Source: Solemya velesiana gill symbiont
GTDB lineage: Bacteria; Pseudomonadota; Gammaproteobacteria; Chromatiales; Chromatiaceae
Direction: 5' to 3'
Length of the DNA: 41,298 nucleotides
NCBI RefSeq assembly: GCF_002020805.1
Contig: NZ_MPRJ01000009.1
Span: forward strand, 1-41,298
In this document: one piece after another, positions 1 to 41,298 of the stretch
Layout: every line of letters starts with the position of its first letter
Numbering within the stretch: the first letter of the stretch is position 1
Translations under genes and position numbers: made by a program
The notes under the pieces: model-generated
The model's input: the letters and a program-made list of their open reading frames with translations, nothing else
Database searches by the model: none
Told to the model about the DNA's origin: nothing

Positions 1-7
1 CTCATAA

Positions 8-418
8 GTGCTTCGTCTCTTGGTCGGGAGAAGCGCCGACTCTACCAGCTGGCCCTTCAACTACCAATTGCACTTATTATCCGAAACCGCCCAGTATAGA
101 GATGAGGGGTACTGGAGCTACCCGGAATCCGGTTTTGGCGATTGCGAGGATAAAGCGCTTGAGAAACGTAGAAGACTTTTCTTGCAAGGCATATCACGGG
201 GCGCCATGCGTATAGCCCTTGCTCATCATCGCACCCATCACACCCCGCACAGCCTGCTTCTCCTTGAAACCAACCATGGCACCTATGTTCTGGATACATT
301 TACCGACAAGGTAAAACTTTGGTTTCAGACACCTTATAATTTCGAGGCAAGGGAAAAGAGCGACAGACGCTGGGAACGCTTTGACCAACAGCGTTGGCGA
401 TTTGCCGATAACTTCTGA
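8..418 (+). CDS. Transglutaminase-like cysteine peptidase (BTLCP/LapG-like), N-terminally short, possibly a remnant
   Basis: The 136-residue product carries the core of the bacterial transglutaminase-like cysteine peptidase family (DUF920, related to LapG). The catalytic cysteine lies in GDCED (Cys46), the histidine in HSLLLLET (His81) and the aspartate in TYVLDTF (Asp96). Family members are usually about 200 residues with a signal peptide; here a TAA at 5-7 sits in frame just before a GTG at 8, so the N-terminal domain is absent from this frame. The gene may begin in another frame upstream of the window, or be truncated. LapG relatives cleave surface adhesins in the periplasm, but no adhesin or GGDEF/EAL partner is visible here, so the substrate is unknown. 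The family call is fairly sure; functionality is not. Confidence 0.6.
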   Translation: MLRLLVGRSADSTSWPFNYQLHLLSETAQYRDEGYWSYPESGFGDCEDKALEKRRRLFLQGISRGAMRIALAHHRTHHTPHSLLLLETNHGTYVLDTFTDKVKLWFQTPYNFEAREKSDRRWERFDQQRWRFADNF

Positions 419-471
419 TCAGGCCATTGGAAAACCTGCATAACCAATCTCAACCAAGCATTAGCGAATCC

Positions 472-1239
472 ATGAGTTATGACCACAGCACCAAGGCTGG
501 CAACCGCGGGGTTGTCTGGAAACACTACATCCTGCTGACCGTATTGGATGACTTGGTCAGCCAGGCAGAACCTGACAGTTTCAGTTATCTGGATACCCAT
601 GCCGGTTCAGGCCTGTACCGACTGGACGACTGCTGCAGTTGGCAGGAGGGCATTGGACGGATCGACTCCCAGGTGCGGGGAGAGCACCCCTACTTCACTA
701 TCGCCAGCTCCTACCTCGATCGCGGCTATTACCCCGGCTCCTGGAGACTGGTTCACCACTATCTGAAACAACACCACATAGCCGCCAACATCAGGCTGTT
801 CGACACATCCGGGAAGGTGGCATCGGCAGTTGGCAAAGACTCCACCCTTGACCCTGAGATTGACTACAGGCCAACCGATGGATTTAAAGCCATTGGCACC
901 GGCATCAATCCTGACCTGGTCCTGATTGACCCGCCATATCGACCAGGTTATACGGCAGACAGGCAACGCACCCGGGAGGCTGCCGATAAACTCAATGACC
1001 GTAGAGTCGCATATTGTGCCTGGTATCCCTTACAGGGAGACAGCGAGCCTTTGGAGGTACCAGGCCGAACAGGCTTTGAAATTCACTGGCGTAATAAACA
1101 GACCGCTGCGAAAAACCAGATGTATGGATCCGGCGTAGTCGTCGACATGCGTTCGAAGGGGATACTGCTCTCAAGGCTTGGCGAACTCGAAAAGATTGCC
1201 GCCCTCCTCGACTCAGAAGTATTTTTCAGAAATCGATAA
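472..1239 (+). CDS. RlmJ-like 23S rRNA adenine-N6 methyltransferase (divergent)
   Basis: The 255-residue protein matches the layout of RlmJ, which methylates N6 of A2030 in 23S rRNA using SAM. The N-terminus (MSYDHSTKAGNRGVVWKH) parallels the RlmJ start around YRHxxHAGNxxDVLKH. THAGSGLY forms the SAM-binding region, YYPGSW matches the family YPGSP, and LIDPPY at residues 153-156 is the catalytic DPPY motif. The start at ATG 472 is chosen from this alignment; the frame is open to a TTG at 427, but the extra 15 residues have no counterpart. No strong ribosome binding site is visible. It is more divergent than typical RlmJ, so the target adenine is not certain. It lies 53 bases after the peptidase gene and converges on the gene at 1226-2140, overlapping its end by 14 bases. 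Confidence 0.72.
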   Translation: MSYDHSTKAGNRGVVWKHYILLTVLDDLVSQAEPDSFSYLDTHAGSGLYRLDDCCSWQEGIGRIDSQVRGEHPYFTIASSYLDRGYYPGSWRLVHHYLKQHHIAANIRLFDTSGKVASAVGKDSTLDPEIDYRPTDGFKAIGTGINPDLVLIDPPYRPGYTADRQRTREAADKLNDRRVAYCAWYPLQGDSEPLEVPGRTGFEIHWRNKQTAAKNQMYGSGVVVDMRSKGILLSRLGELEKIAALLDSEVFFRNR

Positions 1240-2140
1240 TCTCGCGCGGGATAGACACCATTGAAAGCAACTGCCTGTAATCCTCGCCAATTTCCAACTC
1301 TTTAAGATTGATGGCAGCACCGCCCTTTTTGCCCTGGTCTTCTATTTTAATCCCCATTCGATCGACACGGATTATATTCTCGAGGATCTTGATCAACTCC
1401 TGGGGCAAGGATAGATATCCAAGAATGTGTGTCAGGTAAACTTCCGGATTGCGCAGGTCCTCATCGTGGTGAATCAGCCCTGAAGTGGACTGTTGCTGGT
1501 CCTGTTTAAGTCCGACGATGTGAGCGCGCATATATCTCACGACATTGTCAAACAAGGTCTACTTCAGAGCATGCCTCACTTCCAGTTCTGTGACAGAAGG
1601 CGCCAGCAATTGATGCCCGAAAAAAGTCACACTGGTCTGTTGCACTTCGCGAAGCAAAATATCTCCCTGAATCTCACTGCCCAGCACAGTTTTTTCCTGG
1701 TACTTCAGGAAAAGAATGAAAAAGATTTCATTGGCGCCTCTATGCTCAGGGGTGATGAGGTAATCGTGCATGTCATAAAACTGATTACACAGTTCGTTCA
1801 CCTCTTCGATGCTGGAAAAAAAGGTGGAAACTTGCGGATCCTGCAGAAAGGTATCCTTTGAAATCAGCAACGCATCCGGAAGTTCATCCACCAGGTTGTC
1901 GATATGCAGCAACAGGCCCCTTGCCCCCTCCCTGAGGCGGGTCTTATATCGCGTTAACGCCCGCATCCTGGAATCGGTACGGGTGACGATACTTTCTATC
2001 GCTTCATCGAGCCTGTCCTCCTCGGCCAGACGCGCCTCACGCTTCTGGCTCTGCGCTTCCAGCAACCTCATCAGTTGATCCCACTGCTCCTGGAAATAAC
2101 CGCGTAACGAGGAAGCCTCGGCAATGCGCTTTTCTGTCAT
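1226..2140 (-). pseudogene. Unknown coiled-coil protein interrupted by an in-frame TAG
   Basis: I do not recognise this family. Reading from ATG 2140, 193 codons run to TAG at 1559-1561, and the same frame then continues without another stop to 1226 for about 110 more codons. The two halves join smoothly (EVRHALK, stop, TLFDNVVRYMRAHIV), so one gene of about 304 codons is more likely than two. A single C-to-T change of a CAG glutamine codon would explain it. The first half is rich in charged helices with probable coiled coil between residues 15 and 80. The second half could start at ATG 1531 or TTG 1555, but neither has a convincing ribosome binding site. It lies downstream of dsrS on the same strand, separated by 205 bases, and may be cotranscribed. 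Sequence error is the alternative. Confidence 0.6.
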
Positions 2141-2345
2141 ATTTCTTTATCCTTCAGATATATAACTGACCACCTTTGTTTGGCAGTCGGCATTTTTTCA
2201 AACCTAAACTGGCAACTGGATACCCTATCAGCACCAACTACCTACCCAGTAACTTTAGTATAGGAAATGAGAAGCACAGAAGCCGGAGGCCACGATCGTT
2301 TTCCGGAAGCCACAAAGATAAGATGCGAAGAGTTAGGGGTTCAGC

Positions 2346-3461
2346 TTACGCAGAGGAGGAAAGCCGGGATATTTTCTCATTGACCGGGGTCAACACCGGT
2401 TCCAGTTTTCGACGCATCAGACTGCCCATGGCCGTGCTGCCGCTGAGTACTAGACGGAGAATACCCCACCCTACCCCCGAGAGCACACGCATGGCCAACA
2501 GGTCTTGCTCCAACGAAGGCATGGCATCAAGACAAGCACGGGCCTCGTCATTCTCCAGCAGGTAGACCGGCGACTCATCGATAAGATCATCCACGGCGCA
2601 GTCAGGATCTCCCTCGGGACGAAGGAGCTTGAAGTAGTCCCGGGCAATATCCAGCGTCGTATTGACCACTTCCTGGGTAGGTGGCTTGGAGAGAATACGC
2701 TGTACCGTATGCAGAAACCCCTGGCCATTGGAAGAGCTGACCTTGATCATCAATTCAGCCAGGCGGTTACCACCTTCAGCCAGAGGCGAAAGACCGGATA
2801 TCAATTGATCATGATCGTTTCGCGCCGGTTGTTTCTCGGGCAGGTCATCAGGTGTAGCCGCAATGAAGCCGACAAGGTAAGGCGTTTTACGGGCCGATTT
2901 TTCCCAGAGGGTCTGGCGCTTCTCCTCGCTCAACAAACCCGGCTGGGCTGCCATGCGCACAGACTCCATCATGTCTTCTACATCCGTCTCGAAGGGCAGA
3001 TACTCGACCAGGTAGTCGGCCATCTCCTTGCCGATATCAGCCGCCACGATATCCCCGGTCTGTAGCATTCTGCGGGCATTTTCCGCATCGGGGGCCGCCC
3101 ACCATGCTCGGCGGGCAAGCTCAACCGTAAGGCCTTCTGCGCAGACCACGGCGAAAACAGCCTGGGGATCTCCCAGCTGGAGCAGCTGTTCGAGACTCTG
3201 CTCCTGCATCTGTCCCTGGCGGGTCCAGCGTTGTAAATAGAGTGGGTAACCCCCCGGACTGCCCAGCGCCTTTTCCGAGAGAAAGGCCCGCACTACCTTG
3301 AGATACTTCTCATCATTGCCCTCTGGATTCAGCTTGACCGTCGCCTCACCGTTCTCGAGCAGACCATACAGGGCCATGCTCGAATCATGTATCCGTATGG
3401 CCAGGGGTTTATTAGCCAACAGGACATTCAGGCGCAGGGCGTCTTCGCTGGTAAGTTCCAT
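2346..3461 (-). CDS. dsrS: DsrS, accessory protein of the dsr cluster
   Basis: This 371-residue soluble protein occupies the position of dsrS, the last gene of the A. vinosum dsr cluster, after dsrN and dsrR. Its function is poorly known; in A. vinosum it has been linked to post-transcriptional control of dsr gene products. I see no enzymatic motif, signal peptide or clear membrane segment until a mildly hydrophobic stretch near residues 325-345 (LAMRVLSGVGWGILRLVLSG), which might associate with membrane. The call rests mainly on synteny and length. A perfect hairpin lies between dsrR and this gene, which suggests that dsrS expression is set separately from dsrR. A 205-base gap without recognisable genes follows its stop. 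Confidence 0.75.
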   Translation of the reverse strand: MELTSEDALRLNVLLANKPLAIRIHDSSMALYGLLENGEATVKLNPEGNDEKYLKVVRAFLSEKALGSPGGYPLYLQRWTRQGQMQEQSLEQLLQLGDPQAVFAVVCAEGLTVELARRAWWAAPDAENARRMLQTGDIVAADIGKEMADYLVEYLPFETDVEDMMESVRMAAQPGLLSEEKRQTLWEKSARKTPYLVGFIAATPDDLPEKQPARNDHDQLISGLSPLAEGGNRLAELMIKVSSSNGQGFLHTVQRILSKPPTQEVVNTTLDIARDYFKLLRPEGDPDCAVDDLIDESPVYLLENDEARACLDAMPSLEQDLLAMRVLSGVGWGILRLVLSGSTAMGSLMRRKLEPVLTPVNEKISRLSSSA

Positions 3462-3493
3462 GGAATCCGGGAATACAGGGGGAGACTGGGAAT

Positions 3494-3523
3494 TTATCTG
3501 CGCAGCTATCGCTGCGCAGATAA
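3494..3523 (-). other. Hairpin between dsrR and dsrS
   Basis: A perfect 13-bp inverted repeat (arms TTATCTGCGCAGC and GCTGCGCAGATAA, loop TATC at 3507-3510) starts 5 bases after the dsrR stop codon on the minus strand. No T-tract follows in either direction, so it does not look like a classical intrinsic terminator. An mRNA-stabilising or processing element between dsrR and dsrS is the likeliest role; this is inference. Confidence 0.75.
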
Positions 3524-3527
3524 CGTA

Positions 3528-3842
3528 TTAGTCTTCAGTTGGGGGGGAGTAGTTGGCATCTTTGGGATTCAGGAATATGAAGCGGCTCTGGCCATCATCC
3601 ATTTCCACGAAATCCATTACTGCCTCATCGAGCAGGGGGACAGCTTCAGGACCAATCACCACATCGATACCATTGCTGTTGATCTGAATATCCTCATCCT
3701 TGGCTTCATCGAAACCCATAAGGTAATCGATGGTACCGTCCTCTTTCTCGCGGGCATCCATGCGTAATGCCATACCTTCAGTACCACCCATTCTCGCGGC
3801 AACCCGAACCTGGTCCGCGGCGAATTCAGTCATCTCGAACAT
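3528..3842 (-). CDS. dsrR: DsrR, A-type iron-sulfur carrier homologue without cysteines
   Basis: The 104-residue protein has the size and fold pattern of IscA/SufA A-type Fe-S assembly proteins (EFAADQVRVAARMGGTEGMALRM resembles the N-terminal helix and strand). It contains no cysteine at all, as reported for A. vinosum DsrR, so it cannot bind a cluster in the A-type manner. In A. vinosum DsrR is needed for normal Dsr protein production and has been proposed to act in post-transcriptional control. AGGAG lies 8 bases upstream of ATG 3842, which fixes the start. A 133-base gap separates it from dsrN, leaving room for its own control. Confidence 0.85.
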   Translation of the reverse strand: MFEMTEFAADQVRVAARMGGTEGMALRMDAREKEDGTIDYLMGFDEAKDEDIQINSNGIDVVIGPEAVPLLDEAVMDFVEMDDGQSRFIFLNPKDANYSPPTED

Positions 3843-3975
3843 GGAAAAACTCCTGAATCTGCAGCATATATGAATTTATTTACTTGACTGCAATTTACTG
3901 CCACCCTTTATTCTATCCCGAAATCCTTCTGATTATTACCCGGTAATTTAAAACCAATTACAGGCCTGCCCAAAC

Positions 3976-5352
3976 TCAACTGCCCATACAGGCCTTGATA
4001 TGGTCTACAAACCGCTGTGTCCAGCAGTTTCCACCCACATCGCGCAGATGGGTATAGCTGGCAAGAACATTCTTGTAGACCAGGCCATCATGCTGCCCGT
4101 CAATGCCTGCCCCTCTTTTGACATCGTAGGCAAACTGAACGCCCTCCCCCAGGTACTCGATGGCCGAGTAATGGAATTCGTGAGCAGCGATTTCGGGCGC
4201 CACACCGCCTTCAGGTCTCGGCCAGGGCATTTGGCTTCTCTCCTGAAGCCGCACATAGCCCCTGCCCTGGGGCTTTTCATACATTACCGTATGCCCGGGA
4301 ATTGCCCCCACCATACTGCAACGTTTCCCCTCCCAGGTCAGGCTGCGGGAGAGATACATCAAACCGCCGCATTCGGCATAAACCGGGCCACCATCATCTA
4401 TGAACCGCCTGATACTCTCTCTCATGGCGGTATTGGCTTCCAGGTCCTGCATGACCATCTCGGGAAAGCCTCCGCCGATGAAAAGTCCATCAACATCAGG
4501 CAGTTCCCTGTCTGCCAGGGCATTGAACTCGACGAGTTCCACCCCCTCTGCTTCGAGTTTTTCCAGGTCTCCGGGATAGTAAAAGCCGAATGCCTTGTCT
4601 CTTGGAAACCCGATGCGGATTCGTGTGCCGGAAAAGGCAGAAAGTTGACTGGTGCTCTCGGGCCTGTTGGGCGATGTTGCTGCAATCTCGATCACCCGAT
4701 CCAGGTCCACCTGGCTGCCAACCGCCTTGCCGAGTTGAGATATCTGCTCTCTCGCCTTCTCCACTTCGTTGCTGGGAATCAGGCCGAGGTGACGTTCATC
4801 GATTTCGATATCCTTGGCATAGTGCACTGCGCCGACCACTTTGGCATCGGTGTAGTGTTCGATTACCCGGCGCAACTTACCCTCATGCCGACTGCCACCC
4901 ACCTTGTTCAGAATCACACCCTGGATGCGCACATCCGGATCAAATGCCTGGTAACCGAGAATAAGGGGGGCAATACCGCGGGTCATTCCCCGGGCATCGA
5001 TCACCAGGATGACGGGGGCATCAAACAGCGTGGCCAAGGCCGCATTGGAGTTGCTGCCATCCAGATCAAGGCCGTCGTAAAGTCCCTTGTTCCCCTCGAT
5101 AAGCCCGATATCCGCCCCAACTATGTGCCTGGCGAACTCATCCTCGATCTCGTGCGAAGGCATGGTGTAGAAATCGAGATTAATGCAAGAGCGGCCAGTA
5201 GCTGCAGTGAGCCAGAGGGGATCGATATAGTCCGGCCCCTTTTTGAATGGCTGTACGCTCATGCCACGGGCTTTCAGCGCTGCACCCAGCCCGATGGAAA
5301 CGGTGGTTTTACCGGAAGACTTGTGAGCTGCGGATATGAAGAAGTAGGACAT
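3976..5352 (-). CDS. dsrN: DsrN, glutamine-dependent siroheme amidase (CobB/CbiA family)
   Basis: This 458-residue enzyme belongs to the cobyrinic acid a,c-diamide synthase family. DsrN is thought to amidate siroheme, producing the siro(heme)amide cofactor of DsrAB in the cytoplasm. The N-terminal half carries a P-loop (AHKSSGKTT, residues 9-17) followed by NTPase motifs (LIEGNKGLYDG). The C-terminal half is a class I glutamine amidotransferase with the nucleophile in VYAECGGLMY and a histidine in HEFHYS. The length fits the family. A strong bidirectional terminator lies between dsrP and this gene, so dsrN-dsrR-dsrS probably have a separate promoter in 5353-5460, although I could not assign one. 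Confidence 0.93.
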   Translation of the reverse strand: MSYFFISAAHKSSGKTTVSIGLGAALKARGMSVQPFKKGPDYIDPLWLTAATGRSCINLDFYTMPSHEIEDEFARHIVGADIGLIEGNKGLYDGLDLDGSNSNAALATLFDAPVILVIDARGMTRGIAPLILGYQAFDPDVRIQGVILNKVGGSRHEGKLRRVIEHYTDAKVVGAVHYAKDIEIDERHLGLIPSNEVEKAREQISQLGKAVGSQVDLDRVIEIAATSPNRPESTSQLSAFSGTRIRIGFPRDKAFGFYYPGDLEKLEAEGVELVEFNALADRELPDVDGLFIGGGFPEMVMQDLEANTAMRESIRRFIDDGGPVYAECGGLMYLSRSLTWEGKRCSMVGAIPGHTVMYEKPQGRGYVRLQERSQMPWPRPEGGVAPEIAAHEFHYSAIEYLGEGVQFAYDVKRGAGIDGQHDGLVYKNVLASYTHLRDVGGNCWTQRFVDHIKACMGS

Positions 5353-5460
5353 GAAGTGAATTCAGAGGGTTTCTTCAGAAGTGTGTTAAACAATTGTGTC
5401 GGGTTCGGTTGATTCCAAGCTCGACAACTGACTTTATAGCCGCAAACGCCGTCAAAAACA

Positions 5461-5496
5461 AAAAAAACACCGTTGGGTTACCAACGGTGTTTTTTT
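5461..5496. terminator. Intrinsic terminator between dsrP and dsrN (bidirectional)
   Basis: The arms AAACACCGTTGG and CCAACGGTGTTT enclose the loop GTTA at 5477-5480, with A-runs and T-runs at both ends, so the structure can act in either direction. It lies 20 bases past the dsrP stop on the minus strand and should end the dsrA-to-dsrP transcript, leaving dsrNRS to other transcription or read-through. Confidence 0.88.
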
Positions 5497-5516
5497 ACTT
5501 TGTATTCAGAATCTAG

Positions 5517-6725
5517 TTAGGCAATCTCGCCTTCATCCGGATCCTCAAGATTTTCAGGCAGTACTTTCAGCATTCGGGATGCCACGGCTACCAGGGTCAT
5601 GGCGATAGCAATACCTGCCACACCCAGCATGCCCTCTGCGAGTGAAGGCGTGTAGCTGGCCACGGCGCCATCGTAGAAACTGCTGCTGAGCACTTCCTTA
5701 CCCGGGAAGACGTTCATGGGGAATGCCTGTCCACCAATAACGATCACGTAAACCTGGAAGAAGCCACCGATCAGAACCAGCAGCGAAGCAGACGCAATCG
5801 CCAAGCGGGAGTGGGCAAACGCCGGCGAGTAGAGCAGGAACAGCGGGATGACTCCGCCAACCACGACCTGGCCTAGCCAGAACATGGTGGTGTAGACACC
5901 GCCATTGAGCAATACGAATGCCTCAACACTGTAATGCTGGGTAATGTAAAGATTGGTCAGGTGGTAGACCAGGGTGAAGTACAGTACGGCACCCACGAAA
6001 ACACCCAGCAGATTCTTGAGCTTGGTCATACGCAGTTCACCGATGGTACGACCGGCCCACCAGTAAGCGGCCATCAGTGAAATGATGAAGAATGCTAGGC
6101 CGAAGCTGAAGGACATGATGATGAACATCGGCGCCATGATTGCTGCATCGTAAGCTTCACGGGCGACCAGGAAACCGAAGATAGATCCGGTACCGGTGGT
6201 CAGCGCGAGACGCCAGAAAAATGCTGTAAAACCCAGGGGCTTGTAGTAAGGGGCACCGTAACGGCGATCCATCATGGCCCATAGGTAGAGGCCAACGATA
6301 GCGAAGAAACCGCTGTACAGAATAACGTTCCAGGCGAAAATCGACTTGAAGTTATAGGTGGTCATGGCCACGATCAGGCGATCCGGACGACCCAGGTCGA
6401 GTACCAGTACAGCAAGGCCGCCAGCCAACAGGCCAATCGCCAACAAGCCGGAGAAGCGGCCCAGGGGCTTGTACATCGGACCGCCGAACACGGAACCGAT
6501 GGATGCGACGTTAAGTGCACCGGAAGCGGCGACGATCAAAAAGATGGCGAATACGTGCGGCAGGCCCCAGACAACCTGGTTGCTCATGCCGGTCACGTAG
6601 TGGCCGTTGTGCTCCATGTGGTAGGTCGCAGCCATACCGAGCATGATAATGAACGCAAGCAAGGCGAGTCCGCCCCAGTAACGGGGGGATTCACACCAAA
6701 GTTCGCGATAATGCATCTTTGCCAT
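5517..6725 (-). CDS. dsrP: DsrP, NrfD-type integral membrane quinone-interacting subunit
   Basis: This 402-residue protein has about ten hydrophobic segments and the pattern of NrfD/PsrC membrane subunits. In DsrMKJOP, DsrP with DsrO and DsrJ forms the module that exchanges electrons with the quinone pool across the inner membrane. The gene follows dsrO with an 18-base gap, and its stop is followed by a strong terminator. The C-terminal tail (NLEDPDEGEIA) is short and acidic. Length and position match A. vinosum DsrP. Confidence 0.93.
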   Translation of the reverse strand: MAKMHYRELWCESPRYWGGLALLAFIIMLGMAATYHMEHNGHYVTGMSNQVVWGLPHVFAIFLIVAASGALNVASIGSVFGGPMYKPLGRFSGLLAIGLLAGGLAVLVLDLGRPDRLIVAMTTYNFKSIFAWNVILYSGFFAIVGLYLWAMMDRRYGAPYYKPLGFTAFFWRLALTTGTGSIFGFLVAREAYDAAIMAPMFIIMSFSFGLAFFIISLMAAYWWAGRTIGELRMTKLKNLLGVFVGAVLYFTLVYHLTNLYITQHYSVEAFVLLNGGVYTTMFWLGQVVVGGVIPLFLLYSPAFAHSRLAIASASLLVLIGGFFQVYVIVIGGQAFPMNVFPGKEVLSSSFYDGAVASYTPSLAEGMLGVAGIAIAMTLVAVASRMLKVLPENLEDPDEGEIA

Positions 6726-6743
6726 TGAATACAGTCTCCCCGG

Positions 6744-7517
6744 TTACACGTCGGTGTAGCGAACACCGGTGTTGAGTTCAAGATCGGCACGAATCTGACG
6801 GCTGCTCTTCTCTTTAAGTGCCTTGGAGATCGCGCTGTCGGGATCTTTCATGTCACCGAAGAGAATAGCCTGGTGGCCATCCTTCATGCAGGCGTCCTGG
6901 CAAGCAGTAGTGGTAGCACCCCCATCGATGCGGGGAGCGCACATGTTGCAGGACTCGACGCAGCCCTTGCCGCGAGGTGAATTGACAACCTGCTCTGCGA
7001 TGTTGGAGTGGATGAAGGAACGCGCCTTATAGGGGCAGGCCATCATGCAGTAGCGGCAGCCGATGCAGGTGTGACGATCAACCATCACTATACCGTCGGC
7101 ACGCTTTAAAGAAGCACCGGTGGGGCAGACGTCCTCACAGGGTGGATGCTCGCAGTGTTGGCACATCATCGGCAGGTTGGTTACCACGCCGGTCTGCTTG
7201 TCCTTCAGCTTTACCTTGCGGATCCACTGGGGACGCTGGGCATTCCACATTTCGTCTGACTGATCTTCAGGCTTGCTCAGAATATCGATGCCGTTTTCCT
7301 TGTTACAGGCATCAACACAAGCGGCACAGCCGTCGGCACACTTGTTGGTGTCGATCAGCATTCCCCAGCGGGTATCGCTGGATACGCCTTCGTCGGAGCC
7401 TGCATTGGCAACGGTCAGCATGACACCCGGAGCTACAGTCGCAGCCGTGGCGGCAATCGCTGTCTTGCCCAGGAACTCACGCCGTTTCATATCGGGCTGG
7501 TCAGTGTGCTTACTCAT
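6744..7517 (-). CDS. dsrO: DsrO, periplasmic iron-sulfur protein with Tat signal
   Basis: The 257-residue product is a ferredoxin-like electron transfer subunit of DsrMKJOP. A twin-arginine signal (KRREFLGKT, residues 11-19) followed by a hydrophobic stretch indicates Tat export, so it acts in the periplasm beside DsrP and DsrJ. Several cysteine clusters typical of the DmsB/NrfC family are visible: CADGCAACVDAC, CQHCEHPPCEDVC, CIGCRYCMMAC and a later CVESCNMC group, enough for up to four [4Fe-4S] clusters. It starts 2 bases after the dsrJ stop, which implies translational coupling. Confidence 0.95.
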   Translation of the reverse strand: MSKHTDQPDMKRREFLGKTAIAATAATVAPGVMLTVANAGSDEGVSSDTRWGMLIDTNKCADGCAACVDACNKENGIDILSKPEDQSDEMWNAQRPQWIRKVKLKDKQTGVVTNLPMMCQHCEHPPCEDVCPTGASLKRADGIVMVDRHTCIGCRYCMMACPYKARSFIHSNIAEQVVNSPRGKGCVESCNMCAPRIDGGATTTACQDACMKDGHQAILFGDMKDPDSAISKALKEKSSRQIRADLELNTGVRYTDV

Positions 7518-7519
7518 GA

Positions 7520-8020
7520 TCAGTCCTCCAGAATCTTGGCGTGGAGCTGTTCGAACTCTTCAGCGGAGAGTGCAGGTGCTTCACCGTCATCAAGCATCAA
7601 ACCGAGCTTGTTCCCGCCAGTCGTCACAGAAGAGGTCATCTCCTGGGGCGTCTTGCGGTGGCACTGAAAGCAGGCAACGTTGACTGCCGTGTAGTTGTGG
7701 CAGGCTTCGCAGAATTCGCCTTCAGCAGTAACCGGTTTGTAATTGCCCTGGTCATCCTTGGAAGCGTGACAGTCGACACAACCGGAGAGGCTGTTCTTGA
7801 TGTCACGGATTCCTTTACGCACGCTCGCGTGGCGGTCGTGCTGCAGATAATCCATGTGGTTACGGCGCATATCCGCCGTCAAGGCAACACAGGCGTCCAT
7901 GGAGGCCGCCTTGGAGCCCTGGGTAACAGCTGATCCGCTATGGGCTGTCATGGCCAGAGCTGCGAACAGCCCTCCCACGAGCAGTCCGGCGAAACGCTTG
8001 ATGCCGGTTGAACTACGCAT
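7520..8020 (-). CDS. dsrJ: DsrJ, periplasmic triheme cytochrome c
   Basis: This 166-residue protein has an uncleaved or cleaved N-terminal hydrophobic segment (residues 9-28) and three heme c sites, CVDCH (81-85), CEACH (104-108) and CFQCH (117-121). A fourth cysteine near the N-terminus of the mature part (Cys44 in MDACV) corresponds to the cysteine proposed as an unusual His/Cys axial heme ligand in A. vinosum DsrJ. It belongs to the transmembrane DsrMKJOP complex and is believed to take part in sulfur-linked redox chemistry on the periplasmic side. It lies 11 bases after dsrL and 2 before dsrO. Confidence 0.95.
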   Translation of the reverse strand: MRSSTGIKRFAGLLVGGLFAALAMTAHSGSAVTQGSKAASMDACVALTADMRRNHMDYLQHDRHASVRKGIRDIKNSLSGCVDCHASKDDQGNYKPVTAEGEFCEACHNYTAVNVACFQCHRKTPQEMTSSVTTGGNKLGLMLDDGEAPALSAEEFEQLHAKILED

Positions 8021-8031
8021 TGGAGCTCCTG

Positions 8032-9978
8032 TTATTCACCAAGACCCATTTGGATGTAACCGGTCGGGCACACATCGTGGCAGATGTGACAGCCGATGCA
8101 ACGGCTGTAGTCGGTATCAACGTAACGACCGGTGGTGGCTTCGTTTTTCTTTACACGGAAGACTGCATCCTGGGGACAGAAGACAACACAATTGTCACAC
8201 TCGAAGCACATGCCGCAGCTCATGCAGCGCTTGGCTTCGTTTACGGTCTCTTCCTCGCTCAGGCCGTTCATACGCTCCTTGAAGTGATGCAGAACAGCGT
8301 CACCACTGGGAACGTCGTCGGTACGCAGGTTACGCGGGGTGAACTCGAAATGGCCAAGGAACAGATCGTTGGAGGGGATCACCTCGGCGAATGAACGGTC
8401 TTCGTAGTTGTGTACTGCGTAATTGGCAGTGTTGGCACCACGCTGATCACCCGCCTGGGAATCGAAGTGCTCAGGGTCCAGGCCCGCTTCATGCAACTTC
8501 TGCATCAGGTCGAAGTGGTGCACATCAACCTTGGGACGCTTGCCCAGCTCTTCACTCTTCATGTAGTGGTCGATGCTCTCGACGGCAACGGCAGCCTGAC
8601 CGATAGCGGTGGTCAGCAGGTGGGGGCGAACAATATCGCCAGCCACGAAGTGACCGAGCTTGCCGGGAACCTGGTAGTTCTTGTCAGCGTCGATCAGGTT
8701 GCGGTCGTTGGCCATATCCTCAACGCCTTTCATGTCACCGCCCTGGCCGATGGCAGATACGATGAGATCGGCTTCCAAAACACGCTCGGTGCCTTCGACA
8801 GGAACCGGGGTCATGCCGTCCATGGTGCAGTCACAGACTTTCAGGCCGGTAGCGCGACCGTCGTCACCTATGATCACTTCCAGGGGCATTACGCCATCCA
8901 GAATGGTGCAGCCCTCTTCCAGCGCATCGTTGATCTCGTGCTCGGCGGCGAACATTTTGCCCTTGGTGAACAGGGAGGTCAGCGTAGCTTCAGCCTGCTC
9001 GGCACCGTCGGCGATGACCTGGTCGTGGACCATGCTCTCATCGGCAACGATATCTTCGGGGTTGCCAATGGCCGCGTTGTAACCGATACGGCGGGCAACG
9101 GAGATCACGTCGATGGAGGTGTCACCACCACCGATACATACCACCTTCTTGCCGGTAGCCTTCATGCGGCCGGCGTTGAACGCCTTCAGGTAGGCAACAC
9201 CGGATACGCAGTTGGGGGTACCTTCCCAGCCGTCTACGGGCAGACCGCGACCGGACTGACAGCCCAGGGCCCAGAGGATGGCGCCATACTCTTTCTCGAG
9301 GTCGGCAACCGCAACATCGGTACCGACACTAATGCCAGTCTTAACCTCAACACCCATGTCGACAATACGCTGAATCTCGGCGGCCAGTTTCTCGTGAGAG
9401 ATACGGTAGTTGGGGATACCGTAGCGCATCATGCCACCCAGTTCGGGATCTCTTTCAAATACGGTTACACCGTGACCCAGCTTACGCAGCTGGAAAGCTG
9501 CTGCCATACCAGCGGGACCACCACCGATTACAGCAACTTTTTTGCCGGTGTCTTCACCGGCGGTGAACTTGTAGCCTTCGGCCAGTGCGGTGTCGCCAAT
9601 GAACTGCTCGACGGAGTTGATACCGACGAAGTCCTCGACGTCGTTACGGTTACAACCGCCCTGGCAGGGTGCGGGGCAGACACGACCCATCATGGAGGGG
9701 AAGGGGTTGGAGTCGGTGGCGCGCTTAAAAGCGTACTCTTTCCAGTCCATGCCCTCTACAGGCTTCTCCTGGCCGCGGACAATCGCCAGCCAGCCACGGA
9801 TATCGTGACCCGAGGGGCAGCTGCCCTGACACGGCGGTGTCTTGTGTACATAGGTAGGGCACTTATGGGAAGTATCTTCGACAAAGATCTTCTCGTCCCA
9901 GCTATCCCATTCGGTTTCACCGTCTTCGAAGCGACGGAAGTTCAAACTGTTTTTCATCTCTTCAGTAGGAGTTGCCAT
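8032..9978 (-). CDS. dsrL: DsrL, NAD(P)H-linked iron-sulfur flavoprotein
   Basis: The 648-residue protein resembles the small subunit of glutamate synthase with an added C-terminal ferredoxin domain. The N-terminal part has a cysteine cluster (GRVCPAPCQGGC), then an FAD-binding site (VIGGGPAGMAAA) and a second dinucleotide site (CIGGGDTS). The C-terminus has two [4Fe-4S] motifs (CMSCGMCFECDNC and CIGCHICHDVC). DsrL is essential for sulfur oxidation in A. vinosum and passes electrons between DsrAB and NAD+. Its presence together with dsrEFH indicates the oxidative direction of the pathway. GGAG lies 7 bases upstream of ATG 9978. The 113-base gap to dsrK is longer than most in the cluster. Confidence 0.95.
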   Translation of the reverse strand: MATPTEEMKNSLNFRRFEDGETEWDSWDEKIFVEDTSHKCPTYVHKTPPCQGSCPSGHDIRGWLAIVRGQEKPVEGMDWKEYAFKRATDSNPFPSMMGRVCPAPCQGGCNRNDVEDFVGINSVEQFIGDTALAEGYKFTAGEDTGKKVAVIGGGPAGMAAAFQLRKLGHGVTVFERDPELGGMMRYGIPNYRISHEKLAAEIQRIVDMGVEVKTGISVGTDVAVADLEKEYGAILWALGCQSGRGLPVDGWEGTPNCVSGVAYLKAFNAGRMKATGKKVVCIGGGDTSIDVISVARRIGYNAAIGNPEDIVADESMVHDQVIADGAEQAEATLTSLFTKGKMFAAEHEINDALEEGCTILDGVMPLEVIIGDDGRATGLKVCDCTMDGMTPVPVEGTERVLEADLIVSAIGQGGDMKGVEDMANDRNLIDADKNYQVPGKLGHFVAGDIVRPHLLTTAIGQAAVAVESIDHYMKSEELGKRPKVDVHHFDLMQKLHEAGLDPEHFDSQAGDQRGANTANYAVHNYEDRSFAEVIPSNDLFLGHFEFTPRNLRTDDVPSGDAVLHHFKERMNGLSEEETVNEAKRCMSCGMCFECDNCVVFCPQDAVFRVKKNEATTGRYVDTDYSRCIGCHICHDVCPTGYIQMGLGE

Positions 9979-10091
9979 TCTTAAAGTCTCCTTAACCTAT
10001 GTAATTCATAATTCTTTTGCGTTGAACCAGGCGGAAACAACGCGCGTCTGTTTTTAATCCTGCTCCAGGGGAGCCGTTACGCTTCTTCTGC

Positions 10092-11627
10092 CTACCCGGC
10101 AGCTTCAGCGGCTTCCCCTGCCCCCTCGGTCTTCTGACCGGTGAGGACGATTGCGTTACTTACCAGCTGGTGCACGCTGACGATCTGATCCATATCCAGT
10201 CCGTAGTAAGGCATTACCTTGGTGAACTGGGATTTACAGATCGCACAGATTGCTGCCACATGGGTTACTCCATGCTCATCGATCGCGTTCTGCAGCGCGG
10301 TCATACGTGGCAGCGCACCCTTGACACGGATCTCCATGAGATCGTCGGTCAACAGACCACCACCGCCACCGCAGCAGAAAGTACGCTCGCCGATGGTGTT
10401 GTGGTCCATATCCACGTAGTTGTTGCAGACCGACTTGATCACGTTGCGCGGGATCTCGAACTGACCACCCGGCTTGTCGCCCATGCGCGTGGCGCGGGCC
10501 ACGTTGCACGAATCGTGGAAGGTGATGGTCATATCGTCGTTCTGCGACTTGTCGAAATTCAGCTTGCCCTTCTTGATCAGATCATCAGTGAACTCACAGA
10601 TGTGCTGTGGCACAGGGTAGTTCGGATCCAGAAAATCGAAAGGACCGGCCAGGGTGTTGAGGAATGCGTAGGCAACACGCCATGCGTGGCCGCACTCACC
10701 AAACACGATGCGCTTGACGCCCAGTTCCAGGGCCGCCTTGCGTATACGCATGGAAACACGGCGCATGTTCTCGTAGGAGCCGATGAACATGCCGAAGTTG
10801 CCCGCCTCGGAAGCGGTGGTGGAGAGCGTCCAGCTGACACCAGCCTCGTGGAATACCTTGCCATAGCCGATCAGACCGTCAACATGGGGCTCTGCAAAGA
10901 AGTCGGCAGAGGGGGTAACCAGCAGAATGTCGGCACCCTTCACATCCAGGGGATACTTGACCTCCACACCGGTTTCATCAAACACATCCTCTTCCAGACC
11001 TTGAACCGTATCCAGGATTGCAGGCCCAGGCAGACCCAGGTTGTTACCAACCTTGTGTACCTTGGCGATGATCTCGTTGCAGTACTTCTGGCCGTAACCG
11101 ATGCTGTCGAGAATCTCGCGGGCTGCCATGGAAATCTCTGCAGTGTCGATGCCGTAGGGGCAGAACACGGAGCAGCGGCGGCACTGGGAACACTGGTGAT
11201 AGTAGCTGTACCAATCGTCCAGGGTCTCACGGGTCAGGTCTTCAGCGCCCACCAGCTTCGGGAAGAATTTACCCGCGAAGGTGAAGTAGCGGCGGTAAAC
11301 CTTGCGCAGCAGGTCCTGGCGACCCACAGGCATGTTCTTGGGATCCTTGGTACCCAGGTAGTAGTGGCACTTGTCGGTGCAGGAACCACATTTTACGCAG
11401 GCGTCCAGGTAGACCTGGAGGGAACGGTAGCGATGACGCAGGTCGTCCAGCTTCTCCAGGGTCTTGTCGTGCCAGTCCTCGACCAGCTCGCCGGGAAATC
11501 CAAGATCAGTATTGTGATCCGGATTTTTAACCACGAATGGCTTCAGGTGAGCCATCGTGCCCTCTTCTAATGCCGGCACATCCACGTGTTCCTGGAGTTC
11601 CGGTACCTCAAAATCTGCCTTAGCCAT
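10092..11627 (-). CDS. dsrK: DsrK, HdrD-like cytoplasmic catalytic subunit of DsrMKJOP
   Basis: This 511-residue protein is homologous to heterodisulfide reductase subunit HdrD. Two [4Fe-4S] motifs are visible near the N-terminus (Cys77/80/83/87 in CVKCGSCTDKC and Cys146/149/152/156 in CSQCRRCSVFC). The C-terminal half carries the CCG-type cysteine region (DSCN near residue 375 and CCGGGGG near 418), which holds the noncubane or special cluster. DsrK is thought to oxidise or reduce DsrC at its C-terminal cysteines on the cytoplasmic face, connected to the membrane through DsrM. It follows dsrM by 31 bases. Confidence 0.95.
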   Translation of the reverse strand: MAKADFEVPELQEHVDVPALEEGTMAHLKPFVVKNPDHNTDLGFPGELVEDWHDKTLEKLDDLRHRYRSLQVYLDACVKCGSCTDKCHYYLGTKDPKNMPVGRQDLLRKVYRRYFTFAGKFFPKLVGAEDLTRETLDDWYSYYHQCSQCRRCSVFCPYGIDTAEISMAAREILDSIGYGQKYCNEIIAKVHKVGNNLGLPGPAILDTVQGLEEDVFDETGVEVKYPLDVKGADILLVTPSADFFAEPHVDGLIGYGKVFHEAGVSWTLSTTASEAGNFGMFIGSYENMRRVSMRIRKAALELGVKRIVFGECGHAWRVAYAFLNTLAGPFDFLDPNYPVPQHICEFTDDLIKKGKLNFDKSQNDDMTITFHDSCNVARATRMGDKPGGQFEIPRNVIKSVCNNYVDMDHNTIGERTFCCGGGGGLLTDDLMEIRVKGALPRMTALQNAIDEHGVTHVAAICAICKSQFTKVMPYYGLDMDQIVSVHQLVSNAIVLTGQKTEGAGEAAEAAG

Positions 11628-11658
11628 GTATTGCCCTCGTCGGCTACGTACAGGTTAA

Positions 11659-12384
11659 TTATTCTTGCTCTTCAAGCGCCTTGGCCCAGGGAGCCAGGTG
11701 ACGCTTTTCGCGCGGGTTGTCCACCTGGTTACGGCTCGGGCTGAAAAAGATGCCCGGCACGTGCAGCAGCTTGCTGAAGGGGAACAGGATCATCAGCAGC
11801 GCTACCAGGAGCAGATGGACGATCAGCGGAAAATTGACAGGCAGTTCACCCCAACTGAAGGTGTAAACACCAGTGAAGAACTGCTTAACCATGACAATGT
11901 CGGTGTGAGCTACGAAAGACATCATCAGTCCACTCATGCCAATCACAATCAGGATGATCAGCCAGAGGTAATCGGAAGGCGCAGAGATATAGCGCACACG
12001 GTCAACAAAAATGCGTCGCAGGAAGAGACCGCCCAGGCCGGCAACCATAGCGAAACCGGCATACTTGCCGAATGGTTGAATCAGCTCGATAGGCAGCCAA
12101 ACATCATCGATAAAATAGCGCAGGTGGCGAAGCAGCACGGCAAACAGTGCCATGTGGAACATCCAGGAGAAGATCCAGGTCCACTTGGTGCTTTTGAAAA
12201 GGCTCTCGAAGAACACCACTTCACGGAACAAACGCATAACTACACCAGCCTCGGTAATGGGCGCCGGGGTAGTAGGAATCTTTAATGGTGCTGGTGTCTG
12301 GGCGTATTGCTTGATCTTCAGAGCAAGGCCGATCACCAGAACAAGGGTCGCTACGATAAACAGCAACGCGTAGAGAGTCGACAT
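11659..12384 (-). CDS. dsrM: DsrM, NarI-like membrane cytochrome b
   Basis: The 241-residue protein has five to six hydrophobic segments (for instance residues 4-22, 70-88, 110-128, 140-162 and 186-205). Histidines within and next to them (WMFHMALF, LLRHLRYF, SFVAHTD, HLLLVAL) are suitable as heme b ligands. It anchors DsrK and exchanges electrons with quinone. The cytoplasmic C-terminal tail is basic and then acidic. A hairpin separates it from dsrC. Confidence 0.94.
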   Translation of the reverse strand: MSTLYALLFIVATLVLVIGLALKIKQYAQTPAPLKIPTTPAPITEAGVVMRLFREVVFFESLFKSTKWTWIFSWMFHMALFAVLLRHLRYFIDDVWLPIELIQPFGKYAGFAMVAGLGGLFLRRIFVDRVRYISAPSDYLWLIILIVIGMSGLMMSFVAHTDIVMVKQFFTGVYTFSWGELPVNFPLIVHLLLVALLMILFPFSKLLHVPGIFFSPSRNQVDNPREKRHLAPWAKALEEQE

Positions 12385-12413
12385 GTTCCTGCGTTCCTCA
12401 GTCGGTTAAAAAT

Positions 12414-12439
12414 GACCGGGAGGAAAAATCATCCCGGTC
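12414..12439 (-). other. Hairpin between dsrC and dsrM
   Basis: An 8-bp perfect inverted repeat (arms GACCGGGA and TCCCGGTC, 10-base loop) lies 12 bases after the dsrC stop on the minus strand. In mRNA sense the loop is T-rich but no T-run follows the stem, so a strong terminator is unlikely. A 3' protective or attenuating element that raises dsrC over downstream dsrMKLJOP is a reasonable inference, because DsrC is needed in large amounts. Confidence 0.65.
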
Positions 12440-12451
12440 GATTCTTGCAGC

Positions 12452-12784
12452 TTAGATGCAGCCGGTCGGCTTTGGCAGACCAGCGAAACGGCAAGCCTGC
12501 TTACCAGGACCGTAGGGGAACAGAGCGTACAGGTACTTGCTGTTGCCCTTTTCCTTGCCCAGTTTCTTACCAACAGCCTTGGTCAGAACGCGAACGGCGG
12601 GAGCGATCTGGTACTCGTCGTAGTACTCACGCAGGAAGTTGATGATTTCCCAGTGCTCGTCGGTCAGCTCCAGGTCGTCTTCTTTAGCCATGATGGTAGC
12701 AATTTCAGGCTCCCACTCGGCCAAGTTTACCAGGTAACCTTCTTCATCGGTCTCGAGGGACTTACCGTTGACTTCGATAGGCAT
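12452..12784 (-). CDS. dsrC: DsrC, sulfur-carrier protein with both redox cysteines
   Basis: The 110-residue protein is a genuine DsrC. The flexible C-terminal arm carries Cys98 (GKQACRF) and the penultimate Cys109 (GCI), the pair that holds sulfur as a persulfide or trisulfide. DsrC delivers sulfur to DsrAB and is regenerated by DsrMKJOP. AGGAG upstream of ATG 12784 gives a normal start. It lies 41 bases after dsrH. Compare the cysteine-free paralogue at 18620-18964, whose first 50 residues are clearly related (GYLVN, WxIINFLR). Confidence 0.97.
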   Translation of the reverse strand: MPIEVNGKSLETDEEGYLVNLAEWEPEIATIMAKEDDLELTDEHWEIINFLREYYDEYQIAPAVRVLTKAVGKKLGKEKGNSKYLYALFPYGPGKQACRFAGLPKPTGCI

Positions 12785-12825
12785 GATATTTCTCCTAAGT
12801 TCAGGTAGATAAAATTAGTGTTGGG

Positions 12826-13131
12826 TCAGACCCAGGAAACGACTTTGCTGTGCTCTTCGGCAAGATCAACAAACTTCGCGTAATCCACGATCTCAACACC
12901 TTCGATCACCCGATCCTCTGAGAGTCCACGGGCTTTCATATCGGGACCCAGTGCGTAGAACTTAACGCCTTGGGCGGACTTCACCTTTGCTTCGGTGGCA
13001 CCGCCCTGCATGGCGGCGTATACACCGTCTTCCATCAGCAGGATGGCGCTGCCTGCTACGGCATAACCAACACAGCTGTCGAAAGAGCTCTTTTCGTAAG
13101 GCGATTTGTTTACAGTATGCAATTCACTCAT
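12826..13131 (-). CDS. dsrH: DsrH, TusB-like sulfurtransferase subunit
   Basis: This 101-residue protein is the smallest subunit of the DsrE2F2H2 hexamer that relays sulfur to DsrC. The conserved cysteine is at Cys20 (FDSCVGYA), the same position as in A. vinosum DsrH. The start is taken at ATG 13131; an open frame extends further upstream but encodes low-complexity arginine-rich sequence inside dsrF. The gene follows dsrF by 14 bases. Confidence 0.93.
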   Translation of the reverse strand: MSELHTVNKSPYEKSSFDSCVGYAVAGSAILLMEDGVYAAMQGGATEAKVKSAQGVKFYALGPDMKARGLSEDRVIEGVEIVDYAKFVDLAEEHSKVVSWV

Positions 13132-13145
13132 GACAACACTCCAGC

Positions 13146-13556
13146 TTAGAAACTGAAGACGACGTCTTGACCTGCCATAACCTCGGCCAGCTCTTCGCGG
13201 CTGACGAGACGGATGGAGTCCTTTTCGGCCCAATCGTCGTCTTCGTCTTCCCAGGTCAGGGGCATCAGGTCATCGATGGTCAGGCCACGCTCTTCCAGAG
13301 ACTCTTTCTCAACGTAGAGCTTGGTAACCTCGTAGCCGCCCAGCGCGAAGTAGGTCGGAGAGAAGTTCTTCATACCGACTTCAGCCGTATCCTGACCTTT
13401 GACGATCTGATAAACACCGTCGTCAACGAATGCCAGGGATACATCCTGCTCGAAAGCAGCACCAATCAGTACCACTTCCAGAGACTCCCACGCATAAATG
13501 GTTCCGTAGGGAGCACGGCGGTTGAGGTACATGAGCTTTTTTATAGATTCAGACAT
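13146..13556 (-). CDS. dsrF: DsrF, TusC-like subunit of DsrEFH
   Basis: The 136-residue protein belongs to the DsrE/F/H fold and forms the central subunit of the sulfur-transferring DsrEFH complex. It shows the family pattern of an N-terminal strand-helix (KKLMYLNRRAPYGTIYAWE) followed by the FVDDGVYQIVKGQ segment typical of TusC/DsrF. No cysteine is present, consistent with a structural rather than sulfur-carrying role. It lies 16 bases after dsrE. Confidence 0.93.
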   Translation of the reverse strand: MSESIKKLMYLNRRAPYGTIYAWESLEVVLIGAAFEQDVSLAFVDDGVYQIVKGQDTAEVGMKNFSPTYFALGGYEVTKLYVEKESLEERGLTIDDLMPLTWEDEDDDWAEKDSIRLVSREELAEVMAGQDVVFSF

Positions 13557-13572
13557 GATTCAACCTCTATGC

Positions 13573-13965
13573 TCAATCGCCAAACACAACCAGGCGATCC
13601 GACTGTACAGCCGCTTCGATCAGCTGGCCCAGGCCAGAGATGCGGAAGCGCGGATCGATGTTGGTAGCGTCTTTACCGTTACGCTCAGCTTCGCCGTCGT
13701 CGACGATGCCGCGACGCTGTGCTGCAGCAACACACACAACCATATCCAGGTTGTGCTGCTCTCCCAGCTCTGCCCAACGATTCACGATGTTGCGATCGTC
13801 CTGGGGAGGAGTGGTCAAGCGGGTGCTGTTGCCGACGCCGTCGTGGTAGAAGAAGACACGAAAGATCTCGTGGCCCTTCTCCAGCGCCGCCTTGGCGAAC
13901 ATGTAGGCCGAATCAGACGCTTGGTGCTGATACGGGCCTTCATTAATCTGAATAGAAAACTTCAT
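13573..13965 (-). CDS. dsrE: DsrE, sulfur-binding subunit of DsrEFH
   Basis: This 130-residue protein is the TusD-like subunit whose cysteine carries persulfide sulfur. The active cysteine is Cys78 (MVVCVAAAQRRG), identical in position to A. vinosum DsrE-Cys78. AAAGGA lies just upstream of ATG 13965. DsrEFH is found in sulfur oxidisers and not in sulfate reducers, so it helps fix the direction of the pathway here. It follows dsrB by 27 bases. Confidence 0.95.
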   Translation of the reverse strand: MKFSIQINEGPYQHQASDSAYMFAKAALEKGHEIFRVFFYHDGVGNSTRLTTPPQDDRNIVNRWAELGEQHNLDMVVCVAAAQRRGIVDDGEAERNGKDATNIDPRFRISGLGQLIEAAVQSDRLVVFGD

Positions 13966-13992
13966 TGACTGTCCTTTCTATTGATCAACCAA

Positions 13993-15066
13993 TTAGAAGC
14001 GGATGTGCGCAGAAGCGTTCAGGTTCGCACGACCGCCACGCCAGTTATCGATGTGGTACTTGGTGAACGGAAGACCGGTCTTCTCGAAGAAGCGGGGCCA
14101 ACCGATACGCTCTGCCCACTCGCCGATACGCTCCCAGTCCTTGGCATCTTCTTTGTAAGCAGCCAGGATCTTCTTGACGACATCGGAAACTTCAGGCCAA
14201 CGCGGGGGGTTGTTGGGAACGCCAGCAGCGACCAGCTTGTGGAAGGTCGGCTTGGAGCGGGCGTTGGAGTTCTTACCACCAACCCAGATCGCGAACTTGG
14301 AGTGCTCGGGATCGTTGATCTGCATGGGAGGGCAGGGAGGGAAGCAGGCACCACAGCAGATGCACTTCTTCTCGTCCACTTCCAGGGAAGGCTTGCCGTT
14401 AACAACCGCGGGGCGGATAGCAGCAACCGGGCAGCGAGCAACAACGGAAGGACGCTCACAAACGTTTGCAACCTGATCGTGGTCGATCTTCGGCGGCTTG
14501 GTGTGCTGGATGTTGATAGCGATATCACCCTGGCCACCGCAGTTGATCTGGCAGCAGGAGGTGGTGATACGTACGCGGTTAGGCATCTCTTCCTTGGTGA
14601 ACTCGTCGTACAGTTCATCCATCAGGGCCTTAACGGCACCGGAAGCGTCGGTACCGGGGATGTCGCAGTGCAGCCAACCCTGGGTGTGAGAGATCATGGA
14701 TACGGAGTTACCGGTACCACCGATGGGGAAACCTTCGGCGTTCAGCTTGTCGATCAGGGGCTGAACCTTGGACTCCTCGGAGACCATGTACTCAATGTTG
14801 GAACGGATAGTGAAACGAACGTAGCCTTCGGCAAATTCGTCAGCGATATCCATCAGCTTACGGATGGTGTAGACGTCCATCTGACGCTGGGTACCAGCGC
14901 GGACGGTCCAGATTTCGTCACCACTGTTTGCAACGTGGTGCAGAACGCCGGGACGGGGACGGTCGTGCCATTTCCAGTCGCCGTAGTTCTTCTTCAGTAC
15001 CGGGTGCAGGTACGCATCCATCTCCGGTACACCTGTTTCATCGGGCATGCGAGGTGCTTCAGCCAT
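13993..15066 (-). CDS. dsrB: DsrB, beta subunit of reverse dissimilatory sulfite reductase
   Basis: The 357-residue subunit has the family cysteine arrangement: Cys134, Cys171/172 and Cys176 around the [4Fe-4S]-siroheme site (TTSCCQINCGG), then a ferredoxin domain with Cys235/238/241/245 (CICCGACFPPC). With DsrA it forms the cytoplasmic alpha2beta2 enzyme that oxidises DsrC-bound sulfur to sulfite. The start is placed at ATG 15066, five bases after GGAGG; an upstream TTG at 15078 overlaps that ribosome binding site and is rejected. The length equals that of A. vinosum DsrB. Confidence 0.97.
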   Translation of the reverse strand: MAEAPRMPDETGVPEMDAYLHPVLKKNYGDWKWHDRPRPGVLHHVANSGDEIWTVRAGTQRQMDVYTIRKLMDIADEFAEGYVRFTIRSNIEYMVSEESKVQPLIDKLNAEGFPIGGTGNSVSMISHTQGWLHCDIPGTDASGAVKALMDELYDEFTKEEMPNRVRITTSCCQINCGGQGDIAINIQHTKPPKIDHDQVANVCERPSVVARCPVAAIRPAVVNGKPSLEVDEKKCICCGACFPPCPPMQINDPEHSKFAIWVGGKNSNARSKPTFHKLVAAGVPNNPPRWPEVSDVVKKILAAYKEDAKDWERIGEWAERIGWPRFFEKTGLPFTKYHIDNWRGGRANLNASAHIRF

Positions 15067-15102
15067 TGTTGCCTCCAATTCGCTTTAATTCTGTATTTCG
15101 CT

Positions 15103-15147
15103 ATGCGCGTGTTTCGCGCATGCCTGCCGACACGTGGCCGGCAGGCA
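15103..15147 (-). other. Two adjacent hairpins between dsrA and dsrB
   Basis: The dsrA-dsrB gap holds two stems that share one base: ATGCGCG with CGCGCAT (15103-15109 and 15115-15121, 5-base loop) and TGCCTGCCG with CGGCAGGCA (15121-15129 and 15139-15147, 9-base loop containing the palindrome CACGTG). No T-run follows on the minus strand, so they should not terminate. They are candidates for mRNA processing or segmental stability of dsrA. Confidence 0.7.
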
Positions 15148-15161
15148 GTCGATTTAATGGA

Positions 15162-16406
15162 TTACTGAGCAGCCTGGCGCTCGTTCCACTTGGCAGCTTC
15201 TTCGTCCCAGTCGTCGGTACGAACGTAGGGGTTCATACGAGGACGTTCGATCATGTTGGGATCGATTTCGATGCCGATACCTTCCAGGAAGTTGGTCAGA
15301 CCGATACGCTCGATCATCTCACCGGTGCGCTCGTGCTCCAGTGCGTTCTCGGCGAAGAAGTCCAGAACCTCGGTAGCCAGCTCTTCCAGCCACTCGAAAT
15401 CTTCGTCGGTTTCCAGCTTGTGGAAAGGAACGATCACGGTACCCATGAGGTCACCGATCTTCAGGGTACGCTTACCACCGATCAGGATGGATACACCCTT
15501 GTCATCACCGGGGGACAGGGCCTTGGTCATGACGTTGATGCAGTGCATGCAGCGTACGCAGTTCTTGTTGTCTACATCCAGGGTGTCGTCGTCGTTCAGA
15601 GACAGGGCCTGGGTGGGGCAACGGGTGATTACGTTGTCGATGATGTACTTGCGACCACGGGTCTCAACGTAGTTCTTGACCTCGACCTGGTCGACCTTCA
15701 TGTCGTCGCGCCAGGTACCGATGGTAGCGAAGTCAGCACGCTGGATGGAGTTCATGCAGTCGTTGGGGCAACCGGAAACCTTATATTTCATCTTATAAGG
15801 CAGGGCCGGACGGTGCAGATCATCCAGAGCGTTGTTAACCAGGGTGCGCATGGTGCGGCCTTCGTCGAAGCAGGACTGCTCGCAGCGTGCAGCACCAACA
15901 CAGGACATACCGGTACGAACAGCAGGACCGGCGCCACCCATGTCAAAGCCCATCTCGTTAAGCTCGTCGAATGCAGGCTGGACTTTATCGGTGGTGCAGC
16001 CCTGGAACATGATGTCGCCGGACTGGCCGTGGAAAGCGATCAGGCCGGAACCGTGCTCTTCCCAGATGTCGCAGAACTTGCGGATGGTGTTGGTATCGTA
16101 GTGCATGCCTGGAGGAGGCATGATACGCAGGGTGTGGAACTCAGCCGCTTCAGGGTAGAGTGCCTTGTCGTTCTCGTCCTTCAGTTCGGTGAAGCGGGGG
16201 ATTACACCACCACCGTAACCGATAACACCGACGGTACCACCTTTCCAGTAGCCCTTACGGGTTTCGTAGGAGGTCTCCAGCTGCCCCATCAGGTCGACCA
16301 TCATGTCGTTGTCGTTGGCCAGGCGCTTGAGACCGGTTACAAAGCTGGGCCAAGGACCGCTCTCCAACTGGTCAAGCATGGGGGTATCATGCATCGGTTT
16401 TGCCAT
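15162..16406 (-). CDS. dsrA: DsrA, alpha subunit of reverse dissimilatory sulfite reductase
   Basis: This 414-residue subunit carries the catalytic [4Fe-4S]-siroheme motif (Cys169, Cys175, Cys179 in CVGAARCEQSC, with Cys213 and Cys217 in SGCPNDC) and a ferredoxin domain (Cys263 and Cys283/286/289, CVRCMHC). It is the first gene of the cluster, with GGGAG 8 bases before ATG 16406. DsrAB in sulfur oxidisers runs in the oxidative direction, releasing sulfite in the cytoplasm. A 477-base divergent region lies upstream. Confidence 0.97.
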   Translation of the reverse strand: MAKPMHDTPMLDQLESGPWPSFVTGLKRLANDNDMMVDLMGQLETSYETRKGYWKGGTVGVIGYGGGVIPRFTELKDENDKALYPEAAEFHTLRIMPPPGMHYDTNTIRKFCDIWEEHGSGLIAFHGQSGDIMFQGCTTDKVQPAFDELNEMGFDMGGAGPAVRTGMSCVGAARCEQSCFDEGRTMRTLVNNALDDLHRPALPYKMKYKVSGCPNDCMNSIQRADFATIGTWRDDMKVDQVEVKNYVETRGRKYIIDNVITRCPTQALSLNDDDTLDVDNKNCVRCMHCINVMTKALSPGDDKGVSILIGGKRTLKIGDLMGTVIVPFHKLETDEDFEWLEELATEVLDFFAENALEHERTGEMIERIGLTNFLEGIGIEIDPNMIERPRMNPYVRTDDWDEEAAKWNERQAAQ

Positions 16407-16883
16407 CAGTTATTCTCCCATTGGTCTAATTCATGGGTTCCCGACGTCTTGCTGGCCTTGGGGCTCTTGGAACGTCTGAAACCCTGGATTCGCAAACCTT
16501 TCTTGAGGACAGTCTGAAACAGACAGCCTTTTTCAACATGCCGGGCATTTTAGGAGCTACTTATGCACGGCAATATCCCGCTAATGGGGGGGTAGGGGTA
16601 TATTTGAGCATATCCACAAAGGGATATATAATAATACGCTAACATATGAAATTTGAACTTTTCTAATTTTATTACTTCTTATAAATCATATAGATAAAAC
16701 ACCTCCTTTCGATATTTTCTGAAAATTCCCACCTAAACCGATGGTGCATTGCAATATCAAAAACTGCGATTTCGACTTGCATTACCCTGAAAATTTGAGG
16801 TTCAATACACAAAAGCCTAGTGGAATACTCGGTTATTCCCCGGCTATATATAAAAGGGTGTGAATTTAACGAGGTAGAGACAG
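16407..16883. promoter_or_regulatory. Divergent control region between dsrA and the Cas6-like operon
   Basis: No gene is visible in these 477 bases. The central part (about 16600-16850) is clearly AT-richer than the flanking genes. It should hold the dsrA promoter on the minus strand and the promoter for the 16884-18466 operon on the plus strand. I find TATTAT/TATATA-like stretches (minus strand around 16625-16635; plus strand around 16847-16856) but no -35 element at good spacing, so I do not name promoters. An inverted pair ATATCC (16610-16615) and GGATAT (16622-16627) with a further direct ATATCC near 16573 could be an operator. The proximal 150 bases before dsrA are GC-rich and form a long leader. 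Confidence 0.5.
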
Positions 16884-17060
16884 ATGCTGCTGCTCAGCGA
16901 GGTGCTCATTCAGGCGCCTGACATCGACTCTTTCGAGTCATTGGTCGAACATATCAAGGAACACCGGAAAACAGAGATGTTTTTCCGTATCGACGTAAAA
17001 CCCCAGTTTAGCGATACACCCGAAGACTGGGAAGATCGGCTTGAAGCAGCTTTTACCTAA
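16884..17060 (+). CDS. Small protein of 58 residues, unknown, first gene of the Cas6-like operon
   Basis: ATG 16884 opens a 58-codon frame ending in TAA at 17060, preceded by GAGGTAGAGA. The product (MLLLSEVLIQAPDIDSF..., acidic, with a FFRIDVKP strand near residues 34-41) has no signal peptide or cysteine. I do not recognise it. Its codon use resembles the next gene, which begins 15 bases later with its own AGGAATAGAG ribosome site, so the two are likely cotranslated. Evidence for coding is positional: a proper start signal, a full frame and tight operon spacing. Confidence 0.6.
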   Translation: MLLLSEVLIQAPDIDSFESLVEHIKEHRKTEMFFRIDVKPQFSDTPEDWEDRLEAAFT

Positions 17061-17075
17061 TTCAGGAATAGAGAA

Positions 17076-17786
17076 GTGAAGTACCTACAGACCGAAGCCC
17101 TGCTGGAAGGCAACGAGTGCTCCAATGATGCCATACCTTCCGAACAGGCCGTAAAACTGCATCTTCAGGAACTGCAGGAACAGATCGATGCCCTGCCTGC
17201 CGACGCCCCGGTGGACGAGCGGCTGCAGCTCACCCTTGACCGCGGCTACGGCCTGCTCGAGATCAACGCCTTCGAGGATGCCTGGAAGATCGCCCGAGAG
17301 TCGTTCGACCAGGCCATTCAAGCCGAACAGTGGCTGCGCGCTGTTGAAGCCTGCGACATCATGTTCCAGTCGGAACAGCCAGACACCCTGAAGGCCCTGG
17401 CCCAGGGTGTCTGGCTCGGCGTCACCTTCCCCATCGATCCGGAACTGAGCGTCGCGATGCTTCAGCACCTTGTGGACGAGAGCGTCGACCGCTCCGACGG
17501 TGCAGCCGTGGCAGCGGCCACCGCCTGCTACCTGGTGGATCTGCGCGCAGAGGAAAAACAGCGGGAAGACCTCCAATTCTTCACCATACAGCTGCTCGGC
17601 CAGGTGGCCCGCAAGCACAGCCAGGTGGAAGAGCAGGAGATTTTCGATTTCTGGATGGAGCAGCTCGAACTCAAGGAACCCGAAAAGTTCCTGCCACGAC
17701 TGGCCAAGGTGCTGGATGTCATCAGCAACGGCGAGTGGTGGTATGATCGTGATGAGCTTCGCGGGAAAATTCCCGAAGAGGCCTAG
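17076..17786 (+). CDS. Alpha-helical protein of unknown function, TPR-like, upstream of Cas6-like gene
   Basis: The 236-residue protein starts at GTG 17076 after AGGAATAGAG. It is almost entirely helical by composition, leucine- and glutamate-rich, with repeating helix pairs (for example RGYGLLEINAFEDAWKIA and WLRAVEACDIMFQ) that look like tetratricopeptide-type units around residues 55-110, though I cannot assign repeats firmly. A cysteine pattern or catalytic motif is absent. It ends 20 bases before the Cas6-like gene, so the products probably work together; a scaffold or partner role is inference only. Confidence 0.75.
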   Translation: MKYLQTEALLEGNECSNDAIPSEQAVKLHLQELQEQIDALPADAPVDERLQLTLDRGYGLLEINAFEDAWKIARESFDQAIQAEQWLRAVEACDIMFQSEQPDTLKALAQGVWLGVTFPIDPELSVAMLQHLVDESVDRSDGAAVAAATACYLVDLRAEEKQREDLQFFTIQLLGQVARKHSQVEEQEIFDFWMEQLELKEPEKFLPRLAKVLDVISNGEWWYDRDELRGKIPEEA

Positions 17787-17806
17787 GCTACATAGAGGCA
17801 ACCAAG

Positions 17807-18466
17807 ATGTACTGGCAGGAAGAGAGCAACGAAGAACAGTTTGTTGTGCCGGAAGATGTGGTTGATCTGGCATTCAGAATCGACTGCCCCACCCTCCCCG
17901 TGGACCACGCCTGGGCGCTTTCCGAAGCGATCGGTGCGGAGCTTCCCTGGTTCAGCGAAGAGGCCCAGACCGGGCTGCACATCGTCCACGTCGCCGACAC
18001 CGGCAACGGCTGGGAGCGCCCCACCGACGCAGACGACCTGCTCTACCTTTCAAGGCGCACCCCGTTGGTGCTGCGCCTGCCCCGACACCGCACCCAGGAC
18101 GCCCACGATCTGTGCGGCAAGACCCTGAGTATCGACGGCCACAGTATGAAGGTGGGCAATCCCAAGCAACGCCCCCTTGCCATGACCGATATTCTCTACT
18201 CCCGCTACATAGTCTGCGATCCCAACTGGAGCGAAGACGACTTCATGGCCTGGGCGGTAGAAGAACTCAAGGGCATGCGCCTGAAATTCAAGAAGATACT
18301 CTGTGGCAAGGGCTTTGAGCTGAAACATCCTGACGGGCCGATCCAGACCCGCAGCCTGATGGTAGCCAACCTCTCTTACGAGGATGCCGTCTACCTGCAG
18401 GAGGAAGGGCTCGGCCCCCACCGGGAGATGGGCTGTGGACTTTTCATTCCCCAGAAGAGTTTTTAA
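17807..18466 (+). CDS. Stand-alone Cas6-family protein (MYXAN-type Cas6/Cmx6-like)
   Basis: This 219-residue protein has the hallmarks of the Cas6/Cmx6 family of RAMP-fold RNA-binding endoribonucleases. The N-terminal part (VVDLAFRIDCPTLPVDHAWAL) carries His34 where Cas6 enzymes place their active-site histidine. The middle has NGWERP and YLSRRTPLVLRLP, and the C-terminus has the glycine-rich loop GLGPHREMGCG (201-211) followed by FIPQK, the Cas6 G-loop signature. Cas6 normally cuts CRISPR repeat RNA, but no array, Cas1, Cas2, Cas3 or Cascade gene is present in the window. It is the third gene of an operon transcribed away from dsrA, with AGAGG before ATG 17807. Whether it is nucleolytic is unknown; binding or processing a cellular RNA is the simplest idea. 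Confidence 0.75.
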   Translation: MYWQEESNEEQFVVPEDVVDLAFRIDCPTLPVDHAWALSEAIGAELPWFSEEAQTGLHIVHVADTGNGWERPTDADDLLYLSRRTPLVLRLPRHRTQDAHDLCGKTLSIDGHSMKVGNPKQRPLAMTDILYSRYIVCDPNWSEDDFMAWAVEELKGMRLKFKKILCGKGFELKHPDGPIQTRSLMVANLSYEDAVYLQEEGLGPHREMGCGLFIPQKSF

Positions 18467-18489
18467 TCACGGGTTATAAAAATCCAGGT

Positions 18490-18517
18490 TTGAAATTATC
18501 TGGGCTCGCTTTAATAT
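18490..18517 (+). promoter_or_regulatory. Possible sigma70 promoter for the DsrC-like gene
   Basis: TTGAAA (18490-18495) and TAATAT (18512-18517) are separated by 16 bases, about 100 bases before ATG 18620. The -35 element matches five of six consensus positions, the -10 element four. It would let the DsrC paralogue be expressed apart from the Cas6-like operon. Confidence 0.45.
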
Positions 18518-18619
18518 ATTAGGTTTTGCTAACTTTGATTATCAGGGCTGCCGCCCAAGCCAACAAAATCAGGCGGTGCATGAAGACCCTGCTGCATTAA
18601 GTTCGAGAAGGAGAAAACA

Positions 18620-18964
18620 ATGTCCTATGAAGTAAACGATAACACCCTTGAAACCACCGCCAACGGCTACCTGGTAAACCAGGAAGACTGGAGTGAAGAT
18701 GTCGCAGCGGCCATCGCTGAAGCCGAAGGTATCACCCTGTCTGACAAGGCCTGGGATATCATCAACTTCCTGCGCGACGAGTACTTCAACAACGGCGGCA
18801 ACCAGCCCAACGAGCGCAACATGGTCAAGCACTTCAAGGGTGTGTGGACCGACCTGGACAAGGTCGACACCAAGGCACTCTACGTGCACTTCCCCATGGG
18901 ACCCGCCAAGCAGGCCAGTAAGGTTGCCGGTCTGCCCGAGACCAAGCGTAAGGGCGGCTACTAA
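18620..18964 (+). CDS. DsrC/TusE-family protein lacking both redox cysteines (RspA-like)
   Basis: The 114-residue protein is clearly homologous to DsrC (GYLVN at 16-20, WDIINFLRDEY at 45-55, FPMGPAKQA near 91-99). The two conserved cysteines are missing: position 100 is serine in KQASKVAG where DsrC has KQACRFAG, and the C-terminus ends KGGY instead of a penultimate cysteine. It therefore cannot carry sulfur. DsrC-family proteins without these cysteines have been grouped as regulatory sulfur-related proteins (RspA). AGGAG lies 7 bases upstream of ATG, and a strong terminator follows. It lies between the Cas6-like operon and the unknown genes downstream. Confidence 0.88.
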   Translation: MSYEVNDNTLETTANGYLVNQEDWSEDVAAAIAEAEGITLSDKAWDIINFLRDEYFNNGGNQPNERNMVKHFKGVWTDLDKVDTKALYVHFPMGPAKQASKVAGLPETKRKGGY

Positions 18965-18984
18965 GCACCCGCTCAAAAAAGCAC

Positions 18985-19010
18985 AAAAAAAGGGGCTCGG
19001 CCCCTTTTTT
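18985..19010 (+). terminator. Intrinsic terminator after the DsrC-like gene
   Basis: GGGGC and GCCCC arms with loop TCG are flanked by seven A and followed by six T, 20 bases past the stop at 18964. It closes the Cas6-like/DsrC-like transcription unit. Confidence 0.85.
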
Positions 19011-19163
19011 GTTACATTTCATACACATATCGACGATTAAAACTAAATAGTCCATACTTGATGTGGTAAATCACGAACAGCAAGAATTGCACATACGCGA
19101 CTGGAATGGCCAACATGTAGAAGATGGAATTTCTCCCTATTCAGATAATTAGGGGAAATAACC

Positions 19164-19691
19164 ATGACCCGTTTTGGTGAAGACGAACACCGCACACCGG
19201 CACAACTGGTTGTGCTTGAGGGCTACGAGGAACCCATTGGTTACCAAAGACTGGTCCTTTACCAGGAAAACACGGAAGGAAAATTCGTCAGCACCCGCAG
19301 CCGTTTCAGTGCACTGGTGATTGACGACATCGAATCCCTGGGAGACGTCATCAGAATCGTCACCCCCGCCCCCTATCACCACAGCCTCGTCTTCGAGAGT
19401 CCGGCAGTAGTCAACAAGAACGACCGGCGCCGGGACCCCAGCAGCATCTATGCAGTACTTCGCAAGCATATCGACCGCAGCAGCAAGACTGTAACCCTCG
19501 CCCTGCCCCATACAAACCGGCACAGAGGGGAACTTGAACTGCGGCAGGTACGCTTTAAATCCCACGTATCAACAGTGAAGAAGTCCCTGGTCTTTTCCCG
19601 CTGGATGGAAGCGGTGAACCTTCAGGCCAGGAGCCACAATGAGCATGAAAAACGAGAGGCAGCGACCAGGCCTCGGCTTGCGGCGTTCTAG
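19164..19691 (+). CDS. Hypothetical protein of 175 residues
   Basis: I do not recognise this protein. ATG 19164 is preceded by AGGGGAAA. The sequence begins with polar residues, then a beta-rich stretch (AQLVVLEGYEE, YQRLVLYQE, FSALVIDDIESLGD), and a basic C-terminal half with SVVKKSLVFSRW-like helix and an arginine-rich tail. There is no signal peptide, membrane segment or cysteine. The frame is full and the third-position composition matches neighbours, so it is likely coding. It follows the terminator at 18985-19010 and appears monocistronic. Confidence 0.65.
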   Translation: MTRFGEDEHRTPAQLVVLEGYEEPIGYQRLVLYQENTEGKFVSTRSRFSALVIDDIESLGDVIRIVTPAPYHHSLVFESPAVVNKNDRRRDPSSIYAVLRKHIDRSSKTVTLALPHTNRHRGELELRQVRFKSHVSTVKKSLVFSRWMEAVNLQARSHNEHEKREAATRPRLAAF

Positions 19692-19904
19692 AACATCAAG
19701 CCGTCTAATTCAGGCTTTAACTGACGCAGCAAGGACTGCGCTCCGATCTCGCCAAATAGATCATTTGTCTGCCTTCATGCGGGAGAAGTCATAGGTGGTG
19801 TCAACGCCAATCGCTTAAATCAGGACTTAGTCCGCCATTGATCCGCCACAGGATCCCTGCAGTGATGACGCTCCCAAACAGGGGACGATACAAGAGCCGG
19901 GGAT

Positions 19905-20234
19905 TTAACCCTCGCCCTCTTCCTCTTCTTCCATCTCGATGCCTTCGACCACGCGACCAATAAAGTCGTGCATCACGAGATCCTTGCCGAACTTGCCCTT
20001 GTTGCGGCTCATACCCTCTTCCAGGGTCATGGGCTCGAAGGCGTAGTGAAGGGGCTCATCCTCTTCAATCTGATCTTCCATGATGTAGATCTCGACCTCA
20101 TTTTCAAACCAATCTTCCATGGTGAACTTTTTAGGTTCATCCAACTTGGTCAGAATGACCTCTCGAATGTCCATGTCCAGGGTGAATTTATCACCGGTTT
20201 TCAGTTCAGAGATGACGATGATTCCGTCTTCCAT
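19905..20234 (-). CDS. Acidic hypothetical protein of 109 residues
   Basis: The product is unrecognised. GAGGAA lies just before ATG 20234. It is strongly acidic, with an N-terminal beta-like part (GIIVISELKTGDKFTLDMDIREVILTKL) and a C-terminal run of glutamates (MEEEEEGEG). No cysteine, signal or membrane segment is present. It stands alone: 213 bases upstream on the plus side and 293 bases to the next gene hold nothing I can assign. The composition suggests a small soluble cytoplasmic protein. Confidence 0.6.
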   Translation of the reverse strand: MEDGIIVISELKTGDKFTLDMDIREVILTKLDEPKKFTMEDWFENEVEIYIMEDQIEEDEPLHYAFEPMTLEEGMSRNKGKFGKDLVMHDFIGRVVEGIEMEEEEEGEG

Positions 20235-20527
20235 CTGTTTTTCCTCATCATGATAAGACGCATTTATGAGGGCGCCAAAAATATTCTATTTAATTGAAAC
20301 AGGTCCAATTAAAGCCAAAAATGTTCGCATATAGTACAGACTGGACTCTCAATTGACGACCCATTTACTGCAATCGGGTCCGTATATCCGAACAGTCAAA
20401 TAGCTGCTTGGGCACACTGGCGTTTCGACAGTAATGACCTGCACCATGTATTCAGCCGGGACGACCAGGGAATCAGAAGCCCGCTGGACCGGTTTGAGGC
20501 AATGCAGCTTTTATCTGCGCTCATGCT

Positions 20528-21199
20528 TCAGACGTCTGCCCACATGCGCATCAGGTTGGCGAATGACTTGTCCACCAGTTCAGAGGCCTCCTCTTCGGGC
20601 CGCTCCTTCAGCAGGGTGTTTCGCGCCTTGTTGAGTTCGAACAGCAGTTCGCGTTTTGCAGGATCGCGTACATGGCTCTGCATCCAGAACAGGGCCACCA
20701 GGCGTTCACCTGACGTGACAGGCGCAACATAGTGAAGGCTGGACGAGGGATAGACCACCGCTCCGCCTGCAGGCATCTTCACCTTCTTGGTACCGAAGGA
20801 GGTACGCACCACCAACTCACCCCCCTCGTATGCTTCAGGATCACGAAGGAAGACGGTCATGGAAACGTCGGTGCGAAACTTCTGGCCGCTGCCCATGATG
20901 GGATCGTCCACGTGATCACCGTAAGTCATGCCGGGTTGGTAACGGGCGAAGATAGGGTCGGCCATTTTTGCGGGCAGGGCCGCCGCCTTGAAGTCTTCGT
21001 TGTGGGAGAGGCTGGCCATCAGGATGCGCACCAGCAGATCCTGCTTTTGGGGTTCCTTTTTCAGCTCTTCGTTGTTCTTAACCCGCTGCGCGGCCATGCC
21101 CGCGGTGAGCTTGCCGTCGACGAATTCCGCATCGAACAGGATCTCGTCGATCTTCTTGAGCTGGGCCTCGTTCAGCAGGCCGGGGATTTCCAACATCAT
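20528..21199 (-). CDS. PKHD-type Fe(II)/2-oxoglutarate dioxygenase (PiuC/YbiX family)
   Basis: The 223-residue enzyme matches the PiuC family of Fe(II)- and 2-oxoglutarate-dependent oxygenases. The iron ligands appear in YGDHVDDPIM (HxD) and SSSLHYVAPV, with the 2-oxoglutarate-binding arginine in TSGERLVALF; LLNEAQLKKI at the start is typical. PiuC homologues are often near iron uptake genes, but no TonB receptor is seen here, so the substrate is unknown. The start at ATG 21199 is chosen because GGAG lies 11 bases upstream; an alternative ATG is at 21196, and the longer GTG frame would overlap the ribosome site. A perfect 20-bp palindrome lies just upstream. Confidence 0.88.
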   Translation of the reverse strand: MMLEIPGLLNEAQLKKIDEILFDAEFVDGKLTAGMAAQRVKNNEELKKEPQKQDLLVRILMASLSHNEDFKAAALPAKMADPIFARYQPGMTYGDHVDDPIMGSGQKFRTDVSMTVFLRDPEAYEGGELVVRTSFGTKKVKMPAGGAVVYPSSSLHYVAPVTSGERLVALFWMQSHVRDPAKRELLFELNKARNTLLKERPEEEASELVDKSFANLMRMWADV

Positions 21200-21224
21200 G
21201 ATAAATACCACTCCAAATGAATCT

Positions 21225-21244
21225 AGGGCCTGTTAACAGGCCCT
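21225..21244. repeat. Palindromic repeat element, copy 1 (perfect)
   Basis: AGGGCCTGTTAACAGGCCCT is a perfect 20-bp palindrome 9 bases after the stop of the gene at 21254-21637. A second copy with one mismatch lies at 26499-26518. Both sit directly at the 3' end of a gene, as short dispersed intergenic palindromes often do. Confidence 0.75.
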
Positions 21245-21253
21245 GATGAACAG

Positions 21254-21637
21254 CTATTCAGCCGCCTTCTGCAACAACGCCTTCAGACTCTCCTCGTCAA
21301 TGGGATAGCCCAGCGCACCAAACACATTATAACGGGCCTGCACCTTCTCCAGCCTGTCTCGGTGATTCTTGTCGATAAAGACGATCACCTTGGCATCCGG
21401 TGCATAGCGCTGCAAGGTGGCCATCAGTGACTCCAGATTACTCATGCGGTCCCGCAGTTCGGGATCGAAATGAAACTCGCTCACCACCACAGCCGGCTTG
21501 TTCTTCTTGAGCCATGACTGGGCCTTTCGGATGGCATGCAACTTCCCCGGCTGGTAGCCCAGGCTGCGGAAAAGCGGGGCAAAATCGGGATACCCGCCCA
21601 TCTCGACGATGGACAAAATTATTTTTTGATCGGTCAT
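21254..21637 (-). CDS. Hypothetical protein with receiver-like fold, 127 residues
   Basis: The size and alternating pattern of hydrophobic strands and helices (KIILSIVEMGG, KPAVVVSEFHF, DAKVIVFIDKN, GALGYPIDEESLKALLQ) resemble a CheY-like receiver domain. The usual acidic pocket at the end of the first strand and a clear phospho-aspartate are not evident (SIVEMGG and SEFHFDP), so it may be a degenerate receiver or an unrelated Rossmann-like protein. It precedes the dioxygenase gene on the same strand, 54 bases apart. Confidence 0.6.
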   Translation of the reverse strand: MTDQKIILSIVEMGGYPDFAPLFRSLGYQPGKLHAIRKAQSWLKKNKPAVVVSEFHFDPELRDRMSNLESLMATLQRYAPDAKVIVFIDKNHRDRLEKVQARYNVFGALGYPIDEESLKALLQKAAE

Positions 21638-21744
21638 ACGTTATCTCAATTTCCACTTATTCAGTGGCATTGCTTCTCGTAAAAATACGGTAGAATTCAC
21701 CTACTGTGACAACATCAAACCGTTTTCTACCCAAGGCAGCTGCA

Positions 21745-22062
21745 ATGGAACTGAACATCATCATCGATGACTACTCGATGAATCTCAATGTCCCCGACGA
21801 TTATATCGCTTCTTCGGAAGCGTCCTTTGCGCGATTGGATGCCGGTATGGACGAAGGAATACAGCTGGGCCAGGAGTGGGTGGCCGAACCGAATGCGCTT
21901 CAACGCTGCCAGGCAGCTGCCAACAGGCTCCTCAGCGCCCTGGAGAGCCACAATGAAGGACTGGCCATGCTAAGCGCAGGCTATATCCTGAACCGGCGTG
22001 AAGGAACCCAGCGGGTGGTAATCGATAACAACGGCGATCCGTCCCGGACGACCTTCGAATAG
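21745..22062 (+). CDS. Hypothetical protein of 105 residues
   Basis: I do not recognise it. The start is placed at ATG 21745 (MELNIIIDDYSMNLNVP); a GTG 39 bases upstream is in frame but gives an unlikely N-terminus. AAGGCAGC precedes the chosen start. The protein is acidic, with a beta-rich N-terminus and helical middle (SFARLDAGMDEGIQLGQEW, ALQRCQAAANRLLSALESHNEGLAML). It converges with the frameshifted gene at 22072-23146, with 9 bases between the stops. Confidence 0.6.
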   Translation: MELNIIIDDYSMNLNVPDDYIASSEASFARLDAGMDEGIQLGQEWVAEPNALQRCQAAANRLLSALESHNEGLAMLSAGYILNRREGTQRVVIDNNGDPSRTTFE

Positions 22063-22071
22063 AACGCCCCC

Positions 22072-23146
22072 CTACAGCTGGTTTTCGGCGGCAAGCTTGG
22101 CTACCGCTGACGCTGCACCTTTGCCCTGCCCGGCATGCAGTGCCAGGATCTGCTCAGCCAGTTCCGCCCAGTGTGTTCTCCCTCTCTCTGCCAGGTATCG
22201 GACAGGAGAAAAATCACCCGTCTCGTCCCATGCCTTGTAGGCTGCTTTCAATCCCGGAAAGATCTCCTTGCGCATTCCTCCCAGGTTGCCCATGTAGAAA
22301 TGGACTGATGAGGGCCGACCGAGGCTCTCCAGTGCTGGCAGCGTCGAGATGCAGTCCGCCAGGTGGTCCCGGACAGCACGGGCGATGAGTTGCGCCGGGG
22401 TATAGTCGAAGTCCGCCAGCATCTCCTGCAACTTGTCATCCAGCAGTTTGCCCGCCTCGCACTCACCCTTTTCGTGAAGTATCGCCAACTCGATCTCATG
22501 ATCTGTCATGGCATCCAGTGCGCGGTCCGTATCGTTTTCGAAGTCGTAGCAGGAGAAGGCCCGGCCAAGGGCGCTGTCGGGTCGGCTCCAGCGCCAGCTC
22601 TCCAATTTCTCCCAGAGCATGCGCCGCAGGGACTCACGGCGGATGAACATGGTCTTGCCGACGCTCATAGCTGGAGGCGATGCGAGATCCCGGGCCAGCT
22701 CCCGGCCGGATATCAACACCGAGAAGCCGTCCAGTTGCTCATGATGCTCAAGCTCCGCCAGGAAAAAATGCGGCCTTCCGGAGTGACCAAAGCCACCACT
22801 GTAGACCAGCCCCTGGTCGACAAGGAGAGCGTTGATCGAAAGGATCGAAGCGATCTCCTGCAAAGTCCAGGGGACGAAAATCCTCATCCTCCAGTCCTTC
22901 CCACAGGGCTTCACGCTCCTCAAGCCACTGGGATACCTCGTCCTTGTCCAAAGAGGCGGAAAAGCCGAAGCCCTTCTCCCAGCGGAAATACTCCCGCATC
23001 CGCATCAGGTAGGTGCAGAGGCCGTACTCGGTGCCATGACGGGAATCGGAGATGTGGCAGTTGTGCTGCACACCGCTCATCAGGGGGGCCAGGTTGTGCT
23101 CTCTCATACTCGTCATGAAAGAATTATAACCGTTCAATCCCATCAT
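22072..23146 (-). pseudogene. Conserved-looking hypothetical protein split by a frameshift
   Basis: Two overlapping frames together make one protein of about 355 residues. The first runs from ATG 23146 (AGGA just upstream) through FRWEKGFGFSASLDKDEVSQWLEER to about DFAGDRFDPFD; the second resumes as INALLVDQGLVYSGGFGHSG and runs to 22072. The crossover is near 22815-22845. After the crossover point the first frame turns into low-complexity residues, and the second frame upstream of it starts with an improbable cysteine- and tryptophan-rich leader, so a small indel is the best reading. I recall similar proteins annotated only as uncharacterised (possibly the Sfum_1244 family), without certainty. 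Sequence error at a homopolymer-poor site is less likely but possible. Confidence 0.6.
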
Positions 23147-23244
23147 TTTTCCTAGTAAAACAGTATGGTATTAACGGTAGCATGACTGTAAGATTAGCAA
23201 AACCCCGCTTCAAGCAGGTTAAGCAGTAATTAGGAGACTATTTC

Positions 23245-23799
23245 GTGGCGGTACGTATCAAAAGCCAATGGCACAACGATGACTCGGCGCGCTCCCTGGA
23301 GGAGATCGGCGGCGCCATCGCTTTCAACGGCTGGAAGCTGGCCGTGGACAAAGCCATCACCCTCCATGGTGAACATTTCATCTACGACAGTGACCAGCAA
23401 CGCATGGACGTAATCGCGGAATACCTCATCTACCAGGCCCAGATCGTGGACCGTATCGCCAGCGACATGCTCAACGACGAAGAACGGCAGACCCTGATCA
23501 CCGCCCTGGTGCTGAAGATGGCTGACCACATGGCGGACAATGCAACGGAGCTCCTGACCAGCGAAGACCCGCGCTCAGACTTCATTCAGCGTTTCAACCA
23601 GCGGGCCGGAGAGTATGCCGAACTCGGCTTCACCGACGAGGGCCCGAGCTATCCCTTCATGCGCCACCTGGGCTTCGAGATCCAGCAGGTGATGGGCGAG
23701 AGCCAGGAGAACCGCTGGGTGATCGACCAGGTGATGGACAAGGACGGCCCCGAGACCTACAAACAGCTGAAGCGGATCACCCGTAACCTCTTCATGTAA
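23245..23799 (+). CDS. Hypothetical alpha-helical protein of 184 residues
   Basis: GTG 23245 follows TAGGAG by 8 bases. The product is a soluble helical protein without recognised motifs; segments such as IAFNGWKLAVDKAITLHGEHF and QRMDVIAEYLIYQAQIVDRIASDML suggest a helical bundle. No cysteine or signal peptide is seen. It is intact and directly precedes the decayed ATPase gene, 41 bases away, and may originally have been cotranscribed with the MoxR/VWA pair. Confidence 0.65.
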   Translation: MAVRIKSQWHNDDSARSLEEIGGAIAFNGWKLAVDKAITLHGEHFIYDSDQQRMDVIAEYLIYQAQIVDRIASDMLNDEERQTLITALVLKMADHMADNATELLTSEDPRSDFIQRFNQRAGEYAELGFTDEGPSYPFMRHLGFEIQQVMGESQENRWVIDQVMDKDGPETYKQLKRITRNLFM

Positions 23800-23840
23800 A
23801 CAGCAAAACAATTATTCCAAGTTCCAAGGTAGTTTGTTTA

Positions 23841-23921
23841 ATGCGCCCAGCACAGTTAATGACGGTCCTCGACCGTGAGTTCACCAGTACCGCCGAGGGC
23901 CACTACACCCCCGTAAAGGTG
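23841..23921 (+). pseudogene. N-terminal fragment of a MoxR-type AAA ATPase
   Basis: ATG 23841 opens 27 codons reading MRPAQLMTVLDREFTSTAEG and ending PVKV, which is how MoxR-type ATPases paired with VWA proteins begin just before their Walker A loop. The frame then meets TGA at 23922 where AT-rich unrelated sequence starts. The C-terminal part of the same gene resumes at about 24741, so the Walker A/B core is missing. Short length makes the family call dependent on the downstream fragment. Confidence 0.6.
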
Positions 23922-24740
23922 TGATATATTAAACCATATTATCTTGCTTTACGATTTTCTGACTAACATTTTTGTTTTAAGTTATGATTTCCTAAATTAT
24001 TAAAATATAACGACAAATAGGGAATTGGATGACCAATTTTGGTGAGCACGTCAGCTTTATCTGGTCTATCGCAGAAATTCTGCGTGGAAACTTCAAGCAA
24101 TCGGAATACGGTAGGGTAGTGCTTCCCTTTACAGTCCTTCGTCGCTTGGATTGTGTACTGGAACAACTTAATAAGCTGCCTGAAAACGTGGATCACGAGA
24201 TGCATGAAACTATGCTGAACATGGCAGCAGGCCAAAACTTCCACAATACCAGCCCCTTTACCTTTGAAAAGTTGTTGGATGACCCTGACAATATTGCAGC
24301 TAATCTGAATAACCTGATCAATGGTTTTAGTGATGATGCCCGCGAAATATTTATAGAACGTTTCAATTTGCCTGAGCAGGTCACAAGGCTGGATAAGGAC
24401 AACCTGCTGTATATGGTCGTCAGTCGTTTCGCACAGGCTGATCTACACCCTGATAAAGTTAACAATCTTCAAATGGGTTACATCTTTGAAGAACTTATCC
24501 GCCGCTTTTCAGAACAAAGCAATGAAACAGCTGGTGAACATTTTACCCCGCGTGAAGTTATCCGCCTTATGGTCAACTTGTTGTTTCAGGAAGACACAGA
24601 CGCATTAGGTTATTTGAAGTACAATACGCTTTTGATTTTTCAAGTTGTCGTGAAAGTGAATTTCCCTTCACTTGTTCGGGTCTTGAAAACCGAATATAGC
24701 TGTATGCTTTCGTAGTCAATGTTTTCTAACCTTATGTTTT
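23922..24740. mobile_element. AT-rich insertion carrying a truncated hsdM, splitting the MoxR gene
   Basis: This stretch of about 820 bases separates the two ends of the MoxR-type ATPase gene and is visibly AT-richer than both flanks. It contains a 107-base leader and the N-terminal half of a type I methyltransferase gene. No transposase, inverted repeats or target duplication are visible, and the ATPase core (roughly 150 residues) is lost, so it looks like replacement by illegitimate recombination rather than simple insertion. Borders are estimated from where ATPase coding similarity ends. Confidence 0.6.
24029..24715 (+). pseudogene. hsdM: Type I restriction-modification methyltransferase subunit HsdM, truncated
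   Basis: The first 190 residues match HsdM: the N-terminal helical domain (GEHVSFIWSIAEILRGNFKQ, RVVLPFTVLRRLD) and the start of the N6-adenine methyltransferase domain (MGYIFEELIRRF, GEHFTPREVIRLMVNLLF). After QEDTDAL the sequence leaves the family and ends 38 residues later. The SAM-binding DPxxGxGG motif and the catalytic NPPF are both missing, and the full protein would be about 500 residues, so it cannot methylate. No hsdS or hsdR is present. ATG 24029 is preceded by AGGGAATTGG. Confidence 0.85.
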
Positions 24741-25260
24741 ATCGATGAACGCATCATCGGTTTCCTGCGCTTCCGTCCTGAACTGTTGTTCGATTTTGAT
24801 CCCGCCCACAACCCAGTGGCCTTTCCCTCCCCCCGCTCATGGGAGTTCCCCACCGTGGACTGCATAAGTTCACCGGGCACCCCAGCTGCTCCAGGGCACC
24901 CTGCAGGCCTGCGTGGGACCGGCAGCCGGTATCGAGCTGCACGCCTTCGTCAACAGCCTCGACCAGATGCCCGACCTGGACGCCATCGTCGCCGGTGAAG
25001 AGACCGCGGTCCCCGAAGAGATCGACCTGCAGTATGCCGTGGCCGCCGCCCTGGTGGGCCGCGCCGTGCGCTCCGAGGGCGACGCCAACCGCAACGAGAT
25101 CCTGGGCAATATCCTCGACTACGCCGGCTTCTTCCCCCACCGTGAGATGGGCGTGATGCTTGTCTCCGACATGCACCGGGCCATCGGCAACGCGGTATTT
25201 GAAGTACCCCAGTTCAGCAACTGGGCCCAGGCGATCTCCGACGTGATGCTGCTCGAGTAG
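24741..25260 (+). pseudogene. C-terminal fragment of the MoxR-type AAA ATPase, with two frameshifts
   Basis: Coding similarity resumes as FIDERIIGFLRFRPELLFDFD and PSPRSWEF in the first frame, passes to HRGLHKFTGHP in a second frame near 24855, and to LLQGTLQACVGPAAGIELHAF in a third near 24893, after which the frame is clean to TAG 25260. The FLRFRP and PSPRSW motifs are characteristic of the MoxR-type ATPases that are encoded next to DUF2201/VWA metallopeptidase-like proteins, and such a gene does follow 2 bases later. With its nucleotide-binding core deleted, the gene is dead. Confidence 0.75.
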
Positions 25261-25262
25261 GC

Positions 25263-26500
25263 ATGGATCTAAAGTAGAAAACAAGCTGGCAGCGGCCCGC
25301 ACCAAGCTGATCCTGGACAAGCCCTTTCTGGGCGCCCTGGTACTGCGCCTGCCGATGGAAGCGGCGGACCCCGAGTGGTGCAAAACCACGGCCACCGATG
25401 CCCGCAAGTTCTACTACAACGCCGAGTTTATCGAAGCCCTGAGCCTCGACGAGACCCAGTTCATGCTGGCCCACGACGCCCTGCACTGCGCCCTGTCCCA
25501 CTTCGCACGACGCCAGCACCGTAAAAAAAAACACCTCTGAGACCTAGCCTGCGACTACGCCGTCAATCCCCTGCTGGTGGACGAGGGCCTGAAGGCGCCG
25601 CCGGGCGCCCTGATCATGGAGGCCTACCGCGGCATGACAGCCGAGGAGATCTATCCCTGGCTCGAGGACGACGAGACCAAGGAGACCCTCGACACCCACG
25701 CCTACGACAAGGATAACCAGGAGGGCAGCGGCTCCGGCAAGACGGAGAAGGACCTCAGCAAGTCCCCGCCTCCCCCGTGCAAACCCCAGGACGAGCCCGC
25801 AGAAACTGCCCAGAAGCAGCCCAGCGAAGGTGAGAACGGTGCAGGCGAGCCGGAGCCCCTGACTCCCGACGAACAGGAAACCCTCTCTTTCCCGTGGCAG
25901 CAGCGCATGGCCGGTGCCGCACAGCAGGCGATGCAGGCGGGAAAAATGGGCGGTTCCCTGGCGCGCATGATCGACCACCTGCTGCAGCCACAACTGCCCT
26001 GGCGCATGCTGCTGGCCCACTATCTCACACCCTCCGCCCGAGACGACTACAGCTACATGCGCCCATCCAGACGCGAAGGCGAGTTCATATTGCCCAGCCT
26101 TCGCAGCCACCAGGTGGATATCGTGGTGGCACTGGATACCAGCGGTTCGATCAAGGAGCAGGAGTTCAGCGAGTTCCTGGCAGAGATCAACGCCCTCAAG
26201 GGGCAGGTCCGTGCAAGGGTCACCCTGCTGGCCTGCGATGCGGCACTCTCAGAAAACGGCCCCTGGGTATTCGAACCCTGGGAAGAGTTCACCCTGCCTG
26301 AATCATTCAAGGGCGGTGGCGGCACCAGCTTCAAGCCGGTCTTTGAATGGGTGGACAGTGCAGGATTCCGTCCCGAGTCCCTGGTATATTTCACCGATGC
26401 GGAGGGTGAGTTCCCCGAGACTCCCCCTGGCTATCCGGTGATCTGGCTGGTCAAGGGCAAACAGGAGGTTCCCTGGGGACAGCGCATCCAGCTTAACTAG
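25263..26500 (+). pseudogene. VWA-domain protein with DUF2201 N-terminus, broken by frameshift and TGA
   Basis: This is the partner normally encoded after the MoxR-type ATPase. The N-terminal putative metallopeptidase domain includes LAHDALHCALSHFARR (residues 70-85 approx.) and the C-terminal domain a VWA-type MIDAS start (ALDTSGSIK). Two lesions are seen. ATG 25263 is out of frame with the body and hits TAG at 25275, needing a one-base change near 25270. Then TGA at 25538-25540 interrupts HRKKKHL-stop-DLACDYAVNP, where relatives have tryptophan, so TGG to TGA is likely. A nine-A run lies at 25523-25531 but the frame is conserved across it. A 307-codon open part remains from GTG 25577, lacking the first domain. 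Confidence 0.75.
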
Positions 26501-26518
26501 GGCCTGTTAACAGACCCT
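26499..26518. repeat. Palindromic repeat element, copy 2 (one mismatch)
   Basis: AGGGCCTGTTAACAGACCCT overlaps the last two bases of the VWA gene stop codon and differs from the copy at 21225-21244 at one base. The shared core contains GTTAAC. See copy 1. Confidence 0.72.
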
Positions 26519-26560
26519 TAGACGGAACTAAACCGTAACCACCGGGTCTTCTTAACCACG

Positions 26561-28054
26561 ATGCACAACCACAATACATTAAGAAGAGGTTCACACCGAC
26601 GGCTGGTTGCCCTGATCTGTACACTTTTTTTCTACGCCAGCATCCTGTCCCCGACACATGCCCACGAGCAGACCCTGCCTGAAATCGGCGCCCCCTCCGG
26701 CAGTGTTCTGACCCCTTCCGAAGAGCAGAAACTGGGGCAGGCTTTCATGCGCAGCATCCGCAAGACCATGGATCTGCTGGATGACCCCCTGGCAAACAGC
26801 TATATCCAATCCCTGGGCAATCGGCTTGCGCAGCAGACCGGCTCTACAGCAGGCAGTTACAACTTCTTCATTGTCGACAATCCCCAGGTCAATGCCTTTG
26901 CCGGCCCGGCAGGCAATATCGGGGTCTATACCGGGCTGATCACCACCACCGAATCGGAAAGTGAACTCGCTTCGGTGATGGCGCACGAAATCGCCCATGT
27001 AAGCCAGAATCACCTGGTACGAACCTATGACGCGGTCAGCCGTATGAGCGTGCCTGCCGCAGCCATGATCCTGGCTGCCATCGTGATTGGTGCAGCCGCC
27101 AACAATCCGGATGCAGCTGTCGCAGCAGCAACCGGAATCCAGGCCGGCATGGTACAACGCCAGATCAACTTTACCCGCAACCACGAAGAGGAAGCCGACA
27201 ATATCGGGATACAGATCCTGGCTGCGGCGGATTTCGACCCCCGCTCGATGCCTGTGTTCTTCGACCGTATGGGGCAGGCAACGCGGCTATATGACACGGG
27301 GCAATTGCCGGAGTTTCTGCGCACTCATCCAGTCACCAGCAATCGCATTGCCGATGCCCACGGCAGGGCCGACCAATACCGCTACAGGCAGCGCCCGGAC
27401 AGCCTTGAATATCACCTGCTGCGCGCGCAGTTGAAAGCAAGCGAATTCACCCAGGATAAAAATGCCGTTCAGTTCTTCGGAAGCTCGCTGCGGGATGGAC
27501 GCTACCGAAACGAAGAGGGCCAGCGCTACGGTTACATGCTGTCACTGATAGCTGCCAGGGAGATGGACCGAGCCCGTGAGCAGCTCAACATACTGCTGAA
27601 ACAGCGGCCCCAGCAGATTCACTACATTGTTGCCGACGCCCTGCTGCTCAAGAAAACCGGCCAGCCTGACCAGGGCATAGCTGCATTGATAGACGGGCTG
27701 ACCCTGTATCCCGGCAACTACCCCCTGACCATCTACCTTGCGCAATCACTGCTGGAAGCAGGTCGACCTGCCGAAGCGATTCCGGTCCTGGAAAAGCAGG
27801 TGGCTGGCCATCCTGACGACAGCTCCCTCTACAAGCTTCTCGCCCAGGCAGCCGGGGACAGTGGCGATACAACACTGGGGCGCCAGTACCTCGCCGAATA
27901 CCACTACCATTCCGGCAATCTCGAACCGGCGATGCAGCAACTTCAACTGGCCCTGAGTGACAGGAAACTGGATTACTACCGCAGTGCAAAAATGGCAGCG
28001 CGATTGAAACTGATCCGCCAGGAACTGGCCGATCTCAAAAAGCGCGGGAAATAG
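26561..28054 (+). CDS. bepA: BepA-like periplasmic M48 metalloprotease/chaperone with TPR domain
   Basis: This 497-residue protein has an N-terminal hydrophobic signal (residues 14-34), an M48 zinc protease domain with HEIAH at residues 142-146 and the third ligand in HEEEAD near 208-213, and a helical TPR-type C-terminal half from about residue 320. This is the architecture of BepA (YfgC), which supports LptD and BamA assembly in the outer membrane and degrades stalled substrates. The length agrees with E. coli BepA (487). The start ATG 26561 precedes a basic N-region. It lies 60 bases after the decayed VWA gene and 380 before soxY, and is probably monocistronic. Confidence 0.88.
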   Translation: MHNHNTLRRGSHRRLVALICTLFFYASILSPTHAHEQTLPEIGAPSGSVLTPSEEQKLGQAFMRSIRKTMDLLDDPLANSYIQSLGNRLAQQTGSTAGSYNFFIVDNPQVNAFAGPAGNIGVYTGLITTTESESELASVMAHEIAHVSQNHLVRTYDAVSRMSVPAAAMILAAIVIGAAANNPDAAVAAATGIQAGMVQRQINFTRNHEEEADNIGIQILAAADFDPRSMPVFFDRMGQATRLYDTGQLPEFLRTHPVTSNRIADAHGRADQYRYRQRPDSLEYHLLRAQLKASEFTQDKNAVQFFGSSLRDGRYRNEEGQRYGYMLSLIAAREMDRAREQLNILLKQRPQQIHYIVADALLLKKTGQPDQGIAALIDGLTLYPGNYPLTIYLAQSLLEAGRPAEAIPVLEKQVAGHPDDSSLYKLLAQAAGDSGDTTLGRQYLAEYHYHSGNLEPAMQQLQLALSDRKLDYYRSAKMAARLKLIRQELADLKKRGK

Positions 28055-28434
28055 TGCTTCGGGAGGCTAAAAACCACAATCATCGTACTCGTTTTACACT
28101 TTGCCAATATCATCGGTTCAGGTATGCTTAAGGGTTATTAGGGTTTAAAAACGCATTAGCGTCAGCAACAAGACGGCACCGATTCCAGAAGGGCAACCTC
28201 CTGGGACAGGCGATAAAAGCAATGCCGCAACAGGCTGGATCCCTAACTGAAGGAGGCAGTAGAAGTTACGCAACCGGATGTCCGGCAAATCCGCCAGCAA
28301 AACATCCGCTCCCGTCTCGGTTACCGCCTTGCATTTTTAAGAGACGCCAGGATCTCCCGTGGAACTTCCTGGCAATTAATCACTCTTAAATAATGGTTTT
28401 TTAAATTCGATTTCCTCGTAATAGGAGAGACAAG
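28055..28434 (+). promoter_or_regulatory. Leader region upstream of soxY without a gene
   Basis: These 380 bases contain no convincing frame. The central part (about 28180-28330) is GC-rich with several short complementary stretches (for example CCTCC at 28197 and GGAGG at 28251; GGATGTCCGGC near 28276), so a structured 5' leader is possible. I compared it by eye with cyclic di-GMP, cobalamin and TPP aptamer consensus and found no match. The last 60 bases are AT-rich and end with the soxY ribosome site. Confidence 0.4.
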
Positions 28435-28917
28435 ATGGAAATGAACATGAAACGCCGAATCTTTGTAAAAGGTTCCGTCGCAGCCGGTGCGCTGGGCGTG
28501 GCAGTCGGTGCCGGCCTGCTAACTCCTAAAGCAGTACTCGCCGCCTGGCCTAAAGAGGCCTTCGAAGCCAAAAAGGTTGCAGACGCATTGTCCGCACTCT
28601 ACGGTACCGGTGATACCACAGAGAGCGGCGACATCAAGATCAAGGCACCCGATATCGCGGAAAACGGTGCGGTAGTACCGATCACCGTAACCGTATCCAC
28701 CGACATGGCAGGTGTGGAGTCCATCTCCATCATCGCAGCCAACAATCCCGCACCCCTGGTCGCCAGCTTCAACATGGGCGAAGGCGCAATGGGTTTTGTC
28801 TCCACCCGAATCAAAATGGGTAAGACCGGTGATGTCATCGCTGTCGTCAAATCAGGCGGCAAGCTGCAGAGCAACCGTAAAGAAGTCAAGGTCACCATCG
28901 GTGGCTGCGGTGGCTAA
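28435..28917 (+). CDS. soxY: SoxY, sulfur-carrying subunit of the Sox system
   Basis: The 160-residue precursor has a Tat signal (KRRIFVKGS, residues 6-14, then an alanine/glycine-rich hydrophobic stretch) and ends in the swinging-arm motif GGCGG, whose cysteine covalently binds sulfur intermediates. SoxYZ carries thiosulfate or sulfide sulfur in the periplasm for SoxAX, SoxB and, if present, SoxCD. No other sox gene is in the window; in dsr-bearing organisms lacking SoxCD, SoxYZ typically passes sulfur towards stored sulfur globules. AGGAG lies 7 bases before ATG 28435. Confidence 0.96.
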   Translation: MEMNMKRRIFVKGSVAAGALGVAVGAGLLTPKAVLAAWPKEAFEAKKVADALSALYGTGDTTESGDIKIKAPDIAENGAVVPITVTVSTDMAGVESISIIAANNPAPLVASFNMGEGAMGFVSTRIKMGKTGDVIAVVKSGGKLQSNRKEVKVTIGGCGG

Positions 28918-28972
28918 GGCCTGGCGCCTCAGCTGACATACACCAAAGACAACAGAATTCGAGGTAACAGAC

Positions 28973-29290
28973 ATGGCTAAGAAATCCATCAAGATCCGCG
29001 CTAAGGAAAAAGGTGGCGTGGTGACCGTGAAGTCACTTATGACCCACCCCATGCAGATCGGCGGTCAGAAGGACAAGAAAACCGGCAAACCCATCCCCGC
29101 ACACTTCATCCAGGAAGTGAACTGCGAGGCCAATGGTAAAAACGTGATGTCCGCACTGTTCAGCGGCGGCGTGTCCAAGAACCCCTATCTCTCCTTCAAG
29201 TTCTCTGGCGCCAAGAAAGGCGACATGATGAAGCTGAGCTGGGTGGACAACCAGGGCAACACCGACTCTGCTGAAGCCAAGATCGGCTAA
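28973..29290 (+). CDS. soxZ: SoxZ, partner subunit of SoxY
   Basis: This 105-residue protein is SoxZ, forming the SoxYZ heterodimer. It starts with KSIKIRAKEKGGVVTVKSL and has the family motif TKPIPAHFIQEV-like (TGKPIPAHFIQEVNCEANG) and an immunoglobulin-like beta pattern. There is no signal peptide, as usual, because it is exported with SoxY. GAGG lies before ATG 28973, 55 bases after the soxY stop. A strong terminator follows. Confidence 0.96.
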   Translation: MAKKSIKIRAKEKGGVVTVKSLMTHPMQIGGQKDKKTGKPIPAHFIQEVNCEANGKNVMSALFSGGVSKNPYLSFKFSGAKKGDMMKLSWVDNQGNTDSAEAKIG

Positions 29291-29304
29291 CAGCTGCAGC
29301 CCTG

Positions 29305-29341
29305 AAAAAAACCGCGCTCCTATCCGGGAGCGCGGTTTTTT
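29305..29341. terminator. Bidirectional intrinsic terminator after soxZ
   Basis: Arms CCGCGCTCC (29312-29320) and GGAGCGCGG (29327-29335) with loop TATCCG are flanked by seven A and six T. It ends the soxYZ transcript and, from the other side, the transcript of the gene at 29368-30468. Confidence 0.9.
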
Positions 29342-29367
29342 CTTGCCTGAAAGAACGGGAGTGAGTA

Positions 29368-30468
29368 TTACTTTTCCTGCTTTTCCTCCTCGTCCAGGTC
29401 GATCACTTCATCTTCGTCCAGATCGATTACCTCATCCTCTTCCGATTGTTCGAGATCTTCGCCCAACTCGAGGCCCTCCGGCTCATCAACCTCATCTGAA
29501 ACAGGCGCCTCTGACGCCGCAACCTCTTCCTCCACAGGCGGTTCCACTGCGGGCGTCTCAACAGCAGGAGCAGGCTCTTCTTCCTGAACAGCCGCATCTT
29601 CTGTGGTTACCTCTATCTCGGCAACCTCTTCGCCCTGGCTCTCGAGTATGTCCTGTTCCACCTCATCCCAATCGACTTCATCCAGCTCACCCACTTCCTT
29701 GATCTCTTCATCCTCTACCAGGAGATCCAGTTCCGGTTCGGAAACTGCCTCGCTTGGAGGCGCTATCTCCTCTTCAGCGATTGCCACCTCGACGGCTTCG
29801 GGCTCAACGGACGCTTCCTCCATACCCGCTGCAGACCGAGCGGCTTCCTGCTGGGCCGCCTCAGCCTGGAACATCTTGAGCATCTTCTCCTTGTCGAGGT
29901 CGGCTCCCGTACCACCGCCATACATCGAGGCGTACTCGTTGAGCATACGGCTCATGGTATCCATGGTGATTCTCAACTCTTCCGAGAGACGTGCATTCTC
30001 CTCGCGCAACACCTTCAGTTCGTCACTCTCGTCTACTTCGATTTCCTGCACCCGCGCCGTCTGGGACTCTTTGTGCACTACGGTTACGCCAGCCTCGGGA
30101 ATGGCCAGGTCCCGGTAAGGGGCGACCGAACTCTCAAAGTCCACCGCGAAGTTCTCAAAGGCGTCGGCATCCCGGTTCAGGTAGGCATTGATTATGGTCT
30201 GGTAGAGAAACTTCTCGGCATGGTCGATCATCACCGTTGACGACTCCAACGGCTCATCCGTTATTCCGTACTTCTCATTCAGAATCTCACGGGTCTCACC
30301 CTTGCGGCGCTCCTCGTCACTCTTTATTCGTTCAATGAGCTTGCGCGCGGCATCACGATCCCGGCGCTTCTTCAGTATGCTCAAAACCACCATTACCACC
30401 ATGCCGACGGTGGTCACGAACAACAGTTCGCCCATAAACAGTAACAGCAGCGGATGCACTTCAATCAT
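29368..30468 (-). CDS. Membrane-anchored, highly acidic protein of unknown function
   Basis: The 366-residue protein begins MIEVHPLLLLFMGELLFVTT, with one transmembrane helix at about residues 6-31, then a basic helical region, probable coiled coil (about 155-200) and a long C-terminal tail dominated by Glu, Asp, Val and Pro. The tail ends with a duplicated EDEVIDLD unit. ATG 30468 starts 4 bases after the stop of the VWA gene, with GAGGAATGAG overlapping that stop, so the two are translationally coupled and probably partners in the inner membrane. I do not recognise the family. The acidic, repeat-rich tail suggests an interaction or disordered segment. Confidence 0.7.
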   Translation of the reverse strand: MIEVHPLLLLFMGELLFVTTVGMVVMVVLSILKKRRDRDAARKLIERIKSDEERRKGETREILNEKYGITDEPLESSTVMIDHAEKFLYQTIINAYLNRDADAFENFAVDFESSVAPYRDLAIPEAGVTVVHKESQTARVQEIEVDESDELKVLREENARLSEELRITMDTMSRMLNEYASMYGGGTGADLDKEKMLKMFQAEAAQQEAARSAAGMEEASVEPEAVEVAIAEEEIAPPSEAVSEPELDLLVEDEEIKEVGELDEVDWDEVEQDILESQGEEVAEIEVTTEDAAVQEEEPAPAVETPAVEPPVEEEVAASEAPVSDEVDEPEGLELGEDLEQSEEDEVIDLDEDEVIDLDEEEKQEK

Positions 30469-30472
30469 CGAC

Positions 30473-32329
30473 TCATTCCTCTGCCTTCTCCGCCGGCTCT
30501 TCACTCTCTTCAACCGAGGTCTCGGCTGCCGCGATCTCGGCGGTTTTATCATCCACCAGCTTCACCTGGTTCCGGGCTTTCGCCCTGCGCATCAGCCAAA
30601 AGGCAATTCCACCGCCGATGATCAACACCAGGTTGACGCTGCCGAACACCCAGCCTGTCAGCGCCCAGACATCCATCCCTTCCTCAACGGGCTCTTCCGG
30701 CTCCGGTTCAGGCGCTGGCTCGGGTTCAGGTTCCGGTTCAGGTGGTGGAGGCGGTGCCACACCCTCGATCTCAACCGGCCGCAGGGCCAGTTCCAGTGCG
30801 TTGCCTGATTGCGTCATACCCGAGAAGTTCACCTTCAGCGACCAATTTCCCTCAAGGCTGGTCCGGTCCACCCAGGTCTCCAGGCTCACGCCATCCATAC
30901 CGGGCAGCAGCATAACGGGCCGCTCCTGTCCCTCTGCGGAGATCAGCATACCGCTCACGCTGACCGACTCCATATCCATGACCTCGGCCATGGGGATGAC
31001 CTTTACCAACACCCCGGGCTTGCCTACCTGTTCCTGGTCCGTGCTTTCCAGGGAGAGCGGGGCGGTCAACTCAACAAACTGCCTGCGTTCGCGCTGAAAG
31101 GTCTTGCCCTCGGCCGTCACGATCACCTCGACCTTCCCCGACGCCATGCCTTCACCCACAGAGAGAGTGAAGATGCCATCCACGGCCGTCTCGTCCGCAT
31201 CCTTGCCGTCATCAAATACGGGGCGGGGCTCGCCTACCCCTTCTGCATCAATATGCTCTCCCTTGAGATCCAGCACGCTCAGGAACTCACCTTCAGTGAT
31301 CGTCTTGCCCTTGTCGGTGAATTGGATCTCCATGGGCACTGTCTCACCCTGCACCAGTCGGTTGGGCAGATCGGTGGTATTCATCTTCAGGTTGGTGACC
31401 ACCATAACCCGGTTGTCGGGATCTACAGCAGCCTGGATCTTCCAGGTGCCTATCTTGGGTTTGGTAATGGTCAGTAGATCGTACCCCTCGTCCCGGTGCC
31501 AATTGACCGTATTCGGGGCACTTTCCGAATTGAACGACGCCCCCTCGGGGTCGACAATGGTGGTGGGGTTGGCATCTTCATCCCGGAACACCAGCAACGT
31601 CACCTCCTCCACGCTGTCGTCAACCAGGAACTGGTTCTCCTTCAGCGGCAGGGTGTCGGGACAACCTACCTTTTCGAACATGCGCAGGAAGATGCGCTGG
31701 AGCTGCTCCGCATCGTCCACCTGCTCGTACCAGCCACCACTCTCGGCGGCCATGGCGCGCATCAGCTCATGGTCTGCATTTTCGGAGAGGGCGATGGTGT
31801 GAATCTTGGCATCATGCCCACTGATGACCGGCAGTAGCTTCTGCAACACGCGATTGCGGGATTCGGTGTTCTTTTTGGCGTCCTTGGAGATGTCCATCAT
31901 GCCGTCGGTAAGCAGAATGAGGTGGCGCTGGTATTTCTCGCTTGCCCCCTTCCAGTCGGCAGTGGAACGCTTCAGCGCCTCTTCAACATTGGTGAACAGC
32001 CCCCGGGAGTGTATCTCCGAGGCGCCCTTGCGCGCCCTGGCCTTCCACGCCGTATCCACTTTGCCAAGTGGAACCTGCATATTGACGTACTGACCGAAGG
32101 TCCACACACCGGCCCTCGAGTCCTCCGGCAGCAAGCCCACCAACAGCCTGAGCGCCGGCCGTCGCAGGTTGCGTGGGTCGTTTTTCTTCATGCTCCCCGA
32201 GACATCGATAAGCACCCGCACATCCGGACTATCAATTTCCTGGGGGGCGGCAACGGCGGAAGAGCCGAGCAACATACATACTGCCAGCACAAAAGCCTGA
32301 AGCATGGTGTGCCTGATTGTTTTTATCAT
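30473..32329 (-). CDS. VWA-domain protein, periplasmic, C-terminally anchored (TIGR03503-like)
   Basis: The 618-residue protein has a signal peptide (residues 1-28), a von Willebrand A domain starting at about residue 35 with the MIDAS motif DVSGSM, a beta-rich middle region, then a Pro-Glu repeat segment (PEPEPEPEPAPEPEPEEP, about 535-555) and a C-terminal transmembrane helix near 567-585 followed by a basic/acidic cytoplasmic tail. It resembles the uncharacterised TIGR03503 family of VWA proteins. MIDAS domains bind metal-dependent protein ligands, but no ligand is evident. Translational coupling to the acidic membrane protein suggests that they form one complex. Confidence 0.8.
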   Translation of the reverse strand: MIKTIRHTMLQAFVLAVCMLLGSSAVAAPQEIDSPDVRVLIDVSGSMKKNDPRNLRRPALRLLVGLLPEDSRAGVWTFGQYVNMQVPLGKVDTAWKARARKGASEIHSRGLFTNVEEALKRSTADWKGASEKYQRHLILLTDGMMDISKDAKKNTESRNRVLQKLLPVISGHDAKIHTIALSENADHELMRAMAAESGGWYEQVDDAEQLQRIFLRMFEKVGCPDTLPLKENQFLVDDSVEEVTLLVFRDEDANPTTIVDPEGASFNSESAPNTVNWHRDEGYDLLTITKPKIGTWKIQAAVDPDNRVMVVTNLKMNTTDLPNRLVQGETVPMEIQFTDKGKTITEGEFLSVLDLKGEHIDAEGVGEPRPVFDDGKDADETAVDGIFTLSVGEGMASGKVEVIVTAEGKTFQRERRQFVELTAPLSLESTDQEQVGKPGVLVKVIPMAEVMDMESVSVSGMLISAEGQERPVMLLPGMDGVSLETWVDRTSLEGNWSLKVNFSGMTQSGNALELALRPVEIEGVAPPPPPEPEPEPEPAPEPEPEEPVEEGMDVWALTGWVFGSVNLVLIIGGGIAFWLMRRAKARNQVKLVDDKTAEIAAAETSVEESEEPAEKAEE

Positions 32330-32438
32330 CCGTTTGTATCCAGACGTATCCCTACAGTCCTTAACGACACTTTATAGAAAAGACTTTAGCTTTTTTTAAT
32401 ATCAGACTACCACAAAGGAGATCACCTGCCCGATACAC

Positions 32439-33344
32439 TCACCTGGAAGAGCGGGCATAGAGCCTGGAAGGACGGCCATGCTGGGTACGAAAGCGCTTAT
32501 AGCTCCACAGGTATTGTGAAAGATTACGACAAATGCACTGTTCCAACCCTTTGTTCAACGCCGTCGCTGCAACCAGGGGATCATCATCAACCATACCTTC
32601 CGGCGCGGGGAGCCAGTGCATACGGAACCCGCGCCCCCAGGGCAGCCGTTCTGCAAACCAGAACAAGACGGGCGCCCCGCTCTTCCTGGCAAGCCGGTTG
32701 ATCAGCACCATGGTGGAAGCCAAGTTGCCGAAAAATGGCGCCTCGACACCACCCTGCTTACCCGTCACGGAGGGCTCCTGGTCACAGAACACCAGGATCG
32801 CTTCATGGCGTGAGAGCGCCGAGTAGAGTGCCTTTACCCCCTTGGTGGTGGTCGGGACCAGTTCAGACCCGGAACTGCTGCGTCCCTGGGTCATCATACT
32901 CTCCACGGCATGCAATTTGGGTGGCTTATAGAGTGCTGTATTCTGGATGAAAGTGGACAGGTAATGCGGCCCAAGCTCCCAGTTGCCCAAGTGCGGCCCG
33001 GCGACGATCAACCCCTTCTGTTGAGCCAGCGCTTCATCCAAAATGGCCTGTGAACCCTCGGCCAGCTCAATCTTCTCGATCCAGCGCGCAGGGTCGCCAC
33101 TCCACATGGCGGGCATCTCCACCAGTGTCCTGGCATTTTCCACCAGGCTCTGGCGCAGCAACAGCCGTCGCTCACCATCGGTGAGTTCAGGCAGGCAGAG
33201 GGCGATATTTATTTGTGCCGCTTTCTTCTGCTCATTGGAGAAAAGATAACTGACCCACCCCATCAAGCCGCCAATCATCTGGGCAACCGAGAGCGGCAGC
33301 TTGGCAAGCAGCTCCAGGGTATAAATAATTAACTTGTCTCTCAT
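32439..33344 (-). CDS. LpxL/HtrB-family lipid A (lysophospholipid) acyltransferase
   Basis: The 301-residue enzyme belongs to the LpxL/LpxM family of inner-membrane acyltransferases that add secondary fatty acids to lipid A. The catalytic HX4E motif is His118 to Glu123 (GPHLGNWELG). The N-terminal hydrophobic segment (residues 6-35 region) anchors it. Other family marks include VFCDQEPS and APFFGN, and W-Y-R near the end (LWSYKRFR). Which acyl chain or whether it acts in lipid A or another lipid is not decided. It is divergent from the rhodanese gene, with 112 bases between starts. Confidence 0.88.
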   Translation of the reverse strand: MRDKLIIYTLELLAKLPLSVAQMIGGLMGWVSYLFSNEQKKAAQINIALCLPELTDGERRLLLRQSLVENARTLVEMPAMWSGDPARWIEKIELAEGSQAILDEALAQQKGLIVAGPHLGNWELGPHYLSTFIQNTALYKPPKLHAVESMMTQGRSSSGSELVPTTTKGVKALYSALSRHEAILVFCDQEPSVTGKQGGVEAPFFGNLASTMVLINRLARKSGAPVLFWFAERLPWGRGFRMHWLPAPEGMVDDDPLVAATALNKGLEQCICRNLSQYLWSYKRFRTQHGRPSRLYARSSR

Positions 33345-33456
33345 AAAAACTGTTTATATAATTTTCAAGAACTACATTATACCGGGCGAAGCAAAAAATA
33401 ACGGATATAAAAACAACTCCGCCGGTGATTACCGCCAAAAGGCGAGGAGTACAGAC

Positions 33457-33885
33457 ATGACAGACCAGGAACCCGTTGGGTTGTCACCCAAGCAGGCTTG
33501 GCAACTGATACAGGACGACCCTCGAGCCGTGCTCGTGGACATCCGTTCAAGCATGGAATACCTCTTCGTCGGTCATGCCAAGGGGTCGGTGCACGTACCC
33601 TGGATCGACGAACCGGACTGGACAGTCAACCCCCATTTCGTAACCGACATCAGGAAACTGCTGCTGGGTGGCGCCGTCTGCACGGTGGACGAAGGTTGCG
33701 CACCAGTCATACTTATCTGCCGCTCAGGCAAGCGCTCCCTGGAAGCCGGAAAAGCCCTTCTGGATGCTGATTTCAACCGCGTATTCCATGTCGATGAAGG
33801 ATTCGAAGGGGATCTCGACGATGATCATCACCGCAGTTCCATGAATGGCTGGCGGTTTCACGGCCTGCCCTGGAAGCAGTGCTGA
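33457..33885 (+). CDS. Rhodanese-like sulfurtransferase
   Basis: This 142-residue single-domain rhodanese has the active-site loop CRSGKRS with Cys88, preceded by PVILI, and the N-terminal DIRSSMEYLFVGHAKGSVHVPW motif of the family. Such cytoplasmic rhodaneses move sulfane sulfur between carriers and would fit the sulfur metabolism of this organism, although it is not linked to an rhd-tusA-dsrE2 cluster here. GGCGAGGAGT lies before ATG 33457; the frame extends upstream to 33334 but has no ribosome site there. Confidence 0.92.
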   Translation: MTDQEPVGLSPKQAWQLIQDDPRAVLVDIRSSMEYLFVGHAKGSVHVPWIDEPDWTVNPHFVTDIRKLLLGGAVCTVDEGCAPVILICRSGKRSLEAGKALLDADFNRVFHVDEGFEGDLDDDHHRSSMNGWRFHGLPWKQC

Positions 33886-33995
33886 GAACAGGTCTAAATC
33901 CCAGGCAACATGCCGAACTGCTGGCCGATTGTAGTTCACAATCCACCGTGCAGCTGACACAATATTCAGTTAAATGGATTTGCCAGGAGTTGCCG

Positions 33996-34370
33996 ATGGC
34001 CAAGAGAATACTTATCGCCGGCCTGCTTACCCTCAGCATGGCCTTCACCACGGGTTGCTAAACCACCAACAATCGCGACACCGGTGCTATCATCGGGGGT
34101 ATCGCCGGCGGTTCCATCGGCCAGAGCATGGATGAGGATGACCGCTACCGCGCCAATGAGGCCATGGAATCCTCGCCGTCACACGAAACCACGAGCTGGA
34201 GAAATCCAGACACCGGCAACTACTACGAAGTCACCCCCACCCGCACCTACGACAGCTCAACAGGGCCTTGCCGCGACTACACGACCGAAGCAATCATCGA
34301 CGGCAGGCGTGAAACCATACACGGCACCGCCTGTAGGCACGTGGACGGCAACTGGGTGGCAGAAAATTAA
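33996..34370 (+). pseudogene. Glycine-zipper surface lipoprotein (RT0821/Lpp0805-like) broken by TAA after the lipobox
   Basis: ATG 33996 follows CAGGAG by 7 bases and encodes MAKRILIAGLLTLSMAFTTG then Cys22, a lipoprotein signal. The next codon is TAA (34059-34061), and the same frame continues as TTNNRDTGAIIGGIAGG to 34370. The rest is typical of 17-kDa-antigen-like surface proteins: a glycine zipper, SMDEDDRYRANEAME, a WRNPDTGNYYEVTPT segment and CRDY...GTACR. A CAA glutamine codon changed to TAA by one C-to-T step is the likely cause. The downstream part could be translated only from ATG 34128, without signal. Confidence 0.75.
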
Positions 34371-34384
34371 AAATCGAGAGAATA

Positions 34385-34804
34385 ATGACAGCATACGAAA
34401 CCCCCGAAGACGCTGAAGACGCCTACTACGACGCCATCGACGAGAGTGACCTGGAGAAGATGATGTCGGTCTGGTCCGATGCGTCCCAGACTGTCTGCCT
34501 GCTGCCGATGCAACCGATGCAACACGGCAAACAGGCCATACGCGGAATGTGGCAAGCGATGCTCAACCCCAGCATGCGGGTCGATATCACCGTGAACCAT
34601 CTTCAGTGGAGCAACTTTGGAGAGATCGCCATTCACGTGGTGGAGGAATCGGTACTGGTCCCCGCCATGGGGGAGCGCCAACCCCCGATCTACGCAACCA
34701 ACATCTTCCACAAGGTAGATGACGGATGGCGGATGCTGATGCACCTCAACTCCCCTGCGCCGCCACCGGAGGGGATGATGCCGCCAGGCATGCCCGGCCA
34801 GTAA
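34385..34804 (+). CDS. NTF2-like (SnoaL-type) domain protein
   Basis: The 139-residue protein has the NTF2-like cone fold pattern of a helical start (EDAYYDAIDESDLEKMMSVWSD), a central GKQAIRGMWQAML and paired strands (EIAIHVVEESVLV, WRMLMHLNSPAP). Such proteins occur as small enzymes or ligand-binding proteins and the role is not evident. GAGAG lies before ATG 34385, 14 bases after the lipoprotein stop, suggesting cotranscription. The C-terminus is proline- and methionine-rich (PPPEGMMPPGMPGQ). Confidence 0.82.
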   Translation: MTAYETPEDAEDAYYDAIDESDLEKMMSVWSDASQTVCLLPMQPMQHGKQAIRGMWQAMLNPSMRVDITVNHLQWSNFGEIAIHVVEESVLVPAMGERQPPIYATNIFHKVDDGWRMLMHLNSPAPPPEGMMPPGMPGQ

Positions 34805-34847
34805 AGCTCAATGGAGTCCAGGCTTGTGCAAATGCACGAGCCTGGAC

Positions 34848-36251
34848 TTATTCTTTCGTCCCAACCTCGAGCCCTGGCAGCTCTTCCAGTTCCACTTTCT
34901 CGATCTGGCCAAAGCGGTCACTGATCTTGCGCGCGGAGACATTCACATCTTCCACATCCTTGTGCGCCTGCTTAATATGGCGCGACAGCCTGTCCATGCG
35001 GTCCTGGAAACGTCCGAAGTCTTTTGAAAGCAGGTTGAGATGCTGCTGGATCACGTGCACCTGTTCACGGGTAGCGGCATCTTTCAGCACTGCCCTGGCA
35101 GTGGTGAGTATCGCCATCATGGTGGTTGGGGATACCAGCCAGACTCTTCCCTGGTGAGCCTCCTCCACCAGTTCCGGATAGTGGCCATGGATCTCGGCGA
35201 AGATCGACTCGGAGGGGATGAACATCACCGCACCGTCGGAGGTCTCGCCGGGAATGATGTATTTACCTGCTATGTCGTTTATGTGCTTGCGGATATCCTG
35301 TCGAAACTGGCTGCCCGCCCTGACACGTTCAGTATCGGGCAGTTGTGTATCGGTCAGTCGCTGATAGCTCTCCAGGGGAAACTTGGCATCGATGGCCACG
35401 TTACCGGTAGGCTCGGGGAGAAACAGCATGCAGTCGGCGCGCATACCGTTGCTGAGGGTATGCTGGAGTGAGAAACCCTGCTCCGGCATCAGGTTGCGAA
35501 TCAGGGCGTTGAGCTGCACCTCGCCAAAAGCACCCCGCGAGCGTTTGTCAGCCAGCACCTCCTGCAGGCTCACCACGTTGGAGGAGAGTTCAGTGATGCG
35601 TTTCTGTGCCTCGTCTATCCGACCCAGGTGCTCAAGCACCCTACTGAAGGTCTCGGTGGTCTTCTCGAAACCCTCGCTAAGGCGACGATCCACCTGGCCG
35701 CTGATCTCCTGCAGGCGCTGGTCGGTACGCTCTGTCAGTCCGTCCATGCGCTTGCCCACGGCCTCGGCGTTCAGAGTGAGTCCCTCGGCAAGCTGACGGG
35801 CGATGCCCTCGAAACCTTTTCCCAGGGCCTCCTGTTGGGCTACCCGGCTCTCACCGAGACTCTGGCCCAGGCCGTTGTGCAGCCCGTCGAAACGGCTAAT
35901 GAGATCAGCCTTTAAACTGCCCGCATCATCGGAGAGATGCTTCTGCATCTCGCCGAAACGCCGCTCCAGGGCCTGGTAGAGCTTCGAGATCTGCAGCAGC
36001 AGCTTTCGTTGAAGCTCGTGGGTACCCTCCTTGCGCTGCTCCCGGGCCACGGCAAACTCGTGAAGCAGCAGCCGCTCCTGCTCCCGCAACAGGCCTTCGA
36101 TCCGATCCCTGGCAGCGGCCTCCCCTTCCCGCTCCATCTCCAGGAGCCGGATGATCCGTGACTGGCGCAGCCACAACCCGCCGGCTGCCAGCAGTACAAG
36201 TGCAAGCAGCGCAAGCATCAATAGCTCATATGGATTATCTGTAAGCGACAT
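34848..36251 (-). CDS. rmuC: RmuC family protein, recombination-associated
   Basis: The 467-residue protein has one N-terminal transmembrane helix (LLMLALLALVLLAAGGLWL), a long coiled-coil region (about residues 40-200) and a C-terminal RmuC domain (about 220-420) with ITELSSNVVSLQEVLADKRSRGAFGEVQ and AIDAKFPLESYQRL. RmuC limits inversions between short inverted repeats and is thought to be nuclease-like. ATG 36251 is chosen because GGAG lies 7 bases upstream; the frame is open much further but gives an implausible extension. Confidence 0.9.
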   Translation of the reverse strand: MSLTDNPYELLMLALLALVLLAAGGLWLRQSRIIRLLEMEREGEAAARDRIEGLLREQERLLLHEFAVAREQRKEGTHELQRKLLLQISKLYQALERRFGEMQKHLSDDAGSLKADLISRFDGLHNGLGQSLGESRVAQQEALGKGFEGIARQLAEGLTLNAEAVGKRMDGLTERTDQRLQEISGQVDRRLSEGFEKTTETFSRVLEHLGRIDEAQKRITELSSNVVSLQEVLADKRSRGAFGEVQLNALIRNLMPEQGFSLQHTLSNGMRADCMLFLPEPTGNVAIDAKFPLESYQRLTDTQLPDTERVRAGSQFRQDIRKHINDIAGKYIIPGETSDGAVMFIPSESIFAEIHGHYPELVEEAHQGRVWLVSPTTMMAILTTARAVLKDAATREQVHVIQQHLNLLSKDFGRFQDRMDRLSRHIKQAHKDVEDVNVSARKISDRFGQIEKVELEELPGLEVGTKE

Positions 36252-36457
36252 ACCACTCCATACCGAAACCGGACATATTAAATACAGCCTAACATATTGA
36301 TTTCTCTTATCAAAACATATCCAGAGGCTCAAAACACGAGCCCCGAATGATTGCATGGGAACTATTGCGCTTGCATCTACTCCACACAGACGTACACTTC
36401 CCTGTTTCATATCCATTACACACAGTTTGCAGTTACCAGACAGCACACCTTCCGGCC

Positions 36458-37753
36458 ATGCGCATACACCTGAAAACCCTCGGCTGCCGACTCAACGAAG
36501 CGGAGCTGGAAACTTGGTCCCGGAAATTCCAGGGACTGGGGCACCAAATCACCCGCGACCTGGCCCGGGCCGAGCTTGTGGTGGTGAATACCTGCGCGGT
36601 CACCGGTGAGGCGGTCAAAAAATCCCGCAAACTGCTGCACAAGGCACACCGCGAAAACCCGAAAGCGAAACTGGTGGTCAGTGGCTGCTACGCCTCGCTG
36701 GATCCCACCGAGACGGCCCAATCCCAGGGTGTCGACCTGGTGGTGAACAACACCGAAAAGGATCGGCTGGTGGAGATCGCCACCGAGAAGCTGCACTTCC
36801 ACGCAATGCCCGAACAGGCCACCATACCCGGCGAGAACAGCCTCCTTGCCCGGGGTCGCCAGCGTGCCTTCATCAAGGTGCAGGACGGCTGTCGCTACCA
36901 GTGTACCTTCTGCATCGTCACCGCGGCCCGGGGCGAGGAGCGCAGCCGCCCCATTGCCGAGGTTGTCGAGGAGATCAACACCCTGCACAGCGAGGGTATC
37001 CAGGAGGCGGTGCTGACCGGTGTCCACCTGGGAGGATACGGGAGCGACAGCGGCAGCGGCCTGACTGAACTGATCAATGCGATTCTGGACGGTACCGAGA
37101 TACCCCGGCTGCGCCTGGGTGCAGTGGAGCCCTGGGATCTGCCCGAAGCGTTCTGGGAACTGTTCGACAACCCGCGGCTGATGCCCCACATGCACCTGCC
37201 CCTGCAGAGCGGTGCGGATACCGTATTGCGCCGCATGGCAAGGCGCTGCAAGGCCGCAGAGTTCGAATCCCTGGTCGCCAATGCCCGGGAGCGCATCCCC
37301 GATTTCAACATCACCACCGACATCATCGTCGGTTTCCCGGGCGAGACCGGGGAGGAGTGGCAGCAGACCCTGGACTTCGTGGAGAAGATCGGTTTCGGCC
37401 ACCTGCACATCTTTGCCTATTCCCATCGCCCAGGCACCCGCGCTGCCACACTGGACCTGCCGGTAGCCCGGGAGACCATCCGGCAGCGCAGCAATGAACT
37501 CCACGCCCTGGGAGAACGCCTCAAGCGGGAACTGCTTGAAGCCTATGTTGGACGCAGCTTTCCGGTGCTGATCGAAGGCACAGGTGGTGACCCCGACCAT
37601 GCCATGGGCTACACGCCCAACTTCCTGCGCGTCCAGATCACCGATACACACGCTGCACAGCTGGAGAACACCATTCAGCAGGTGAAACTCCACGCCCTGG
37701 CACCCAACGGCGAGTGGCTGCAGGGAACCATAGAAAAGGAGCCGGCCTCTTGA
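36458..37753 (+). CDS. mtaB: MtaB, tRNA N6-threonylcarbamoyladenosine C2-methylthiotransferase
   Basis: The 431-residue radical SAM enzyme converts t6A37 to ms2t6A37 in tRNA. The N-terminal methylthiotransferase domain has Cys10, Cys46 and Cys77 for one [4Fe-4S] cluster; the radical SAM motif CRYQCTFC (Cys145/149/152) holds the other; a TRAM-like C-terminal part follows (SFPVLIEG...GYTPNFLRVQI). ATG 36458 gives the canonical start MRIHLKTLGCRLNEAE; the frame is open upstream to 36347 but without family similarity. It overlaps the next gene in a TTGA junction. Confidence 0.94.
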   Translation: MRIHLKTLGCRLNEAELETWSRKFQGLGHQITRDLARAELVVVNTCAVTGEAVKKSRKLLHKAHRENPKAKLVVSGCYASLDPTETAQSQGVDLVVNNTEKDRLVEIATEKLHFHAMPEQATIPGENSLLARGRQRAFIKVQDGCRYQCTFCIVTAARGEERSRPIAEVVEEINTLHSEGIQEAVLTGVHLGGYGSDSGSGLTELINAILDGTEIPRLRLGAVEPWDLPEAFWELFDNPRLMPHMHLPLQSGADTVLRRMARRCKAAEFESLVANARERIPDFNITTDIIVGFPGETGEEWQQTLDFVEKIGFGHLHIFAYSHRPGTRAATLDLPVARETIRQRSNELHALGERLKRELLEAYVGRSFPVLIEGTGGDPDHAMGYTPNFLRVQITDTHAAQLENTIQQVKLHALAPNGEWLQGTIEKEPAS

Positions 37754-38469
37754 ACGACACCCCCGCCTGGAACACCAATGCACTGATCCTCTGCACCCTG
37801 TTGCCTGTGCTGCTGATGGGCAGTTGGTTGCTGGAGCCTACCCACAGCCTGTGGCAGGCACTGGACGAAAAGGTATTCTGGGCCATGAACAACAGCCTGG
37901 CAGACAACAAGAGCTGGCAGGCGACCTGGGCAGTTGCCAACAATCGCATGTTCGACCTGGTGGCCGCGCTCTCCATGGTACTGCTGTTCGGTCACTATGC
38001 CCTGTTCAGAGACCGCCAGAACCTCAGGCACTATATTGCGATAGGAATGGTACTGGTCTGTGCACTGTTCGTGGCCGCACTGATCGGCACACAGCTGATT
38101 CCCATCGAGCGCCCCAGTGCCACCGCGCAGTTCCCGGAGGCACTGCGACTGTCGGAACTGGCCCCCTGGATAAAAACCAAGGATTACTCCAGTGACAGCT
38201 TTCCCGGCGACCACGGCGTGGTGCTGATGATGTGCGCCGGCTTCCTGGTGTGGCACCTCCCACGCAGCTACGGCATCGCCGCCTGCATTTTTGCGGTGCT
38301 GTTCACGCTACCCCGCCTGATGAGCGGCGCCCACTGGCTGACCGACGAAATCGTGGGTGCAGTGGCGGTGGATACCCTGGTCATGGGCTGGTTCTTTGCC
38401 ACTCCCCTGCAGGACAAACTGCTGACCTGGTTCGAAAAGCTGCTGGGGCTTTTCGGAAAGCGGGGTTAA
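37750..38469 (+). CDS. PAP2-family membrane phosphatase (LpxT-like)
   Basis: The 239-residue protein has about six hydrophobic segments and the three PAP2 motifs in altered form: a basic region before LIPIERPSA, SFPGDHG in place of PSGH, and RLMSGAHWLTD with the His and Asp of the third motif. This pattern resembles LpxT, which transfers a phosphate to lipid A from undecaprenyl pyrophosphate, but the substrate is uncertain. The start is TTG 37750, overlapping the mtaB stop, with GGAG 8 bases upstream; translational coupling is likely. A terminator follows. Confidence 0.82.
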   Translation: MNDTPAWNTNALILCTLLPVLLMGSWLLEPTHSLWQALDEKVFWAMNNSLADNKSWQATWAVANNRMFDLVAALSMVLLFGHYALFRDRQNLRHYIAIGMVLVCALFVAALIGTQLIPIERPSATAQFPEALRLSELAPWIKTKDYSSDSFPGDHGVVLMMCAGFLVWHLPRSYGIAACIFAVLFTLPRLMSGAHWLTDEIVGAVAVDTLVMGWFFATPLQDKLLTWFEKLLGLFGKRG

Positions 38470-38487
38470 CCACCACACCCCTGATAT

Positions 38488-38522
38488 AAAAAAACCGCCG
38501 AAGATTTCTTCGGCGGTTTTTT
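38488..38522. terminator. Bidirectional intrinsic terminator between the PAP2 and hemerythrin genes
   Basis: Arms CCGCCGAAG (38495-38503) and CTTCGGCGG (38508-38516), loop ATTT, with seven A before and six T after. It serves two convergent units. Confidence 0.88.
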
Positions 38523-38545
38523 CTAAATGACAGAATGACCCGGCA

Positions 38546-39009
38546 TCAGGACAGCGGGTGCATCAGTCGATCTATGGCCTTGCTGATCATCCCCTTTTCC
38601 GGCTTCGTTGGGACGACACCGACATAGGCGAAATCCTCTTTCTGGATATGCTCTACCAGCCACACTTTCAGTTCATCCAACAGCCTCTCGGCAATATCCT
38701 CACCGGCATCGAGATCCTGCTGGTATTTTTTGATCTTGCGGGTGAACGTCTCGTGGATGATCTTGTGCTGTGAGATCTGCTCATAACCGCACTGCTCCAT
38801 CAGGCTCTCTTCGAAGGCGAAGTGGCCAATGGTGTAATCAGTCAGTTGCTCCATGACATCGACAACGGACATCTCATCCTTGCGCCCGATTGCCTGATAC
38901 TGCGCCCGATTGCCTGATACAGGGTATTGATGTAATCGACGATTCTGCGGTGTTGGTGGTCGATCACGTCGACGCCCATGTTGTAGGCATCATCCCACTC
39001 AAAAAACAT
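38546..39009 (-). pseudogene. Bacteriohemerythrin gene frameshifted by a 20-bp tandem duplication
   Basis: From ATG 39009 the frame reads MFFEWDDAYNMGVDVIDHQH, RRIVDYINTLYQAIGR and then drifts into nonsense, stopping after 55 residues. A second frame from 38872 supplies the rest, with HFAFEESLM, HKIIHETF and HIQKEDF. Together they carry all iron ligands of a bacteriohemerythrin, an O2-binding di-iron protein. The cause is plain: 38881-38900 is repeated exactly at 38901-38920. Removing one copy restores a frame of 147 residues, the usual family length. The intact form would bind oxygen or sense it; in this sequence the protein is not made. GGAGGGGG precedes the start. Confidence 0.9.
38881..38920. 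repeat. Perfect 20-bp tandem duplication inside the hemerythrin gene
   Basis: TGCGCCCGATTGCCTGATAC occurs twice without a gap. The unit is not a multiple of three, so the duplication frameshifts the gene, and loss of one copy would repair it exactly. Confidence 0.97.
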
Positions 39010-39184
39010 AAGCCCCCTCCTGAGAAAACTCTCTAAAAAAACAGAATGGTGAATATCGGCAACCTATTGACGAGTTCTTTTAATTTTTACTTCCAACAAG
39101 CCCTGCAGCTGATTCCACCATTAAGTCTGACCCAATGCAAACCAGCACAAATCCCCTTTTTTGTTTGATGTCTTTTGCAATAAA

Positions 39185-39912
39185 TCAGCCACAGAGCTGG
39201 GATATCCACTGCTTCATCACTTGGTAGTGACTACCTTCCCAGTAGACATGATCACACTGACCACAACGCAGAAAGCGCTCCCTGATCTCCAGGACCCTTT
39301 GAGGGAGGTTGCCTAGTATTTCATTGGACTCCAGTTCATGCAGTTCGCCATTGCAGCGCATGCAACGGCAGAAAGGGGAGATCTTACCGCACAGATCCAG
39401 CCTGTTGATGAGATAGGCGAGCTGCTCCCGGGGTGAAAAAGCCCGAATATAACAGCCATGGGTAACTGCCCTGTGCATGAGCAGAGCGCGGTCGCGGCTC
39501 AGCAGGATACGCTGCTGCTCTGAGGAAAGACGTGCCACTGCCAATCGTTCCGGTACAGGGTATCGAAGCCGAGCATGCGCAAGTAGCCAGCCAGCTTGCC
39601 CAGGTGCGCATCAGCCAGAAATCTTACGGTGCGCAGCGGATAGCCCCTCAGGCGCAGCAGCGGCGTGACATCCAGGGACTCGAATACCGGGTAGACACTG
39701 ATCCTGTCACCGTCGGGAGCCAATTGCTCCAGGTCCACCGACACACCGTTGAGCAACACCACCTCCACTTCCGTATGAGGTACACCGAATGTTTCGATCA
39801 AGTGCCTTACCGTGGCCGACTCGTTGAATTCAAGCCGGCGATCTTGTTTGCGGACCGGCCTGGGCAGGAAATCGTTCAGCTCTTCATAGAAGCGAAGGGT
39901 GGCAACAGCCAT
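39185..39912 (-). pseudogene. Mut7-C RNase-domain protein with ubiquitin-like N-terminus, frameshifted
   Basis: ATG 39912 encodes MAVATLRFYEELNDFLPRPV, a MoaD/ThiS-like domain that precedes Mut7-C domains, then RTVRFLADAHLGKLAGYLRMLGFDTLYRND, the start of the Mut7-C nuclease domain. The frame is then lost; a second frame resumes as ARLSSEQQRILLSRDRALL and ends with the zinc-ribbon cysteines CRCMRC and CGQC. The break is near 39540-39552, where one extra T after GAT would join GATTTGGCA. Mut7-C proteins are thought to act in RNA degradation. The gene starts 8 bases after the stop of the upstream gene. Confidence 0.8.
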
Positions 39913-39920
39913 GATTGAAT

Positions 39921-40289
39921 TCAGCGGTAGCCGGCTGCCTCCAACTCCGCCAACAGAAAGCGAAGCTCATCGGCAAACTCGTTGATGCCACCTTCGGGGC
40001 TGCCGAGACGCCCCCTCTCCATGCGGTAACGAAGCGCTGCAATGAAAGTATCCTCCGGCTCCCACTGCCCCTCGAATCCGTCCACAGAGTCGTGACTGGC
40101 ATTTACCTCGAACAGTGCGCCCGCCCTTCGCATCAAAACGAAAGCCTCACCGCAGTATGCGTCCCGGGCATAGGAGGCGAGCAGCACCTCCGCCCCATGC
40201 AGGTCGTGATCAGCTATGCCAAATGCCTGTTTGAGTTCGGCTAAACCGCCCTCATGCCAGTCGTTGAGAAAGAGTCCCTTTTTATCCAT
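39921..40289 (-). CDS. Hypothetical protein of 122 residues
   Basis: The product is unrecognised, but it is in an apparent operon with the Mut7-C gene (8-base gap) and lies 16 bases after xthA. Its N-terminal half is helical, followed by a segment (HDLHGAEVLLASYARDAYCGEAFVLM) with beta character. One cysteine is present and there is no signal peptide. The frame has a normal start at ATG 40289. Confidence 0.65.
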   Translation of the reverse strand: MDKKGLFLNDWHEGGLAELKQAFGIADHDLHGAEVLLASYARDAYCGEAFVLMRRAGALFEVNASHDSVDGFEGQWEPEDTFIAALRYRMERGRLGSPEGGINEFADELRFLLAELEAAGYR

Positions 40290-40305
40290 TCATTAACCCG
40301 CCGGG

Positions 40306-41124
40306 CTAATCGATATCAAAGTCGGCCCAGATTGGACAGTGGTCGGATGGCTTCTCCATCCCCCTTATATCGTAGGCTATTCCGGCATCTCTGCACACGC
40401 TATTGAGGGAATCGGTAGCCATTATCAGGTCAATCCGCAGCCCCCTTCTCGGTTCCCGATCAAACCCCCTGCTTCGGTAATCGAACCAGCTGAAACGGTC
40501 ATCCACATCCGGATGGAGGGTACGGAAAGTGTCGCGCAGCCCCCAATCGCCCAGTGTTTGCAACCACTCCCGCTCCTCGGGTAGGAAGCTGCACTTGCCG
40601 GTCTTGAGCCAGCGCTTGGCATTGTCCGGGCCGATGCCGATATCACTGTCCAAGGGGGCAATGTTCATATCGCCTATCACCACCAGTTTCTCATCGGGCG
40701 TGAATTGGCTGCCCAGGTAATCCATGAGGTCAGCATAAAATTTACGCTTGGCAGGAAACTTCACCTCGTGGTCCCGGCTCTCCCCCTGGGGAAAATAGCC
40801 GTTGATCACCGTGATGCGCTCACCACCATCGGTTTCATAAACACCGCAGATCAGGCGTTTCTGGGCATCGTCACCGTCACCCGGAAAGCCCTTCTGTACC
40901 GAAAGCGGTTCACGCTTGGATAGCAACGCTACGCCATAGTGGGTTTTCTGCCCGAAATAGTGAGCCTTGTAGCCGAGTTCCTCGATCATCTCCAGGGGAA
41001 AATCGGGATCCTGGACCTTGGTCTCCTGAATACCGATGATGTCCGGGTCGTACTGCTTCTTGAGCGCCTGCAGTTGATGCTGACGGGTTCGGATACCGTT
41101 AGTATTGAAAGAGACGATCTTCAT
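40306..41124 (-). CDS. xthA: Exodeoxyribonuclease III (AP endonuclease)
   Basis: The 272-residue enzyme is XthA, which removes abasic sites and 3' blocks in DNA repair. Key motifs are the metal-binding Glu34 (GIQETK), the catalytic Asp-Asn pair in VIGDMNIAP, the Asp in LRIDLIM and the final SDHCP histidine (His262). ATG 41124 starts MKIVSFNTNGIRTR, with AGAAGG upstream; the frame is open to 41160 but that extension is not conserved. The last 174 bases of the window, 41125-41298, hold no gene that I can see. Confidence 0.96.
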   Translation of the reverse strand: MKIVSFNTNGIRTRQHQLQALKKQYDPDIIGIQETKVQDPDFPLEMIEELGYKAHYFGQKTHYGVALLSKREPLSVQKGFPGDGDDAQKRLICGVYETDGGERITVINGYFPQGESRDHEVKFPAKRKFYADLMDYLGSQFTPDEKLVVIGDMNIAPLDSDIGIGPDNAKRWLKTGKCSFLPEEREWLQTLGDWGLRDTFRTLHPDVDDRFSWFDYRSRGFDREPRRGLRIDLIMATDSLNSVCRDAGIAYDIRGMEKPSDHCPIWADFDID

Positions 41125-41298
41125 GCTTACCTTCTGTGGACTAGGATTATTGAAGAGCAAAGACTATCAAACCGCATTTTCCATCGCCATGGATAAAACA
41201 CGGTAAGCGTCCGGGCGTTACAGCCTGTACAAGGAACGACCAACGCGGTAGATGTCCACCTCTTTTAACGTAAGTGGGCACCTGTCATGTGTCCACGA

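Follow-up and report, generated by a model that had tools for sequence, protein, structure and literature searches.

CRISPR components that serve outside adaptive defence have been described, such as CreTA and the type IV and transposon exaptations (PMC9458426, PMC6452270). These cases keep a Cascade-type effector, whereas only Cas6 remains in the dsr-linked system described here (PMC9458426, PMC6452270). The Cas6/Cmx6 proteins of type I-MYXAN/I-B CRISPR-Cas (TIGR02807, PF09559) resemble the protein of this locus in full-length homology, in a DH motif with His34 and in a Gly-rich C-terminal loop. However, the dsr-linked homologue has neither cas neighbours nor an array, occurs in single copy, contains an extra SGNGWxRP stretch and forms its own clade. 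The closest solved relative is the Cas6 of a type I-B CRISPR-associated transposon (PDB 8fcj), which differs in carrying Asn at the His34 position, in lacking the SGNGWxRP stretch and in being a partner of CRISPR-guided transposition. The next gene downstream also has a described counterpart: it encodes a DsrC homologue without C-terminal cysteines, like the cysteine-free DsrC-family proteins of the 'RspA' type. Here, the cysteine-free DsrC is consistently found beside a Cas6 homologue. The preliminary description of this DNA regarded a role in sulfur oxidation as undescribed for the Cas6 family, and no paper linking Cas6 with dsr was found in the open-access literature. The Cas6-family protein fixed beside the reverse-Dsr genes is a real system that has apparently not been described before. 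Rather than a rare remnant, it seems to be an exaptation of Cas6 alone that is fixed throughout a bacterial class and tied to a pathway central to biogeochemistry.

The window, that is, the whole stretch of DNA that was analysed (41,298 nucleotides), comes from the Solemya velesiana gill symbiont. The features of the locus are:

13993-15078: dsrB, follows dsrA
15162..16406, minus strand: dsrA, divergent from the p58-p236-cas6 module
16611..16626, strand not applicable: palindrome TATCCACAAAGGGATA, conserved upstream of dsrA; candidate operator (or 5' hairpin)
16884..17060, plus strand: p58 gene, 58 aa, first in the operon
17076..17786, plus strand: p236 gene, 236 aa, GTG start, second in the operon
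17807..18466, plus strand: stand-alone Cas6/Cmx6 homologue, 219 aa, third in the operon
18620..18964, plus strand: cysteine-free DsrC-like gene downstream of cas6; the protein ends KRKGGY
18986..19010, strand not applicable: bidirectional terminator-like stem-loop that closes the dsrC-like gene

The p58, p236 and cas6 genes lie on one strand with intergenic gaps of 15 and 20 nt. The cysteine-free DsrC gene starts 153 nt after cas6, and a strong terminator-like stem lies at its end. This layout agrees with the preliminary description, which had placed two uncharacterised genes (58 and 236 residues) ahead of cas6, a divergent dsrA beside them and a cysteine-free DsrC downstream; the last two points were confirmed by the ORF positions, the PF04358 match and the absence of Cys. 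Near the p58 start, an IscR-type-box-like motif (AGTA-TTT-ACTcGGTtATT, window 16818-16840) was also observed, which is conserved in the Sedimenticola/Thiodiazotropha group.

The cas6 homologue is fixed in the gammaproteobacterial reverse-Dsr sulfur oxidisers, being present in virtually all of the dsr-bearing ones sampled, and the reverse-Dsr pathway gains a new conserved component. Among 55 relatives, a single-copy cas6 was found in all 37 genomes with dsrA (as strong or fragmentary matches), and the 18 genomes without dsrA were all without cas6. The class sample comprised 274 gammaproteobacterial genomes, with dsrA called at E<=1e-20. Here cas6 was present in 91 (exactly one copy each) and dsrA in 94; both were found in 87 and neither in 176. 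The Fisher p of the association is 2e-57 over these 274 genomes, of which the related ones are not independent. Ten of the 11 discordant genomes (four with cas6 only, seven with dsrA only) are explained by contig ends or a very short contig. In all four cas6-only genomes, sequence is missing where dsrA would be expected, as the module is either at the end of its contig or on a very short one. In 5/7 dsrA-only genomes the contig breaks on the 5' side of dsrA or close to it, p58 and a p236 fragment were found at a contig end in the dsrA-only genome G156, and G243 is the sole exception without a contig-end explanation. In the phylum-wide sample, four additional genomes of the class that have dsrA contain a shorter version of cas6. 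Profile searches of the same sample found cas6 in 0/48 dsrA-bearing genomes of other classes, so the Dsr pathway itself does not need cas6.

Judged by sequence, the product of 17807-18466 is a full-length member of the Cas6/Cmx6 protein family. It matches PF09559 with 199.4 bits (cut-off 26.7; E 7.5e-59) and the NCBIfam model cas6_cmx6 (TIGR02807) with 107.6 bits (curated cut-off 98.85), and six PADLOC Cas6 models match it as well. TIGR02807 is also matched by 50/50 members of the stand-alone family alignment (E<=0.01). Comparison with the 8fcj Cas6 gave E 5e-9 for the single sequence and 1e-22 with the family profile (residues 15-216), and on this sequence similarity the protein may have the double RRM/ferredoxin-like RAMP fold. 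The Cas6 features that had been named at the outset, His34 and the GLGPHREMGCG loop, are present and conserved. Among 151 distinct proteins, a few of which may be CRISPR-linked controls, His34 at the Cas6 active-site position (DH motif) is kept in 150; R90 and G211 are invariant (151/151); G201, G203, G209 and G211 of the C-terminal Gly-rich loop are each found in at least 148; and R84 and K163 are kept nearly everywhere. Tyr replaces His34 in one beta-type protein. In the alignment, the SGNGWxRP stretch is solo-specific, being absent from the CRISPR-linked Cmx6 and most beta-type sequences. The median dN/dS of cas6 in close pairs is 0.107, versus 0.03 for dsrA and 0.04-0.08 for the neighbours. 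In the tree, all 57 stand-alone sequences stand apart from six CRISPR-linked/plasmid Cmx6 (support 0.80). The stand-alone proteins form a clade of their own, a domesticated non-CRISPR Cas6 lineage that is functionally tied to oxidative Dsr. The plasmid matches are cyanobacterial Cmx6 with 25-30% identity. No viral relative was found in IMG/VR, INPHARED or PHROGs, and a reading as viral cargo was rejected for this reason.

Distribution, single copy, linkage and constraint show that this Cas6 is a non-CRISPR protein tied to Dsr. As to its role, we lean slightly towards a domesticated Cas6/Cmx6 without CRISPR service, fixed as a reverse-Dsr accessory in Gammaproteobacteria, which would bind and probably cleave an RNA element with its partners. 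The conservation of His34, R90, G211, K163 and the Gly loop, together with the dN/dS of about 0.11, points to RNA binding, probably with cleavage, as the best interpretation. The homologue may still bind a short RNA element, which would probably be cleaved via the conserved His34. Such action would be post-transcriptional, with sulfur-oxidation mRNAs or a small RNA as the target. The p58, the TPR-like p236 and the cysteine-free DsrC homologue might be partners or sensors that tie Cas6 activity to the sulfur state. More tentatively, and with somewhat less than an even chance in our view, a domesticated Cas6 endoribonuclease, p58, the TPR protein and a cysteine-free DsrC sensor would form a dedicated post-transcriptional switch of reverse-Dsr, with Cas6 alone retained from CRISPR.

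Alternatively, the Cas6 fold might act without RNA cleavage: in a small complex with p58, p236 and the DsrC-like protein, it would be a structural subunit, or one that binds RNA or a ligand, and this complex would assemble or gate the Dsr machinery. A mere scaffold would have no need of His34, R84, R90, K163 and the Gly-rich loop, which are near-universal, and several lineages keep Cas6 with no p58 or p236 found beside it. This alternative is therefore rather unlikely, although it is consistent with the co-occurrence of Cas6 with a TPR-like scaffold and with a DsrC devoid of cysteines, the one homologue without His34, the solo-specific SGNGWxRP stretch and a dN/dS above that of the Dsr proteins.

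More than 574 relatives were found in GTDB genomes, and neighbourhoods were taken from the best 80 named loci, which belong to Sedimenticola, Thiodiazotropha, Lamellibrachia symbionts, Thiohalomonas, Thiogranum, Thiotrichales and Acidiferrobacterales. In these loci, p58 lies upstream of cas6 in 78/80 and p236 is present in 55/80; where p236 is missing, p58 usually abuts cas6. A DsrC-like gene follows cas6 in most of the 80. Of the 60 named loci whose upstream sequence was long enough, 57 have dsrA within 10 kb of cas6. The three-gene set beside dsrA that the preliminary description proposed to search for was thus recovered with respect to p58, but about one named locus in three has no p236. 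Nor is the set an invariant unit: p58 stands beside alphaproteobacterial dsrA without Cas6, and in the beta-type loci Cas6 is accompanied by a DsrC-family gene, whereas p58 was not found.

Copies away from dsrA were also identified. Marithrix, Parabeggiatoa and Thiomargarita keep the p58-cas6 pair, with no dsrA on the fetched stretch. In G142 (complete, 1.45 Mb, cas1-free), cas6 (C1:528790) and dsrA (C1:486685) are about 40 kb apart. Retention of cas6 when unlinked from dsrA speaks for a functional connection with the pathway and against mere linkage. The gene also persists in genomes of 1.0-1.4 Mb; this persistence, with the unlinked copy of the cas1-free G142, indicates that neither CRISPR service nor hitchhiking explains cas6. 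By sequence recognition of the gene names, the solo cas6 is divergent from rnc-era-recO in G142 and G258, two small genomes of one family (L148, L150), and neighbours rapZ in Marithrix (L080). These neighbours would fit a general role in RNA metabolism, alongside RNase III/Era or RapZ, the dsr tie then being due to the shared ancestry of sulfur oxidisers; however, dsr-less kin are without cas6, as seen in 18/18 relatives and in the 176 class genomes that have neither gene, and we consider such a role very unlikely.

The gene belongs to the Cas6 protein family, but it lies outside any CRISPR-Cas system. No CRISPR repeat and no Rfam RNA were found in the window. The cas3, cas5, cas7 and cas8 genes and the CRISPR array of a type I-MYXAN system were not found there either, in agreement with the preliminary description. 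Elsewhere in the source genome, where cas genes would have spoken against that description, Cas1 (also expected of type I-MYXAN) was not found and cas3_core gave sub-cut-off helicase matches only. Since this genome is 84% complete, its freedom from CRISPR is provisional when taken alone; complete relatives agree with it. Across genomes, CRISPR status was judged by Cas1 matches, and the repeat search covered the window. A Cas1 match was found in 40 of the 91 cas6 carriers and none in 51, independent of cas6 (p=0.11). Cas1-free carriers on one contig and 99-100% complete are G052, G067, G077, G113, G115, G142 and G165, and those of 1.0-1.1 Mb without Cas1 are G072, G174 and G287. Conservation with dsr in CRISPR-free genomes, a test named in advance, was therefore strongly positive (both genes in 87 genomes, of 91 with cas6 and 94 with dsrA; 51/91 carriers without Cas1). 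The stand-alone cas6 beside dsr, including that of complete cas1-free genomes, was probably recruited from CRISPR immunity. Processing of crRNA in trans, for arrays elsewhere in the genomes, would account for the Cas6 scores in PF09559, TIGR02807 and PADLOC and for the 40 carriers with Cas1. However, the 51 others include the 1.0-1.1 Mb genomes, and Cas1 is independent of cas6 whereas dsrA is almost perfectly tied to it; this highly improbable explanation was rejected on the Cas1 independence. The chance that cas6 is a functionless relic of an ancestral dsr locus, carried along by the linkage seen in 57/60 loci, is close to nil, and hitchhiking was rejected because cas6 is under purifying selection, has invariant residues and is retained both in unlinked positions and in reduced genomes. 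A Cas6 annotation in a sulfur oxidiser, animal symbionts included, is no evidence of CRISPR immunity.

Among the plasmid Cmx6 controls, five of six are in proper cas operons, and the sixth (Gloeobacter) is not. On the Gloeobacter morelensis plasmid pGMOR1 (NZ_CP063846.1, L141), the Cmx6-like gene is surrounded by uncharacterised genes and genes for PAPS-reductase-family proteins, and no cas gene is annotated. It is possibly another non-CRISPR Cas6.

The strongest conserved non-coding element is a palindrome, TATCC-N6-GGATA, which in the window precedes the dsrA start by about 200 nt. It overlaps sigma-70-like promoter hexamers, and a similar second box lies about 35 bp nearer dsrA. Three exact copies exist in the genome (2.55 Mb): upstream of dsrA, upstream of tusA and inside soxA. 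The tusA copy (L218:1084-1099), 87 nt upstream of tusA (tusA-dsrE2), is the sole other intergenic exact copy. The palindrome tracks dsrA, not the module. None was found near the module where the module is away from dsrA, nor, with two substitutions allowed, in the alpha-type and beta-type loci examined. A covariation scan of 14 aligned loci on both strands, in which high z-scores elsewhere were ignored because of tiny energies, found no convincing conserved RNA hairpin and mainly highlighted the palindrome upstream of dsrA. A 5' hairpin bound by Cas6 is a less likely reading of the palindrome. As a test of hairpin against operator, the G.U/A.C asymmetry in the dsrA sense was counted among 48 distinct boxes, from related sequences; it is 21 versus 10, which fits either. 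The absence of the palindrome from the alpha and beta loci examined and from the unlinked modules, and its presence before tusA-dsrE2, favour an operator, and it looks more like a candidate sulfur-oxidation DNA operator than a Cas6 substrate. An RNA module recruited from CRISPR biology for sulfur transcripts had been proposed; the recruitment of a Cas6-family protein is upheld, but the transcript side lacks a convincing conserved RNA hairpin apart from this operator-like palindrome.

The companion proteins were also analysed. The 18620-18964 product matches the DsrC/TusE fold profile PF04358 (E 1.7e-31); it has no cysteine at all, and hence not the C-terminal sulfur-carrying cysteine(s) of DsrC/TusE. 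Of the DsrC-like proteins downstream of cas6, 67/69 are without Cys in the last 25 residues. Profile searches with p58 and p236 found no described family above cut-off. The p236 model (pLDDT 91) is all-helical, with no Foldseek match at E<=0.001; its best structural matches are TPR chains (Z up to 12.7, rmsd 4.3 over 170 residues), which suggests that p236 is TPR-like. The AlphaFold model of p58 (pLDDT 87) had no fold match, and the protein contains the motif FFR(I/M)DVKPPFxDTPENWEDRLEAAF. Among five alphaproteobacterial dsrA loci viewed in detail, one of them a short contig, p58 was found in four. In two alpha-type loci resolved ORF by ORF, p58 has a dioxygenase gene before it and no Cas6 after it. 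Outside the Sedimenticola group, a TauD/TfdA-like dioxygenase gene (~300 aa, HTDGYY motif) was observed between dsrA and p58 (L067, L071, L077, L084, L092, L101, L106, L109). The alphaproteobacterial dsr loci L204 and L208 likewise have a TauD/TfdA-like dioxygenase, and there p58, without Cas6, is followed by a protein of ~80 aa.
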